A DNA stretch of 64,000 nucleotides, taken from Colwellia sp. PAMC 20917 (GTDB lineage: Bacteria > Pseudomonadota > Gammaproteobacteria > Enterobacterales > Alteromonadaceae). The position numbers and the translations under genes are program-made. Positions 1 through 64,000 of the stretch are shown here, piece after piece. The notes under the pieces were generated by a model. It saw only the letters and a program-made list of their open reading frames with translations, ran no database searches and was not told the DNA's origin. Every line of letters begins with the position of its first letter. Position 1 is the first letter of the stretch. The stretch covers positions 1,674,001 through 1,738,000 of the forward strand of contig NZ_CP014944.1 of assembly GCF_001767295.1 (NCBI RefSeq). The letters run 5' to 3'.

Positions 1-1805
1 TGCGTTAATAAATTACCGACCCCCGATACCGTAATACCATTAACATCGGCTTGAGATTTTTGTTGTGCCTGCTGAGGTTTGACCAAACTTTGTGGGTCAA
101 GCTCCACCGGTGGTTTGTTTCTCTCGTCGTGATATTGCAAATGATTAATCACTTGCATCAAACGGGCATTACCTGAACCAATAGCTGCATATAAATCGTC
201 AATCGATTTTATATTAAAGCGCCTACTCGCTGACATTAAATCAGTCTCGGTTAAATCGATTTTAGATAATTCTGTCTCTAACTGTTCTTTACCTATGGCA
301 ATATGTTTGTCACGGTCGAGCAATCTAAAAAAATGTTGAATTTTTGACCGTGTTCTTGGTGCATGGGTATAATGCAGATTAGGGTTTAACCAATCACGAC
401 TTGGGTTAGGAGTTTTACTGGTTAACACTTCAACTTGATCGCCTGTTTTTAAGCGGTAAGTAAAAGGTACAATGCGTCCAGAGACCTTCGCGCCAATACA
501 ACAATGACCTACATTTGAATGAATATAGTAAGCAAAATCTAAAGGTGTAGAGCCAGCAGGTAAATCAATAACATCACCGTTAGGTGTAAATACATAAATA
601 CGGTCTTCAAAGACCTGACTACGTAATTCATCGAGTAAATCGCCACTTTCGCTGACGTCATCTTGCCATTGTAAAATTTTTCTTAGCCAGCTAACTTTTT
701 CATCAAAACCAGTTTTTTTATCTGTGTTTTTACTGCCAGTACTGCCTTCTTTATAACGCCAATGAGCCGCAACCCCCATTTCTGCATCATCGTGCATTTG
801 CTGAGTTCTTATTTGTACTTCTACTGATTTTCCCTCTGGGCCTAATACAACCGTATGAATCGATTGATAACCATTAGGTTTTGGTGTGGCAACATAATCA
901 TCAAATTCGTTAGGTAAATGCTGCCAACTGGTATGGACTATACCTAATGCGCCATAACAATCTTGAAGTTTATCAACAACAACCCTCACGGCTCTAACAT
1001 CAAAAAGTTGTTCAAAATCAAGCGATTTTTGCTGCATTTTTTTCCAAATGCTAAAAATATGCTTGGGCCGACCATATACTTCACCGGCAATATTTAAATC
1101 ATTTAATTGCCCACTAAGATTACTCACAAAATTAGCCATATATTGTTCACGGTCTAAGCGTTTTTCATCTAATTGTTGCGCTATATTTTTGTACACCTTG
1201 GGATGAAGGTAGCGAAAGGAAATATCTTCAAGCTCCCACTTTAGTTGACCAATGCCTAATCTATTCGCGAGTGGTGCATAGATATTGGCGGTTTCTTTGG
1301 CAGCTAAAACTCGCGTTTCTTCATCGGCATTTTTTACCAGCCTTAAGTAACAGACTCGCTCAGCAAGTTTAATAACGACCGCACGAACATCGTCAACCAT
1401 GGCAACTAACATCTTACGAATATTATCAACTTGATTGGCTGACACTTGATTAGATTGGCCTTGCTGTAATGTCTTTATCGCTTGCATTTGGCTAACGCCA
1501 TTACATAAATTAAGAATTTTCTTAGAGAAATTTTCTTCTATATATTCTAATGATATGCATTGGTATTCATATAGCGGTAGCAAAAATGCAGCACATAAAG
1601 AATCGCGATCTAAATTCAAACTGGCAAGGATCTCAACCATCTCTAAAGACTTAGTCTGGCATTCTTGCTGGTCAACATAAAAATCACTGACTTGCTGCCA
1701 AAGCTTTTCAAGTGCTTGATTTTTTTGTTCACTAAGCTCCAATGAACTTAACCATTGCTCAAAATTTATTTCCGATATTTGATGAGATTTACGTACCGAA
1801 ACCAT
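1..1805 (-). CDS. relA: RelA (p)ppGpp synthetase, 3' end cut by window edge
   Basis: Makes (p)ppGpp from ATP and GTP/GDP on stalled ribosomes (stringent response). About 601 N-terminal residues are present, beginning MVSVRKSHQ. The degenerate hydrolase domain has FLLPLYEY where SpoT/Rsh enzymes carry the HD-type metal site, so it should be synthetase-only. The synthetase domain follows (YGRPKHIFSIWKKM, KPNGYQSIHTVV), then a TGS domain (VFTPNGDVIDLPAGSTPLDF). The C-terminal ACT/regulatory part lies off the left edge. It sits 38 bases downstream of rlmD on the same strand, an order usual in gammaproteobacteria next to barA. The identification is firm; only the C-terminus is unseen. Confidence 0.95.
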   Translation of the reverse strand, partial: MVSVRKSHQISEINFEQWLSSLELSEQKNQALEKLWQQVSDFYVDQQECQTKSLEMVEILASLNLDRDSLCAAFLLPLYEYQCISLEYIEENFSKKILNLCNGVSQMQAIKTLQQGQSNQVSANQVDNIRKMLVAMVDDVRAVVIKLAERVCYLRLVKNADEETRVLAAKETANIYAPLANRLGIGQLKWELEDISFRYLHPKVYKNIAQQLDEKRLDREQYMANFVSNLSGQLNDLNIAGEVYGRPKHIFSIWKKMQQKSLDFEQLFDVRAVRVVVDKLQDCYGALGIVHTSWQHLPNEFDDYVATPKPNGYQSIHTVVLGPEGKSVEVQIRTQQMHDDAEMGVAAHWRYKEGSTGSKNTDKKTGFDEKVSWLRKILQWQDDVSESGDLLDELRSQVFEDRIYVFTPNGDVIDLPAGSTPLDFAYYIHSNVGHCCIGAKVSGRIVPFTYRLKTGDQVEVLTSKTPNPSRDWLNPNLHYTHAPRTRSKIQHFFRLLDRDKHIAIGKEQLETELSKIDLTETDLMSASRRFNIKSIDDLYAAIGSGNARLMQVINHLQYHDERNKPPVELDPQSLVKPQQAQQKSQADVNGITVSGVGNLLT

Positions 1806-1843
1806 AAAAATAACCTGCTAAATTTTAGAAAAAAAATAAATGC

Positions 1844-3166
1844 CTACTTCACAAACAATACCATAGTCTCAATATGCTTTGTTTGAGAAAACATATCCAT
1901 TAAGGATATTTTTTCAATACGATAACCCTGTGCTAGCAATAATTCACTATCTTTGGCTAAGGTTGCCGGATCACAACTGACATATAACACGCTATTAATA
2001 TTTAAATGTACTAATTGTTGTAACGCTTGATAAGCGCCAGCACGGGCGGGATCTAATAGCAGCTTAGTATATTTTTTATTTGCCCAAGTTTCCTCTTTCC
2101 AGTGACTATTTAAGTCAGCTTGATAAAACTCACAATTACTTAAACTATTTTGCAAAGCGTTTTTCTGCGCGTTGCTGACCATAAGTTCAACACCTTCAAT
2201 ACCGACAACTTGCGCAACTTTTTTAGCTATTGGTAAGCTAAAATTACCTAAACCACAAAATAAATCTAAAACAATATCTTGCTCGGTCAAGTTTAACCAT
2301 TGAATGGCTTGATTTATCATGCTTTTATTAACTTGGTGGTTAACCTGAATAAAGTTGTCGCTACTAAAAGAAATAACAATATTGTCAGCTAAACTATAGT
2401 GCAAACTAGTTAAAGTCGCTTTATCGAGCGTTACGACCTCTTTACCTAAATCAAAGAGAATATCACAAGAAAAATCATCACTGAATGCTTGCCAGTGACT
2501 TTTATCTTGCTTGGTCAGCGGCTCTAACTGGCGCACGACTACCGTCACTTTTTCTGTGGCAATAACTTCAATATGACCAATAGCATTTTTACCTGATAAT
2601 TTTTTTAGTAATGCTCTTAAGGGTAAAAAAATATTATTTACCGGCTCGACGAGTACAGGGCAACTTTTAATATTAATCAGCTGATTGCTGCCCCTCTGTC
2701 TAAAACCAATAATGGCTTGGCCTGCTTTATTATATTGCACACCAATACGTGCCTTGCGGCGATAATGCCAAGGCTGGCTGACGATAGGCGCTTGCCAAGG
2801 AAGTGACTGTTCGTGGTTGCTTCGCGAAAATAAATCACTGACCTTCTGCTGCTTAAAATCAAGCTGAGTACTAATGGCTAAATGCTGTAAATCACAGCCA
2901 CCACAACTGAGAAAGTGCTGGCACTTAGCGGCAATACGTTGTTTATTAGCAACGGATACGTCAATTAACTTGCCACGACTATATTTGTTTTTTTGTTCAA
3001 TAACCTTCACTTTTACAACTTCATCAGGTAAAGCACCATCAATAAATATAGGTTTTTTATTGTGTAAACCTACGCCACAGCCGTTAATATCAAGACGAGT
3101 AACCTTGATGCTAACTTCTTGACCTAGTTCTTGTTTTTTAGCTGTTGCTTTAAAAAAATTCGCCAT
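1844..3166 (-). CDS. rlmD: 23S rRNA (uracil-1939-C5)-methyltransferase RlmD
   Basis: SAM-dependent enzyme that makes m5U1939 in 23S rRNA. 440 residues, normal for RlmD/RumA. An N-terminal TRAM domain (about 15-75) is followed by the iron-sulfur cysteine cluster (CQHFLSCGGC, with a later SCPVL cysteine). The C-terminal Rossmann methyltransferase has LDLFCGLGNFSLP for SAM binding, LLLDPARAGA, and the catalytic nucleophile Cys398 in YVSCDPATL. It is divergent from barA across a 96-base gap and probably co-transcribed with relA downstream. Nothing unusual seen. Confidence 0.95.
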   Translation of the reverse strand: MANFFKATAKKQELGQEVSIKVTRLDINGCGVGLHNKKPIFIDGALPDEVVKVKVIEQKNKYSRGKLIDVSVANKQRIAAKCQHFLSCGGCDLQHLAISTQLDFKQQKVSDLFSRSNHEQSLPWQAPIVSQPWHYRRKARIGVQYNKAGQAIIGFRQRGSNQLINIKSCPVLVEPVNNIFLPLRALLKKLSGKNAIGHIEVIATEKVTVVVRQLEPLTKQDKSHWQAFSDDFSCDILFDLGKEVVTLDKATLTSLHYSLADNIVISFSSDNFIQVNHQVNKSMINQAIQWLNLTEQDIVLDLFCGLGNFSLPIAKKVAQVVGIEGVELMVSNAQKNALQNSLSNCEFYQADLNSHWKEETWANKKYTKLLLDPARAGAYQALQQLVHLNINSVLYVSCDPATLAKDSELLLAQGYRIEKISLMDMFSQTKHIETMVLFVK

Positions 3167-3262
3167 AACGAAATATACCTGTTAAGTGCTATAAATTTAT
3201 ATGACGATATGCCATGATAAGGTTATTCAATGTCATGATTTTACACTAAAGTTCAGCAGATA

Positions 3263-6088
3263 ATGCATAAAATAAGTCTGAAAGATTGGGTAATTTTACT
3301 TACCATAGTGCCAACCACGTTAATCGCTTTCTCGATAGCTAGCTATTTTTCATATAGCCGTTATGACGAATTAAATACTTTTTTAACGCAGCGCTCTCAA
3401 AGTATTATTGAACCCCTAGCAATTGCTAGCTCTTTAGGTATGTTAAACAAAGATCGTATTCAACTGCGTAATTTGATGAATTTCACCCATCGCAGTCAAT
3501 CATCAATTATCAAAAGTATTGCTGTTTTTACTAAAGATAACCAAGTTTTTGTCACCAGCTCTTACCACGGTGACGCCAATTTATTACGTCTAAAAGCAGG
3601 GCAAGTTATTCCCAACAGCACTATTTTCTCTAAAAATGGTGATGACTTTATTTTTCATAGTCCTATTATTAATGAAACCTTGATAAATGAGGCAACTCGC
3701 TCAATGTCTCAAGACAATATTGGCTATATTGCTATGCAGATTGACAGCAGCAATATACGTTTAAAACAACAAGACCAGATGCTATTTTCTTTTCTCATTG
3801 TCTTGCTTGGTAGTGCTTTTAGTGCCTTTTTCTCTTATCGATTAATTAAAAACTTTACGCGTCCAATCGGTGCAATGGTACTTGCCGTTGATCGTATTAG
3901 AGAAGGAAAGCTAGATAGTCGGGTCACAGGACAGTTGATTGGTGAATTAAACTTTTTGAAAAATGGTGTCAATGCGATGGCACAATCATTAGGTGATTAC
4001 CAAGAAGAAATGCAAGGCAGCATAGATCAAGCCACGACCGATTTACGAGAAAGTTTAGAACAATTTGAAATACAAAACGTTGAACTTGATATCGCTAAAC
4101 GAAAAGCACAAGAAGCGAATAAAGTTAAATCAGAATTTTTAGCCAATATGAGTCACGAACTGCGCACACCACTTAATGGTGTTATTGGTTTTACTCGCCA
4201 GGTATTAAAGACACCGCTGACAATTACCCAGCGCGATTATTTACAAACCATAGAGCGCTCCTCGGCTAACTTGTTAGCTATTATTAATGATATTTTAGAT
4301 TTTTCGAAGTTAGACGCTGGAAAAATGGTTATCGAAAACATTCCTTTCTCGATGCGAGAAACGGTCGAGGAAACATTAACATTACTTGCGCCAACATCTC
4401 ACAAAAAAAATATTGAGTTATCTTTACGTGTTAATCCGCAATTACCTGATGCTCTCATTGGTGATGCCATGCGAATTAAGCAGGTCTTGATCAACCTGAC
4501 CAGCAACGCCATGAAATTTACTGACAAAGGCTCTGTTGATATTGATGTCGACAGCGAGCGTATTGAAAATAATATTGCGGTTTTAAAAGTAACCATTAAA
4601 GATACCGGTATTGGTATGAGCCATGAGCAACAGAAAACTATTTTTGAGGCTTTTGGTCAAGCGGATAAAAGTGTTACGCGGCTTTATGGTGGTACAGGAT
4701 TAGGCTTAGTTATTTCTCAACGCTTAGTCACTGAAATGAATGGCAATATGGGTTTTTCTACCGAGCAAGGTCAAGGTTCAACATTTTGGTTTACTTTTCG
4801 TTGTGAAGTAAATCCTATCTCTATTGATAATATTTTTGATAATCATGAGTTAGCCGGTAAAAGTGTTCTTTATTTTGAACCTCATACGCATAGCCGTATT
4901 GCGACCAGCGAAATTCTTACCGATTGGAACTTGGCTGTTCATCCGGTTCAAAACTTAGTACAAGTTAACGATCTATTAAATCAAAAGGTGCATTTTGATT
5001 TTGCTCTAATAAGTCATGATATAACGCCCACAGCATTAGTTGAGCTAAAAGAACTTATCGTCACACTCTCAAAAAACGTGACTCAAATTCATTTAGCAAT
5101 TAACAGTAACTCCCCTAATTTACAGGAAGCATTGATCGCTTGTGGAGCGAAAAGCTGTTTAAGTAAACCCATTACGCCAGAGCGATTAAATAAGGTACTG
5201 TTACCGCGAAATCACCTGCTAGATATCGTAAGATCAACGTCAGAAGACAATAAAATTCCAGTTAAAATTTTGGCGGTTGACGACAATGAAGCCAATTTAA
5301 AGCTTATTAATGAACTTTTACTCGAACAAGTCAATGAGGTTACTACTGCCGTAAATGGCCAAGAAGCGGTAGATATTTGTAAACATGAAAAATTTGCAAT
5401 GATATTCATGGATATTCAAATGCCGATAATGGATGGCATCTCCGCCCTAAAAAGCATTAAAGCAATCACTTTTAATGACAATACTCCCGTTATCGCAGTA
5501 ACCGCCCATGCCCTTAAAGAAGAAAAAGATAAACTGTTGAAACTGGGCTTTGACTCTTATATGACTAAGCCTATTGACGAAGCTATGTTACGCCACTGTA
5601 TTTATGAATATTGTGATTTAACACAGCCACAAAATATTAAAACAATGAAAAATAAAAATATCGATAACACAGATTTAGATCAGCAAGTTTTTGATGCTAA
5701 CAACGCAACCATTATGCACCGACGAAACCATCAAGTAATTGACTGGCCTTTAGCATTAAAACGAGCAGGCAATAAAGAAGAACTTGCCAAAGAGATGTTT
5801 AAAGGTTTAGTGCAAAGTCTGCCTGAAACAAAACTGAATATTTCTGAAGCATTGACCTCGCAAGATGTTGAGCAATTAAAAGTACTTATTCATAAGCTTA
5901 ACGGCGCTTGTTGTTACTCGGGTGTGCCCAGCCTAGGACGTGTTGTTCATCAGATAGAAACAGAACTGAAAAGTGGTGTCACTATCGATGACTTAGAGCC
6001 TGAATTTTTTGAATTCTTTGAACACATTGATAATGTCATCAATCAAGCACCAGAAGTTTTTAATAAAAAGCCTAACACTGAGCACTAA
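3263..6088 (+). CDS. barA: Hybrid sensor histidine kinase BarA (GacS type)
   Basis: Membrane sensor of the BarA/UvrY (GacS/GacA) system that controls Csr small RNAs and carbon metabolism. 941 residues. Order: N-terminal membrane segment (about 10-30), periplasmic sensor, second membrane segment (about 172-192), HAMP, HisKA with phospho-acceptor His298 in MSHELRTPLNG, HATPase (GTGLGLVIS), a receiver-like region without an obvious full motif, a true receiver with Asp717 in FMDIQMPIMDG, and an HPt domain with His877 in LIHKLNGACCYSG. The sequence tracks E. coli BarA throughout, including IIEPLA in the sensor. Starts at an ATG 96 bases from divergent rlmD. Confidence 0.95.
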   Translation: MHKISLKDWVILLTIVPTTLIAFSIASYFSYSRYDELNTFLTQRSQSIIEPLAIASSLGMLNKDRIQLRNLMNFTHRSQSSIIKSIAVFTKDNQVFVTSSYHGDANLLRLKAGQVIPNSTIFSKNGDDFIFHSPIINETLINEATRSMSQDNIGYIAMQIDSSNIRLKQQDQMLFSFLIVLLGSAFSAFFSYRLIKNFTRPIGAMVLAVDRIREGKLDSRVTGQLIGELNFLKNGVNAMAQSLGDYQEEMQGSIDQATTDLRESLEQFEIQNVELDIAKRKAQEANKVKSEFLANMSHELRTPLNGVIGFTRQVLKTPLTITQRDYLQTIERSSANLLAIINDILDFSKLDAGKMVIENIPFSMRETVEETLTLLAPTSHKKNIELSLRVNPQLPDALIGDAMRIKQVLINLTSNAMKFTDKGSVDIDVDSERIENNIAVLKVTIKDTGIGMSHEQQKTIFEAFGQADKSVTRLYGGTGLGLVISQRLVTEMNGNMGFSTEQGQGSTFWFTFRCEVNPISIDNIFDNHELAGKSVLYFEPHTHSRIATSEILTDWNLAVHPVQNLVQVNDLLNQKVHFDFALISHDITPTALVELKELIVTLSKNVTQIHLAINSNSPNLQEALIACGAKSCLSKPITPERLNKVLLPRNHLLDIVRSTSEDNKIPVKILAVDDNEANLKLINELLLEQVNEVTTAVNGQEAVDICKHEKFAMIFMDIQMPIMDGISALKSIKAITFNDNTPVIAVTAHALKEEKDKLLKLGFDSYMTKPIDEAMLRHCIYEYCDLTQPQNIKTMKNKNIDNTDLDQQVFDANNATIMHRRNHQVIDWPLALKRAGNKEELAKEMFKGLVQSLPETKLNISEALTSQDVEQLKVLIHKLNGACCYSGVPSLGRVVHQIETELKSGVTIDDLEPEFFEFFEHIDNVINQAPEVFNKKPNTEH

Positions 6089-6159
6089 TAATTATTTGAT
6101 AATACTTTAGCTTTAAAAAACAAGTGACACCGCTAAGCTTATAGGCTCAATGACTTACT

Positions 6160-6213
6160 TAAGATTAAATATAGGCGTTAGTGCTTAGGTAAAGGTGACT
6201 AGGTTTAATCTTA
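6160..6213. repeat. 10-bp inverted repeat between convergent genes
   Basis: Perfect arms taagattaaa and tttaatctta separated by 34 bases, lying between the convergent ends of barA and the thioredoxin-like gene. It could be a weak bidirectional transcription end, but there is no GC-rich stem or U-tract, so the role is open. Confidence 0.35.
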
Positions 6214-6245
6214 TGGCAAGACCTAAAATCGATACGATTCAAAGG

Positions 6246-6734
6246 CTAATCAAGTAACAGCTGATTAATATCGGCAACTAAACTAGTACTGGGCCTTTCA
6301 ATAATTCGCCCCAGCTCTTCGGTTTTACTTTCATCTCGATAAACAACGATAGTTGGCGTGAATTTGACATTATTTTCTTTGGCTAATTGCTGAGGGTCTT
6401 CTTTTTGGTAATCAAGTGCAATAAGTGTGGCACTAATTTGCTTATTGCCTTGCAGTAATTTAAGTAGTTTAGGCACTTCACGTTCACTGTCATGACACCA
6501 AGTCGCAAAATAAATGTCTATTTTTAATGATTCAGGCCACTGCGCAACAATTTCTTTTTCTTGCTCAGTAATTAAAGACTCATTGAAGTTTTTATTAAAA
6601 GCACTAAAGTCACTCAACAAGCTAGCTTCACTGATCACACCTAAGGCAAAGCCATTATTATCCTCCGCGTGAACTGATAATGACAATAGATGGCAAAAAG
6701 CTATAGTGAATACTGCGAGTAAGACTTTTATCAT
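6246..6734 (-). CDS. Periplasmic thioredoxin-fold protein with a single active-site cysteine
   Basis: 162 residues with an N-terminal signal peptide (hydrophobic about 4-22, cleavage probably after VHA). The thioredoxin-like domain has YFATWCHDSEREVP at the usual active-site position: Cys80 is present but the second cysteine of CxxC is Ser83 (CHDS). TPTIVVYRD supplies the cis-proline loop. A monothiol site suggests thiol binding, glutathionylation-type chemistry or a chaperone rather than dithiol oxidation; that is inference. Monocistronic, convergent with barA. Specific function unknown. Confidence 0.75.
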   Translation of the reverse strand: MIKVLLAVFTIAFCHLLSLSVHAEDNNGFALGVISEASLLSDFSAFNKNFNESLITEQEKEIVAQWPESLKIDIYFATWCHDSEREVPKLLKLLQGNKQISATLIALDYQKEDPQQLAKENNVKFTPTIVVYRDESKTEELGRIIERPSTSLVADINQLLLD

Positions 6735-6808
6735 TGCGACTCTACTTATGTTATATCCGTGCTACTGCAACCTAGCTGTTTAGCAATTTTTTAGTAGCAC
6801 GGTAATGT

Positions 6809-7960
6809 TTAATGTTTTTTTAATTCGTTAGCTTTTAATAACATGACTTTGCTTTCTTGTAAAAAGATATCGGCATAATCACCAAACCAATCGGAGACTT
6901 GGTTAAACATGGTAACAAAAGCATCTTTATCACCCATTTCAACATCTTCTAACAACTCTAGAAACCGATAAGCGAAACGTTTCATCATCGCGACATTATC
7001 TTGATTTGAAAAAATGATATCAGTATAAAGCACAGGATCTTGAGCAAATAAACGACCCACCATAATTAACTCTAAACGATAAATCGGCGAACTCATTTCA
7101 ACAAGTTGAGAAATGTCAGCCCCTTCAGTCATTAAGTGATAACCGTAGGCTATTGTTGAAAAATGTCTCATAACTTGAACCATAGACATTGCTTGATCGT
7201 GCGCCGACGCATCGACGGGATAAATCTTTGCTCCCCAAACCTGAAATTGTTTCAGCAACCAATTATATTGCTCGGGTAAACGCCCTTCGCAAGTAATAAT
7301 TGTTTGTTTGATTAACCCTGACACATCAGGTCCAAACATTGGGTGTAAACCAACAACCGGTCCTTGATGAACTTTCATCATTTCATAAAGTGGCATTTCT
7401 TTTACGCTAGTCACATCAGCTAAAATGCATGTTTTGGGTAAACGAGAAAGCTTCTGAATAATCATTGATGTTAAGCGAATAGGTACAGCAACAATAACGA
7501 CACCGGCTTGGGCAAGGATATTGTCACTATTTGGCCAGTCATCTTGTTCAAGAACGGCTACCTGATAGCCAGAGCGCTCAAATAAATCAACAAACACTTT
7601 ACCTAACTGTCCGTTACCACCGATAACAACTATTTTGCCACTCTCTGTATTGACACATTGATAGCCACTCGCATCTTGACTGATGTAAGAATCACTCATT
7701 AGCCGTCTTAAAATATCTTCAATTAATTCTGGAGACACGCCTGCCTCCATCGCCTGTTGACGCCGCATCGTCAGTAATTGAGCTTCTCGGTCAGGTGCAT
7801 AAATTGGCATGCCAACTCGGCTTTTTAGCTCACCTACTTTAGTGGTCACTCTGCGGCGCTTGGCTAATAGCTCGACTAATTGAGTATCTATCTCATCAAT
7901 TTCATTTCTCAATGCGGTTAACTGAGGAGCTATACTTTTCTTATCCATTAATTTACTCAT
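6809..7960 (-). CDS. tyrA: Bifunctional chorismate mutase / prephenate dehydrogenase
   Basis: T-protein of tyrosine synthesis: chorismate to prephenate, then NAD-dependent oxidation to 4-hydroxyphenylpyruvate. 383 residues. Chorismate mutase (AroQ) domain about 10-100, with LRNEIDEIDTQLVELLAKRR and MPIYAPDREAQLL; dehydrogenase domain from about 108 (KIVVIGGNGQLGKVFVDLF nucleotide-binding loop, GLHPMFGPDV catalytic region). It lies 31 bases after the DAHP synthase gene on the same strand, the aroF-tyrA arrangement of E. coli, so both probably respond to the TyrR-type box upstream of aroF. Confidence 0.96.
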   Translation of the reverse strand: MSKLMDKKSIAPQLTALRNEIDEIDTQLVELLAKRRRVTTKVGELKSRVGMPIYAPDREAQLLTMRRQQAMEAGVSPELIEDILRRLMSDSYISQDASGYQCVNTESGKIVVIGGNGQLGKVFVDLFERSGYQVAVLEQDDWPNSDNILAQAGVVIVAVPIRLTSMIIQKLSRLPKTCILADVTSVKEMPLYEMMKVHQGPVVGLHPMFGPDVSGLIKQTIITCEGRLPEQYNWLLKQFQVWGAKIYPVDASAHDQAMSMVQVMRHFSTIAYGYHLMTEGADISQLVEMSSPIYRLELIMVGRLFAQDPVLYTDIIFSNQDNVAMMKRFAYRFLELLEDVEMGDKDAFVTMFNQVSDWFGDYADIFLQESKVMLLKANELKKH

Positions 7961-7991
7961 TTACGTTTCGCGTACTCGCCTTTATATCGAT

Positions 7992-9113
7992 TTAAGATAA
8001 ACGCTTCTTTAAAACATCATTAAGTTTATCGGTCGCATTTGCTAATAAAAGTGCCGTATCATTAAAATCAATACATGCATCAGTAACTGAAACACCATAC
8101 TTTAATGACTCTTTCGGGCCATTAGAACTTTGGTTGCCTGCATTTATATGACTTTCTAACATTATACCAATAATTGATTTATTACCTTCAATAATTTGGT
8201 CAAATACATTTTCTGCCACCAATGGCTGGCGACGGTAATCTTTATTTGAATTACCGTGCGAACAATCGATCACAATACCAGGCTCTAAACCTTGTACATT
8301 CAATTCTTTCTCACATAACGCAACATTAGCAGCATCATAGTTAGGTTTTTTACCACCACGTAAAATAACATGACCATCAGGGTTTCCAGAAGTTTTAATC
8401 AATGATACTTGTCCTTGACGGTTTATTCCCATAAAGCGATGTGAAGACGCTGCTGACTGCAAAGCATTAATAGCTACATCTAGGCTACCATTGGTGCCAT
8501 TTTTAAAACCAATAGGCATAGAAAGACCTGACGCCATTTCTCTATGTGTTTGCGATTCAGTTGTTCTGGCGCCAATCGCCGACCAGCTAAAAAGTTCAGC
8601 CAAGTATTGTGGGCTAATGGGATCAAGCGCTTCGGTGGCTAATGGCAAACCTAAATCTGTTAAGTAAATCAATAATTCTCGAGCTTTACGCAAACCCGTT
8701 TCAACATCAAAGGTACCATCCATATGAGGATCGTTTATTAAACCTTTCCATCCAACGGTCGTGCGAGGCTTTTCAAAGTAAACACGCATAACAATATAAA
8801 GGCTGTCTTGATGCTTATCATGTAAAGCTTTTAACTTTTGGGCATATTCTTTAGCGGCATCGAGATCATGCACAGAACAAGGGCCTGAAATAACGAGTAA
8901 GCGATGGTCTTTTTTATGAATAATGTCAGCGATCACCTTGCGGGCAGCTTTAACAAAATTACGTCCACTTTCTGACAAGGGGAGTTCATCTCTTAATTGA
9001 TCAGGCGTTATTAATACATCTTCTGAATTGACATGAATATCGTTAAGGGTTTTTACGTGCGGACCTTTACTAGGTTGAGCGTTCGGTAATGAGTTAGACA
9101 TTGTATTTTCCAT
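7992..9113 (-). CDS. aroF: Class I 3-deoxy-7-phosphoheptulonate synthase
   Basis: First step of the shikimate pathway: phosphoenolpyruvate plus erythrose 4-phosphate. 373 residues of the AroF/G/H family, with VISGPCSVHD, MRVYFEKPRTTVGWKGLI, IGARTTESQTHREMASGL and the C-terminal IDCSHGNSNKD metal site. Linkage to tyrA suggests the tyrosine-sensitive AroF isozyme, but feedback specificity cannot be read here. Two start codons are possible: the upstream ATG used here and an ATG four codons later that has GGAAA six bases before it. A TyrR-like box lies about 126 bases upstream. Confidence 0.93.
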   Translation of the reverse strand: MENTMSNSLPNAQPSKGPHVKTLNDIHVNSEDVLITPDQLRDELPLSESGRNFVKAARKVIADIIHKKDHRLLVISGPCSVHDLDAAKEYAQKLKALHDKHQDSLYIVMRVYFEKPRTTVGWKGLINDPHMDGTFDVETGLRKARELLIYLTDLGLPLATEALDPISPQYLAELFSWSAIGARTTESQTHREMASGLSMPIGFKNGTNGSLDVAINALQSAASSHRFMGINRQGQVSLIKTSGNPDGHVILRGGKKPNYDAANVALCEKELNVQGLEPGIVIDCSHGNSNKDYRRQPLVAENVFDQIIEGNKSIIGIMLESHINAGNQSSNGPKESLKYGVSVTDACIDFNDTALLLANATDKLNDVLKKRLS

Positions 9114-9238
9114 TTATCGCAAGATTGTTTATTAAAGTAAATATAGAACAAAAGAACTAAGTGTGACTTAGCAAAAGAAGGGTTAGTAATAATATCGATG
9201 TTGTTGGCTTTTCATAATAGTTCCGCTAATCTCTATAT

Positions 9239-9256
9239 CGTAAAGAATTATTTACT
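9239..9256 (-). promoter_or_regulatory. Putative TyrR box upstream of aroF-tyrA
   Basis: The sequence cGTAAAgaattaTTTACt matches the symmetrical core of the TyrR consensus TGTAAA-N6-TTTACA, missing only the outermost pair. It lies about 126 bases before the aroF start, in an operon that TyrR represses in E. coli. No convincing -35/-10 pair could be assigned around it. Confidence 0.6.
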
Positions 9257-9339
9257 CTATTTGTACACAATATCTTACAGGGGTTTTTTTTGAAGGTACA
9301 GTAGTTTTAGTGTTTTTATTCTAGGTTATGTTCAGGGTA

Positions 9340-9540
9340 AAAGGTATAACGTGGTTCCGTGACTACATGGACATAGGATGTATAGTAACGCAGCAGCAGT
9401 ACCGATATGGCAAAGAAGGTAGTCACGACTACAGCTATTTAGCATGCAGAGGGAAGTGTCTAAGCATAAGTCGAGCATAGCCTATCGCAGCATGCTCTAT
9501 TTACGCCATTAGTGCAGGTATTCGAGCCATTTCCCCGCCA
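9340..9540. other. Noncoding stretch with nested inverted repeats
   Basis: Part of a 480-base gene-free region between aroF and acs. It holds perfect 9-bp arms cgtgactac (9358-9366) and gtagtcacg (9419-9427) around a 52-base interior, then gagcat/atgctc (9473-9478 and 9492-9497) and agcatgc/gcatgct (9441-9447 and 9490-9496). Base composition is visibly higher in GC than flanking intergenic DNA. No credible ORF. It looks like a structured intergenic repeat unit or the remnant of a small non-autonomous element; copy number elsewhere cannot be seen. Confidence 0.45.
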
Positions 9541-9551
9541 ATAAAAACATT

Positions 9552-9577
9552 AAAAGCGCCCTAAGGCGCTTTTAATT
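9552..9577 (-). terminator. Rho-independent terminator after acs
   Basis: Hairpin aaaagcgcc / ggcgctttt with a two- or three-base loop and flanking A/T runs, 17 bases past the acs stop. Reading on the minus strand it ends in a U-rich tract. Confidence 0.75.
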
Positions 9578-9593
9578 AAGTGCTCGTTAGTGA

Positions 9594-11540
9594 CTAACTA
9601 TCATGAACAATTCGATTACTTATTAAGTTTTCTACAACGCTAGGATCTGCCAAGGTCGATGTATCCCCTAAGGTATCAATATCGTTTTCAGCAATTTTAC
9701 GTAAGATGCGACGCATTATTTTACCAGAACGTGTTTTTGGCAAGCCAGGTGCATACTGAATATAATCAGGTTTTGCAAAACGGCCTAACTCCTTAGCAAC
9801 AAACTCAGTTAGTTCTTTCAGTAACTCTGGTGATTCACTCGCACTAGCCATTAAAGTCACATAAGCATAAACTCCTTGGCCTTTAATTTCATGCGGATAA
9901 CCAACAACAGCAGCTTCGGCTACAGCAGGATGAAGCACTAAAGCACTTTCGATCTCAGCAGTACCTAAACGATGGCCCGAAACATTAAGGACATCATCAA
10001 CACGTCCGGTGATCCAATAAAACCCGTCCTCATCACGACGTGCACCATCTCCAGTAAAATAATTACCAGGATATTGGCTTAAATAGGTTTGATAAAAACG
10101 CTCATGATCGCCATAAACTGTCCGTAACTGCCCAGGCCAACTGCCTGTTATGATTAATAAACCTTGGTCAGCACCTGCAAGTGTATTACCTTCTTTATCA
10201 AACAATGCTGGCTGAACACCAAAAAACGGTTTACCTGCTGCACCTGGTTTCATATCAACAGCACCAGGTAATGAAGTAATTAGAATCCCCCCTGTTTCTG
10301 TTTGCCACCAAGTATCAACAATAGGACAGTTAGACTTACCAACCACTTCATAATACCAATGCCAAGCTTCAGGATTAATAGGCTCGCCAACCGTACCCAG
10401 TAAACGCAACGATGAAAGATCTGATTGATGGACTAAATCGTCGCCAATACTCATCAAGGCTCTTATCGCAGTAGGTGCAGTATAAAAAATATTAACTTTA
10501 TGCTTTTCACATATTTGCCAGAAACGTCCAGCATCAGGGTAAGTAGGTACCCCTTCAAATACTAGTGTAGTTGCACCGTTAGCTAACGGGCCATAGAAAA
10601 TATAAGAGTGACCGGTGATCCAACCTGCATCTGCAGTACACCAATAAATTTCGCCATCTTTATAGTCAAAAACATATTTATGAGTCATCGCGGCATAGAG
10701 CGAATAACCACCACAGGTATGTAAAACACCTTTTGGTGTGCCTGTTGAACCTGATGTATAGAGAATAAACAATGGATCTTCTGCATCCATGACCTCTGGT
10801 TCACAAACAGCTGATTGCTTGGCAACTTCTTCTTCGTAACTGATGTCTATTTTGTCATTCCATGCGACATCACCACCGGTGCGTGCAACGACAATAACTG
10901 TATGTACATTGGGGCATTCGGCAACAGCTTCATCAACGTTCACTTTTAGTGGAATAACACGACCGCCACGTAAGCTTTCATCTGAAGTGATAACAACTTG
11001 GCAATCAGCATCAGCAACTCGTGAGCGGATAGCCTCAGTTGAGAAACCACCAAAGACAACAGAATGTACCGCGCCAATTCGAGCACAGGCTAACATGGCA
11101 TAACCCACTTCAGGGATCATCGGCATATAGATACAAACCCTATCACCTTTTTTAACACCACGTGCTTTTAATAAGTTCGCTAAACGACAAACATGATCAT
11201 GTAATTCTTGATAAGTGATTTTTTTGTCGTCACTGGGATCATCGCCTTCCCAAATGATAGCCGTATCATTGGCTTTAGTAGCTAAGTGACGATCAATACA
11301 GTTATAACTTACATTTAATTTACCACCAGAAAACCATTTAATATCAGCCGTTTTCAAGTCAACATCACTAACACTGTCCCAGGGCTTATACCAATCAAGA
11401 AATTTTTCAGCTTGCTCACCCCAAAATACATCAGGTTGTTCAATCGATTGCTTGTACATCGCATCGTATGTTGCACTATCAATATGAGTGTGTGCTTTAG
11501 CTTGTTCTAAAACTGGATAACAGCTTTTCAATTCTTTCAT
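9594..11540 (-). CDS. acs: Acetyl-CoA synthetase (AMP-forming)
   Basis: Activates acetate to acetyl-AMP and then acetyl-CoA for acetate scavenging in the cytoplasm. 648 residues, the normal Acs length. Adenylate-forming motif [22 protein letters not shown] in the acyl pocket; [13 protein letters not shown] and [15 protein letters not shown] hinge region; C-terminal [11 protein letters not shown] with Lys607, the lysine acetylated in characterised Acs. A good Shine-Dalgarno AAGGA lies six bases before the ATG. A palindrome containing a TATAAT hexamer sits just upstream and may be the promoter/operator. Confidence 0.96.
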
Positions 11541-11559
11541 GTTGAGTCCTTCATTGCTG

Positions 11560-11578
11560 ACTTGATATTATATCAAGT
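11560..11578 (-). promoter_or_regulatory. 19-bp palindrome containing a -10 hexamer upstream of acs
   Basis: Perfect dyad acttgatat-t-atatcaagt, about 20 bases before the acs start codon. On the minus strand its centre reads TATAAT, a consensus -10 element, and a 5' leader of roughly 25 bases with AAGGA would follow. The -35 position is poor (ATTTAA at 17 bases), as expected for an activator-dependent promoter. An operator overlapping the -10 is inference. Confidence 0.5.
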
Positions 11579-11764
11579 TGATTATTGCTTAAATGCTATT
11601 GATATTCATCTAAGCACTAATAGATTTTGAGGTTATTTTTAAAACAGTGACAACATCATATAGGAAGTTAATTAGTGCGACTACTCAACTAAAGTCGAAT
11701 ACGCCTGATTAAATTTACATTAAAATGAAAAAAGATAATTGCCTACTAATAAGATTAACATTGA
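11579..11764. other. Rest of the acs upstream gap, no gene
   Basis: Remainder of the 313-base gap between acs and the 81-residue gene. AT-rich; apart from the palindrome beside acs and the hairpin at its far end I see no ORF, RNA or recognisable site. Confidence 0.4.
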
Positions 11765-11798
11765 AACCTAACAATGACAACGCTGTCATTGTTAGGTT
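11765..11798 (-). terminator. 15-bp perfect hairpin downstream of the 81-residue gene
   Basis: Arms aacctaacaatgaca and tgtcattgttaggtt are perfectly complementary around the loop acgc. It lies 55 bases past the stop of the small gene. On the minus strand the hairpin is followed only by TTTCAATG, so it is not a textbook terminator; the long A/T tract is on the other side. It may be a terminator with a weak tail or an RNA-stabilising 3' stem. Confidence 0.45.
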
Positions 11799-11853
11799 AA
11801 AAAAAAGCAAAATAAATTGCTATTAGCGGACCAAGGAGCCTTTAATAGATACG

Positions 11854-12099
11854 TTAACGAATAGTGATATCGGGGGAACCGTCAATTTCACCATCTTCGG
11901 TAATGATAACAGTACCACTATTATTTGATAATACAGCAATGCTACGTCCATTGTTATTACGTATAAAAAGCAATTGATAGCCAAACTTACCTAGACTACC
12001 CGCTGAAAACTTTTGAGCAAGTGTTAGCTTCTCCCACCAAACTGAATGCTCAGGAGATTCGTGTCTTCTCTCATTGAAAGGTTGCTTTTGTAGTTGCAT
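11854..12099 (-). CDS. Small hypothetical protein (81 residues)
   Basis: I do not recognise a family. The protein is soluble, with an acidic/basic N-terminal stretch containing SVWWEKLTLAQKFSAGSLG, a central beta-like YQLLFIRN, and a C-terminal VIITEDGEIDGSPDITIR. No signal peptide, membrane segment or cysteine pair. Coding is supported by a strong Shine-Dalgarno (GGGTGG, seven bases before the ATG), codon use like its neighbours, and a 3' hairpin. It lies between acs and acpS on the same strand but separated from both by more than 100 bases. Confidence 0.7.
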   Translation of the reverse strand: MQLQKQPFNERRHESPEHSVWWEKLTLAQKFSAGSLGKFGYQLLFIRNNNGRSIAVLSNNSGTVIITEDGEIDGSPDITIR

Positions 12100-12219
12100 A
12101 ACTTATCCACCCGTTAAATAAATACTAACGTCATTGTATCAATATAGCCCAGATAAACAGCGGTGCCTATTGTTAGTATAGAACAGATTTTACCAACGTA
12201 GATTTTTTTATTGCTTTAA

Positions 12220-12600
12220 CTAGCGAGAAAGTACCACGAACGCGGTAGCATATAATGCTTCATCAGAGAGCGAAATGTGCCAGTTTTCAGCCCCTAATTC
12301 AGTTGCTAACTCTGCTGCACGACCACTTAGTAGTAGTTGTGGCTGACCAGAAGCTAATGATTTTATTTCAAAATTTTGAAATGAAACCCCATTGGCTATG
12401 CCGGTACCAAGCGCTTTGGATGCTGCTTCTTTTCCTGCCCAGCGCTTTGCTAAATATAATGCAGGGGTTTTTAACGATTGGTATTTTTCATATTCTATTG
12501 GCGTTAACACACGAAGCGCTAATCGGTCTCGCACCTTAATCGCCATTTTTTCTATACGGCTTATTTCAATAATATCAGTGCCGATGCCAACTACAGACAT
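12220..12600 (-). CDS. acpS: Holo-[acyl-carrier-protein] synthase
   Basis: Transfers 4'-phosphopantetheine from CoA to the serine of acyl carrier protein. 126 residues, standard AcpS length. GIGTDIIEISRI carries the first Mg-binding Asp and LAKRWAGKEAASKALGTG the family signature with the second acidic metal ligand; ends in LSDEALYATAFVVLSR. Last gene of the lepA-lepB-rnc-era-recO-pdxJ-acpS series, 125 bases after pdxJ, the usual pdxJ-acpS pairing in gammaproteobacteria. Confidence 0.95.
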   Translation of the reverse strand: MSVVGIGTDIIEISRIEKMAIKVRDRLALRVLTPIEYEKYQSLKTPALYLAKRWAGKEAASKALGTGIANGVSFQNFEIKSLASGQPQLLLSGRAAELATELGAENWHISLSDEALYATAFVVLSR

Positions 12601-12725
12601 AATGAATCACTTTTTTAAGCGCTAGATAAATGCTGTATTAACATTTAGTTTAGCTTCACTTGGTTAAATAAGGCAGAACTTTATTAGCTCTGCCGAGTAG
12701 GTTCTAGGTGCTGTGCTCTAAAAAG

Positions 12726-13457
12726 TTAACTACGCGCTTCTCTCATTAGCTGTTTCATATCGCGAATAGCTTTGTCTAATCCGTCAATCACCGCTCGAGC
12801 AATAATAGCATGACCAATGTTAAGTTCGATTATCTCTTCAATTGCCGCAATAGGTTTAACATTAAAGTAATTTAACCCGTGCCCAGCATTAACTTTCAAA
12901 CCATTAGCATGCGCATATTTAATACCTTCAATTAAACGGATCAATTCAATTTTTTGATCTTGTTCATTTTTTGCATCAGCATAATGGCCAGTATGAATTT
13001 CAATATAAGGAGCTTTACTTGCAATAGCAGCATCAATTTGACTTTTATCAGCATCAATAAATAAACTTGTTTCTATACCTGCAGCAGTGAGTTGTGCCAC
13101 TGCACGGCTAATTTTATCAAAATTACCAACAATGTCTAAGCCACCTTCAGTCGTCAACTCTTCACGTTTTTCAGGGACTAGGCAACAAAATTCTGGTTTA
13201 ACCTCACATGCTATAGCCAGCATTTCATCAGTGACCGCCATTTCAAAATTCATTCGGGTATGCAATGTTTGCTTTAGTACATAAATATCACGGTCTTGAA
13301 TATGACGGCGGTCTTCACGTAAATGCACGGTAATGCCATCGGCTCCAGCGTGCTCTGCTACTGATGCAGCATAGACAGGATCAGGATAATTTGTGCCTCT
13401 TGCTTGTCTTAAGGTAGCAATATGGTCAACATTAACGCCTAATAATAGTTCGCTCAT
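12726..13457 (-). CDS. pdxJ: Pyridoxine 5'-phosphate synthase
   Basis: Condenses 3-amino-2-oxopropyl phosphate with 1-deoxyxylulose 5-phosphate in vitamin B6 synthesis. 243 residues, a TIM barrel. [22 protein letters not shown] is the N-terminal signature (His in VDHIA); [30 protein letters not shown] and [13 protein letters not shown] are family motifs. Lies 17 bases after recO on the same strand, with acpS next, so it belongs to the lepA-acpS transcription unit. Confidence 0.96.
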
Positions 13458-13474
13458 TTTTTTATCTCTTAAAT

Positions 13475-14161
13475 TTATGAATTTTTTGTAAATAATTTCC
13501 GGCTATTAAGTGGTTTACCATCTAGTAAATGATTAATAATTTGCCGCATCAGCACTTTATACGTTTGCATGACGTCTTTAGATGATAAATCTTCTTCGGC
13601 TATCGCCTTTAAATGCACAGCATTGTAACCAGTCTGTACCTGCTTGCTTATTATCGGGACAAAACCTTGTTCAGGGAAATAATGATAACGATGATTATTT
13701 TCTGAAAATATCGTTGAATAATCAATAGTTAACCCTAATTCTTCTAGTAATCTATTTTCAAAATTCCTCAATATAAATTCAATTGAACGTTGTTCCGATA
13801 ATTGTTCAATACTTTGTTGATATTGACAAAAAAGTTCGTCATAAGGGATATGTTCACCCAGTAGACGCACTTGTAACTCGTTAAGGTAAAAGCCACTGTA
13901 GAGGTAATTACCACTGAGCTGGTAGGATTTTCTTTCGGGTTCGACACGTTGTAAATACTTGAGGCTGCCTTGACCTTTCAAAACAATTTTTAGCGGAGAG
14001 AAAGGTTGTAGTAAAGCTTTTTTATTAGATTTTAAGGACTTACCTAAATAAGAAATAGCAGACACTTTTCCTTGTTGAGCGGTTAAGAATTCAAGCAATA
14101 TTTGATTTTCACGATAAGGTCGTGAATGCAATAAAAAAGCACTTTGCTCAAATTCTTCCAT
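13475..14161 (-). CDS. recO: DNA repair protein RecO
   Basis: Helps load RecA onto SSB-coated DNA in the RecFOR pathway. 228 residues, typical of RecO. N-terminal OB-fold region with [18 protein letters not shown] and [11 protein letters not shown]; helical C-terminal domain with [14 protein letters not shown] and the [12 protein letters not shown] helix. The zinc cysteines of some RecO proteins are absent, as in other gammaproteobacteria. Begins 29 bases after era. Confidence 0.93.
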
Positions 14162-14190
14162 TATTTTTAGTCCAGTAGACGGTTCGAAGT

Positions 14191-15102
14191 CTAACCTGAA
14201 TATTCATCCCCATAGCCTAAACTACGCAGTGCACGTTCATCATCAGCCCAGCCAGATTTCACTTTCACCCAAGTTTCAAGAAACACTTTCTGTTCAAAAA
14301 GCGCTTCCATATCACGACGAGCTTCTTGACCAATTGTTTTAAGTCGCTCCCCACCATTACCTATAACCATACGCTTTTGACTTTTTCGTTCCACTAAAAT
14401 CAGCGCATTAATATGGATGATACCCTTTTCGTCCATTTTAAATTGTTCAACTTCGACGGTCGTTGAATAGGGCAATTCATCACCAGTGAAACGAATAAGT
14501 TTTTCACGAATAATTTCAGAAGCCATAAAACGACTTGAACGGTCAGTAACATAATCATCTGGGAACCAGAAATCACCTTCAGGCAGTGAACTAAGACAAA
14601 GTTGACGAATGGTATCAACGTTATCGCCTTTCGCTGCAGAGATAGGTACGATATCACTAAAGTTGTGCTTCTCGCCTAATTTCTGCAAGTGAGGTAATAA
14701 TGATTCTTTATCTTGAACATTATCGATTTTATTAATCACTAAGATACAACGAGCGCCAGATTTTTTTATCTTACTAAGCACAAGTTCGTCATCAGTTGTC
14801 CAATGTGTACCTTCAACCAAGAAAACCACTAATTCGACTTCTGCTATTGAACTACTTGCAGCACGATTCATTAAGCGATTAATCGCGCGTTTCTCATCAG
14901 AATGCAAACCAGGAGTATCAACTAATACCGCTTGTTTATTTTCTTCTGTTAAAATTCCTAAAATACGATGGCGTGTCGTTTGTGGCTTGCGTGAGGTGAT
15001 ACTAATTTTTTGGCCTAACAAGCTGTTAAGCAATGTTGATTTACCAACATTAGGACGACCGACAATAGCAATTAAGCCACAATGTTTATTTTCACTTGTC
15101 AT
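14191..15102 (-). CDS. era: GTPase Era
   Basis: Essential GTPase for 16S rRNA 3'-end maturation and 30S assembly. 303 residues. G1 [15 protein letters not shown]3 DTPG ([17 protein letters not shown]), G4 NKID, then a C-terminal KH domain with [22 protein letters not shown]. Downstream of rnc by 17 bases, the conserved rnc-era-recO order. Confidence 0.97.
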
Positions 15103-15119
15103 GATAATATTTCGCTGAG

Positions 15120-15809
15120 TTATTTTTTATCAAAAATGAGCGCGAGTACTTGTTGCGCTGCGGCTTGTTCGGCTTTACGACGGCTAGTGCCTTTAGTGAT
15201 CACTTCGGTGTTTATCACATTGGTTGTACATCGCACAGTAAACTGTTGATTATGAGACTGACCACTGGTGTGAATGACTTCATAAAGTGGTAAAGCAATT
15301 TTACGTGCTTGTAAATATTCTTGTAAACGTGTTTTAGGATCTTTTTGTTCGTTACCGGGTCTAATAATATCTAATCGTTCAGCAAACCAGCTAAGCACTA
15401 ACGCTTTAGTGGTGTCGTTATCTGAATCTAAATAGACAGCGCCGATAATTGCTTCAACGGCATCTTCTAAAATGGAATCTCGACGATGGCCACCGCTTTT
15501 TAATTCACCTGGGCCTAAAATTAAGTATTCGCCTAAATTAAAGCCTCGGCCAATTTCAGCTAAGGTAACACCTCGCACAAGGCTAGAGCGCATTCGTGTT
15601 AAATCACCTTCGTCATGAGAAGGAAATTGCTGATAAAGTACTTCAGCAATGACAAAACCAAGAATGGAGTCGCCAAGAAACTCTAAACGTTCGTTATGAG
15701 TTCCTTTAGCACTTCGGTGTGTTAATGCTTGAAGCAATAAGTCATTATCATTAAAGGTGTATCCTAACTTTTTACTGAGTCTAGTTAGTGCGACTGCTGA
15801 GCTTTTCAC
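15120..15809 (-). CDS. rnc: Ribonuclease III
   Basis: Double-strand-specific endonuclease for rRNA and mRNA processing. 229 residues. The catalytic signature [15 protein letters not shown] carries the acidic metal ligands; a second acidic cluster is in [20 protein letters not shown]-terminal double-stranded-RNA-binding domain begins near residue 155 ([11 protein letters not shown]) and ends [16 protein letters not shown]. Two bases separate it from lepB, implying translational linkage. Confidence 0.97.
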
Positions 15810-15811
15810 GA

Positions 15812-16732
15812 TTAGTTTATTCCACCTAAACGTGAAAACCTGACATTAGTCGGTATCCACTTAGGTAAAAAGCTCTCTTCGTCACGATCAAAATCAAAAC
15901 TCATCCAAATTGCTACGGCTTCGCCAACAAGATTTTCTTCGGGTACAAAGCCCCAAAAGCGTCCATCAAGGCTATTATCGCGGTTATCCCCCATCACATA
16001 ATAATGACCTTCAGGTACAAAGAACTCATCGCGTTGGGTATTTTTCTGTTGATAAAAGTGCTGCGTGCGTGGCAGTATTTGATTATCCATTAAAATATCA
16101 TGTGTCTTGTTTGGCATATCAGCCGTGTAACGGCTTAAGCCATATGAACCGTCAGGTGACTCATCTTCTTTTTTAAAGGTATTTATTACTTGCTCAAAGT
16201 CTGGGCATTTAACGTCACTTTCTTGACAAGCAGGCTTGATATATATGGATTTGTTACGATAAATAATTCTATCGCCAGGCAAACCAATAACACGCTTAAT
16301 ATAATCAATCTTTGGGTCTTGTGGATATTTAAAGACCACCACATCGCCACGTTCTGGTAGCCCGACCTCAATAAATTTATTACGTGCAACAGGATCGCGT
16401 AATCCATATACGAATTTATTGACTAAAATAAAATCGCCATCAAGTAATGTCGGCATCATAGAGCCCGAAGGTATTTGAAACGGTTCCCATAAAAAAGAAC
16501 GTAAAATCAAAACAAAAGCGATAACCGGAAATATTTGTACCGACGTATCAACAATTGCTGAAGGCTCTAATAATTGAGCGATAACCTCAGCTGGCAAAAC
16601 TTCTTGACATTGGGCTTGAGCGTCAGCTAATTTTAATTTACGTTGCGGCGCTAAATAAAACTTATCAGCTAACCAAACAATGCCAGTGATACTAGTAATA
16701 ATAACGAGAAATATTGAAAAATAAACAGCCAT
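15812..16732 (-). CDS. lepB: Signal peptidase I
   Basis: Inner-membrane serine protease that cleaves signal peptides from exported proteins. 306 residues. Two hydrophobic N-terminal segments (about 3-22 and 68-85) flank a cytoplasmic loop. The catalytic serine is in [15 protein letters not shown], the lysine in [12 protein letters not shown], and [12 protein letters not shown] is the C-terminal family box. Between lepA (10 bases upstream) and rnc. Confidence 0.96.
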
Positions 16733-16742
16733 AACTTCCCTA

Positions 16743-18533
16743 CTAACTTTCTAATTTAAGTACAGCTAAAAACGCTTCTTGCGGTACTTCAACGTTACCA
16801 ACTTGCTTCATACGTTTTTTACCATCTTTTTGTTTTTGAAGTAGTTTTTTCTTACGAGAAATATCACCACCATAACATTTTGCCGTAACATTTTTTCGTA
16901 ATTGCTTAACGGTAGTACGAGCAATAACGTTATTACCAATCGCCGCTTGAATAGCAATATCAAACATTTGACGATGAATAAGTTCTTTTAATTTATCGAC
17001 GAGCATACGGCCACGTGCGACCGAGTTACCTCTGTGGGTGATCATTGCTAAAGCATCAACGCGATCGCCATTTATCATCACATCAACGCGCACCATGTCG
17101 GCAGCTTCGAAGCGGATAAAATTATAATCAAGTGAAGCATAACCTCGACTCGTTGACTTTAACTTATCAAAAAAGTCCATGACCACTTCAGCCATAGGCA
17201 GCTCATATCTTACCGCTACTTGTTTTCCGTGATAAATAATATCTTTTTGCACACCGCGTTTTTCGATACATAAAGTAATAACATTACCTAAGTGTTCTTG
17301 GGGTACTAAGATATTTGCTTCAACAATAGGTTCACGAATTTCGTCAATACTGTTGATAGCCGGTAAATCTCCGGGGTTATCAATAGATATTACGTCACCG
17401 TTGGTACAAGCAATTTCATAGTTAACCGTAGGGGCTGTTGTAATAAGGTCAAGGTCATATTCACGCGCTAAACGCTCTTGAACAATCTCCATATGCAACA
17501 TACCAAGGAAACCAATACGAAAGCCAAAGCCAAGCGCAGATGAGTTTTCTGGTTCAAAAAACAAAGAAGCATCGTTTAAGCTTAACTTGTTCAACGCATC
17601 ACGGAAATTTTCGTAGTCATCAGAACTTATTGGGAAAATCCCAGCATAAACTTGCGGTTGAACCTTTTTGAAACCGGCAAGTGCTTTTGCGGCTTCTTTT
17701 TTATGAATGGTAATAGTATCGCCCACTGGCGCGCCATGTATTTCTTTAATACCAGCAATAATAAAACCAACTTCACCGGTTCTTAAAATACCCGTTTCTT
17801 TTTGTTTTGGTGTGAATATTCCGACTTTATCAATTTGGTGAACTTGTCCTGTCGACATGACCACCATTTTATCGCCTTTTTTCACTTCGCCATTCATCAC
17901 ACGCACTAATGAAACAACGCCTTGGTAATTATCAAACCAAGAATCAATGATCAAGGCTTGTAAGTTACCCGTAGGATCGCCGGTTGGCGCAGGGATATTG
18001 GCAACGATAGTTTCTAAAACATCTTCGATACCTAAGCCAGTTTTTGCAGAACACTGCACTGCACCTGTCGCATCAATACCAATGATATCTTCAATTTCTT
18101 CGCTAACGCGATCCGGATCCGCTTGAGGTAAATCAATCTTATTTAAAATTGGAATAACTTCTAGATCCATTTCAAGGGCGGTATAACAGTTGGCAACGGT
18201 TTGTGCTTCAACGCCTTGTCCGGCATCGACAACAAGTAAGGCACCTTCACAAGAAGCAAGTGAACGCGAAACTTCATAAGAAAAATCAACATGACCCGGC
18301 GTATCGATAAAGTTAAGCTGATACGTTTCACCATTTTTGGCTAAGTAATCAAGCGTAACACTTTGCGCTTTAATCGTGATGCCGCGCTCACGCTCAATGT
18401 CCATAGAGTCTAGGACTTGTGCTTCCATTTCACGTTCTTGTAAGCCACCACAATGTTGGATCAAGCGATCAGAAAGTGTAGATTTACCATGATCGATATG
18501 GGCGATAATTGAAAAGTTACGTATATTTTTCAT
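16743..18533 (-). CDS. lepA: Elongation factor 4 (LepA)
   Basis: Ribosome-associated GTPase acting in translation and 30S biogenesis. 596 residues. G1 [15 protein letters not shown]3 DTPGHVDF, G4 [10 protein letters not shown]5 CSAKTG, then EF-G-like domains and the LepA-specific C-terminus ending [18 protein letters not shown]. First gene of the minus-strand unit running to acpS; its promoter should lie in the 257-base gap before rseC. Confidence 0.97.
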
Positions 18534-18790
18534 AAATGGAAGTTCAAATAATGCTGTGGTTAATTCAATAGTGATGAGATTTTAGCGAATTTAGCGCGCT
18601 GGGGCTATCTTTATGTTGTGTTAACTTGTGTATATAGCCATTCAACTTCGAGATAGAGGTTTAAGCAAGTCGAAAATAGCTAAATTACTAGGCATTAGTC
18701 GCAGATAATCGTTATTTAACGGCTAATATTAATACGCAGAAGCGTCTACTTTAAAGACTTGTACTGGACACAGAATCAGTCGCAAAAATT

Positions 18791-19300
18791 TTAATCAGTA
18801 ATTTCGACAATATTGATCATCGAGTTATGTATACGGAGAATTTTTGGGATTAACAAATTACAATATTTACCACGTTTTTGTTGGTGCCTCGCGAGCGAAA
18901 AACCTATGTATCCACCCAAAACGCCTAACGCTATCGCAAATAACTCGTGGCTAAATATGCTATTTTCAACCAGCCATTGGCCAAATACTGACGCGATGAC
19001 TAGCCCCATCAATGGCCATAGATACACTTGCCAAGCGGTTAATAATAAATGCTTGTCTGATAAACCCAAGACCACAGTGTCACCAATTTTTACCGCTAAT
19101 TCAGTTTCTAATTCTAAGCTAAGTTTAGCTTGTGGGAAAGCTTTAGCCACTTGACCACTGCCACAGTTATCAACCTGTTTACAGCCACTGCAGCTTGATT
19201 TAATTTGACTCTCCACGGTCACTTTATGCATAGCGGTTAGACCGGCATTTTCATCCGCCGCTAATTCTATGGCAACAACCGTAGCGTTTTCTTCAATCAT
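18791..19300 (-). CDS. rseC: SoxR-reducing / sigma-E regulatory protein RseC
   Basis: Inner-membrane protein of the rpoE operon, linked to sigma-E control and to reduction of SoxR. 169 residues. The N-terminal cytoplasmic part has the family cysteine motif CSGCKQVDNCGSG. Two membrane helices follow (LLLTAWQVYLWPLMGLVIAS and ELFAIALGVLGGYIGFSLA). Its start overlaps the rseB stop by four bases (ATGA), so it is translationally coupled. Confidence 0.93.
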   Translation of the reverse strand: MIEENATVVAIELAADENAGLTAMHKVTVESQIKSSCSGCKQVDNCGSGQVAKAFPQAKLSLELETELAVKIGDTVVLGLSDKHLLLTAWQVYLWPLMGLVIASVFGQWLVENSIFSHELFAIALGVLGGYIGFSLARHQQKRGKYCNLLIPKILRIHNSMINIVEITD

Positions 19301-20259
19301 GGTTTTTGAGGTGGTTTTATTGTGATTGCGTCGGCAATAGCCTTCGCTGTTTTAAACGGTATTTTTCCAACAATACTCACTTCAATACCATCGCTCACTT
19401 GGTTTAACACCAAAGTAGCTCCATCCATAACAAAGTCAGCATTGCGTTGTTTTTCTTGACTACCATTAACATAAATTGAAATATCGACTAAACCATCACT
19501 CAACAGCATAAATTCAACGGGTTGTTTTGTTAGTGATATTTTATGTCGATTAGCGTTAATTTGCGTAAAGCCCTCTGGCAACCAGTTAACATCCCATTGC
19601 AGTTCTTGCTGTTGGTATTCTTCAGGGATATCAACTAGCACAGGAAGTTCAGTCTCATTTAACTGTAAAACACTTTCTGAAGGTTTTTCTGTGATCTCAA
19701 GATGCGTAAACTGAATCTGCTCTAATTGTTGACCTTGTTTCGTCACAATAGACAACTTTAATAGCATACTTGATTGTTGGTCTAACCAAAGCCAATAGGC
19801 ATAACGGTGGGTATTTTTTGCCTCTATTCTGATCAATTGTGCAGGTCGGCCTAAAACACGACTTCGGCCAACAGAAATAAAGTCATAAATATTTTCTAAG
19901 CGAGAAATATCGCCCGATAAAATAGCAGGAATAGGACCACTAATTTGTTGAGAAGTAACTGAATAAGGAGGCAGTTCAGGTTCGATATAGCTAACTACGT
20001 TGCCTTTGCGTAAAATATCGCGACGCGGTCCATTGAGTAAAGAAAGTATCTCAAGTTCTTTACCACTTTCATCAACACCATGGAACCAGTGATATGGCTG
20101 AGCTTGATTGTTTTTTACAACAACAAAAGACGTGCTAAAATTAAGTTTATTTAATGCGCTAGATAAACGTTCGAGCCAAACTTTTGCCGACTCACTTTCT
20201 TCACCAACCGCTGAAAAGCTGATGCTTAACAGCAGTAAAACATAACTTAAGAATTTCAT
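19297..20259 (-). CDS. rseB: Periplasmic sigma-E regulator RseB
   Basis: Binds the periplasmic face of RseA and senses mislocalised LPS, protecting RseA from DegS. 320 residues with a signal peptide (MKFLSYVLLLLSISFSAVGE). The MucB/RseB fold has AKVWLERLSSALNKLNF at the start and YRYAYWLW-like RYAYWLWLDQQSSMLLKL in the N-terminal domain. Overlaps rseA by one base and rseC by four. Confidence 0.93.
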   Translation of the reverse strand: MKFLSYVLLLLSISFSAVGEESESAKVWLERLSSALNKLNFSTSFVVVKNNQAQPYHWFHGVDESGKELEILSLLNGPRRDILRKGNVVSYIEPELPPYSVTSQQISGPIPAILSGDISRLENIYDFISVGRSRVLGRPAQLIRIEAKNTHRYAYWLWLDQQSSMLLKLSIVTKQGQQLEQIQFTHLEITEKPSESVLQLNETELPVLVDIPEEYQQQELQWDVNWLPEGFTQINANRHKISLTKQPVEFMLLSDGLVDISIYVNGSQEKQRNADFVMDGATLVLNQVSDGIEVSIVGKIPFKTAKAIADAITIKPPQKP

Positions 20260-20879
20260 TAATTACTTTTATTTGCCTTTTTGTTGTCAATACTAGTTGT
20301 TTCACTTTCATTGTCTGTATTTGTGCTATCAATCGTCAGTGAACCTAATTTAATTTGCTGTTGGTGATCAGACAGCAAAGCATGAAAACGACGTTGTTGA
20401 TCAATAAAAGCTTGCTTTTGTGAAGCTCTGTCTGGTTCTTGAAAGTTCAAGCTGACCGGTTCAGCGAAACCTGCCATAGGAATAGTTTTTACTATTTGGC
20501 TAGGTAAAATAGTTTCATTATTTTGTGCAACATTACTTTGTACACCTAAAACCATTAAACCTGCGGCTGAAGCAGCAATCGCTAATTGACCAAAGGGTTT
20601 AGCAAACTCGACCACTTTATTTTTTAACTTAAGCATGAAAACATTAGTCGTTTTCGGTGCCAAAACGGTCGGTTCAGCGGCAATAGCTTTTGCTATTTCA
20701 GCAGATAAATCAAGTTGTAAGACATCAGGAATGTCATTACGTAAAACATCTCCAATTAAATGATAACGATCCCAAGTAGTCGACAAATGTTCATCGTTGA
20801 TAATATCATCAAACGTTTTATCATTATGTTGAAAATTATCAACACAAGATGACACTGTTTCAAACTTACCTTCACTCAT
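20259..20879 (-). CDS. rseA: Anti-sigma-E factor RseA
   Basis: Inner-membrane anti-sigma factor that holds RpoE until DegS and RseP cleave it. 206 residues. Cytoplasmic sigma-binding domain about 1-95 (HLSTTWDRYHLIGDVLR is the typical RseA stretch), one membrane helix near 105-125 (LAIAASAAGLMVLGV), and a periplasmic glutamine-rich C-terminal region. Follows rpoE by 82 bases. Confidence 0.93.
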   Translation of the reverse strand: MSEGKFETVSSCVDNFQHNDKTFDDIINDEHLSTTWDRYHLIGDVLRNDIPDVLQLDLSAEIAKAIAAEPTVLAPKTTNVFMLKLKNKVVEFAKPFGQLAIAASAAGLMVLGVQSNVAQNNETILPSQIVKTIPMAGFAEPVSLNFQEPDRASQKQAFIDQQRRFHALLSDHQQQIKLGSLTIDSTNTDNESETTSIDNKKANKSN

Positions 20880-20961
20880 ATATACACCTTAAAAATTAAC
20901 ACTTACATTCGTGTGAATTAAATTAATTTTATCTTCTATACCAAAAATCTACTCTGAATAG

Positions 20962-21540
20962 CTAGCTTTGTAATAATGGCCTAATTTTTTTATCTACAGC
21001 GTCTCGAGCTCTAAATATTCTCGAACGCACAGTCCCAACAGGACAATCCATAATATGTGCTATTTCTTCGTAACTTAACCCTTCTAATTCTCGAAGGTTA
21101 ATTGCCGTTCGTAAATCATTGGGTAGTTGCTCAATGGTCTCAAAAATAACTTTTTTGATTTCATTGGTTAATAATAACTTTTCAGGAGAAGCATTTTCTC
21201 GCAAAGCTTCACCTGAATCATAAATTTCAGCATCTTCTACTTCTATATCAGAGCCCGGAGGTTTTCGATTACTCGCCACCATATGGTTCTTTGCGCAATT
21301 AACGGCTATGCGATAAAGCCAAGTATAAAAAGCACTATCTCCTCTAAAATTAGGTAAAGCTCTGTAGGCCTTAATAAATGCTTCTTGAACTATATCGGGT
21401 ACATCACTGTGATTTTTTACATAACGCGACACTAAATTTGCTACTTTATGCTGATACTTTGTCACCAGAAGGTTAAAAGCATTTTTATCTCCGCGTTGTA
21501 CTCGTTCAACCAATTTTTGGTCAACGTTTATTTCGCTCAT
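20962..21540 (-). CDS. rpoE: RNA polymerase sigma-E factor
   Basis: ECF sigma factor for envelope stress. 192 residues from the ATG chosen here (MSEINVDQKLVERVQRGDK), which matches the E. coli N-terminus. A TTG three codons upstream is possible and lies closer to the AGGAG Shine-Dalgarno. Region 2 contains FNLLVTKYQHKVANLVSRYV and DIVQEAFIKAYRALPNFRG; region 4 contains LRELEGLSYEEIAHIMDCPVG (helix-turn-helix). Heads rpoE-rseA-rseB-rseC and has a sigma-E-like promoter upstream. Confidence 0.96.
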   Translation of the reverse strand: MSEINVDQKLVERVQRGDKNAFNLLVTKYQHKVANLVSRYVKNHSDVPDIVQEAFIKAYRALPNFRGDSAFYTWLYRIAVNCAKNHMVASNRKPPGSDIEVEDAEIYDSGEALRENASPEKLLLTNEIKKVIFETIEQLPNDLRTAINLRELEGLSYEEIAHIMDCPVGTVRSRIFRARDAVDKKIRPLLQS

Positions 21541-21614
21541 CTGAGCCAATACTCCTAATTATTACTTACTTCTAAAATCCGGTTCAACATTTGGCTCATG
21601 GTAAACACATCAAG

Positions 21615-21641
21615 TAGGACTGCACTAATTTGAAAAAGTTC
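21615..21641 (-). promoter_or_regulatory. Putative sigma-E promoter of rpoE
   Basis: On the minus strand GAACTT, 15 bases, then GTCCTA, close to the sigma-E pattern GGAACTT-N15/16-GTCTRA, about 75 bases before the rpoE start. rpoE is autoregulated in the enterics, so the placement fits. Confidence 0.55.
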
Positions 21642-21777
21642 GAAAAAAATTTAAATAAGTCATAAAACTATCCAAATTTCGTCTTTATTTCTAAATACAG
21701 CCCATTTTATCTGTTACCACAGGTGAATAACCGTTAAGATTCCTGCTATATGTAGAATACATTAAAATCATAACTTT

Positions 21778-23376
21778 ATGAACAAACAACACAACTGTGA
21801 CGTATTAATTATTGGTAGCGGTGCCGCGGGTTTAACGCTTGCTTTACATTTAGCAAATAATGCCGATATCGTTGTACTCAGCAAATCCTTGGTTAATGAA
21901 GGTTCAACCTTTTACGCCCAAGGAGGCGTCGCTGCTGTTTTTGATGAGAATGATAGTGTTGCTGCTCATGTAAATGACACTTTAATTGCTGGTGCAGGCT
22001 TGTGTGACCAAGAAATAGTGCAATTTACCGCTGAAAATGCGCGAGCATGTTTGGAATGGCTAATTGGCCAAGGTGTTGACTTTGATCAAGAAGAAGATGA
22101 AAAAGGTGAGTTACGTTACCATCTAACCCGTGAAGGGGGTCATAGCCATCGCAGAATTCTTCATTCTGCTGACGCCACAGGTCAAGCCATTCAGACCACG
22201 TTAGTCGATCAAGTTAAAAATCATCCCCGTATTCGAATCTTTGAACGCTACAATGCGGTTGATTTAGTCTGTGAACAACCAAACGATACCAATAACCAGC
22301 AAAAGCGCTGTATTGGTGCCTACATTTGGAACCGAAATAGCGAATGCGTTGAACGTATATTTGCCCGTAAAACCATTTTAGCGACGGGGGGTGCAAGTAA
22401 GGTCTACCAATATACTTCAAACCCTGATGTTGCCAGCGGTGATGGTATAGCGATGGCGTGGCGAGCAGGATGCCGTGTCGCTAATATGGAATTTAACCAA
22501 TTTCACCCGACATGTTTATTCCATCCTGATGCAGGAAATTTTTTGTTAACGGAAGCATTACGCGGCGAAGGCGCTATTTTACGTCGCCCTGATGGCAGTC
22601 GATTTATGCCAAGCTTCGATGAACGCGCCGAACTTGCACCTCGAGATATTGTTGCCCGCGCTATTGATTTTGAAATGAAGCGCCTCGGCGCTGATTGTAT
22701 GTATTTAGATATTAGCCACAAACCTGCTGATTTTATTAAGCAACACTTCCCTAATATCTATGAAAAAACTCAATCTTTAGGCATCGATATTACCAAACAA
22801 CCTATGCCCGTTGTGCCCGCTGCCCATTACACTTGTGGTGGTGTCATGATTAACAAGCAAGGTAAAACAGATATAGAGAGCTTGTATGCTATTGGCGAAG
22901 TCGCTTATACCGGCTTACATGGCGCTAATCGTATGGCAAGTAATTCGTTATTAGAATGTCTGGTATTTGCTCGCGCGGCGGCATTCGACATAGAACAAAA
23001 AATTGACCGTCAACAGAGTATTGTTGCGTTACCCGCTTGGGATGAAAGTCGCGTGACAAATTCTGATGAAGAAGTTGTTATACAACATAACTGGCATGAA
23101 CTGCGATTATTTATGTGGGACTATGTCGGTATTGTCAGAACAACAAAACGTTTAGAAAGAGCGCTGCACCGTGTTGAATTATTGCAAAGAGAAATAGAAG
23201 ATTACTATCAAAATTTTCGAGTCAGTAATAATTTACTAGAATTAAGAAACTTAGTACAAGTAGCTGAATTAATTATTAGATGTGCGATGGAACGTAAAGA
23301 AAGCCGTGGTTTGCACTACACGCTTGATTATCCTGAATTAAGTCAGGTAGCAACCCCAACTATTCTACGTCCTTAA
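21778..23376 (+). CDS. nadB: L-aspartate oxidase
   Basis: FAD enzyme oxidising aspartate to iminoaspartate, first step of NAD synthesis with NadA. 532 residues. N-terminal FAD loop [54 protein letters not shown] and AAHYTCGGV with substrate and active-site residues; C-terminal helical domain. It is divergent from rpoE across about 230 bases and convergent with ygfX. The NAD gene nadC lies 20 kb away on the same strand. Confidence 0.96.
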
Positions 23377-23406
23377 TATTAAGTGTTATGCTGAGTTATC
23401 AAAGGT

Positions 23407-23712
23407 TTAATCACCCGAAGTTGGGTTATTTAACTTAACAATAACACGGCATAGCCTTGAATAATGTTTAGCATACAAACTCGTTTTGAAAATAAAGTAG
23501 CTGGGTAAATTCAGTTGCGCGAGACAGTTTTTTAAAAAATGATTTTTCAGCCAGGTAACTTGTGCTGGTAAATTATCTTCAAAGACCAACCAACACCCCC
23601 AAAAACCAATACGACTAGACGCGCTTAACTGCCTTTTACCTTTAGCCGAAAACTGGCATTCACCCATTATATCAAGAGTAAAACTGTTAGGTTCAGTATA
23701 GAACATTCGCAT
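23407..23712 (-). CDS. YgfX (CptA)-like protein without its membrane hairpin
   Basis: Occupies the position of ygfX directly downstream of sdhE, convergent with nadB. From the first ATG after the sdhE stop it gives 101 residues. The beta-rich YgfX segment is recognisable (SFTLDIMGECQFS, GKRQLSASSRIGFWGCWLVF, then AQVTWLKNHFL). YgfX proteins I know start with a two-helix membrane hairpin of about 45 residues; only about 38 bases separate sdhE from this start, so the hairpin is missing. The open frame runs back into sdhE but that part is the sdhE shadow. No good ribosome site precedes the ATG. Could be a decayed gene or a soluble variant. Confidence 0.55.
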   Translation of the reverse strand: MRMFYTEPNSFTLDIMGECQFSAKGKRQLSASSRIGFWGCWLVFEDNLPAQVTWLKNHFLKNCLAQLNLPSYFIFKTSLYAKHYSRLCRVIVKLNNPTSGD

Positions 23713-23749
23713 AAAATTAAATTTATTATGCGTATGCTCAACAATTATA

Positions 23750-24001
23750 TTAAACTTTAACTCGTTTAAGGATAAGTTGCACCATGGCGTTGAGTTCTTT
23801 GTCTTCACAAACTTGATGCCCCATAAACCAAGCAAATAATTCCGGATCTTGCTCTTCCAGTAAACGTTCAAAAACTAGCTTCTCTTTTTCTGAGAGCAAA
23901 TCATAAGCCTCTTCAACGAAAGGCATAAAAAGTATATCTAATTCGAGCATTCCACGACGGCAAGCCCATCTTAAACGCGGTTTATTATCAGTTAAAGACA
24001 T
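23750..24001 (-). CDS. sdhE: FAD assembly factor SdhE
   Basis: Small helical protein that promotes covalent FAD attachment to succinate dehydrogenase and fumarate reductase flavoproteins. 83 residues, standard. The conserved CRRGMLELDILF holds the RGxxE motif needed for flavinylation; FERLLEEQDPELFAWFMG is the second signature. Divergent from ygfZ across 171 bases, as in E. coli and Shewanella. Confidence 0.95.
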   Translation of the reverse strand: MSLTDNKPRLRWACRRGMLELDILFMPFVEEAYDLLSEKEKLVFERLLEEQDPELFAWFMGHQVCEDKELNAMVQLILKRVKV

Positions 24002-24172
24002 GTAACACCCAGTAAAATAAAATTTAGGCTTATTCTAACAAAGTCATTTGCCATTACAATATTGTTTATCAGATCTAGAAAAATAAACTAACGAATATCA
24101 TATACACCTTGAATTTCACAAGAAAGTCCTCATTATTTAAGCTATCAATAAAACAAAAATGCCAATTTAATT

Positions 24173-25159
24173 ATGACAATCTCTGTTGAAAATACCTTAC
24201 CTAGTTACGATAACCTTCCTGATACTTGTATCATTAGTTTAGCTGAATATGGTGCAATTGCTGTACATGGAGCAGAACAAAGTAAATACCTACAAGGACA
24301 AGTGACTTGCGATGTTAATACACTGACAGATAATAACTTATTATTGGGTGGTCATTGCGACGCTAAAGGTAAAGTTTTTTCAGTGTTTAGATTGATAAAT
24401 CGTCAAAATATTCATTTACTTTTACAACCTAAAACCAGTATTAGCCAATCATTAGCCGAACTGAAGAAATTTGGCGTATTTGCCAAAGTAACCATTGAAC
24501 AAGTCACAGATTTAGCTTTTTATGCGGTTGCAGGAAAAAAGGCAACAGAAATACTCCATCAACAGTTTGTTGAATTACCTAATAGTTTAACACCGGTTTT
24601 ACAAGTCGGTAGTACCACTATTGTCTACCTCGCGGGAAAATTAAAACGTTATCTTATAATTGATGAGGCGAAGGCTGCTGAAAAAATCATTAATGACTTT
24701 GCCTTAGTCACTTATTCTCAAGCGCTGTGGAATTTAATCGAAATTAATGAAGGTTTTCCTTTACTAGCACCAGAAACAGTTGCTTCTTATGTGCCACAAA
24801 TGTTGAATTTACAAGCAATTCACGGCATAAGCTTTACTAAAGGCTGTTACTTAGGACAAGAGACTGTTGCTCGCATGCAGTATTTAGGAAAAAACAAACG
24901 CGCTTTATTTTCGTTAAAGAGTAAATCAGCAAATAATGAGTTAATAACCTTGCAAGCAGGTGATATTATTGAGCAACAGTTAGGTGCAAACTGGCGTAAA
25001 GCTGGTGACATCTTAGCGAGCTATATTAGTGATGATGGCATTTATTATCTGCAGGCTGTTTTAGCCAGCGATATCGATAGCACCACAAACTTACGGATTA
25101 AAAACCACGAAAACTCAGCATTAAGCTTAGTAGAATTGCCTTATAACTTAGCGGAATAG
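24173..25159 (+). CDS. ygfZ: tRNA-modifying / iron-sulfur protein YgfZ
   Basis: Folate-dependent protein of the GcvT-like family (IbaG57/COG0354) that supports assembly or repair of certain Fe-S enzymes, including MiaB. 328 residues. The diagnostic motif KGCYLGQE, with the essential cysteine, is followed by TVARMQYLGKNKR. YLQGQVTCDVNTL is the N-terminal family segment. Precedes slyD by 36 bases on the same strand. Confidence 0.93.
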   Translation: MTISVENTLPSYDNLPDTCIISLAEYGAIAVHGAEQSKYLQGQVTCDVNTLTDNNLLLGGHCDAKGKVFSVFRLINRQNIHLLLQPKTSISQSLAELKKFGVFAKVTIEQVTDLAFYAVAGKKATEILHQQFVELPNSLTPVLQVGSTTIVYLAGKLKRYLIIDEAKAAEKIINDFALVTYSQALWNLIEINEGFPLLAPETVASYVPQMLNLQAIHGISFTKGCYLGQETVARMQYLGKNKRALFSLKSKSANNELITLQAGDIIEQQLGANWRKAGDILASYISDDGIYYLQAVLASDIDSTTNLRIKNHENSALSLVELPYNLAE

Positions 25160-25195
25160 TCGCGAGTTACATTTATTTAAAATTTAGGACATATC

Positions 25196-25687
25196 ATGAA
25201 AATTTCAGAAAACAAAGTTGTCGTTTTACACTATGCCGTATCCGACAGCGAAGACACACTCATCGACAGCTCTTATGACCACAGCCCTTTATCTATCATC
25301 CACGGTACAGGTTATCTCATTCCGGGCTTAGAAGATGCTTTAACAGATCATGTTGTTGATGATAAATTCGAAGTCGCAGTTAGCGCTGAAAATGCTTATG
25401 GCGATCGCCACGATGAGTTTGTACAAACCGTACCCAAAAGTATGTTTGAAAGTGTTGAAGATCTTGCGGTTGGTTCACAATTACGTGCAACGACTGATGA
25501 TGGCGAGCAAACAGTTATTGTTATTGATGTCACCGATGATGAAATAACTGTTGACGGAAATCACCCTTTGGCAGGCATTGATTTAAAGTTTGATGTAGAA
25601 ATTTTAGAAGTCCGTGATGCCACAGAAGATGAATTGAAACATGGACATGTCCATGGTGAAGGGGGTTGTGGTCACAACCACGACTAA
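25196..25687 (+). CDS. slyD: FKBP-type peptidyl-prolyl isomerase SlyD
   Basis: Cytoplasmic proline isomerase and chaperone that also binds nickel. 163 residues. FKBP domain with IDSSYDHSPLSIIHGTGYLI and inserted IF (chaperone) domain including YGDRHDEFVQTVPKSMF. The C-terminal tail HGHVHGEGGCGHNHD is histidine/cysteine rich but shorter than in E. coli, so a reduced metal capacity is likely. A long perfect palindrome follows as terminator. Confidence 0.94.
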   Translation: MKISENKVVVLHYAVSDSEDTLIDSSYDHSPLSIIHGTGYLIPGLEDALTDHVVDDKFEVAVSAENAYGDRHDEFVQTVPKSMFESVEDLAVGSQLRATTDDGEQTVIVIDVTDDEITVDGNHPLAGIDLKFDVEILEVRDATEDELKHGHVHGEGGCGHNHD

Positions 25688-25714
25688 TCCTCATATATAC
25701 TGAGTTCGAAAAAT

Positions 25715-25752
25715 AAAAAGCGAAATATAAGTACTTATATTTCGCTTTTTTA
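25715..25752. terminator. Bidirectional terminator between slyD and the RecQ-type helicase
   Basis: Perfect 36-base palindrome with arms aaaaagcgaaatataagt / acttatatttcgcttttt, giving a stem with a gtac tip and U-tracts in both directions. It lies between two convergent genes, 27 bases past the slyD stop. Confidence 0.85.
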
Positions 25753-25766
25753 TTAATTATTTGCCG

Positions 25767-27707
25767 CTAAATATTCATCACACTGATCACTTTTTCACGC
25801 ACTTCTTGATAGCGAATATTTTCACAACAGCCAAAACCAGATAACTGTTTTATTTTATTACGGCTAAAAAGCGGCACGGTTAATCCAGTTAAAAATCGAC
25901 ACATAGTTTCTAAAGATAAAACACCTTTGTGCTTGGTCGACATATGTTCAATAAGTGCCGTTAGCATGTCAACTATCGCAGTGTCATCTGGCAAAATACT
26001 TTCTTGTGAGTAACTTAGCTTAGCAACGTTTCCACGGCATACTGAACAATGTCCACAATTTTCAGGGGTGTTTTTATCATTAAAGTACAAGGATAAATTT
26101 CGACTTAGGCAAGAGGATAATTCAAAGAAGCGCACCAGTGTCGCTATACGTTTTATTTCTTTTTCTTCTTTTTCGACAAAATAATCATGTAGTGACTTAG
26201 CAAGTATATTAGCTGACAATAAGGCCTTGTTAACACTAAATACTTCAGTGATTTTTTTTGTTTCCAAGGTGATCAGTTGCTTCTCTTGTAGGTATTCCAA
26301 AGCCACAATCACTCGGCCACGCTCACAGCCATAATGCTGAAATAGTGCTTCAAAGTCTGGCTCTCCCCATACTTTTTTAAAGCCGCTGTATTTAAAAATA
26401 GTCGCAAGGAAATCTTTGCGTTCACCTTCAAATAAATTTAACACCTCGTCTTTATTGGTGGTAAATTTATATTTAAAATCGGCAAAATATGAAAATAGCG
26501 GTTTAATAACGCCTTGCAGCTCTAACTGAACAAGTAGGGTTCTCATGGGTAATTGGCGGATATTACTAGCATTTGACAGCGATAAACCTTGTAATTCCCA
26601 GCGATCATTTTGGCATTCTTGTTGAATGTTTTTTATAACACATTCAATACCACTCAGTTCGGGTGTATCACCAAAAACAAAATTTTCAACGGTATTTAAC
26701 CCATCTAAATTTGCCAAGGTAATGCAATTTGACGCTAAGCCATCACGCCCTGCTCGGCCAATTTCCTGGCTGTAATTTTCAATTGACTTGGGTAAATCAT
26801 AATGAATAACAAAGCGGATATCTGCTTTATCTATCCCCATGCCAAAAGCAATAGTAGCCACGATGATTTGTACTTTTCCCGACATAAAATCTTCTTGAAT
26901 TTTCTGTCGTTTTTCACTTATAAATCCAGCGTGATAAGGTTGCGCATTCAAACCTTGTTGTGTCAAAAAGTTTGCCACATACTCAGCACTTTGCTGTAAA
27001 GTCACATATACAATGCCACAACCGGTTTGATCAGCGATACTTGTTAGCAATTGTTGATTTTTATCTTTTGTTGAAACCGCTAACACCGACAAATCTAAAT
27101 TTTGACGATAAAAGCCTGTTTGTACGATGTGCTCTGGCAAGATAGCGAATTTAGTAGCCATATCTTGTTTGACTTTTTTGGTCGCTGTTGCCGTCAACAA
27201 AAGTACCAGCGGGATGTTGAGTTCTTGGCGATAGTTAGGGAGTTTTAAATAATCGGGGCGAAAGTTATGCCCCCATTCAGAAATACAATGTGCCTCATCA
27301 ACAACTAACATAGATACATTCACAGACTCAATAAATTGGCGAAAACGCTCATTTTTAAAACGCTCAACCGACACCATAAGAATTTTTATTTTACCTGAAC
27401 GCGTATCCGCCATGACTTGTTGATTTTGCTGTGGCGTTAATGTTGAATCGATGCTTGCCGCTGCTATATTTTTCGTCGCTAAAAAGGCTAATTGATCTTT
27501 CATTAGCGCCAGCAAGGGTGAAACAACAATCGTTAAGTGAGGTAGTTCTATAGCCGCTAACTGATAGCATAATGATTTACCTGAGCCAGTTGGAAATATA
27601 GCGAGAGAAGATTGGCTATTGAGGAGCTGCTCAATCGTTTGCTGCTGTCCATCACGAAAGGCATCAAAACCAAAGATTTGCTTGAGTGAGTTAACAAGAG
27701 ATGACAC
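25767..27707 (-). CDS. RecQ-family ATP-dependent DNA helicase
   Basis: Superfamily 2 3'-5' helicase. 646 residues. Motif 0 FGFDAFRDGQQQTIEQLL, Walker A FPTGSGKSLCYQL, DEAH box VVDEAHCISEWGHNFRPDY, motif III LLTATAT, motif VI IGRAGRDG. A RQC-type zinc cluster is visible (LSSCLSRNLSLYF then ENCGHCSVCRG). No clear HRDC domain at the C-terminus, which is unlike E. coli RecQ, so this may be a paralogous RecQ-like protein rather than the main RecQ. Upstream gap carries the terminator of the porin operon. Confidence 0.88.
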   Translation of the reverse strand: MSSLVNSLKQIFGFDAFRDGQQQTIEQLLNSQSSLAIFPTGSGKSLCYQLAAIELPHLTIVVSPLLALMKDQLAFLATKNIAAASIDSTLTPQQNQQVMADTRSGKIKILMVSVERFKNERFRQFIESVNVSMLVVDEAHCISEWGHNFRPDYLKLPNYRQELNIPLVLLLTATATKKVKQDMATKFAILPEHIVQTGFYRQNLDLSVLAVSTKDKNQQLLTSIADQTGCGIVYVTLQQSAEYVANFLTQQGLNAQPYHAGFISEKRQKIQEDFMSGKVQIIVATIAFGMGIDKADIRFVIHYDLPKSIENYSQEIGRAGRDGLASNCITLANLDGLNTVENFVFGDTPELSGIECVIKNIQQECQNDRWELQGLSLSNASNIRQLPMRTLLVQLELQGVIKPLFSYFADFKYKFTTNKDEVLNLFEGERKDFLATIFKYSGFKKVWGEPDFEALFQHYGCERGRVIVALEYLQEKQLITLETKKITEVFSVNKALLSANILAKSLHDYFVEKEEKEIKRIATLVRFFELSSCLSRNLSLYFNDKNTPENCGHCSVCRGNVAKLSYSQESILPDDTAIVDMLTALIEHMSTKHKGVLSLETMCRFLTGLTVPLFSRNKIKQLSGFGCCENIRYQEVREKVISVMNI

Positions 27708-27734
27708 AAGAAATACCTATTAAATAAATGAGTT

Positions 27735-27782
27735 AAAAAAAACGAATATCAACAGTCACTTTAAAATCACTGTTGATACTCG
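27735..27782 (-). terminator. Terminator of the porin / phosphate-binding protein operon
   Basis: On the minus strand a 14-bp stem cgagtatcaacagt / actgttgatattcg (one G-U pair) followed by TTTTTTTT, 21 bases past the stop of the small periplasmic protein and ahead of the helicase gene. Confidence 0.8.
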
Positions 27783-27802
27783 TTTTATAATAACAGAGTT
27801 AC

Positions 27803-28219
27803 TTAAAAGGTTTTAATCACTTTAACTTTATCACTGACATTAGCAGCATCGATATAGCCAATAGCATCAGGGTTATCAGCAACAAAACTTAAAACATCTG
27901 CATCGTTGTCAAATTCGGCTAAAGGTTTAGCCTTACCAGAGAAAATTAGCTTAGCCCAATAAGATTTAACTTGGTAGCTAGTCTTTTGCAACACTTTGCT
28001 TTCAAACTCTTCTCGAGCGGGACTTTCATCTTTTAAATTGGCTGCCATGACAGAAGCACCGTTAGTAAACGTCTTATTTTTACCTAAAAAAATCCGAGAT
28101 ATGTCTCTGTCGGTAAGCGCACTAGAATTAGCCGGATTAACAATAACAGCAATATCGGCAGAAGCCGTTAAACTAAAGCCTATTGAAAGTAAGATCGCAG
28201 TGACTTTTATGTATTTCAT
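27803..28219 (-). CDS. Small PstS-type phosphate/oxyanion-binding periplasmic protein
   Basis: About 138 residues from the ATG chosen here, which has AGGAG seven bases upstream; the adjacent ATG one codon earlier is possible. Signal peptide MKYIKVTAILLSIGFSLTASA. The mature part resembles one lobe of PstS-like substrate-binding proteins (IAVIVNPANSSALTDRDI, RIFLGKNKTF, YWAKLIFSGKAKPLA, DNPDAIGYID). It is roughly half a normal PstS and no ABC transporter genes are adjacent. Its Shine-Dalgarno overlaps the porin stop codon, so the two are coupled. A substrate of phosphate is family-based inference. Confidence 0.8.
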   Translation of the reverse strand: MKYIKVTAILLSIGFSLTASADIAVIVNPANSSALTDRDISRIFLGKNKTFTNGASVMAANLKDESPAREEFESKVLQKTSYQVKSYWAKLIFSGKAKPLAEFDNDADVLSFVADNPDAIGYIDAANVSDKVKVIKTF

Positions 28220-28229
28220 CATCAATCTC

Positions 28230-29366
28230 CTAAAAAACAGTAACAAGTGAAGTGCGGAATAAACCAGCATCATTAGCACCATTAAGATCATCATTAAAGC
28301 CGGTATATTCAAACTTTAATGATGCAGAGCTATGAAAATCCCAACGTAAACCAACAGTAACATAGCTTGAGTCATTTTTTTGACTAGTTATAACATCTTG
28401 TGTTGGTACTTTTAAAGCATCAAGAGGAGTTCCAGACGGTATAACGCTAGTAAAATCGTTCGCCGCAGTGTCTTCATCAACACCGTAAGTAATGTGTACT
28501 AGGTAACGGTCAAAACGTTTACCTAGCATCACATAATAAGACTCTTCTTCACCTAATAACGTATTATCTATTTTAAGCGTAGTATATTCGCCAACAACTA
28601 AGATGCCTTCATAGTCAATTTGAAAGCCGAGTTCAGTGAACGTTGCTTTGTCTTCAAAAATACGAGTATTGTCTGCAAATTTAGGGTAACCAAAGGCATT
28701 CCAATTATTAGCAAGTCCATCTAATCCTGTTGAAGGTATTGATACATCAGCATTAAAATAAGCAGCTCTCAAGGTTAGCCAATCTCTGTTAAAGGTAGCT
28801 GCGCCACCTAAGATATTATCCATGTTAGGTGATGATTTTTCACCAAAGACTTCAATTTCATCTGAGTTATTACCCGCAATAAAGTGGTAAGTCGTATCAA
28901 ATTCTCCAAGAGTACTGCTGTATATGCCGCTAAGACCGTCAAAAGTATTAAAAATTAAATCGTAAACACCTTTTGGTGGTGTTATCCACGGGTAGGCATA
29001 CGAAACATCTAAAAAGTCTGAGTACATAAAGAAAGGTGCTCTTTGACGCCCAGCCAAAACTCTAAATTTATCGTTTACGTTATAGCTAACGTAGGCCCAC
29101 TCAAATTCAGTATCCCAGTCATTCTCACCACGTGAAACAATTTGTGCAGTAATATCAAGGCCTTCACCTATATTACTTGATGCTTGAATGGCCAGTAATG
29201 AGCCATTTTTAAAGTCAAAAGTATCATTAAAGCCATACAGTGTTTCATCACTCGATGTAGTGATACCACCTGTTATTGAAGCAAAGCCACTTAAATTGAT
29301 ATCTGCTTGAGCCGTATAGGAAATAAAGCTACTAGCAAGCGCTAGTACCGCTATTTTACTTTTCAT
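28230..29366 (-). CDS. Outer-membrane porin-like beta-barrel protein
   Basis: About 378 residues from the ATG with AAGGTGG five bases upstream (a GTG three codons earlier is less likely). Signal peptide MKSKIAVLALASSFISYTAQA, then INLSGFASITGG and alternating aromatic beta strands (FEWAYVSYNVNDKFRVLAGRQ, YYVMLGKRFDRYLVHITYGV) and a C-terminal strand ending in Phe (RTSLVTVF), the usual outer-membrane insertion signal. No Pfam-level subfamily can be fixed by eye; partnership with the phosphate-binding-type protein suggests oxyanion uptake. Confidence 0.82.
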   Translation of the reverse strand: MKSKIAVLALASSFISYTAQADINLSGFASITGGITTSSDETLYGFNDTFDFKNGSLLAIQASSNIGEGLDITAQIVSRGENDWDTEFEWAYVSYNVNDKFRVLAGRQRAPFFMYSDFLDVSYAYPWITPPKGVYDLIFNTFDGLSGIYSSTLGEFDTTYHFIAGNNSDEIEVFGEKSSPNMDNILGGAATFNRDWLTLRAAYFNADVSIPSTGLDGLANNWNAFGYPKFADNTRIFEDKATFTELGFQIDYEGILVVGEYTTLKIDNTLLGEEESYYVMLGKRFDRYLVHITYGVDEDTAANDFTSVIPSGTPLDALKVPTQDVITSQKNDSSYVTVGLRWDFHSSASLKFEYTGFNDDLNGANDAGLFRTSLVTVF

Positions 29367-29510
29367 ATTATCCACCTTAGAGTTTATATTTTTACGTGCT
29401 TATGTTTTATTAAATTTTTTTTATTAAAATCGATTCGTTTACAGGGAAGCTAACCTAATGAAGTGTAGATTAATATATTAAAAATGTTACAGAACAAGTT
29501 TAAAAAATAA

Positions 29511-29861
29511 CTAGATTTCGGCCGCTATGACCGATATTTCAATAAGTAATTCATTTCTTGCCATTGAAGCTTTGACACAAGCTCTTGCAGGAGCAAACCC
29601 CTGAGGGATCCAATTATCCCAAATTTCATTCATTTTTGAAAAATCATTCATATCTTTTATATAAATAGTTGCCGATAGAATATGCTTATTGTCGCTACCT
29701 GCTTGTTCAAGTAATTCATCAACTTTATCTAACATTGAGCGTGTTTGATCTTCAATGCCTTGGCTCGCATCTTTACAAACTTGCCCACATAAATAGATAA
29801 CACCATTGTGCTTAACGATGCGGCTCATTCGTGTTTTTGTTTCTTGCCTAATAATAGTCAT
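29511..29861 (-). CDS. RidA-family (YjgF/YER057c/UK114) protein
   Basis: 116 residues, one RidA domain. Typical family features: [12 protein letters not shown] near the N-terminus, [21 protein letters not shown] helix, and [22 protein letters not shown] with the arginine that binds carboxylates in RidA. RidA members hydrolyse reactive enamine/imine intermediates; this one resembles the Rid subgroups rather than canonical RidA, so the substrate is open. Alone between the porin and the EF-hand gene. The ATG at the far 5' end is used; an internal ATG (MSRIVKHNG) is also plausible. Confidence 0.85.
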
Positions 29862-30064
29862 TTTATTTAGTCATGATTAAATATGTTAAAGTATATACTC
29901 TACTTACTAAAAAATGTAGCTTTGGGACTAGTGCTGTGGAGAAACTTTACGCTAGTAAATAATAAATCACGCTTATTAACGTAATGTTGCAATTAATCAT
30001 TCACAAATAGCACAATAAAAGATAAAGTATTTAGTAGATGTAATACTACTAATAAGGATAACTG

Positions 30065-30283
30065 ATGGACATTAATCAGTGGGTTGATGAACTATTTGAA
30101 TTTTTTGATGAAGATAAAGACGGTGCGATTAGTCGAAGTGAATTTGTTGAATTAATTGACTGTCTTTTGCAAGATAAAGGCATCCGTATGTGTGAGAGTA
30201 TTTTTAATAAATTTGATGTTAATCATAATAATTCAATTTCCAAAGAAGAACTCAAAGCTATGGTCATTGAGTTAGCTTTGTAG
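30065..30283 (+). CDS. Small EF-hand calcium-binding protein
   Basis: 72 residues, two EF-hands. Loop 1 DEDKDGAISRSE and loop 2 DVNHNNSISKEE both have the expected ligand pattern at positions 1, 3, 5, 9 and 12 with Ile at 8. No signal peptide, so cytoplasmic by sequence. Good Shine-Dalgarno AAGGA and a strong terminator show it is a real single-gene unit. Bacterial calmodulin-like protein; role unknown. Confidence 0.85.
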   Translation: MDINQWVDELFEFFDEDKDGAISRSEFVELIDCLLQDKGIRMCESIFNKFDVNHNNSISKEELKAMVIELAL

Positions 30284-30354
30284 TGTTTTTCATTAAAATT
30301 TACCCTTCTCCAATTATTCGTTGAGAAAGTAACTTTACTATTTTTCATCTAATC

Positions 30355-30380
30355 AAGAGCTTAACTAAGCTCTTTTTTTA
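30355..30380 (+). terminator. Terminator of the EF-hand gene
   Basis: Stem aagagctta / taagctctt followed by TTTTTA, 72 bases past the stop. Confidence 0.85.
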
Positions 30381-30442
30381 TACCTTAAATTCATTGGTCT
30401 GACCTCTTGTTTCAATTGTTTTTTCTGTTACCATTCAATCTC

Positions 30443-30460
30443 AGCTTACACGTGTACACT
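30443..30460 (+). promoter_or_regulatory. FabR-like operator upstream of trhA
   Basis: AGCTTACACGTGTACACT contains a perfect TACACGTGTA palindrome and resembles the FabR (YijC) binding site of enteric fabA, fabB and yqfA. It is the core of a longer dyad, 30433-30470, whose outer arms attcaatctcag and ctgaaattgaat differ at one position. It lies 44-61 bases before the trhA start codon. Confidence 0.65.
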
Positions 30461-30503
30461 GAAATTGAATTTAAAGAAACAATGAAAAATAACAGGATAA
30501 CAA

Positions 30504-31139
30504 ATGACAAGCCAAGCTAGTTACAGCAAAAATGAAGAAATAGCCAACACCTTGACTCATGCTCTTGGTGCAATATTGTCTGTTATGGCTTGTTACATGC
30601 TACTCACTGCAGCTTTAGCTGATAACTCATTAGTAAAAATAGTGAGTTATGCCGTGTACGGTGCTAGTTTGGTTTTATTATTCACCGCTTCAACTTTTTA
30701 CCATGCTTTTCAAAATCCTAGCAAAAAAAAGCTTTTTAAATTACTCGACCATTGTGCTATTTACTTGTTAATCGCAGGAACTTACACCCCTTTAATGATG
30801 GTTGCCTTAAACGACCAACTCGGTACTATTATGCTGACAGTTATTTGGAGTATGGCTATATTAGGGGTGTTTTTTAAAATGAAATTTGGGCACCGCTATA
30901 AAAAAACCTCGCTGATCACCTACTTAGGTATGGGACTGATATCTATAACCATTATTGAACAGCTAAATGACAAATTATCAGATCAAGCTTTAACACTACT
31001 TGCTCTTGGCGGTATTATTTATTGTTTAGGGGTTATTTTTTATGTGCAAAAGCGTATACATTTCAACCATGCTATTTGGCATTTATTTGTTTTAGGTGGC
31101 GCAGCATGTCACTTCTTTATGATCTACTTCTACTTATAA
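30504..31139 (+). CDS. trhA: PAQR-family membrane homeostasis protein TrhA (hemolysin III / YqfA)
   Basis: Inner-membrane protein with seven predicted helices linked to membrane energetics and lipid homeostasis; the hemolysin name is historical. 211 residues. EEIANTLTHALGAILSV has the conserved His of the first helix; STFYHAF and FKLLDHCAIYLLIAGTYTP the central Ser/His/Asp motif; FNHAIWHLFVLGGAACHFF the C-terminal histidines. These residues form the putative zinc site of PAQR proteins. AGGA lies six bases before the ATG. E. coli yqfA belongs to the FabR regulon and the same type of operator is seen here. Confidence 0.92.
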   Translation: MTSQASYSKNEEIANTLTHALGAILSVMACYMLLTAALADNSLVKIVSYAVYGASLVLLFTASTFYHAFQNPSKKKLFKLLDHCAIYLLIAGTYTPLMMVALNDQLGTIMLTVIWSMAILGVFFKMKFGHRYKKTSLITYLGMGLISITIIEQLNDKLSDQALTLLALGGIIYCLGVIFYVQKRIHFNHAIWHLFVLGGAACHFFMIYFYL

Positions 31140-31361
31140 GCGCTGATAGGACTGAAAGAAATAACCAGGGATATAGTAGCTGGTGACGATAGTAAATTAA
31201 TTTATACCTAAAACAGCCGTTAAAAGGCTATGGCCTTTGCAGGCTTTTAGGCTTAATTATCGAGTTATCGTCAACTTTCTTAGTAATGGAGAATGCTGCT
31301 ACTAATTAATAGCTGTCATAGCAAAAATAAATTAATTCAGCTTTCAATGAAAAGTAAGCAA

Positions 31362-32546
31362 TTAGCGACTATCAACAAACCCTTGTAATGATTCCAGTAT
31401 CATTGAAAAGTTTTTTGCACCCAGCCCTAAACGAAAATATGGCCCAGTAAGCCCAAATAGGCATGATGGGTAAGCGAATATTCCCGCTTGTTCAGCGAGT
31501 TGCTCAGCCCATTCAAGCATGGGTAAATCACTATGGCACTTTACCAATGTAAGTAAGCCTGCCTGAGGAGGACACCAACTAAAATGCAACTGATTTTTGT
31601 CGATAAATTGCTGAAATAACGCGATATTATCTTTGATAATAAGATTATTTTTACTGATGATTTTAACATGGTTTTCTAAAGCAAGCTCTGCCAGCTTTTC
31701 ATCAACGATTGAAGTACAAATTGAGCCTTGAGCTTTTACCGCTAATAATCGTTTTAGCAGTGATTTATCCTTAGACACTGCCCAACCAATACGTAGCCCC
31801 GCCAAACCAAAACTTTTCGATAATACCGAGACAACAATCGTGCGATCATAATCTAAATAGCGATGAGCTAATTTAAGATCATTATAGTTACTTGCTTGAG
31901 AGACGTCATCGGCTAAAAGGTAACAATTGAACTGTTTTGCAATGGCTAATATTTGTTCCGAAAATTGAGTGTCTATTATGCTACCACTGGGATTATGGGG
32001 AGAATTCAAGACGATTAGTCGGGTATTTTCGTTTACTAGCGCTAAAAGTGCCGCTTGGTTAATTTGCCAGTTTTGTTGAAAATCAACCGTAAGGCACCTT
32101 ACTTTAATCCCCATCTGCTCTGCCATCGTCACCAAAGAGGGATAGCAAGGTGTAATAACAACAATTTCAATCGCTGCTTGTTGCTCAACTGTATTATCTT
32201 GCGTTCGTTCATTTTCGCTAAGTACTGTTTGGTAAATAGCTAACAACGCCTCTTGAGCGCCACAAAAAGTTAGAACATTGTCAGCAGTTAACTCAACTTG
32301 ATGATGATTATAGTCTTGATGAAAACCGGCAATAAGTGATCGCAAATAATGGCTGCCACTTATCGACGCATAGGATAACGCTTGTTCACCCAGAAGATTA
32401 TCAAGACTTGTTTCACCTAAAAGGCACAATTGTGCTGCGGACAACGACTGTCCGCAAGAATTACTCAAATTGTGTTTAATAGTGACCTTTTGATTTTCTG
32501 CAAGCTGTTGACCAAAGGCGATATGTGCCGGTAAAATATTTTTCAT
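31362..32546 (-). CDS. ovoB: PLP-dependent fold-I enzyme, probable OvoB sulfoxide lyase
   Basis: Aspartate-aminotransferase-fold enzyme of 394 residues. I chose MKNILPAHIAFG as start because longer versions overlap ovoA; it begins five bases after the ovoA stop with AAGG in the gap. Motifs: FCGAQEALL (PLP phosphate loop), LNSPHNPSGS, LLADDVSQ (Asp near 213-214), and PLP lysine Lys244 in VLSKSFGLAGLRIGW. Alone it would be called a class I/II aminotransferase, but tight coupling to ovoA points to OvoB, which cleaves the 5-histidylcysteine sulfoxide to 5-thiohistidine. That assignment is contextual. Confidence 0.75.
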   Translation of the reverse strand: MKNILPAHIAFGQQLAENQKVTIKHNLSNSCGQSLSAAQLCLLGETSLDNLLGEQALSYASISGSHYLRSLIAGFHQDYNHHQVELTADNVLTFCGAQEALLAIYQTVLSENERTQDNTVEQQAAIEIVVITPCYPSLVTMAEQMGIKVRCLTVDFQQNWQINQAALLALVNENTRLIVLNSPHNPSGSIIDTQFSEQILAIAKQFNCYLLADDVSQASNYNDLKLAHRYLDYDRTIVVSVLSKSFGLAGLRIGWAVSKDKSLLKRLLAVKAQGSICTSIVDEKLAELALENHVKIISKNNLIIKDNIALFQQFIDKNQLHFSWCPPQAGLLTLVKCHSDLPMLEWAEQLAEQAGIFAYPSCLFGLTGPYFRLGLGAKNFSMILESLQGFVDSR

Positions 32547-32551
32547 CCTTG

Positions 32552-34675
32552 CTATATTTTCCGCTGCCAAACCGACATTTCGGTGGTTGTCACGGTGAAA
32601 GTGCATTGATTTTTCTTAATCACACGCGTTAATGGCTGTGCGTCTAAAAAAGTAAACTCTTCTGCTAATTTTTCCTGTAAACCATCAAAGCCAATAACAT
32701 TTTCACCATTGACTTTAAGCCCACCCAGCCAGTTTTCTTTTTCAGTGTGTTTCGCTGAGTATTGATGGTCGGTTAATACAAAAAGTAAACCTTGTTTATT
32801 AAGTCGCTTAGACAGTGTGGCTAACAACTGTTTGGGTTGATAACTTTTTTCTAGCGCATGCTCAACTAAAATCGCATCATAACCGTTAAAAATAGGTTTT
32901 AAATTGCTCGCATCACCCTGACTAAAAACAATATGATCAGCGTTGTTGTTTAGCGATAAAGCCTTAAGAGACACCTCATGAAAACTCTGTATGTCACCAG
33001 AAATAACATTGGTGTAACGGAGTGTTTTCTGTTGTTGAAGTTGCACACCAAATTGAATATAACGCGCAGAAAAATCTACCGCATCAATATGCTGAAAATG
33101 CTCTGACAACTCAAAAGTCGTTCGTCCAACACTACAGCCTAAGTTCATTAACTTGTCGGTATTAATGCCCTGAGCTTTTACTTTACTAAGCAATAATTGG
33201 CTAACTTGTTGTGAATAGTTTTCAACACTTAAATGTTGCTCACCATAATGACTGTCGAGTTGCTGACAAACTTCACGATCAGTTTCATATCGATTAACCG
33301 GCGTTAATGGTATTTTTCCATCGATGTTTTCAACATAACGAAAACCTGCATGCTGAGTAAAGTGACGACGAAAAGCATAACGAGACGACGGAATGGTTTC
33401 ATTGCCGGTAGAAATCCATGAACCGCCTTTAATTAAGTTATGTTTACCATCAAAGGTTGGCGTAGAGAAATCATCATAAAGTGGATGAACTTTAAACCCC
33501 TCATAACCATCTATTGCTGACTCATTCCATTGCCATACATTGCCAATAACATCATAAAAATCTCCCGTTGAAAATTCATCAATCGGGCATGAAGAAGCGT
33601 AACGCGCCAAGTTTATATTAACTAATACTTGCTCTTCATTATCGCTGGCATTATTCATTAGACAATGCCACTGCGCTTCAGTAGGCATAGCAATGTTTTT
33701 TTGAGTTTGTTCACTTTTCCAATGGCAGAAAGCTTTCGCTTCTAGGTAGTTCACTTCTGCAGGCCAATTCAAAGGTAAAGGCATTTCATTAAGCAAGTTG
33801 CGCTGCACGTATTCATCGTTATTTTTTCGCCAAAAACGCGGCATTTCAGCTTTGGTGAAACTTAGCCACTTTTGCCCTTCTTCGCTCCAATAATGTGGCT
33901 TTTTGTAACCACCTGCATCGATAAAAGCTAAAAACTCTTGATTAGAGACTAAATATTTAGACGCTGAAAAGGCACTAACCTCAACAGATAACTCACCATA
34001 TTCGTTGTCCCAGCCATAAGTTTCATCGGTCAACTTTTTACCTAATACAATAGATTGTTCTGTAACAGGTAATAATTCGTTCTCTGGAGCCGTTGAAAAA
34101 TGAGCACAACTTGTCCATTGCCCCGCTTCATCAGATGGCTGTGTTAAACAATCTAGTGGTAACATGCGCATAATAACTGATGAAGTCTCAAGATGAATGC
34201 GTTCATGCTCACAGCCCATCAATATCACCCAAGCTAACGAGTCTTGTTTGATAGGTAAACTAATTTCCATGGTATCAATTAAGTTATTAACCACAGTGAA
34301 CACTTGTTGGCGGTATTCTCTTACTTCATCAACATTAGGCCAGTCGTAATGCTCACTGTTGAGATCGTCCCAGCTCATTTCATCAACACCAACAGCACAA
34401 ACAGCTTCTAACTTGGTATTAACACGCTTATTAATGTACTTACCCAAAAGTAATTTATTAATAAAAAAAGTAGCCGTATGGCCAAAATAAAAAATAAGTG
34501 GATGGCGTAAACTCTCAGGCCGTAAATAATAGGCTTCATCTTTGTTGATTAAAGCAAACAACGACTCGTAAGTCGTCCAAGTATTATGGAAGTAGTTTTT
34601 TAGCTCGGCGCGTTTATCATCTATAGATAAACCATTAAGCTGTGGGGTGATATTTTGATTATTAATAAGAGTCAT
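32552..34675 (-). CDS. ovoA: 5-histidylcysteine sulfoxide synthase / thiohistidine methyltransferase OvoA
   Basis: Iron(II) enzyme joining cysteine sulfur to C5 of histidine with O2 in ovothiol synthesis. 707 residues, three modules. DinB-like N-terminal domain supplies His66 (FGHTATF) and the HERIH pair His157/His161, the expected iron triad. A formylglycine-generating-enzyme/sulfatase-modifying-type domain spans about 205-450 (YGWDNEYGE, IGNVWQWNES, IKGGSWIS, YAFRRHFTQHAGFRYV). A SAM methyltransferase domain from about 465 (LMNLGCSVGRTTFEL) should methylate the imidazole to give ovothiol A. The C-terminal methyltransferase separates it from EgtB of ergothioneine synthesis. Follows the GS-like gene by 18 bases. 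Confidence 0.92.
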   Translation of the reverse strand: MTLINNQNITPQLNGLSIDDKRAELKNYFHNTWTTYESLFALINKDEAYYLRPESLRHPLIFYFGHTATFFINKLLLGKYINKRVNTKLEAVCAVGVDEMSWDDLNSEHYDWPNVDEVREYRQQVFTVVNNLIDTMEISLPIKQDSLAWVILMGCEHERIHLETSSVIMRMLPLDCLTQPSDEAGQWTSCAHFSTAPENELLPVTEQSIVLGKKLTDETYGWDNEYGELSVEVSAFSASKYLVSNQEFLAFIDAGGYKKPHYWSEEGQKWLSFTKAEMPRFWRKNNDEYVQRNLLNEMPLPLNWPAEVNYLEAKAFCHWKSEQTQKNIAMPTEAQWHCLMNNASDNEEQVLVNINLARYASSCPIDEFSTGDFYDVIGNVWQWNESAIDGYEGFKVHPLYDDFSTPTFDGKHNLIKGGSWISTGNETIPSSRYAFRRHFTQHAGFRYVENIDGKIPLTPVNRYETDREVCQQLDSHYGEQHLSVENYSQQVSQLLLSKVKAQGINTDKLMNLGCSVGRTTFELSEHFQHIDAVDFSARYIQFGVQLQQQKTLRYTNVISGDIQSFHEVSLKALSLNNNADHIVFSQGDASNLKPIFNGYDAILVEHALEKSYQPKQLLATLSKRLNKQGLLFVLTDHQYSAKHTEKENWLGGLKVNGENVIGFDGLQEKLAEEFTFLDAQPLTRVIKKNQCTFTVTTTEMSVWQRKI

Positions 34676-34693
34676 ATTTTATTTTTAAATTAA

Positions 34694-35833
34694 TTATGAT
34701 GTATGAGTGAGAATAAGTTTTTGTTGATACGGCGCTAAAATCATTTGCTTTAATTTGTCACCTAACAGCAACTGCCCTGATATTTGCTCACCATTTATAA
34801 ATTGACCCGATAGCTTATTTAAACGTTCGCTAAACCAGTGATCATTTGCAAATAGTGATATTGCGCCCAATTTTTCTTGCTCTGTATTATCATACAATGA
34901 AAAAGGTAAATCTTGATGATGAACTTCTTTACGGAGCAATTTGCGACAGTTATCCACTTTATATACTTCAAGCGCGTCAATTAAGTTCAATAAAGAGTAA
35001 AGAATATTAAAATAAGCATTGTATTGCATACTTGAAGCACCAATTCTATGCTCGATACGAGCAGTTTTTTGCCAATTTTGTCGCTTAACTAGCACTTCAT
35101 TTTTATGATTAAAAAGTACCGGCTCTTCGCCCATCGCTTGGTTATGTTTACCCACTTCTTTATACAAGGCAATACTGCCTTGGTGTCCGCCTGAGATATC
35201 AACGGGTGAACATAACTCAGCCGCTAAACCGTATTTAGTTTTTAATGCTAGTCGCTCAAAAGCTTCTTCTTCAGGTAAATAAATCAAACAACAATTAAAG
35301 CTAGTCTCCAGAAAACATTGCTGTAAATATTCACCAAAGCCGCGTTCAATAATAATGTTTTTACCTTCACTATCAAGCGCACTAATATTCATTTGAACAG
35401 CATTAGGGATATGCACTGCCCGTGTTTCTGTGCTGAAAATATCACCACAGCCACTGGCTAACTTACCTTTATCGCCAGACCAGACAACTGGTTTGATTAA
35501 TGTTTTACTGATGCCTTGTTCGGCAAACAAACGAGGTAAAAGGTGTAACGCTTGGCTTAAATTATTAGCTTCTTTTAACGGCGACTGGCCATTAAATAAA
35601 GAAACATACTCCCACTGACTATACCAATACTCTGGCACTAATTCTCCGTCAATTCCGGCATGCGCTAACTGACGATTAATTCTTTGATAATCTAATGAAA
35701 ATCTTTTTATTTTACTATCGAGCTGATAACAACCTTCTAATTCAAAGTGAATGACAGGAGTAAAGCCAAGCTGTTTTATATAATTCTGTAATAATATAAT
35801 AGCTTGGACGGCTAACGGTGTTGTATTATTCAT
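34694..35833 (-). CDS. Divergent glutamine-synthetase-fold ligase in the ovothiol operon
   Basis: 379 residues from ATG (MNNTTPLAVQ); longer starts overlap the upstream gene. No named family recognised, but glutamine-synthetase-like signposts occur in order: Glu31/Glu33 in HFELEGCY, YSQWEYVSLF with SPLKEANNL (compare GQHE...kkaD), TLIKPVVW (compare TFMPKP), VQMNISAL (compare GMHxHLSL), and C-terminal ARIEHRIGASSMQYNAY (compare RRIExRxxDPxxNPY). This predicts ATP-dependent carboxyl activation and amide or gamma-glutamyl bond formation. Placed 18 bases before ovoA, so a substrate in thiol metabolism (ovothiol, 5-thiohistidine, cysteine or histidine) is inferred. Not a normal nitrogen-assimilation GlnA, being shorter and lacking the tyrosine adenylylation loop. 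Confidence 0.65.
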   Translation of the reverse strand: MNNTTPLAVQAIILLQNYIKQLGFTPVIHFELEGCYQLDSKIKRFSLDYQRINRQLAHAGIDGELVPEYWYSQWEYVSLFNGQSPLKEANNLSQALHLLPRLFAEQGISKTLIKPVVWSGDKGKLASGCGDIFSTETRAVHIPNAVQMNISALDSEGKNIIIERGFGEYLQQCFLETSFNCCLIYLPEEEAFERLALKTKYGLAAELCSPVDISGGHQGSIALYKEVGKHNQAMGEEPVLFNHKNEVLVKRQNWQKTARIEHRIGASSMQYNAYFNILYSLLNLIDALEVYKVDNCRKLLRKEVHHQDLPFSLYDNTEQEKLGAISLFANDHWFSERLNKLSGQFINGEQISGQLLLGDKLKQMILAPYQQKLILTHTS

Positions 35834-35849
35834 ATGAGATAATGGCTTT

Positions 35850-37745
35850 CTATTGATATATAACCACATTATTTTTACCGTTACGCTTTGCCTGGTAAAG
35901 GGCAGCATCGGCATGTAGGTATAACATTTCACTCGTTGGGCTAAGTTGAGACAAGGTTGCTATACCGATACTTACGGTTAATTGTAAACTTGGCTCGACT
36001 TGGAAAACTTGCTGACTTATTTTTTTTAAAAAACGTTCGGCAATTACTTTACATTGCTTTTCGTCGGTACGAGGTAAAATACATAAGAATTCTTCTCCGC
36101 CAACACGGCCAATGACATCTTCATTACGAAAGACATCATGACAAAGATCAGCTATTTTTTTAATAACTGTATCACCAACAGGATGACCAAACTTATCATT
36201 GACCATTTTAAAGTCGTCAATATCAAATAAAATGACCGAAAGTTCAGTTTTTTCTACTAAGACATCGTTAAGGTAATTCGATAAGTACTCAAAAATATAG
36301 CGACGGTTATATAAATTTGATAATGGGTCTTTAATTGACAGTGCATACATTTTCTTATTATTTTTATACTGAATGGTTATCACAATAATGACAACCACGC
36401 CGGAACATAGCATAAAAATCAGTAGATAAAGGTTCTGTAATTTTTGTTGCTGATAAGAATCATTTTCTAAAGCAGCGACCTTTTCTCGTTGCAGGGTAAG
36501 TGCTTGTTCAATATATTTTCGCTCATTTTCCATCGCAGCGCGCGCTGTGGTTAATCGTGTACTGGAATTTTTTACCAGTAATTCATTGTATTTTTGATAG
36601 TACTGTCGAGATAATTGAAAAGCTTCACTGTCATTATTTCTTGCGTGAGCAAGCTCTGAGCCAAGCTTTATAACTTCTAATTGCCACTTAGTGCCGACTA
36701 ATTCAGGTAAAGACATGAATATGTTTTCAGCTTTAGTCAACGATGCTTGCGCTTGTGCTAACTCACCCAAGATAATAAAACAGTGAACCTGTTGCTTATA
36801 TAATTCGGCATTATAATCAATCAAGCCATTTAACGTTAGGGCATGATTAATAACATCAATAGCTTTAACACAATCGCCTTTTTCGGCCAGTGTCATACCT
36901 AAACCGTAAGCTGAAAAAAAAGAAATTTCAGTGTTAGGAGTATAGGCAATTTTTTCTTGATAAAGCTCAAAGTAGCGAATCGCCAAATCATATTTTTGCC
37001 AATATCGATAGGTTATAGCAATGCCGTAAATAGCCTCTGAAACATGAGCAGGATAATTTAAACGTTCGTAAGTATTTAATGCTTTTTGGTAATATTCTAT
37101 CGATTTTTCATAATCATCCATATAGCCATAAATAGCACCGTAGGTTTCATTGATAACAGCAATTAGAAAGTGTTCTTTTAGTGAATAAGCATCTAAGTAA
37201 GCTTCTTGCATCTCATTCAATGATAGTTCAAAGAGCTCGGTGATACTTTTTGTAAAAGCAAGCTCTTGTTTAGCAAGAATAAAAAGGTAAGTTAAATTAT
37301 TTTTTTTTGCTATGGACATAGCCTTTTGAAGAATAATTACAGAATCTGCATACTGAGCGTGGCGACGGTAAATTATCCCCTGATAAATATAAAGGTGACT
37401 ATGAATTTTTAATGGGGTTTTGTCGTCGATAAGCGCTACGGCTTGTGCTACGGTCTTATTAAAGTCTTCATAAAAATAGAGTAAATTTTCTGCTTGAGCT
37501 TTACGTAACAACCACCAAGATTGTTGTAGCTTTGGCATAGTTGAAAAAGACTTTTCTGCGTTTAATAATTGTTGATAAGACTGCAGAGGTTGTTGGCGTA
37601 TTTCTTCATCCATGTTCAATAAGCGACTTAGCTCATCGGTTTGTTCTACGGCTAATTGGCCACTACTATTTGCCTGTGATTGACTACAGGAAAAAAAAAA
37701 GATAATAACAACAACCGAAAAAAACCGATAAAAATCAAATTTCAT
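35850..37745 (-). CDS. TPR-sensor diguanylate cyclase (GGDEF)
   Basis: 631 residues. N-terminal signal/anchor (hydrophobic 5-19, ending FFFSCSQSQA), a periplasmic array of TPR-like helical repeats about 60-400 (for example DYEKSIEYYQKALNTYERL and KYDLAIRYFELYQEK), a coiled region, a membrane helix about 438-458 (LYLLIFMLCSGVVVIIVITI), then a GGDEF domain with LYNRRYIFEYL, FDIDDFKMVND and the active-site GRVGGEEF. Makes c-di-GMP. It ends 16 bases before the GS-like gene on the same strand, so it may share the ovothiol transcript; the ligand sensed is unknown. Confidence 0.9.
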   Translation of the reverse strand: MKFDFYRFFSVVVIIFFFSCSQSQANSSGQLAVEQTDELSRLLNMDEEIRQQPLQSYQQLLNAEKSFSTMPKLQQSWWLLRKAQAENLLYFYEDFNKTVAQAVALIDDKTPLKIHSHLYIYQGIIYRRHAQYADSVIILQKAMSIAKKNNLTYLFILAKQELAFTKSITELFELSLNEMQEAYLDAYSLKEHFLIAVINETYGAIYGYMDDYEKSIEYYQKALNTYERLNYPAHVSEAIYGIAITYRYWQKYDLAIRYFELYQEKIAYTPNTEISFFSAYGLGMTLAEKGDCVKAIDVINHALTLNGLIDYNAELYKQQVHCFIILGELAQAQASLTKAENIFMSLPELVGTKWQLEVIKLGSELAHARNNDSEAFQLSRQYYQKYNELLVKNSSTRLTTARAAMENERKYIEQALTLQREKVAALENDSYQQQKLQNLYLLIFMLCSGVVVIIVITIQYKNNKKMYALSIKDPLSNLYNRRYIFEYLSNYLNDVLVEKTELSVILFDIDDFKMVNDKFGHPVGDTVIKKIADLCHDVFRNEDVIGRVGGEEFLCILPRTDEKQCKVIAERFLKKISQQVFQVEPSLQLTVSIGIATLSQLSPTSEMLYLHADAALYQAKRNGKNNVVIYQ

Positions 37746-37864
37746 TACACATCCGTGATTAATGATCTTGTTAATTCATGTAAGTATTTTAACTTTAACA
37801 TAGACCTTTTTTTAAAACGAGTTAAAGCCATAAAATTGTATCATCACCAATATATTAACCAATA

Positions 37865-38092
37865 TTAATCCTCGTAAAGCGCTTTAAAAGCCGCCACTTT
37901 AAAACCTTGCAGATATTCTTCGCCTATCTTTATTACCGGTACGGATCTAAAGTTTGCTCTGCGAAACTCTTTTTGTCCCGCGGCTGTTTTCACATTACAT
38001 AAACGATAAGCAATGTTGTTTTTATCTAAGTACGCTTTCGCCGTGTCACAATGAGGGCAGTTACTCATACTATATAAGACAATTTTCTTCAT
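37865..38092 (-). CDS. Glutaredoxin-like protein
   Basis: 75 residues, a single glutaredoxin/NrdH-size thioredoxin fold. Dithiol active site SNCPHCDTAK (Cys12, Cys15), cis-proline in RSVPVIKIGEEYLQGF. The active-site CPHC differs from the CPYC of classic glutaredoxins. Lies 119 bases upstream of the GGDEF gene on the same strand, next to the low-molecular-weight thiol genes, though its own transcription unit cannot be excluded. Confidence 0.87.
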   Translation of the reverse strand: MKKIVLYSMSNCPHCDTAKAYLDKNNIAYRLCNVKTAAGQKEFRRANFRSVPVIKIGEEYLQGFKVAAFKALYED

Positions 38093-38157
38093 GCTAAATT
38101 TCCTTGGTTATTTATCCGCTGCATGACCTCCAACAAATAAATATAAAATGGGTGTCC

Positions 38158-38209
38158 ATAATACACACTATAATACACACTATAATACACTGAATTAATA
38201 CACTGAATT
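38158..38209. repeat. Short tandem repeat block upstream of the glutaredoxin gene
   Basis: Two perfect copies of ataatacacact (12 bases), then two units of the related atacactgaatta. The copies are exact within each pair, suggesting recent slippage. The surrounding 376-base gap holds the promoters of the divergent glutaredoxin and cytochrome b561 genes; no ORF or RNA is evident in the rest of it. Confidence 0.7.
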
Positions 38210-38468
38210 ATTTTACGGCTGTTTGGTTAGTTTACAGGAACTTACTTTGAAAAACGCTGACACTTGCGGAAAATTAAATTAAATTATCTGCTAAGTAATC
38301 GCCAGTAAACTAAAATAACGCCGCTTAATTGTAAAGACACACAACTACTTTAAGATAACTCGTAACCGTTAATCCAAATAACCATCACTTAGTGTTAGAA
38401 GCGAATAAATATTTCGGTTATCATAAAAAAAACAGATAAAATGTTAACAAATTAAAAGAGTCTTCATC

Positions 38469-39197
38469 ATGCAAGATAACCCAGTAAACATCACTTCCAC
38501 TATAGTAAAAACTTTTGTTTGGAGTAGAAATATTCGTTTATTTCATTGGTTGAATGTCTTGTCAGTACTTTTGCTTATTGTTATTGGTAGCGTGATTTAT
38601 TTTGGTAAAGACCTAGGTATCTCAACAGAAGGTAAAATACTGCTTAAAACAATACATGTATGTGTGGGGTATGTTTTTGCTGCAAATTTAATTTTTAGAA
38701 TTATTCTTGGTTTTATCGGTAAAGGATATGAACGTTGGGGACAAACACTGCCTTTTAATAAAGTCTTTAAACAAGAACTAGCCGATTTCAAAAAAGATAA
38801 AAATAAAACATTTAAAGGTCATAGTCCACTGGGCAAACTTATGGTGGGTGCTTTAATGTTAAGTCTTTCTATTCAAATGATTTCAGGTTTAGTGATTGCG
38901 GGTACTGACATTTATTATCCTCCTTTTGGGCAGTATTTTGCTAGCAGCATAGCTCAAGATAAAAACCAATTAGCCTTAATTAAGCCTTACAGTAAAGAAA
39001 ATGTTGATGCAGATGCTTATAAAGAAATGCGTAATGTAAGAAAGCCTTTTATAACTGCTCACGTTTACAGCTTTTACTTTTTGTTACTGTTGATCCCACT
39101 ACATATTTTAGCCGTATTTTTTGCTGAACGACGTGAGAAACATTCTATTGTTTCTTCAATGATCCACGGCTTTAAATATTTACCTAAAGACAAGTAA
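38469..39197 (+). CDS. Cytochrome b561-type di-heme membrane protein
   Basis: 242 residues, four predicted helices (about 27-45, 60-82, 118-138, 197-220). Candidate heme ligands are in RLFHWLNVLS, LKTIHVCVGYVF, ITAHVYSFYFL and LLIPLHILAVFF, matching the bacterial b561 / Ni-hydrogenase b-subunit family (PF01292). Such proteins pass electrons between quinol and soluble or periplasmic partners. It has no obvious partner gene adjacent. Starts after AAAAGAG; single-gene unit. Confidence 0.85.
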   Translation: MQDNPVNITSTIVKTFVWSRNIRLFHWLNVLSVLLLIVIGSVIYFGKDLGISTEGKILLKTIHVCVGYVFAANLIFRIILGFIGKGYERWGQTLPFNKVFKQELADFKKDKNKTFKGHSPLGKLMVGALMLSLSIQMISGLVIAGTDIYYPPFGQYFASSIAQDKNQLALIKPYSKENVDADAYKEMRNVRKPFITAHVYSFYFLLLLIPLHILAVFFAERREKHSIVSSMIHGFKYLPKDK

Positions 39198-39384
39198 AGC
39201 CACTTTTATCCTACCGCTGTGATAATGACCTACTCACCACATAGTGAATGAGTGGGTCGCCCCCTAACTAAACCTAGTTACAGATGAAATAATTTAACTA
39301 TAACCGAGAATAAATACTGTATAAAAAACCAGTTACTGTGCTAAGCTTATTCTAATGGTCAGTATTGAACCCTTGGAAATTCTA

Positions 39385-41319
39385 TTGAAACTATATATTG
39401 CCGAAAAGCCAAGTTTAGGACGTGCCATTGCGGCAGCTTTACCCAAACCCCATAAAAGTCAACAAGGCTATATAGAGCTCGGCAATGGTGATGTCGTGAG
39501 TTGGTGTATTGGTCATATTCTTGAGCAAGCCGATCCCGAAGTTTACAACGGTGACTTTAAAAAGTGGCGAATGGAGCATCTGCCTATTATTCCCGAGCAA
39601 TGGCAACTGACCCCAAAAGCTCAAACTCGTTCACAACTTAATGTCTTACGAAAATTGGTAAAAAATGCCAGTGAAATTATTCACGCTGGCGATCCCGACA
39701 GAGAAGGTCAATTATTGGTTGATGAAGTGATTGATTTCTTAAAAGTGTCTAAGACAAAAAAACAGCAAGTAAAACGTTTATTGATCAGCGATTTAAATTT
39801 ACCGGCGGTAAAAAGGTCACTAAACGCATTAAAGAGTAACCAAGATTTTATGCCTTTATCTGTATCAGCGCTGGCTCGATCGCGTGCTGATTGGTTATAC
39901 GGTATTAACCTTACCCGCGCCTATACTTTACAAGGACAAAAAGTAGGCTTTAATGGTGTGCTTTCTGTAGGGCGAGTGCAGACGCCCTTGTTAGGTTTAG
40001 TGGTTGAAAAAGATCGCCAAATCGCAGACTTTGTTCCCCATGATTATTTCGATGTTTATGCCGATATTATCACTCCTGGCGGTGAAAAATTCATCGCAAA
40101 ATGGCAGCCGAGTCAAGCTTGTACTTCCTATATGGATGAAAATAAAAAAATAATTAATAAAGCACTCGCAGAAAACGTTGTTAGTCGTATCACAGATAAG
40201 CCCGCTATAGTGACCTTGCTTACCGAACAAGACAAAAAGCAATTTGCCGCACTGCCCTACAATTTGTCAGCATTACAAATTGATGCCGCGAAGCTGTTTT
40301 CAATGAATGCAAAACTAGTACTGGATGTTTGTCAGGCATTATATGAAAAGCATAAATTGATCACCTATCCCAGATCAGACTCTAGATACTTGCCGGTAGA
40401 ACATCATCAACAAGCCAAAGCTATTATACAAATCTTAGCAGAGTCAAAGGACAAGTATGCCGAGTTTGCCAAAAATGCCAACTGCACGATTAAAGGTAAG
40501 GCGTGGAATAACAGTAAAGTAAGTGCTCACCATGCGATTATTCCTACAGAGAAGTCAGCCAACAATCTTTCTCTTAACTCTTTTGAAAAAAACATTTATC
40601 AGCTCATTGTTCGCCAATATCTAGCACAATTTTACCCGCCTTATTGTTACCAACAAACACAAGTAGAATTAGAGATAGCACAAGGTAAGTTCAGCGTTAA
40701 TGCTAAAGTTCCACAGCAACTTGGTTGGAAAATCATGTTCCAATCAAGCAAAACAAAAAAAACGCCCCAAGCAAGTAATGACCAAGCATCTTTTACAGAG
40801 CAATTATTGCCAAAATTAACCCAAGGCGAAATACTGCATTGCCAACAAGGTTTAATTGCTGAAAAAGTGACACAAGCACCAACCCCTTACAACGATGCAA
40901 CACTGCTCGGCGCCATGACAGGTATTGCCCGATTTGTACAAAATTCCGAGATTAAAAAGATCCTCAAAGAAACCGATGGCTTAGGTACCGAGGCGACACG
41001 TGCAGGTATTATTGATCTACTTTTTAAACGAGGGTTTTTACAACGTATTGGTAAAAATATAACGGCTACAGATATTGGCACTTCACTAATTAACGCTTTA
41101 CCTAAAATGGCAACTACGCCTGATATGACCGCACAGTGGGAAGCAACACTTAATGATATTAGTGAGCGGAGAAGTAACTATCAAAATTTTATTACGCCGT
41201 TAACAGCAACGCTAAAAAGTATGGTCATTCAAGCTGAACAACAGTCTTTTGAGCAATTACCCAAAGTGCCTTTTAAGCGAAAATCAAAAAGAAAGACGCG
41301 CTTTAAAAAGGCAGGGTAA
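39385..41319 (+). CDS. topB: DNA topoisomerase III
   Basis: Type IA topoisomerase for decatenation. The open frame begins at an ATG ten codons upstream, but I use the TTG giving MKLYIAEKPSLGRAIA, which aligns with E. coli TopB (MRLFIAEKPSLARAIA) and has GGA seven bases before it; the ATG has no ribosome site. About 644 residues. TOPRIM motifs YIAEKPSLG and HAGDPDREGQLLVDE; catalytic tyrosine in LITYPRSDSRYLP; SVGRVQTPLLGLV. The C-terminus is short and basic (FKRKSKRKTRFKKAG) with no zinc fingers. Confidence 0.94.
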   Translation: MKLYIAEKPSLGRAIAAALPKPHKSQQGYIELGNGDVVSWCIGHILEQADPEVYNGDFKKWRMEHLPIIPEQWQLTPKAQTRSQLNVLRKLVKNASEIIHAGDPDREGQLLVDEVIDFLKVSKTKKQQVKRLLISDLNLPAVKRSLNALKSNQDFMPLSVSALARSRADWLYGINLTRAYTLQGQKVGFNGVLSVGRVQTPLLGLVVEKDRQIADFVPHDYFDVYADIITPGGEKFIAKWQPSQACTSYMDENKKIINKALAENVVSRITDKPAIVTLLTEQDKKQFAALPYNLSALQIDAAKLFSMNAKLVLDVCQALYEKHKLITYPRSDSRYLPVEHHQQAKAIIQILAESKDKYAEFAKNANCTIKGKAWNNSKVSAHHAIIPTEKSANNLSLNSFEKNIYQLIVRQYLAQFYPPYCYQQTQVELEIAQGKFSVNAKVPQQLGWKIMFQSSKTKKTPQASNDQASFTEQLLPKLTQGEILHCQQGLIAEKVTQAPTPYNDATLLGAMTGIARFVQNSEIKKILKETDGLGTEATRAGIIDLLFKRGFLQRIGKNITATDIGTSLINALPKMATTPDMTAQWEATLNDISERRSNYQNFITPLTATLKSMVIQAEQQSFEQLPKVPFKRKSKRKTRFKKAG

Positions 41320-41411
41320 TATTTTACTGGTGATTGAACACGTTCAAATTAATAGTGATACTAACGCTTATGCAAAAATATCACTATGTGGTTGGCTCAG
41401 TACTTGAAAGA

Positions 41412-41432
41412 GGATGTCACGAGGTGCCATCC
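41412..41432. terminator. Possible terminator between topB and ampE
   Basis: Hairpin ggatgtcac-gag-gtgccatcc with one mismatch in nine pairs, between convergent genes. The U-tract is weak in either direction. Confidence 0.35.
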
Positions 41433-41451
41433 AAAAAGTATAAAAAAGAGA

Positions 41452-42372
41452 TTAGTTAAGGATACCGGTTAATATTAATACCGCAATAACAGCTAGACAT
41501 AACAACAGAGTCCGCTTTGCCAACCTCACTAATAAACAAGGTTCAGCAGTACAGTCATCAGGGTCAACCATAAAGTCTTCAGACTTTTGCGCAACGCTAA
41601 TCAATATTTGGTTGGGCTGCTTGTTAATATCAAATAAATTTTCTAACCATACCGGCATGGCTTTTGAGAAGTGTCCTACCAGCATATAACCAAAAGCAAC
41701 CATGCGTACTGGCAACCAGTCGACCCAAAAGAGCATATCTTTCAATAACTGAGATTCATTTTTTTCCATAGAATCTGTAGTTTTAGCCTCATTATTTACT
41801 TCAACATCGGCTTCATCAACCTCAGCGTTAGCTTTTTCTTGCTTGTCTGAACATTCTTCTAGCACTTCAGGACATTCATTCATGGTCACTAGTAGACGAT
41901 AAAATAATGCACCAGCGGGTCCAAAGACAACGAATAAAATCATAATGGCAATAAAATATCGGTAATTTAACCATACTAATAATTGACCAAAACTCATTGG
42001 TGCACTGCAAGTATCTTGTTGCAGTTGGCTATGATGCAATTCGCAAGTTGTCGGTTCGCCTCGAAAAGCCGACAATAAATAAGCTTTGTAGCTCTGCCGC
42101 GTTTTCGTACAACCAAAACAAACAATCAAAATCAAGGTTGAAAAAATTAAATAGAGTAAGCCATCATCAACAAGCTCGAGCAATAAGTCACAAACAACAA
42201 CGGGGATGGCAATAAAGATAAGCTGTGAGACAATTGACGGTTTGGCTAAATGCATTAATTTAGTGCGTTTAAATAGATCAACATAAGCATGAAAATAGGT
42301 TTTAAATTGCCACGCTGTCGTCGACAAGTAACGCTCTGCCGCCAAGGCAATAAGTAAGCTAATAAGACTCAT
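41452..42372 (-). CDS. ampE: AmpE-type inner-membrane protein
   Basis: Membrane protein partner of AmpD, historically a regulator in beta-lactamase induction and related to CobD/CbiB. 306 residues. N-terminal MSLISLLIALAAERYLSTTA matches the family; predicted helices near 50-85, 135-160 and 285-305. A charged linker about 175-210 is rich in Glu/Asp. ampD lies 113 bases upstream on the same strand, the usual ampD-ampE pair. Confidence 0.9.
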   Translation of the reverse strand: MSLISLLIALAAERYLSTTAWQFKTYFHAYVDLFKRTKLMHLAKPSIVSQLIFIAIPVVVCDLLLELVDDGLLYLIFSTLILIVCFGCTKTRQSYKAYLLSAFRGEPTTCELHHSQLQQDTCSAPMSFGQLLVWLNYRYFIAIMILFVVFGPAGALFYRLLVTMNECPEVLEECSDKQEKANAEVDEADVEVNNEAKTTDSMEKNESQLLKDMLFWVDWLPVRMVAFGYMLVGHFSKAMPVWLENLFDINKQPNQILISVAQKSEDFMVDPDDCTAEPCLLVRLAKRTLLLCLAVIAVLILTGILN

Positions 42373-42485
42373 ATAGTTTTCCTAATTTATTATCCACTTG
42401 TAAAATGAGTATATCGCCGTGGCCATTCAAACACTCTGATATCTGCATTTTCATTGGTAACGAGTATATACCCTTTGCTATTGAA

Positions 42486-43079
42486 TTAACTAGACTTTAA
42501 ACAATCATGAAAATGTTGCCAATTAAAAGCATCACCCGGATCTGTCTTTCTCCCGGGCGCTATATCACTATGCCCGGCTATATTACTTTTAATGTCGGGA
42601 TAACATTGTTGCAATGCTTGGGTTAATTGCGCCAAAGTATGATATTGCGCCGCTTCATAAGGGATATCATCAGCGCCTTCAAGCTCAATACCAATAGAAA
42701 AATCATTACATTTATCAAGTCCCTGATAGGAGGAAACACCAGCATGCCAAGCTTTATCATCAAATGAAACGTATTGAATAATATGCCCTACTCTGGTTAT
42801 TAGACAATGAGCAGAAACTTTTAGCTGGGCAATTTCTTCAAAATAGCAATGTGCTTTGCTATCTAACATCCCTAAGAAAAAATCAGTAATATAGCCACCA
42901 CCAAACTGATTTGGCGGTAATGAGATATTATGTACAACCAATAAATGAACCGTATCATTTTTATCTCGCACACTAAAATGTGGTGATTTTTGTTGTTCTT
43001 CATTAACAAGCCAGCCACTGATAATAGGCATATTATTATTTTGCTTGGTGGACAATTTATTTTTTAAGTCTTTCGTCAT
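42486..43079 (-). CDS. ampD: 1,6-anhydro-N-acetylmuramyl-L-alanine amidase AmpD
   Basis: Cytoplasmic zinc amidase in peptidoglycan recycling; loss of AmpD induces ampC where present. 197 residues, amidase_2 fold. LLVVHNISLPPNQFGGGYI carries the first zinc His, CLITRVGHIIQYV and KAWHAGVSSYQG follow, and GHSDIAPGRKTDPGDAFNW has the second His, the catalytic Lys and the Asp ligand. Divergent from the aspartic protease by 42 bases. No ampC or ampR in the window. Confidence 0.95.
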   Translation of the reverse strand: MTKDLKNKLSTKQNNNMPIISGWLVNEEQQKSPHFSVRDKNDTVHLLVVHNISLPPNQFGGGYITDFFLGMLDSKAHCYFEEIAQLKVSAHCLITRVGHIIQYVSFDDKAWHAGVSSYQGLDKCNDFSIGIELEGADDIPYEAAQYHTLAQLTQALQQCYPDIKSNIAGHSDIAPGRKTDPGDAFNWQHFHDCLKSS

Positions 43080-43121
43080 ACAATAGCGTTAATATTTAAT
43101 TTCAAGATTTGTGAACAGAGT

Positions 43122-43640
43122 ATGACTGAATTTGATTCGACAAACAAAATGGGAAAAATATTTATTTGGTTAGCGTGGTTAATTGCGTTGGCGTTAATGG
43201 TGTTTTTTTTTCAAGATGTACTTGATAAGCAATGGGATCCTAACAAAGATCCACAGATGAGTTTAAATACACAGGGTAAAGCGGAAGTAACATTACAACA
43301 AAACCGCCAAGGTCATTATGTAGTACATGGTGAAATAAATGAGATGCCCGTGGTTTTTTTACTCGACACTGGAGCAACACAAGTGTCGATTCCCGCTCAT
43401 GTAGCAGAGCAATTGCAGCTAAAGGGAAACAGACCGTCACTCGTTAATACGGCCAATGGCACTACCACTGTTTATCAAACTGAATTACAACAGCTCAGTA
43501 TTGGTAATATTTATTTGTATGATGTTAGCGCCCACATCAATCCCAGCATGCAGTCTAATGAAATTCTATTGGGCATGAGCGCATTAAAAAGGGTAGAATT
43601 CAGCCAGATAGGTAAGAGACTTATTTTACGCGAGCAATGA
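43122..43640 (+). CDS. Membrane-anchored retropepsin-like aspartic protease
   Basis: 172 residues of the bacterial clan AA (TIGR02281-type) family. One N-terminal membrane helix (about 11-31, IFIWLAWLIALALMVFFFQD), a linker, and a single-domain aspartic protease with FLLDTGATQVSIP as active site and EILLGMSALKRVEF as the second family motif. Active as a dimer by analogy with retropepsins. Targets unknown. Between ampD and nadC, as in many related genomes. Confidence 0.88.
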   Translation: MTEFDSTNKMGKIFIWLAWLIALALMVFFFQDVLDKQWDPNKDPQMSLNTQGKAEVTLQQNRQGHYVVHGEINEMPVVFLLDTGATQVSIPAHVAEQLQLKGNRPSLVNTANGTTTVYQTELQQLSIGNIYLYDVSAHINPSMQSNEILLGMSALKRVEFSQIGKRLILREQ

Positions 43641-43720
43641 TCTACCTGCTGTGATTTACTGGCGATAAACGCCCCACTAAAAACTCACTTAATTATTTAC
43701 CAACAAGAGAATAAAATTCA

Positions 43721-44608
43721 ATGCTTTCTGTGCAACTACAACACGATATTAAAAAAACAGTAACTTGGGCATTATGTGAAGATTTAGGTGTTGATAACGC
43801 CGACGCATTAAAAAATAGCCAAGATATTACAGCTGAATTAATTCCACTGGAAAATATAGCGGTTGCTAATATCATTACCCGTGAAGATTGTATTATTTGT
43901 GGTGTGGCTTGGGTTAACGAAGTTTTTGCCCAGCTCGATGTGATACATAAGACAAAAACAGATATTACTTGGTTTGTTAACGACGGCGAAAGTGTCAAAG
44001 CCAATAGCACTTTATTTGAATTATCTGGAAACGCACGTGTTCTTCTTACTGGCGAACGGTGTGCTTTAAATTTTTTACAATCTCTTTCAGGAACCGCAAC
44101 ATTAACCAGTCGCTATGTTAAAGAATTATCGGCGAGTAACACTAAGTTACTTGATACCCGAAAAACAGTGCCTGGCTTACGTAGCGCGCAAAAATATGCG
44201 GTAACATGTGGCGGCGGTGTTAATCATCGTATTGGTTTATTTGATGCTTTTTTAATTAAAGAAAATCATATTGCCGCCTGTGGTGGTATCGAGAAGTCGA
44301 TTCAAACGGCTCGAAAAAACCATCCGAATAAAACGGTTGAAGTTGAAGTTGAAAATATTGAAGAACTCACTCAAGCATTAAAGGCTGGCAGCGATATTAT
44401 TATGCTTGATAACTTTAGTCATGAAATGATTGAGCAAGCGGTTATGGCAACCGCTGAAATTTCACAAGGTAAAACCAAATTAGAAGTTTCTGGCAATATG
44501 ACCATAGAATCACTGAAAAGCTATGCAAAAGCAGGTGTCGATTTTATTTCAGTGGGCGCATTAACTAAAAATATCAATGCTATTGACCTTTCTATGCGCT
44601 TTGTTTAA
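43721..44608 (+). CDS. nadC: Nicotinate-nucleotide pyrophosphorylase (carboxylating)
   Basis: Converts quinolinate and PRPP to nicotinate mononucleotide. 295 residues. VTWALCEDLGVDNADALKNSQDIT opening with the DxT segment, LLTGERCALNFLQSLSGTAT, LDTRKTVPGLRSAQKYAV, GGGVNHRIGLFDAFLIKENH and VDFISVGALT are family motifs. Standard length. The AGAG-containing leader precedes ATG. Upstream of pilA as in Pseudomonas and other gammaproteobacteria. Confidence 0.96.
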   Translation: MLSVQLQHDIKKTVTWALCEDLGVDNADALKNSQDITAELIPLENIAVANIITREDCIICGVAWVNEVFAQLDVIHKTKTDITWFVNDGESVKANSTLFELSGNARVLLTGERCALNFLQSLSGTATLTSRYVKELSASNTKLLDTRKTVPGLRSAQKYAVTCGGGVNHRIGLFDAFLIKENHIAACGGIEKSIQTARKNHPNKTVEVEVENIEELTQALKAGSDIIMLDNFSHEMIEQAVMATAEISQGKTKLEVSGNMTIESLKSYAKAGVDFISVGALTKNINAIDLSMRFV

Positions 44609-44625
44609 CATTTTAGCGTGTCACA

Positions 44626-44668
44626 ATTAGTTAAAAAAATGTTAATTTTTGATGTTTTTTTAACTAAT
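44626..44668. terminator. AT-rich inverted repeat after nadC
   Basis: Perfect 14-bp arms attagttaaaaaaa / tttttttaactaat with a 15-base loop, 17 bases after the nadC stop. A/T-only stem makes efficiency doubtful, but position suits a terminator separating nadC from pilA. Confidence 0.45.
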
Positions 44669-44768
44669 ATCAAAAAAATGATAAAAAAAGTGTCACAAAA
44701 TTTTACATTTCCTGATTTTTGTCGCAATATAAATTCAGCCCCCGTAATCATGTATGGATATACCTATT

Positions 44769-45215
44769 ATGAACAATGTTAAATCTTTAAGAAATAAATC
44801 TTTAAATAAAGCAAAGGGTTTTACCCTTATTGAATTAATGATCGTTGTTGCGATCATCGGTATTTTAGCGGCAGTTGCACTACCTGCTTATCAAGATTAT
44901 ACAAAAAAAGCGAAGTTTGCTGAAGTAGTTTCAATGGTTGGTGCAGCGAGAACTGCAGTTGAACTTTGCTTCCAAACTGAAGGTTCATTAGATACATGTG
45001 ATGCAGGCATCGGAGGTATTCCAGCTGCAGTAGCTACTGGTACTTATGCAAACCTTGACACTATGACTATTGTGGACGGTGTTATAACAGCAGCGTCAAC
45101 ATCAGCGACTGATTCTTCCAATATGATTGCTACTCCTACAGGAAGCCCTTTAACTTGGACGATAACTTCAACAGTAGCTAGTTGTTTAACTAGCGGCTGG
45201 TGTAAGGCAAAATAA
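44769..45215 (+). CDS. pilA: Type IV major pilin PilA
   Basis: 148 residues from the ATG chosen ([11 protein letters not shown]); an ATG five codons earlier is possible and neither has a strong Shine-Dalgarno. A leader ending KAKG is cut by PilD before Phe of [20 protein letters not shown], with Glu at +5. Two cysteine pairs are visible: [11 protein letters not shown] and the C-terminal D-loop CLTSGWC. The short type IVa pilin is followed by its own terminator, so it can be transcribed apart from pilBCD. Confidence 0.93.
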
Positions 45216-45240
45216 TATAAGTTAGTAAATATTTATAAAA

Positions 45241-45267
45241 AAAAGCTCCTTTGGGAGCTTTTTTTAT
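45241..45267 (+). terminator. Terminator of pilA
   Basis: aaaagctcc-tttg-ggagctttt hairpin with a run of T, 26 bases past the stop. Confidence 0.9.
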
Positions 45268-45395
45268 TGTATAAACTTTATTAACTCGTTGTTATTACTT
45301 AAATCAATCACGGGTTAAGCTATACTTATTGTAAACATTATGAGTAAATACATAATAACTTGCATATATCTAAAAGTTCACAATAAAAGGTTGCT

Positions 45396-47099
45396 ATGAA
45401 AGGACATCACAGACAATTAAGTGTGTTATCTACACTTTTAAAACATAATATTGTCGCCGAAAATAAGGTTGACATTATAAGTGCTGACTTCCTTAAACAA
45501 TCAAAACCTTTCATTCGTTTTCTTATTGAAGATAAGAGTTTAGACGCTGAAAATATTGCTAAAATACTCTCTCGCAGTTTTGGCTATCCTCTCATAGATT
45601 TAAACGCTTTTGACACGGCTATGATCCCCGATGGTATCCGTAACGAAAAATTGATCCGCAAACATAATGCATTGCCGCTATTTCTTAGAGGTAAAGTATT
45701 ATTCGTAGCGATGTCTGATCCCACTGATTTAGATGCATTAGAAGATATTCAGTTCAACACCGGTTTTCCTACCGAATTAGTGTTGACTAATGATAAAGAT
45801 TTACAAATATTTATTGACAAAATTCTTGAAGAAGAAAGTGATGCTCTAGATATTACCGATATTGATGCTGAAGAACTCGCAGGTATTGACGTTCAAGAAG
45901 AGCGTCAAGAAGATGATAGCGCTACCGGTGATAAAGAAGATGCACCGATTGTTGTCTATATCAATAAGATATTACTCGATGCTATTCGCAAAGGGGCTTC
46001 AGATTTACACTTTGAACCTTACGAAAAATCATACCGTATACGCTTTCGTGTTGATGGTATTTTAACTGAGATGGCAAAGCCGCCCGTATCACTTGCCTCT
46101 CGTATGGCAGCACGTTTAAAAGTCATGTCAAAGCTCGATATCGCTGAACGGCGAGTCCCCCAAGATGGACGGATAAAATTAGCCTTGTCCAAGAAAAAAT
46201 CAATTGATTTTCGTGTTTCAACGTTACCGACGATGTGGGGCGAAAAAGTGGTAATGCGTATTCTTGACTCTTCAAGTGCGATGTTAGGTATTGAAATGCT
46301 CGGCTATGAGCCGGCGCAAAAGCAAATTTACATGGACGCTTTAGCGCAACCACAAGGTATGATATTAGTCACGGGACCAACCGGCTCAGGTAAAACAGTG
46401 TCTCTTTACACCGGGTTAAATATTCTTAACACCGAAGAACGTAATATATCAACAGCAGAAGATCCGGTAGAAATAAATTTAGACGGCGTTAATCAAGTAC
46501 AAATTAATGTGCGTGCCGGCTTAACCTTTCCTAATGCGCTGCGCTCTTTTCTTCGCCAAGATCCCGATATTGTTATGGTAGGGGAAATTCGTGATCTTGA
46601 AACTGCAGAAATAGCGATTAAAGCCGCGCAAACCGGTCACTTAGTGTTGTCCACATTGCACACAAACTCAGCCTCAGAAACCCTGACTCGATTATTAAAC
46701 ATGGGCGTTCCTTCATATAACGTGGCCAGTTCGGTCAGTATTATTATTGCTCAGCGTTTAGCCAGACGCTTATGTAATCGCTGTAAAGTTGAGGATGTTA
46801 TACCTAGACCTGAACTAGAAAAGCAAGGTTTTACCCCTGAGCAACTTAGCGAAATAAAATTATTTAAACCCGTAGGTTGCGATCAATGTACGGGCGGCTA
46901 TAAAGGTCGTGTTGGTGTTTATGAAGTGATAAAAATCAGTGAAAAAATGTCTTCTATCATTATGGAAGGCGGAAATTCTATGGATATCGCTCAGCAGTGT
47001 CAAAAAGAAGGTTACAATAACTTACGCCAATCGGGTTTAGAAAAAGCCCATCAAGGGGTAACAAGTTTGACAGAAATAAACCGTATAACGTCTGCATAA
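45396..47099 (+). CDS. pilB: Type IV pilus assembly ATPase PilB
   Basis: Cytoplasmic hexameric ATPase driving pilus extension. 567 residues. N-terminal MshEN-like domain about 10-150, then the GspE-type core with Walker A GPTGSGKT, Asp box [17 protein letters not shown], Walker [18 protein letters not shown], and a zinc motif [11 protein letters not shown]...[19 protein letters not shown] precedes the ATG. Followed by pilC and pilD. Confidence 0.96.
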
Positions 47100-47183
47100 C
47101 AATAAATCACTCACTTTTTATTTTTAGTGATCTTGACTAGTATTAACAATGATTAATATTTTAACTTTACAGGTAAACACTAT

Positions 47184-48434
47184 ATGGCAACTTCAGGGGC
47201 TCAAAAAAGAAAATTACCGCAAGCTAAAGCTCTTGATACGTTTGTTTGGCAAGGGGTAAACCGTAAGGGTAAAAAAGTTAATGGTGAGCTACCCGCGACC
47301 AGCATGCTAGAGCTAAAATCTCAGCTACGCAAACAAGGCATTACCCCAGGGAAAGTAAAAAAGAAAGCCAAATCAATTTTTGGGAATGCCAATGACAAAA
47401 AAATAATACCTGCAGATATTGCCATTGTTACACGGCAAATTGCGACCATGCTTGGCGCTGGTGTCCCCTTAGTACAAACCGTTGAAATGATTGGTAAAGG
47501 TCATAGCAATGGCAATATGCAAAGATTGTTAGGTGATATCAATAATAAACTGCAATCGGGTATTCCTTTATCAGAATGTTTACGCGACCATCCACAATAC
47601 TTTGATGACTTATATTGTGATTTAGTCAGTTCTGGCGAACAATCGGGCGCACTTGAGACCATTTATGATCGTATTGCGACTTACAAAGAAAAAGCCGAAG
47701 CATTAAAGTCTAAAATTAAAAAAGCGATGACTTATCCTATTTCTGTATTAGTGATAGCATTTATTGTTACCTCAATATTATTAATTTTTGTCGTGCCGGT
47801 ATTTCAAGATATTTTTGCCAGCTTTGGCGCTGAGTTACCTGCGTTTACTTTATTTGTTATTGCCATATCAGAATTTATGCAAGCTTATTGGTATTTAGGC
47901 TTAGCGGGGCTATTTATTGCCAGTTTCTTTTTTAAAAAAGCTCATCTTAACAGCCAAAGTTTTAGAGACCGAGTTGATAGAATAATATTAAAAATTCCGG
48001 TTATTGGCGCCTTACTCGAAAAGGCAGCAGTTGCCCGCTACGCGAGAACTTTATCTACCACCTTTGCCGCCGGTGTTCCATTACCTGACGCATTAGAGTC
48101 GGCTGCGGGTGCGTCTGGTAATGCGGTTTTTCGTATAGCTATCCTTGAAATTCGCGCCGAAGTGTCATCGGGTATGCAAATGAATTTAGCAATGCGTAAC
48201 TGTAATATCTTTCCTGACATGGTTATACAAATGGTCGCCATTGGTGAAGAATCAGGCGCTGTAGATGATATGCTTGCCAAAGTTGCCACAATATATGAGC
48301 AACAAGTTGATGACGCGGTAGACTCACTGACCAGTTTATTAGAACCGATGATAATGGCAGTACTCGGCGTAGTGATTGGCGGATTAATTATCGCTATGTA
48401 CTTACCTATTTTCGAAATAGGTAAGGTTGTTTAG
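47184..48434 (+). CDS. pilC: Type IV pilus inner-membrane platform protein PilC
   Basis: 416 residues, GspF family. Two repeated cytoplasmic GspF domains, about 75-190 (RQIATMLGAGVPLVQTVEMI) and 280-395 (ARTLSTTFAAGVPLPDALES), separated by two membrane helices (about 185-210 and 240-260) with a third at the C-terminus (IMAVLGVVIGGLIIAMYLPI). Connects PilB to pilin assembly. 84 bases after pilB. Confidence 0.96.
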   Translation: MATSGAQKRKLPQAKALDTFVWQGVNRKGKKVNGELPATSMLELKSQLRKQGITPGKVKKKAKSIFGNANDKKIIPADIAIVTRQIATMLGAGVPLVQTVEMIGKGHSNGNMQRLLGDINNKLQSGIPLSECLRDHPQYFDDLYCDLVSSGEQSGALETIYDRIATYKEKAEALKSKIKKAMTYPISVLVIAFIVTSILLIFVVPVFQDIFASFGAELPAFTLFVIAISEFMQAYWYLGLAGLFIASFFFKKAHLNSQSFRDRVDRIILKIPVIGALLEKAAVARYARTLSTTFAAGVPLPDALESAAGASGNAVFRIAILEIRAEVSSGMQMNLAMRNCNIFPDMVIQMVAIGEESGAVDDMLAKVATIYEQQVDDAVDSLTSLLEPMIMAVLGVVIGGLIIAMYLPIFEIGKVV

Positions 48435-48502
48435 CGTTGCGCGCTAATATTTTTATACTAGTTTTCATCATAGTTAATTAATAAATAATAAAAGGTTTTA
48501 TC

Positions 48503-49384
48503 TTGTCTGAATTTATTCATCTGTTAGAAAGTAACTCGCTGTTTTTTTATGGCTTTGTTTTTGTTTTCTCGTTAATGATAGGTAGCTTTTTAAACGTAGT
48601 TATTTATCGTTTTCCAAAGATGTTAGAACAAGGTTGGTATCAAGAGTGTCGAGAATTTCTTGCCGATGAGCTCAAGCCATCATCGACAAAGCAAGTAGAA
48701 CTCCTTACTTTATCAACGCCCGATTCTACCTGTCCGCATTGCCAACATAGCATTCGTTTTTATGAAAACATTCCTGTGGTTAGCTGGTTAATGTTGAAAG
48801 GAAAATGTAGCCAATGTAAAAATAAAATTTCTGCGCGTTATCCATTAGTTGAATTAAGTACCGCTTTATTGAGTTTAGTTATTGCTCAACATTTTGGTGT
48901 CACTATGATCACTTGTTACGCCTTAATATTGACGTGGGGCTTAATTGCCTTAACGATGATCGACTTTGATCATATGCTGCTCCCCGACCAAATTGTTCTG
49001 CCATTGATGTGGTTAGGCTTAATCGTAAATCTATCAAATGGAATTGTGCCCTTAGAAGATGCTGTTATCGGCGCCATTGCCGGCTACACTAGCCTTTTTG
49101 CTATTTTTTGGCTGTTCAAATTAGCTACCGGTAAAGAAGGCATGGGCTTTGGTGATTTTAAGCTGTTTGCACTCTTTGGTGCTTGGCTAGGTTGGCAATT
49201 ATTACCCTTACTTATTTTAATGGCATCAGTAGTCGGTGCCATTATCGGCATCAGTTTAATGCTTTTTACAAGTCATCAAAAAGATCAGGCGATTCCTTTT
49301 GGCCCTTACCTTGCGATCGCAGGTTGGATCACACTTTTATGGGGTGAAAATATATGGTCTTGGTATTTAGCCCAAGTGCTTTAG
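48503..49384 (+). CDS. pilD: Prepilin peptidase / N-methyltransferase PilD
   Basis: Aspartyl peptidase that cleaves and N-methylates prepilins. 293 residues, starting at TTG with AAAGG seven bases upstream. The first helix has GSFLNVVIYRFPKML; the zinc-type cysteine pairs CPHC and CSQC mark the methyltransferase loop; catalytic aspartates are in TMIDFDHMLLPDQI and GFGDFKLFALFGAWLG. Eight membrane segments expected. It is five bases before coaE. Confidence 0.95.
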   Translation: MSEFIHLLESNSLFFYGFVFVFSLMIGSFLNVVIYRFPKMLEQGWYQECREFLADELKPSSTKQVELLTLSTPDSTCPHCQHSIRFYENIPVVSWLMLKGKCSQCKNKISARYPLVELSTALLSLVIAQHFGVTMITCYALILTWGLIALTMIDFDHMLLPDQIVLPLMWLGLIVNLSNGIVPLEDAVIGAIAGYTSLFAIFWLFKLATGKEGMGFGDFKLFALFGAWLGWQLLPLLILMASVVGAIIGISLMLFTSHQKDQAIPFGPYLAIAGWITLLWGENIWSWYLAQVL

Positions 49385-49388
49385 CCGA

Positions 49389-50009
49389 ATGAAAATGACT
49401 ATAGCAAAAAAGATCGTTATTGGTTTAACCGGCGGTATTGGTTGTGGCAAAACAACCGTTGCTAATTTTTTTTCCGACTTAGGTATCGATATTATTGATG
49501 CCGACATCGCGGCAAGAAAAGTTGTCGCACCGAACAGCAGCGCATTACTGCAAATATCTCAGCATTTTGGCAAGACGTTTATTATGCCAGACGGCAGTCT
49601 TAATCGGGCCTTATTACGCAGTCAAATATTCAGTAATGAAGCAGACAAACAATGGCTTAATAACTTACTTCACCCGTTAATAAGACAAACTATGCTCGAA
49701 GAGATCCAGCAAAGTCAGTCACCCTATTGCTTGCTTGTCGCCCCTCTACTTATCGAGAACAACTTACAGAGTTTAGTTGCACGCATTTTAGTAATTGATA
49801 TCAGCGAATCAGCACAAGTTAAGCGTGCGGTATTGCGTGATCCTAGCTCATCAGATGAAATAAAGCGTATTATTGCCAGTCAAATATCAAGGGAAGATCG
49901 CTTAAAACATGCCGATGATATTATTGATAACTCCAGTTCTGACTTGAGCCTGATAAAAGCGAGTGTCATTAAGCTCGACCAAAAATATCGAAATTTAGCA
50001 ACGAGTTAG
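49389..50009 (+). CDS. coaE: Dephospho-CoA kinase
   Basis: Last step of CoA synthesis. 206 residues. P-loop GLTGGIGCGKTTVANFF, DADIAARKVV in the acceptor site, LVAPLLIENNL and the lid-region SQISREDRLKHADDII. The pilD-coaE-zapD-yacG order is a conserved gammaproteobacterial string. Confidence 0.96.
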   Translation: MKMTIAKKIVIGLTGGIGCGKTTVANFFSDLGIDIIDADIAARKVVAPNSSALLQISQHFGKTFIMPDGSLNRALLRSQIFSNEADKQWLNNLLHPLIRQTMLEEIQQSQSPYCLLVAPLLIENNLQSLVARILVIDISESAQVKRAVLRDPSSSDEIKRIIASQISREDRLKHADDIIDNSSSDLSLIKASVIKLDQKYRNLATS

Positions 50010-50116
50010 TAAAATTGTACAAATTTTACTATTTTTAGCAAAAAAATTCGCCATTTCTGTTGGGTGTCGTTAGTATGGAAAGCTAAACACTCAGCTTTAT
50101 TGATGACATCAGGTTA

Positions 50117-50863
50117 ATGACTAAAATTTTATATGAACATCCGCTTAACGAACGGATCCGTAACTACCTTAAACTTGAACATTTATTTGCTCAGGCACAA
50201 GATTGTCTGCAGCGTAAAATTTCAGTCAGCCATCAAGTTTTCTTTAACGCCTTATTTGCCATTATTGATACCTTAGAACGAAATGATGTTCGCGGTGACT
50301 TAATTAAAGATCTTGAAAAACTAGAACAAAATTTAGTGATCTGGTCACAAGCGCCTGAAATAGATGACAGTATCTTAGCTGAAAATCTACAACAAACTGT
50401 TGAGCTTATTTGTCTATTAAAACCAAATACTCCTGTGTGGGCACAACTCAAACACGACAAGTTTCTGGCGACCTTAAAACAACGCTTTGCCATGCAGGGT
50501 GGTAGCTCAAGTTTCGATTTACCACAATTACAGTTTTGGTTACATCAAGACAGTGAGATTCTTGCTAAAGATGTCCAAGGCTGGCTTGCCCTACTTGAAC
50601 AAGTTAAAAGCGCTTTAGATATGATATTAAAGTTTATTCGCCAACGGGCTGAATTCAAACAGATAGATACCGAGAGTGGTTTTTACCAAGATAATGGTGA
50701 AGGTATTTTATTACTTCGTATTAAAGTCGACCAAAAATCACCTTATTACCCAACGGTAAGTGGCAATCGTCTGCGTTATTCTATTCGCTTTATGTCTCTT
50801 TGTGATGAAACCGGACGTAAGTATTCAAATAAGGCCACTTCATTTCAATTAGCTCGCTGTTAG
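50117..50863 (+). CDS. zapD: Cell division protein ZapD
   Basis: FtsZ-binding protein that cross-links Z-ring filaments. 248 residues. The N-terminal YEHPLNERIRNYLKLEHLF is diagnostic of ZapD (YacF), followed by an alpha-helical domain and a C-terminal beta domain with GILLLRIKVDQ and NRLRYSIRFMS. AGG before ATG. Its partner ftsZ lies about 7 kb away. Confidence 0.94.
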   Translation: MTKILYEHPLNERIRNYLKLEHLFAQAQDCLQRKISVSHQVFFNALFAIIDTLERNDVRGDLIKDLEKLEQNLVIWSQAPEIDDSILAENLQQTVELICLLKPNTPVWAQLKHDKFLATLKQRFAMQGGSSSFDLPQLQFWLHQDSEILAKDVQGWLALLEQVKSALDMILKFIRQRAEFKQIDTESGFYQDNGEGILLLRIKVDQKSPYYPTVSGNRLRYSIRFMSLCDETGRKYSNKATSFQLARC

Positions 50864-50975
50864 CATTGCCTTAATTAATTTCACAAATACCCTTTATCCA
50901 TTCAATATGCAGGTTTCATCTTGGAGTAGGAAGGGTATAATCCCACCACTAAGTATTTAATTACAAGCACCAACT

Positions 50976-51212
50976 ATGACCTTAAAAGTATCTTGTCCAA
51001 CGTGTCAAAAAGAAGTTATTTGGCAACCAGAGAGTCAGTTTCGCCCTTTTTGCTGCAAACGTTGCCAGTTAATTGACATTGGTGAATGGGCTGATGAAGG
51101 ACATAAAATCAGCCAGCCATTACAAGGTGATATTCAGCTAACCGAAGAAATGCTTGACGCACTCGAAGGTGAGTTCTTACAAAGTAATAAGTTTTTTGTT
51201 GAACCAGAATAG
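50976..51212 (+). CDS. yacG: DNA gyrase inhibitor YacG
   Basis: Small zinc protein that binds GyrB in E. coli. 78 residues. Four-cysteine zinc site [10 protein letters not shown] / [16 protein letters not shown]; acidic C-terminal half. Convergent with mutT with a two-base gap between stop codons. Confidence 0.93.
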
Positions 51213-51214
51213 TA

Positions 51215-51607
51215 TTAATTGTTCATCAGCAGTTTTTCAACAATCGCAACATTAGCGGCGGGAAAGTCACATTGGCTTAATTGCGCTAATGTGAACCAAG
51301 CTGATTGCTGCCCTTCTTGGGCAATAGGTTCATGTTGGAAGTTATCAACCACATAAACGTCTAATAGCACCTTTTTATCGCCATAATCATGGCTAACTTC
51401 AATGAGCGGGTAGCAAGAGAGAACATCTATTGCTACTTCCTCTTGAAGCTCTCTGTGCAAAGCCTGAGCAACTGTTTCATCTTTTTCCACCTTACCACCA
51501 GGAAACTCCCATTTCCCGCCTTGATGCGCATTATCGAGGCGCTTGGTAAGAAAGTACAGCTCTTCTCGCATGATAACACCGACAGCTACATGTACTACTT
51601 TTTGCAT
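51215..51607 (-). CDS. mutT: 8-oxo-dGTP diphosphatase MutT
   Basis: Nudix hydrolase that cleans oxidised dGTP from the nucleotide pool. 130 residues. The Nudix box GGKVEKDETVAQALHRELQ followed by EEV is intact. VHVAVGVIMREELYFLTKRL and WEFPGGK match MutT. Convergent with yacG and downstream of secA, the usual secA-mutT neighbourhood. Confidence 0.93.
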   Translation of the reverse strand: MQKVVHVAVGVIMREELYFLTKRLDNAHQGGKWEFPGGKVEKDETVAQALHRELQEEVAIDVLSCYPLIEVSHDYGDKKVLLDVYVVDNFQHEPIAQEGQQSAWFTLAQLSQCDFPAANVAIVEKLLMNN

Positions 51608-51840
51608 AACTCTTTCCTAAAGCTTTAAATCAATCAATGATTTCGTTGTTAACGTAAAAGACGAACCTAGCTTAAACAACAAAACATCTAATAATATCCG
51701 ACGCATAATTATACATAACCATGCATTGCCATGTCTGTGAAAACGACATTGTTCGAATGAATTTAGCTAATGATAATTCGTCTGTAACAAAAATTATAAC
51801 TGAACACTGCAATAATAATCGTCATTAGCATTGCGCACAT

Positions 51841-51872
51841 AAAAAACGCCAGTTAATAACTGGCGTTTTTTT
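51841..51872 (-). terminator. Terminator of secA
   Basis: Arms aaaaaacgccagtta / taactggcgtttttt, 23 bases past the secA stop, with U-tracts in both directions; a strong hairpin. The rest of the 287-base gap to mutT shows no gene. Confidence 0.9.
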
Positions 51873-51894
51873 CAAACATCTTAATAAATAACGA

Positions 51895-54594
51895 TTAGGT
51901 TAATTTACCATGACATTGCTTATATTTCTTACCTGAACCACATGGACAAGCTTCATTACGACCCACTCGTTGTATTTCTGGCTTTGTCTCTGTACTGCTA
52001 GCAGATTCGTGAGTATATTCTTTTGGAATAGCTTCAGCTTTACGATGTTGCTCTTCAACAGCTTCAACATCAGACTCAGCACGAATTTTTACCTTGCTAA
52101 GAATACTGATAACGTCATATTTCAGGGTCTCAAGTAATTCACCAAATAACTCAAAAGATTCACGCTTAAACTCTTGCTTAGGATTTTTCTGAGCATAGCC
52201 ACGTAAATGTATACCTTGACGTAGATGATCCATCGCCGCTAAATGTTCTTTCCAATGAGAGTCTAAGCTTTGTAACATAACAGCTTTTTCAAATTGACGA
52301 ATAACATCGGCACCAGCTTGCTCTTCTTTCTCGGTATAGTTAGCTTCAACTTCTGCTAATAGTTTTTCGCGTAAAGTTTCTTCATGCAATTTAGTATCTT
52401 CTTCAAGCCACTTTGCAATAGGGAACTCTAAAGATAGTTCGCCCTTAAAGCGCTCTTCTAAACCAGAGATATCCCACATTTCTTCCATAGATTGCTGAGG
52501 AATATGCTGATTTATAATACCAGTTACTACATCTGTACGAATATTTTTAATAACATCAGCAATATCAGCTTCGTCCATTAACTCGTTACGTTGTTCATAA
52601 ATAACTTGGCGTTGATCATTAGAAACATCATCGAACTCAAGCAGTTGTTTACGAATATCGAAGTTACGACCTTCAACTTTACGCTGAGCATTTTCGATGC
52701 TGCGAGTGACCCATGGATGTTCAATGGCTTCGCCGTGCTCCATGCCTAACTTGCGCATCATGTTTGAAATACGTTCTGAAGCAAAAATTCGCATCAGTGC
52801 ATCTTCCATCGATAAGTAGAAGCGAGTTGAACCTGCATCACCTTGACGTCCTGAACGGCCGCGTAATTGATTATCAATACGACGAGACTCATGGCGTTCA
52901 GTGGCAACTATGTGTAAGCCACCTAATTCTAAGACTTTATTGTGCTGTATTATCCATTCTTCTTTCGCTTTAGCGATGCTTTCTTTGCTTTGGTCTTTTA
53001 ATTTAGCAACAATCGCATCAAAGTTTCCGCCTAAGACGATATCGGTACCACGACCTGCCATGTTGGTTGCGATAGTTACTGCGCCAACTTTACCCGCATC
53101 TGCAACAATTTCTGCTTCTTGCTGGTGAAACTTAGCATTCAATACTTTGTGCTTAATTTTTGCTTTCTTTAAGAAGTCAGATAAGAACTCAGAGGTTTCT
53201 ATACTAATCGTACCAACAAGCACAGGTTGTCCGCGTTCAACACAATCTTTAATATCTTCTAAAATCGCTTCAAACTTTTCATCAGCGGTTAAATAGATCA
53301 GATCAGCAAGATCTTTACGGATCATCGGTTGATTGGTTGGAATAACTACGGTTTCTAAACCATAAATATGATTAAACTCAAATGCTTCTGTGTCAGCAGT
53401 ACCTGTCATTCCTGATAATTTTTCGTAGATACGGAAAAAATTCTGGAACGTTATCGAAGCTAAGGTTTGATTTTCGTTTTGAATATTCACCCCTTCTTTT
53501 GCTTCAACGGCTTGATGTAACCCTTCTGACCAACGACGGCCTTCCATCGTACGACCGGTATGTTCATCAACAATAACGATTTCGTCATCTTTAACAATAT
53601 AATCGACATCTTTTTGGAAAAGCTTATGGGCACGTAATGCCGCCATAACATGATGCAATAAGGTAATATTGGTTGCTGAAAACAAAGAATCGCCGTCTTG
53701 AATGAGACCTTTCTCATTCATGATTTCTTCAATTCTTATTTGGCCATGCTCTGTTAGATAGATTTGCTTAGACTTTTCATCAATGGTGAAATCACCTTCA
53801 ACAAAATCTTTAGATTGACCGGTATCTTTATCTTTGTCTTCTTCGTTTTGTAGTACCAACGTCGGCACAACAAGGTTAATTTGACGATAAAGTTCAGAGC
53901 TATCTTCGGCTTGACCCGAAATAATCAAAGGAGTTCTAGCTTCATCTATTAAAATTGAATCGACTTCATCAATAACAGCAAAATTCAATGGCTTTTGCGT
54001 ACGCTCTTCTGGCGAAAAGGCCATATTGTCACGTAAGTAATCAAAACCAAATTCGTTGTTAGTACCATAGGTAATATCTGAATTATAAGCCGCTTGCTTC
54101 TCAGCTGATGCTAATCCGGCAATATTACAACCTACCGTCATATCTAGAAAATCAAATAATGGTCGACACCAGTCAGCATCACGTGTTGCTAGGTAATCAT
54201 TCACCGTTATAACGTGAACACCCTTACCTGTTAATGCGTTGAGGTAAGAAGGAAGTGTCGCGGTTAACGTTTTACCTTCACCAGTGCGCATCTCCGCAAT
54301 TTTACCATCGTTTAAGACCATGCCGCCGATCATTTGTACATCAAAGTGGCGCATACCAAAGACACGTTTACTGGCTTCACGTACAACAGCAAATGCTTCT
54401 GGTAGGATACTTGATAGAGATTCTTCTTTGGCTAAACGCTCTTTAAATTCTGCGGTTTTTGCTTTTAGTTCTTCGTCAGAAAGAGCTTCCATAACGGGCT
54501 CTAAGGCGTTTATTTTTAAAACTTCTTTATTCATTTGTTTAATTAATCGATCATTACGACTACCAAACATTTTCGTCATTAACTTTACAAACAT
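51895..54594 (-). CDS. secA: Protein translocase ATPase SecA
   Basis: Motor of Sec-dependent export. I use [16 protein letters not shown], which aligns with E. coli MLIKLLTKVFGSRNDR; in-frame starts up to 20 codons upstream lie in the leader. About 899 residues. Walker [25 protein letters not shown]-type [16 protein letters not shown], preprotein cross-linking domain, NBD2 with [15 protein letters not shown] and [11 protein letters not shown], and a C-terminal zinc/SecB-binding tail [13 protein letters not shown]. No SecM-like leader ORF is evident between the M23 gene and secA. Confidence 0.96.
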
Positions 54595-54672
54595 CTTGTT
54601 AAACCATATTGATATTAGAAGAAATACTTCCGCTGAAAATAACGTGACCAACAAGGGTCACATAAATTGTTT

Positions 54673-55569
54673 TTATTTTGCTTTTCTATATACGAACTTA
54701 ATTGGATCTATTTGTGCATTATTGCGTAAAATTTCGTAATGAACATGAGGTCCAGTCGAGCGCCCCGTGCTACCCATACGTGCAATAATTTGTCCTTTGC
54801 TAACCACATCTCCTACTTTAACGAGTAAATTTTTATTATGACCATAACGAGTTTTTAATCCCCTACCGTGATTAATCTCGATAAGTTGCCCGTAGCCGTA
54901 CCGGTCACTTGCCCAAGAAACAACACCTGAAGCCGTTGCAATTATCGCAGCACCTTCTTTACCTGCGAAGTCTACACCTTTATGTATCGCTGCTTTACCA
55001 CTAAATGGGTCTTTTCGTACACCGTAATATGAAGAGAGCCAACCACCAATCATTGGTCGACCAGACAAATAGCTGCTACTTTCTATATGGTGACCCAAAG
55101 TCAAAGATTCAAGCGTAGTCAGTTGATTTTCTTCGTGGTGCAAACTTTCTTCTAGTGTTGATATTTCAGTTAACAACTCTGCCAGTGGCTTTTTATAATG
55201 GTTTTCACTCTGCAGCATAGGACCACCTGATGGCGGTAATTGTTGAAAATTAAATTCATTTTCTGGAATTGATGCTTCACTTGCTAAACGGTCACCTAAA
55301 GCATTCAGTCGTAACACTTGGCTTTGCAACTCAGCGAGTTTCATCGTTAGTGCGGTTAATTGTGGTTCAGTTAATTGCTGAGGATCTATCTTAGCGGGTG
55401 AATTCAAAGCATAGGGTACAGCTTGTGGCACGTCATCAGCAGAAAAAATCAAATGAACAACAAAGCCTGATATTAGCGCAAATACAGTGATCGCAGACAA
55501 CCAATGCAACTTATTCAGCGTCATTGAAAATCTAACGTTCTTTCCACGATATAGTAGTGTTAAACTCAT
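54673..55569 (-). CDS. M23-family metallopeptidase (LytM domain)
   Basis: 298 residues. A membrane helix about 24-44 (LSAITVFALISGFVVHLIFS), a coiled-coil periplasmic region about 65-140, and a C-terminal LytM domain with zinc ligands in KGVDFAGKEGA (preceding H) and GRSTGPHVHYEI. Both H/D and HxH zinc motifs are intact, so a catalytic endopeptidase is likely. Precedes secA by 78 bases on the same strand and is divergent from the DUF721 gene. Confidence 0.9.
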   Translation of the reverse strand: MSLTLLYRGKNVRFSMTLNKLHWLSAITVFALISGFVVHLIFSADDVPQAVPYALNSPAKIDPQQLTEPQLTALTMKLAELQSQVLRLNALGDRLASEASIPENEFNFQQLPPSGGPMLQSENHYKKPLAELLTEISTLEESLHHEENQLTTLESLTLGHHIESSSYLSGRPMIGGWLSSYYGVRKDPFSGKAAIHKGVDFAGKEGAAIIATASGVVSWASDRYGYGQLIEINHGRGLKTRYGHNKNLLVKVGDVVSKGQIIARMGSTGRSTGPHVHYEILRNNAQIDPIKFVYRKAK

Positions 55570-55604
55570 AATTACTTAAATACTATTCCAAAGTAGAGTG
55601 GTTA

Positions 55605-56075
55605 ATGGCACGCAAAACAAGAAAACCTTCAGATATGTCAGAGCTCTTTCAATCATCGAAAGGCACTTTGGCACAAATAGCAGCAAAAACCAACTCTTTA
55701 ACTATCTTGTCTGACATTGTACGCCAAACTTGCCCTGACCTGCCAGCAGATGTCTGGCATATTGCCAATTTTAAGCAAAATTCTTTAGTAATTGAAGTCA
55801 CATCTGCTGTTTGGAGCCAAAGACTACAGTTTGAACGGATGAATATTTGCCGTGAACTGGCCATTGCTACCGACAAGGCTTTTGATCAAATTGAAATTAA
55901 GGTATCGCCTTATCGCAATAAAGTCGTTTATCAATCTGAAGAAAAACCCGCGGAGCCATTACATATCTCACAAAACACCGCTAACCAATTATTGGCTATT
56001 GCTAAAAACGCGCCTGAGAGTTTACGTAAAAAATTAGAAAAATTGGCAAAACACGCTGACAAAAACGCCATATGA
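55605..56075 (+). CDS. dciA: DUF721/DciA-type protein
   Basis: 156 residues. DUF721 domain about 10-105 (MSELFQSSKGTLAQIAAKTN, PDVWHIANF-like ADVWHIANFKQNSLVIEV) followed by a helical C-terminal tail (KNAPESLRKKLEKLAKHA). DciA proteins load replicative helicase DnaB in bacteria lacking DnaC; here that role is family-based. Its location divergent from the peptidase and near secA is conserved. Symbol tentative. Confidence 0.8.
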   Translation: MARKTRKPSDMSELFQSSKGTLAQIAAKTNSLTILSDIVRQTCPDLPADVWHIANFKQNSLVIEVTSAVWSQRLQFERMNICRELAIATDKAFDQIEIKVSPYRNKVVYQSEEKPAEPLHISQNTANQLLAIAKNAPESLRKKLEKLAKHADKNAI

Positions 56076-56114
56076 TAATTTTGCCTAGATATGATTTATA
56101 CCCTTTATCTTAAA

Positions 56115-56146
56115 ATAAAAAACCAGTCATTTGACTGGTTTTTTTA
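56115..56146. terminator. Bidirectional terminator between dciA and lpxC
   Basis: aaccagtca / tgactggtt stem with A/T runs on both sides, between two convergent genes. Confidence 0.9.
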
Positions 56147-56171
56147 TTGAGTAACATTAGCAGTATCTTAA

Positions 56172-57089
56172 TTAAAATGCGGCAGCCGTTACTTCTTGAT
56201 ATTGGATAGGAGACGGTGTTTCATCTTCGTAAGTCACCCATTCCCAACTTTCTTTTTGCTTAAAGACTTCTCTTAACAAGATATTATTTAAGCCATGTCC
56301 AGATTTAAAGGCATTTAACTCACCTAAAATACTGTGACCACACATATACAAGTCGCCAATCGCATCGAGTATTTTGTGTTTAACAAATTCATCGTCATAG
56401 CGTAATTCATCTTTATTAAGCATGCGGTATTCGTCAAGTACAATGGCATTTTCTAAACTGCCACCTAAAGCTAAATCGTGAGAGCGAAGAAATTCGATAT
56501 CACTCATAAAGCCAAAAGTACGTGCTCGACTAATTTCTTTAATAAAAGAACAGCTAGATAAGTCCATGCTCATCGTCTGACATGTTTTAGAAATAACAGG
56601 ATGTTCAAATTCAATAGCAAAATTAATTTTAAAACCATGGTAAGGCTTTAATTCTGCCCATTTGTCACCTTCTTCAACACGAACAGTTTTCTTTATGCGA
56701 ATAAAACGTTTTGCTGCTGCTAATGTTTTGATGCCAACCGACTGTATTAAATAAACGAACGGCAATGCGCTACCGTCCATAATCGGGATTTCAGGAGAAT
56801 CTATTTCAACAATTAAGTTGTCAATACCTAAACCTGCGGCAGCTGATAACAAGTGCTCGACGGTGGAAATCTTCACACCTTGTTCATTGACTAAGCACGT
56901 ACACAAAGTTGTCTCGCCCACAGCTTCAGGCGTTGCTGAAATTTCAACAATCGGATCTAAATCTATGCGGCGAAAAACAATACCAGTATTGGCTGGCGCA
57001 GGACGGAGAGTCAACTGCACCTTTTCACCTTTGTGTAAACCAACACCAACGGCGGTTACACTGTCTTTTAATGTACGTTGTTTAATCAT
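56172..57089 (-). CDS. lpxC: UDP-3-O-acyl-N-acetylglucosamine deacetylase LpxC
   Basis: Zinc deacetylase, committed step of lipid A synthesis. 305 residues. [18 protein letters not shown] carries the first His, and [15 protein letters not shown] the His and Asp zinc ligands; [13 protein letters not shown] follows. The C-terminal AAAF tail is near the LpxC degradation tag seen in E. coli. Last gene of the dcw cluster, 225 bases from ftsZ, with its own promoter. Confidence 0.96.
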
Positions 57090-57149
57090 AAATGCCTTAT
57101 TAAGCTTTTACTAACCTTGAAATGCACCGTCCTCTTTCGACGGGCGCAC

Positions 57150-57178
57150 AATATAGCAGAAAAACATAACAAAATCAA
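57150..57178 (-). promoter_or_regulatory. Sigma-70 promoter of lpxC
   Basis: TTGATT, 17 bases, TATATT on the minus strand, about 61 bases before the lpxC start, in the ftsZ-lpxC gap. Confidence 0.6.
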
Positions 57179-57314
57179 AATATCAGCTTTTAGCTTCACA
57201 TTATTTTACACACAACTGTTCAACCAGCTGTATCCTAGTCACATATTAATTCGAATAATATTAGCGATTATATACACTATTTTTATTCTCTGATGACAAA
57301 ATTAACCGTTCAAA

Positions 57315-58472
57315 TTAGTCAGCTTGTTTACGTAAAAATGCCGGGATATCTAAATAGTTCTCGATATCTGCTGCAGTTTGTACTTGAGCATTGCTGTCTT
57401 GCATTGTTATCGGCGCTGTATTTACTTCTGCCTGTGGGCTAGCAATAAATTCTTGGCCAACGGCAATAGGTGCAACAGTAGGAGCTGGATTTACTAGTGT
57501 TATATCTGGCTTGCGATCAGCACCAATACCGGTTGCAACTACAGTTACACGTAATTCATTAGTCATTTCAGGGTCGATAACCGCACCAACAACAACCGTT
57601 GCATTTTCAGAAGCAAAGGCCTTTACTGCATTACCCACTGTTTCAAATTCATCGATACTAATATCCATGCCAGCAGTAATGTTTACCAAAATACCGCGAG
57701 CACCAGCTAGGTCAACATCTTCAAGTAATGGACTCGAAATTGCAGCTTCTGCAGCTTCTTCTGCACGATCAGGACCCGATGCAATACCAGAGCCCATCAT
57801 TGCTGTGCCCATTTCTGACATAACGGTACGCACATCGGCGAAATCGACGTTAATCAAACCTGGACGAGTAATTAGCTCTGCAATACCCTGAACAGCACCT
57901 AATAATACATTATTTGCGGCTTTAAAAGCGTCAAGTAACGACGTACCTGGGCCTAAAACTTTTAATAATTTTTCATTAGGTATAGTAATTAATGAGTCGA
58001 CACTTTTCGATAATAACTCAATACCTTGATCAGCATAGTTCATGCGTTTTTTGCCTTCAAATGGGAAGGGTTTGGTAACAACAGCAACCGTTAATATGCC
58101 CATTTCTTTTGCAATTTCAGCAACAACTGGTGCAGCACCCGTACCTGTACCACCACCCATACCTGCGGCGATAAAGATCATATCAGCCCCTTGTAGCGTT
58201 TCTCTAATCGTTTCTCTGTCTTCTTCAGCGCTGCGACGACCTATTTCAGGGTTAGCGCCGGCGCCTAAACCTTTAGTTACATCTGCACCAAGTTGTAAAG
58301 TAACATTGGCTGCTGAATTACGTAATGCTTGTGAATCAGTATTTGCCGTTATGAATTCAACACCTTCAATGGTTTGACAAACCATGTGTTCAACTGCATT
58401 ACCGCCACCGCCACCAACACCAATGACTTTGATTACTGCTTCTTCGTTATGATCTTCCATTAATTCAAACAT
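57315..58472 (-). CDS. ftsZ: Cell division protein FtsZ
   Basis: Tubulin-like GTPase that forms the Z ring. 385 residues. Tubulin signature [24 protein letters not shown] at the nucleotide site, T7-loop region [11 protein letters not shown], and the conserved C-terminal peptide [13 protein letters not shown] that binds FtsA and ZipA. ZapD is also in the window. 133 bases after ftsA. Confidence 0.97.
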
Positions 58473-58605
58473 TTTTACTCTCTCCGATTTTTATGTTTTG
58501 TTCCACCAAAACGCGATTTAACTCTTACTTTTTACTTATCCACCATGATTGAGGTAGATTATAAAAATTTATTTACTCTTCTTATAACAAAGGTTTTAGT
58601 GAGGG

Positions 58606-59841
58606 TTAAAACTCACCTTTAAACCAAGCTAAGATACGCGAAGTAATACTAGCAATACCTTCACTTTTCTTACTCTCTATACTTTGTTGTTCATTGGCTT
58701 GCATACCGTAATGTAATAAACCAACAACCGTTGAGTAAGTTGAATCATCAACATACTCTTTTAAACCACTCATACCTTTTGGCTTAGCGACACGTACTGG
58801 CATTTGAAAAACTTCTTCAGCAAACTCAACAACACCTTCCATTTTCGCTGTACCACCGGTTAACACATAACCTGCGGCAATTTGATCTTCTAAGCCCGCT
58901 TCGCGAACTGCTTCTTGAATAAGTTCAAAAAGCTCTTGGTAACGTGGCTCAACAACTTCCGCTAAAGTGTGACGAGACATTGAGCGTGCAGGACGACCGC
59001 CAACACTGGGTACTTCAATGTTCTCTTCCATACTCACCATTTGTCGAAGCGCACAAGCATATTGCACTTTAATATCTTCTGCGTGGCTTAACGGCGTTCT
59101 AAAAATTTTAGCAATATCACTGGTGACTTGATTACCAGCCACAGGTATAACCGCAGTGTGTCTTAAAGCACCGCCGGCAAATACCGCAATATCCATCGTA
59201 CCTGCGCCCATGTCTACCACACAAATACCGAGTTCTTTCTCATCATCTGTTAGCACAGCATAACTAGATGCTAATGCTGAAAAAATAAGTTGATCGGCTT
59301 TTACTTCACAGCGCTCAACACATTTAACAATATTTTTAGCCATGTCGTTAGCACAAGTAACAATATGAACTTTGGCCTCCATTCGGACACCTGACATACC
59401 AATCGGGCTTTTTATCCCATCTTGGCAGTCAATACTAAATTCTTGTGGTAGTACATGTAACATGCGTCGTTCCGCGGAAATCGGTACTGAACGCGCGGTA
59501 TGTATTACGTTATCAACATCTTCTTGAATGACTTCTTTGTCATTGATTGGCACCATGCCATTTTCATTTTGACAACTAATATGCTTACCTGAAATACCTA
59601 AGTAAACCGAGCTAATTTGGCAATCGGCCATTAATTCAGCTTCGTTGATAGCACGCTGAATTGATTGAATAACCAAATTCAAATCATTAACGCCACCTTT
59701 ATCCATACCTCGTGCAGGTTGATTTCCAACACCAACAATACTTAATTGATTGTCCGGTGTTATTTCACCAACAGCAACAGATATTTTCGACGTTCCTATG
59801 TCTAAACCTACTACCAAGTTTCTTTCGTTTACTTTTGACAT
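58606..59841 (-). CDS. ftsA: Cell division protein FtsA
   Basis: Actin-like membrane tether for FtsZ. 411 residues. VVGLDIGTSKISVAVGE phosphate-1 motif, VVDMGAGTMDIAVF phosphate-2, YVLTGGTAKMEGV adenosine motif, and a C-terminal amphipathic helix SITSRILAWFKGEF. Five bases after ftsQ. Confidence 0.97.
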   Translation of the reverse strand: MSKVNERNLVVGLDIGTSKISVAVGEITPDNQLSIVGVGNQPARGMDKGGVNDLNLVIQSIQRAINEAELMADCQISSVYLGISGKHISCQNENGMVPINDKEVIQEDVDNVIHTARSVPISAERRMLHVLPQEFSIDCQDGIKSPIGMSGVRMEAKVHIVTCANDMAKNIVKCVERCEVKADQLIFSALASSYAVLTDDEKELGICVVDMGAGTMDIAVFAGGALRHTAVIPVAGNQVTSDIAKIFRTPLSHAEDIKVQYACALRQMVSMEENIEVPSVGGRPARSMSRHTLAEVVEPRYQELFELIQEAVREAGLEDQIAAGYVLTGGTAKMEGVVEFAEEVFQMPVRVAKPKGMSGLKEYVDDSTYSTVVGLLHYGMQANEQQSIESKKSEGIASITSRILAWFKGEF

Positions 59842-59846
59842 TAAAG

Positions 59847-60638
59847 TTAAGCTCTTTGTTTATTCTCTGCGGTTTTCCAACCAACAGCGAGTCCAGTGTC
59901 ATAACGTAAATCAACATAATCCACTTGCTGATTTTCTTCTTTTGTTTTCATTATTTGCGGGTAGACATCCATAAATCTTTGTACACGCTCAATTTTGTTT
60001 TCTCTACCTAAATTAAGCGTTATGCCGTTCTTCAGCGTTAACTGCCAAGAATGACGTTCGGTAAGTAACAACTCATCAATTGACAGCTCACTAAACTTCA
60101 GCAACTTACTTAAATTAACAAAGTTACTTAAGGCAAGATCTTCACTGCCTTCAGGACCAAAAAATGCGGGTAAAGCAGACTGCAAACGTGTGGTGTCTGC
60201 CTGAAATGCTTTACCGTATTGATTAATTAAAAAGTCACCATTCCATAAAGCAATCGGAGTTTGATCAACAACATAAATTTTCAGTTCATTCGGCCACTTT
60301 TTTCGTACCGATACCGAGTATACCCAAGGTAATTCAGCCACTTTCTGTTGTACGTGATTGACATCAACATTAAAAAAGTTTCCTAAGTTAACATCTTCAA
60401 TCGCATTTTCTATATCTTGTCTATTGGTAAACGGCATTTCACCGCCAATAACAATCGACGTAACAGGCATTGACTCTTCAGATGACATTTTATTATTTAA
60501 AAACCAACTGAATGAAATAATAGTAACAATCACCAGCACAAAAAAAGTCACACCGAGCCAAAAAGACCAGTGTAATTTTTCTTGTTGCTCCGTCATTAAT
60601 GGTGATAATGACGGTTGATTTCTACTAGTGATTGTCAT
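59847..60638 (-). CDS. ftsQ: Cell division protein FtsQ
   Basis: Bitopic divisome protein that bridges FtsBL and later factors. 263 residues. One membrane helix about 28-50 (WLGVTFFVLVIVTII-like), a POTRA domain from about 60 (TNRQDIENAIEDVNLGNFF) and a beta domain with WPNELKIYVVDQTPIALWN. Start overlaps the ddl stop by one base. Confidence 0.95.
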   Translation of the reverse strand: MTITSRNQPSLSPLMTEQQEKLHWSFWLGVTFFVLVIVTIISFSWFLNNKMSSEESMPVTSIVIGGEMPFTNRQDIENAIEDVNLGNFFNVDVNHVQQKVAELPWVYSVSVRKKWPNELKIYVVDQTPIALWNGDFLINQYGKAFQADTTRLQSALPAFFGPEGSEDLALSNFVNLSKLLKFSELSIDELLLTERHSWQLTLKNGITLNLGRENKIERVQRFMDVYPQIMKTKEENQQVDYVDLRYDTGLAVGWKTAENKQRA

Positions 60639-61579
60639 TATTTATCTGCTAATTGTCCTGTGCTAATGGCAACTATTTTTGTTACCAGCTCACTAAAACT
60701 TAAGCCGTGTACCTTTGCTGCTTTAGGTACCAATGACGTTTCAGTCATACCTGGAACAGTATTGACTTCCAGTAGCTGCCATTTATTTTCATTGTTACGC
60801 ATAACATCTACGCGCCCCCATCCTTTTGCACCAGTTGCTTTAAAAGCTTTAAGCGCTAATGCTTTAAGCGCTTGTTCATCTTCATCACTCAAACCAGCAG
60901 GACAATGATATTGTGTTGTCGTTGATTGATATTTAGCTTCGTAGTCATAGAACTCACGAGGCGTTTCCATATGAATGGCGGGTAACGCTTCTTCGCCTAA
61001 AATAGCCACCGTATATTCAGGGCCATTAATCCATGCTTCTACTAAAATTTGGTCATCATATTCAAAGGCAGTCGTTAATGCTTGGTGTAATTCATTAGCT
61101 GTTTTAGCTTTGGCCATACCAATACTTGAGCCTTCATTGGCTGGCTTAACCATGACCATACCACCAAGTGTCGCCAGTATTTTTTCTGCTTGAGTTTCTT
61201 GGTAAGCCTCTTTTTCTACAATAGCAAAAGGCGCAGTTGGTAATCCTTGTGCTTGAAACACTTGCTTGCTACGAATTTTGTCCATGGACAACGCAGATCC
61301 TAAGACATCAGAACCGGTATAGGGGATGCCCATATATTGTAAAGCCCCCTGCACACAACCATCTTCACCGCCTCGACCATGCAAAGCGATAAAAACACGA
61401 TCGATATTTCGTTTAGTTAAGTCAGCTAAACAAAATCCTCGAGTGTCGATGAGTTCAACGTCAAAACCAGCTTGTTGTAGACCCTTGGTAATCGCTTTTC
61501 CAGAATTAAGTGATACTTCGCGTTCTGCTGAGTCGCCGCCATATAAAACAGCTAACCTTTGGTCTTTCAGTGCTTTCAC
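60638..61579 (-). CDS. ddl: D-alanine-D-alanine ligase
   Basis: ATP-grasp ligase making D-Ala-D-Ala for peptidoglycan. 313 residues, DdlB type. [52 protein letters not shown], and [19 protein letters not shown]. Overlaps murC by four bases and ftsQ by one. Confidence 0.96.
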
Positions 61580-63048
61580 TTTTTAGCCCCTTTAAGGTCA
61601 ACATTGAGTAACGGGTTTATCATAATTTCACGAGCTATAACGCCAATAGTACCTGCGCCTTGTGTAATAACCATATCGCCGTCTTGTAATTGCGCTTGCA
61701 ACAATTCTGCTAATATTTCAGCGCTACTAACATAGATAGGTTCAATTTGACCACGCTGGCGAATACTTCGCGCTAGGCTTTTACTGTCAGCACTGTTGAT
61801 AGGCGCTTCGCCCGCCGCATAAACATCGAGTAAAAATAAGCAATCGACTTCAGATAACACTTCAACAAAGTCTTCGTATAAATCGCGCGTACGAGAATAA
61901 CGGTGTGGCTCAAAAATCATCACTAAGCGTTTTTCAGGCCAGCCATTTCTCATTGCTTTAATTGTTGCTTTAACTTCACGAGGGTGATGTCCATAATCAT
62001 CGACTAAGATCATCTCACCTTTTTCTGTCGCTAAATTAGCCAATTGTTCAAAACGTCTACCGATACCCGCAAATTTTTCTAGAGCACTGACAATGGCCGC
62101 GTCGTCTACGCCTTCATCAGTTGCAACAGCGATACTCGCCAAAGCGTTAAGCACATTATGTTCACCGGGTAAGTTTACTGACATATTGATATCAGCAAAA
62201 CCTTCACGCTGTACGGTAAAATGACTAACGCCACCATTTTGTTGAAAGTTTGTCGCTCGTACATCAGCATCTTCACTAAAACCATAGGTGATCACCTGAC
62301 GACCCATTCTTGGAATGAGTTCACGCACAACATCGTTATCTATACAAACAACCGCTAAGCCATAAAACGGTAAGTTATGTAAAAATTCGATGTAAGTATC
62401 TTTAAGTTTTTCAAAATCACCTTGGTAAGTCTCCATGTGATCTTCGTCGATATTAGTGATCACTGAAACCATAGGCTGCAGATGCAAGAATGACGCGTCA
62501 CTCTCATCGGCTTCTGCAATAAGGTAACGACTTTTACCCAAACGCGCATTGGTGCCTGCGCTATTTAATAAGCCACCAATCACAAATGTTGGGTCTAGGT
62601 CACCTTCAGCAAAAATACTTGCAATCAAACTGGTCGTTGTTGTTTTGCCATGAGTCCCCGCAATCGCAACACCATGGCGAAAACGCATTAATTCAGCTAA
62701 CATTTCCGCACGACGTACCACAGGAATACGTAACGTTTGCGCATTCACCAATTCAGGGTTATCGACTTTAATTGCCGTTGAAACAACAATGACACTCGCA
62801 CCAACAATGTTATCTGCCGCATGACCTATAGTAATCTTTGCACCTAACGCCATTAAGCGAGTAACAACTTGATTTTCGCCAATATCAGAGCCAGTAATTT
62901 GGTAGCCTTCATTTAACAATACTTCAGCAATACCCCCCATACCTGCACCGCCAATACCGACAAAGTGAATGCTTTTTACCCGGCGCATTTCTGGTAATTT
63001 AATAGGTGCGGTATTATTGGCTATTTTATTTCTCATTATCTTACTCAT
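61576..63048 (-). CDS. murC: UDP-N-acetylmuramate-L-alanine ligase
   Basis: Adds L-alanine to UDP-MurNAc. 490 residues. N-terminal nucleotide fold [21 protein letters not shown] loop [32 protein letters not shown] and C-terminal [10 protein letters not shown]. Overlaps the murG stop by one base and the ddl start by four. Confidence 0.97.
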
Positions 63049-64000
63049 TAGTTAACTAACTCCGCGCAAGTATTAGCAACACGGAGAGTGGCATCAACGT
63101 GAGCAGCATCGTGCGCCGCTTTAACCATCGACCTTACTACGCTGTCCGAAATAAAAAGGCTGTTAAGCATTTGCGCTAAAGTCGTACCGTTAAATTCTTT
63201 TTGTGGTAATAATTTTGCAGCACCACGTGAAACTAAATACATCGCATTTTTGGTTTGATGGTCATCAACGGCATGAGGTAAAGGCACAAAAATAGCAGGT
63301 TTAGCTGCCATAGCGAGTTCTGAAACGGTTAAGGCACCTGCTCGGCATACAACAATGTCTGCCCATTGATAAGCGGCCGCCATATCTTCAATAAATTCAG
63401 TCACTTTAACTTTATCTTCTGACAAGCCAAATTTTTTATAACTGGCCAGTACTGCTGTTTGATTGTCACGACCCGTTTGATGCCAAACGTCAATATTTTG
63501 CAGTTGTATTTGTTTTAACGCTTGTGGCACGGTTTCATTCAAAATTTTAGCGCCAAGACTTCCACCAACCACTAGTACTTTTTTACTACTGCTTGGATTC
63601 TCAGGGATCACTGGCGTTAACGCGGTTATTTCTTTACGCAACGGGTTTCCAACCACCTGAAAGTCAATATTAGCGGTAAAAGCATTTGGGAATGCACTCA
63701 ACACTTTCGTGGCAATTTTCGCTAAATAACGGTTTGTCATGCCAGCAACCGCATTTTGTTCATGTAAGACTAAAGGAATACGCATTAACCATGCAGCAAA
63801 ACCACCAGGAGCACTTGCATAACCGCCCATGCCTAAAACAACATCGGGTTTTACTTTGCGTAAGATCGCGATTGATTGTAAAACCGACTGTAATAATTGA
63901 AACGGTATTTTAACACGCTCTAACAAGCTTTTATTACGTACACCGGCGATATTGATAAATGAAATATCAAACCCATGCTCAGGAACAATTTTTGCTTCCA
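63048..64000 (-). CDS. murG: UDP-GlcNAc transferase MurG, 5' end cut by window edge
   Basis: Makes lipid II from lipid I at the membrane. About 317 residues present; the N-terminal GGTGGH region lies past the right edge. The frame runs open to the last base ([19 protein letters not shown]), so the ATG-like start near 63926 is not the true start. [30 protein letters not shown] and [17 protein letters not shown] are MurG motifs. Confidence 0.96.

Follow-up and report, generated by a model that had tools for sequence, protein, structure and literature searches.

A glutamine-synthetase-fold protein encoded beside ovoA in Colwellia and its relatives: a candidate thiohistidine ligase

Organisation of the ovo locus

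The window analysed here, i.e. the whole stretch of 64,000 nucleotides from Colwellia sp. PAMC 20917, carries a locus of four genes, all on the minus strand and transcribed in the order TPR-GGDEF, GSL (a protein of the glutamine synthetase, GS, fold), OvoA and PLP enzyme (Table 1). The intergenic gaps are 16 bases between the TPR-GGDEF and GSL genes, 18 bases between GSL and OvoA and 5 bases between OvoA and the PLP gene, and these coordinates agree with the one-directional arrangement given in a preliminary description of this DNA. The diguanylate cyclase named in that description was likewise recovered, with an intact RVGGEEF motif in a GGDEF domain of 144 bits.

Table 1. Features of the ovo locus, with positions counted within the window
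Feature	Coordinates	Strand	Evidence
TPR-GGDEF membrane diguanylate cyclase	35850..37745	-	GGDEF 143.9 bits, TPR_12 48.1 bits
GSL, GS-fold protein, 379 aa	34694..35833	-	ATG start; profile comparison and predicted structure
OvoA, 707 aa, 5-histidylcysteine sulfoxide synthase with C-terminal methyltransferase domain	32552..34675	-	TIGR04344, TIGR04345
PLP enzyme, 394 aa, OvoB-like by position	31362..32546	-	ATG at 32546; Aminotran_1_2 125.7 bits
Glutaredoxin-like protein (CPHC), 75 aa, loose upstream neighbour	37865..38092	-	Glutaredoxin 47.7 bits

An alternative start of GSL, the GTG at 35932 from the list of open reading frames, was rejected, for it would overlap the GGDEF gene, and the closest relatives share the ATG start. 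The closest named relative of GSL belongs to Colwellia hornerae (93% identity).

OvoA, also proposed in the preliminary description, exceeded both NCBIfam equivalog-domain cut-offs, namely those of TIGR04344 (654 bits, cut-off 400) and TIGR04345 (260 bits, cut-off 170), and matched a solved OvoA structure in the PDB (8khq, E = 1.7e-214, residues 20-705). Judged by these matches, its identity is unambiguous and both predicted domains are present.

The setting of the locus is normal chromosome. Scans for promoters and terminators revealed no enrichment over shuffled sequence, and no tRNA was found in the 64-kb window. It should be added that positions 9594-18533 (minus strand) hold core genes, with an acetyl-CoA-synthetase-like enzyme followed by the order pdxJ-recO-era-rnc-lepB-lepA.

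Fold and family of GSL

The GS fold was not detected when GSL was searched as a single sequence against Pfam, NCBIfam and PDB. The GSL profile reached in PDB a best E of 0.14, to an unrelated enzyme, and none of 23 GSL members matched PF00120 at E up to 1. The GS catalytic fold was seen by profile comparison (HHalign) and in the predicted structure, both of which support the GS-like ligase fold suggested earlier. The GS comparison set consisted of 28 of 30 fetched GS loci, with L185 and L192 omitted as two pieces of one short odd GS. The GSL profile aligned to nine other GS homologues with E = 7e-5 and to 19 GlnA with E = 0.0072; in our reading, the nine closer homologues are probably of the PuuA type, i.e. 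amine-using.

The GSL alignment (A2) comprised 43 of the 67 GSL sequences obtained (those of the 66 loci plus that of the window), hand-picked for spread and completeness and 39-93% identical to the GSL of the window. The AlphaFold model was built with these 43 sequences, the single-sequence model having a pLDDT of only 32; its pLDDT was 65-88 over residues 191-240 and below 50 for residues 120-140. Foldseek returned a TM-score on the query of only 0.57, and in structural alignments GSL was 13-19% identical to structures of the GS family. GSL is under purifying selection, with dN/dS of 0.10-0.12 over four pairs (0.06-0.13 for OvoA).

The possibility that GSL is the glutamine synthetase or the glutamate-cysteine ligase of the cell was discarded, since the genome carries its housekeeping GlnA and GshA genes at other sites. 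GSL constitutes, as far as we can tell, an undescribed family.

Active-site residues and domains

Residue numbers of GlnA given for the alignments are counted with the first methionine. In the comparison with the mixed GS set, E31 (present in 42 of 43 GSL sequences) and E33, E68, E75 and E261 (43 of 43 each) align with GlnA E130, E132, E213, E221 and E358. These correspond to E129, E131, E212, E220 and E357 of GS, which we take to be the five metal-binding glutamates of the two-metal site, and the metal site of GSL is apparently kept. In the two comparisons with larger or mixed sets, R194, invariant in all 43 sequences, aligns with R322 or R364; R321 of GS is presumably the arginine of the glutamate alpha-carboxylate site. 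R259 and R263, kept in 42 or 43 of the 43 sequences, align in the mixed set with GlnA R356 and R360 (first methionine counted), presumed to be phosphate or nucleotide arginines.

When GSL was compared with just the nine other GS homologues, the residue map was the same for E31, E33, E68, E75, E261, R194, R259 and R263. With the 19 GlnA alone, where the local alignment is weak, E75, R259, E261 and R263 were kept, E68 shifted by one, onto H212, E31, E33 and R194 were unaligned and residues 187-232 were placed elsewhere.

Other parts of the active site are altered. The positions of GlnA H270, R340 and R345 are occupied in GSL by Q147, Q232 and E237 (HHalign), the last two falling in the stretch near 187-240 where the alignment is uncertain; they correspond to H269, R339 and R344 of GS, of which R339 and R344 are, we assume, catalytic arginines. 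Furthermore, the N-terminal beta-grasp domain of about 100 residues, which completes the active site of GS, is absent from GSL by alignment: residue 5 of GSL aligns locally to GlnA residue 102, only 30 residues precede E31, and the structural alignments, for which first and last residues were given, start at chain residues 19-60. Because of the three replacements and the absence by alignment of the N-terminal domain, the activity of GSL is not assured. By its full set of predicted features, GSL is GS-like in fold and metal site, yet no glutamine synthetase.

Linkage of GSL to ovoA

Among 196 sampled genomes from the family of the window, 52 were found to hold GSL and 65 to hold ovoA over the cut-off. 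In each of the 52 GSL genomes ovoA adjoins GSL on the same strand, the matched stretches lying 34-208 bases apart, while GSL was present in none of the 131 sampled family genomes without ovoA over the cut-off. Thirteen of the 65 ovoA genomes are without GSL. A broader scan of one genome per species (84,980 species) was done with two exact peptide patterns, so that distant relatives of GSL were missed; it revealed 66 GSL loci, in 65 of which ovoA adjoins GSL. At the sole exception, L109, the contig ends right after GSL. GSL precedes ovoA in 63 of the 65 pairs. As these loci and the 52 genomes partly coincide, neither count can be treated as independent of the other. In a sample of the phylum GSL was found in 5 of 398 genomes, all from the family of the window.

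The linkage of GSL and ovoA is far beyond chance. Co-occurrence with ovoA, a check proposed in the preliminary description, was thus found in 52 of 52 genomes and 65 of 66 loci, and GSL homologues lying mainly away from ovoA, which that description had named as speaking against its reading, were not encountered in either set.

As controls, flanks of up to 6 kb were inspected at 29 ovoA or ovoA-like loci without GSL (13 in the family), and no GSL was detected there, with the best profile E being 0.19. Two of these loci, L150 and L151, were chosen from matches below the ovoA cut-off; at both, and at L163, no OvoA-labelled open reading frame was found. At G163:C1:1248529-1251007 the GSL coding sequence is interrupted by stops and continues in a second frame, and the adjoining ovoA is intact, pointing to either a decayed gene or an assembly error; therefore, either OvoA can stand without GSL or the assembly is wrong. 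Other GSL matches that, like this one, weaken the case for strict linkage are those of G013 and G075, which contain a stop, and those of G133, G153 and G171, in which the N-terminus is split.

The preliminary description had presented the four genes as one operon, and as a fixed set this did not hold across the loci. Of the 66 loci, 28 have the PLP gene next to the GSL-ovoA pair and 36 have the GGDEF gene near GSL, some loci in both counts being cut by contig ends. As both genes are optional, the conserved unit consists of GSL and OvoA, and an essential role of the GGDEF gene in it was rejected.

Phylogeny of OvoA and the Robiginitomaculum pairs

In the OvoA tree of 94 rows, from which L163 is absent for want of an OvoA-labelled open reading frame, the GSL label requires 3 changes, the shuffled mean being 24.3. 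A tree of 44 rows was drawn from these 94 and keeps 21 of the 66 GSL rows. It drops five rows without GSL, namely L149, L151, L164 and L165, all flagged long, and L150, located on a long inner branch; the row L162 was retained although it too was flagged. It should be added that L149 joined the Robiginitomaculum rows in the 94-row tree.

Two OvoA of Robiginitomaculum (Alphaproteobacteria) were located in the 44-row tree outside the gammaproteobacterial GSL clade, and a single OvoA clade for all GSL rows was rejected (p-AU 0.011). Nested in the main GSL clade is L147, a row without GSL from an 80% complete genome; as this row alone could have caused the rejection, the test was repeated without it, whereupon the GSL label required 2 changes and one clade was still rejected (p-AU 0.009). 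The GSL-OvoA pairing has therefore arisen or moved more than once.

In the two metagenome-assembled genomes (MAGs) of Robiginitomaculum the order is reversed, ovoA preceding GSL by 4 bases. Their OvoA proteins, 470 and 478 aa in length, end after the sulfoxide-synthase half, and no TIGR04345 methyltransferase over the cut-off of 170 was found in either MAG (best 24.5 bits), though the MAGs may be incomplete. Since the OvoA of these MAGs has no methyltransferase domain, ovothiol A is a less likely substrate of GSL than 5-thiohistidine or an intermediate that precedes it. As to the surroundings of the pair at L124:5952-11315 and L125, a TetR-type regulator lies before it, and a class III aminotransferase and a BKACE-like (3-keto-5-aminohexanoate cleavage) enzyme lie after it.

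Proposed function and its alternatives

We propose, with a probability of slightly more than one half (about 0.52), that GSL works together with OvoA as a module of two enzymes whose end product is a conjugate of 5-thiohistidine or ovothiol. OvoA would couple histidine and cysteine to the sulfoxide, from which a PLP lyase, encoded at the locus or at another genomic site, would free 5-thiohistidine, and the second domain of OvoA may methylate the latter. GSL would then convert, at the expense of ATP, a carboxylate to an acyl phosphate and form an amide bond with the thiohistidine. Alongside the fold, the apparent metal site, the strict link to ovoA and the purifying selection observed for GSL, we infer its catalysis, substrate, direction and product, the gamma-glutamyl or amide conjugate suggested in the preliminary description included. 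Since R194 is kept and the closer match is to GS homologues read as amine-using, glutamate and the thiohistidine amine are the first guess for the substrates; gamma-glutamylation of the thiohistidine alpha-amine, the reaction of PuuA and GmaS, would be the likeliest chemistry of GSL, tentative as this assignment is.

The same fold, metal site and linkage would fit equally well an enzyme activating the carboxylate of 5-thiohistidine or ovothiol and joining it to ammonia, a polyamine or an amino acid, with the amide formed at the opposite end of the molecule, and the conservation of R194 leaves open which amino acid is bound. Such a reaction seems unlikely, considering that most known GS homologues act on glutamate, activating its gamma-carboxylate, and that the closer profile is that of the nine homologues read as PuuA type. 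The position of GSL before ovoA in 63 of 65 pairs could also place it upstream of OvoA, where it would make gamma-glutamylcysteine or an acylated histidine in the manner of EgtA, likewise of a GS-related fold, for mycobacterial EgtB. We consider this role quite improbable, because the genome has GshA and gamma-glutamylcysteine is presumably already made, OvoA passes the 5-histidylcysteine sulfoxide synthase model, and no profile match to GCS2 or GshA was obtained in shallow alignments (HHalign of GSL with PF04107 and PF04262 proteins, E 0.05-0.44 for four small sets of 1-5 sequences).

The apparent loss of two catalytic arginines, H269 and the N-terminal domain would suit a GS-fold protein that assists or regulates OvoA without catalysis of its own; however, the five metal glutamates and the equivalent of R321, kept in 42 or 43 of the 43 sequences, would be needless for a scaffold, and we regard this option as rather remote. 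The poorest prospects are those of a detoxification or salvage enzyme conjugating another amine or a stress product and merely co-regulated with ovothiol: co-regulation would likewise yield operon linkage, but GSL was never seen without ovoA in 52 genomes and 66 loci, save at one contig end, and the pairing is present in two separate OvoA branches.

If the proposed module of conjugation were correct in its fuller form, Colwellia and its relatives would make a new thiol, 5-thiohistidine or ovothiol ligated to glutamate or another amino acid, as the end product of their OvoA pathway, and GSL would be the first known thiohistidine ligase, opening a new family of natural-product ligases with the GS fold, a claim to which we give somewhat less than even odds.

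Relation to known systems

PuuA, GmaS and 1-naphthylamine GS are gamma-glutamyl-amine ligases of the GS family. GSL differs from them in being about 100 residues shorter at the N-terminus and, by alignment, in having Gln at the position of H269 and no Arg at those of R339 and R344; it is 13-19% identical in the structural alignments and is encoded at an ovoA locus. In the ergothioneine pathway, EgtA-EgtB pairs a GS-related ligase with a sulfoxide synthase, as does GSL-OvoA; EgtA is a glutamate-cysteine ligase of the GCS2 type, to which GSL, in the shallow comparison, has no profile match. In contrast to EgtA-EgtB, moreover, OvoA takes free cysteine (PMC12631010). The arrangement resembles the OvoA-OvoB operon in having a two-domain OvoA followed, in the 28 of 66 GSL loci mentioned, by a PLP enzyme, and departs from it in that the constant partner is GSL and not the PLP gene.

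A precedent is provided by 5THNAT, the 5-thiohistidine N-acetyltransferase of Proteiniphilum, encoded beside ovoA; according to PMC12631010, some 5THNATs accompany OvoA homologues without methyltransferase. Like 5THNAT as described there, GSL is a second enzyme beside ovoA and would modify 5-thiohistidine, and in the Robiginitomaculum MAGs it stands, like some 5THNATs, beside an OvoA lacking the methyltransferase. However, 5THNAT is a GCN5-type acetyltransferase using acetyl-CoA, whereas GSL is of the GS fold and would use ATP. This paper from 2025 states that no enzyme other than 5THNAT and OvoA is known to recognise a 5-thiohistidine derivative (PMC12631010); the PDB also contains OvoM, a stand-alone 5-thiohistidine N-methyltransferase. 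The paper further states that conjugation by enzymes may account for complex marine thiohistidine metabolites (PMC12631010). Among the literature matches listed, titles and openings of abstracts mention no GS-fold ligase with ovoA, which constitutes weak evidence of absence. As far as we can tell, there is one known case, 5THNAT, of a tailoring enzyme encoded beside ovoA; what is new about GSL is its fold, its family and how strictly it is linked to ovoA.

With its ligase fold and its constant place beside ovoA in marine bacteria, GSL is a candidate for thiohistidine conjugation; if the proposal is true, the detection of ovoA alone would not tell which thiol an organism makes.

Optional partners and other neighbours

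The PLP protein has the class I/II aminotransferase fold (Aminotran_1_2), and its best sequence match in PDB is 3op7. Among the 25 NCBIfam matches listed, of 77, no cut-off was passed and no OvoB model appeared, the label "OvoB-like" thus being a putative one given by position and family only. In some control loci a class I/II aminotransferase also lies directly after ovoA (6 of 9 hand-picked neighbours scanned), with weak or undetectable matches to the PLP protein of the window.

A relative of the glutaredoxin-like protein is encoded on the same strand in 33 of 66 GSL loci, some of them lacking the GGDEF gene (L079, L084 and L087, for example), and in 1 of 29 control loci. By genomes, it occurs in 42 of the 52 with GSL and in 22 of the 144 others of the family sample, not always at the GSL locus. 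As a fixed part of the module it was rejected, given its presence in only half of the loci (33/66) and given that 22 of the 64 family genomes holding a relative are without GSL; the protein may serve the thiol made at the ovo locus.

Other genes accompany ovoA in particular groups. In seven loci of Paraglaciecola (L104, L106, L111, L113, L116, L117 and L122) a protein read as FAD-dependent monooxygenase-like is encoded after ovoA, and in L138, which has no GSL, a FAD_binding_3 protein is encoded directly upstream of ovoA. In another family of the order, the gene for a VWA-domain protein lies directly upstream of ovoA in L153 and L158, and the upstream gene in L157, from the same family, is of the same length as these two.
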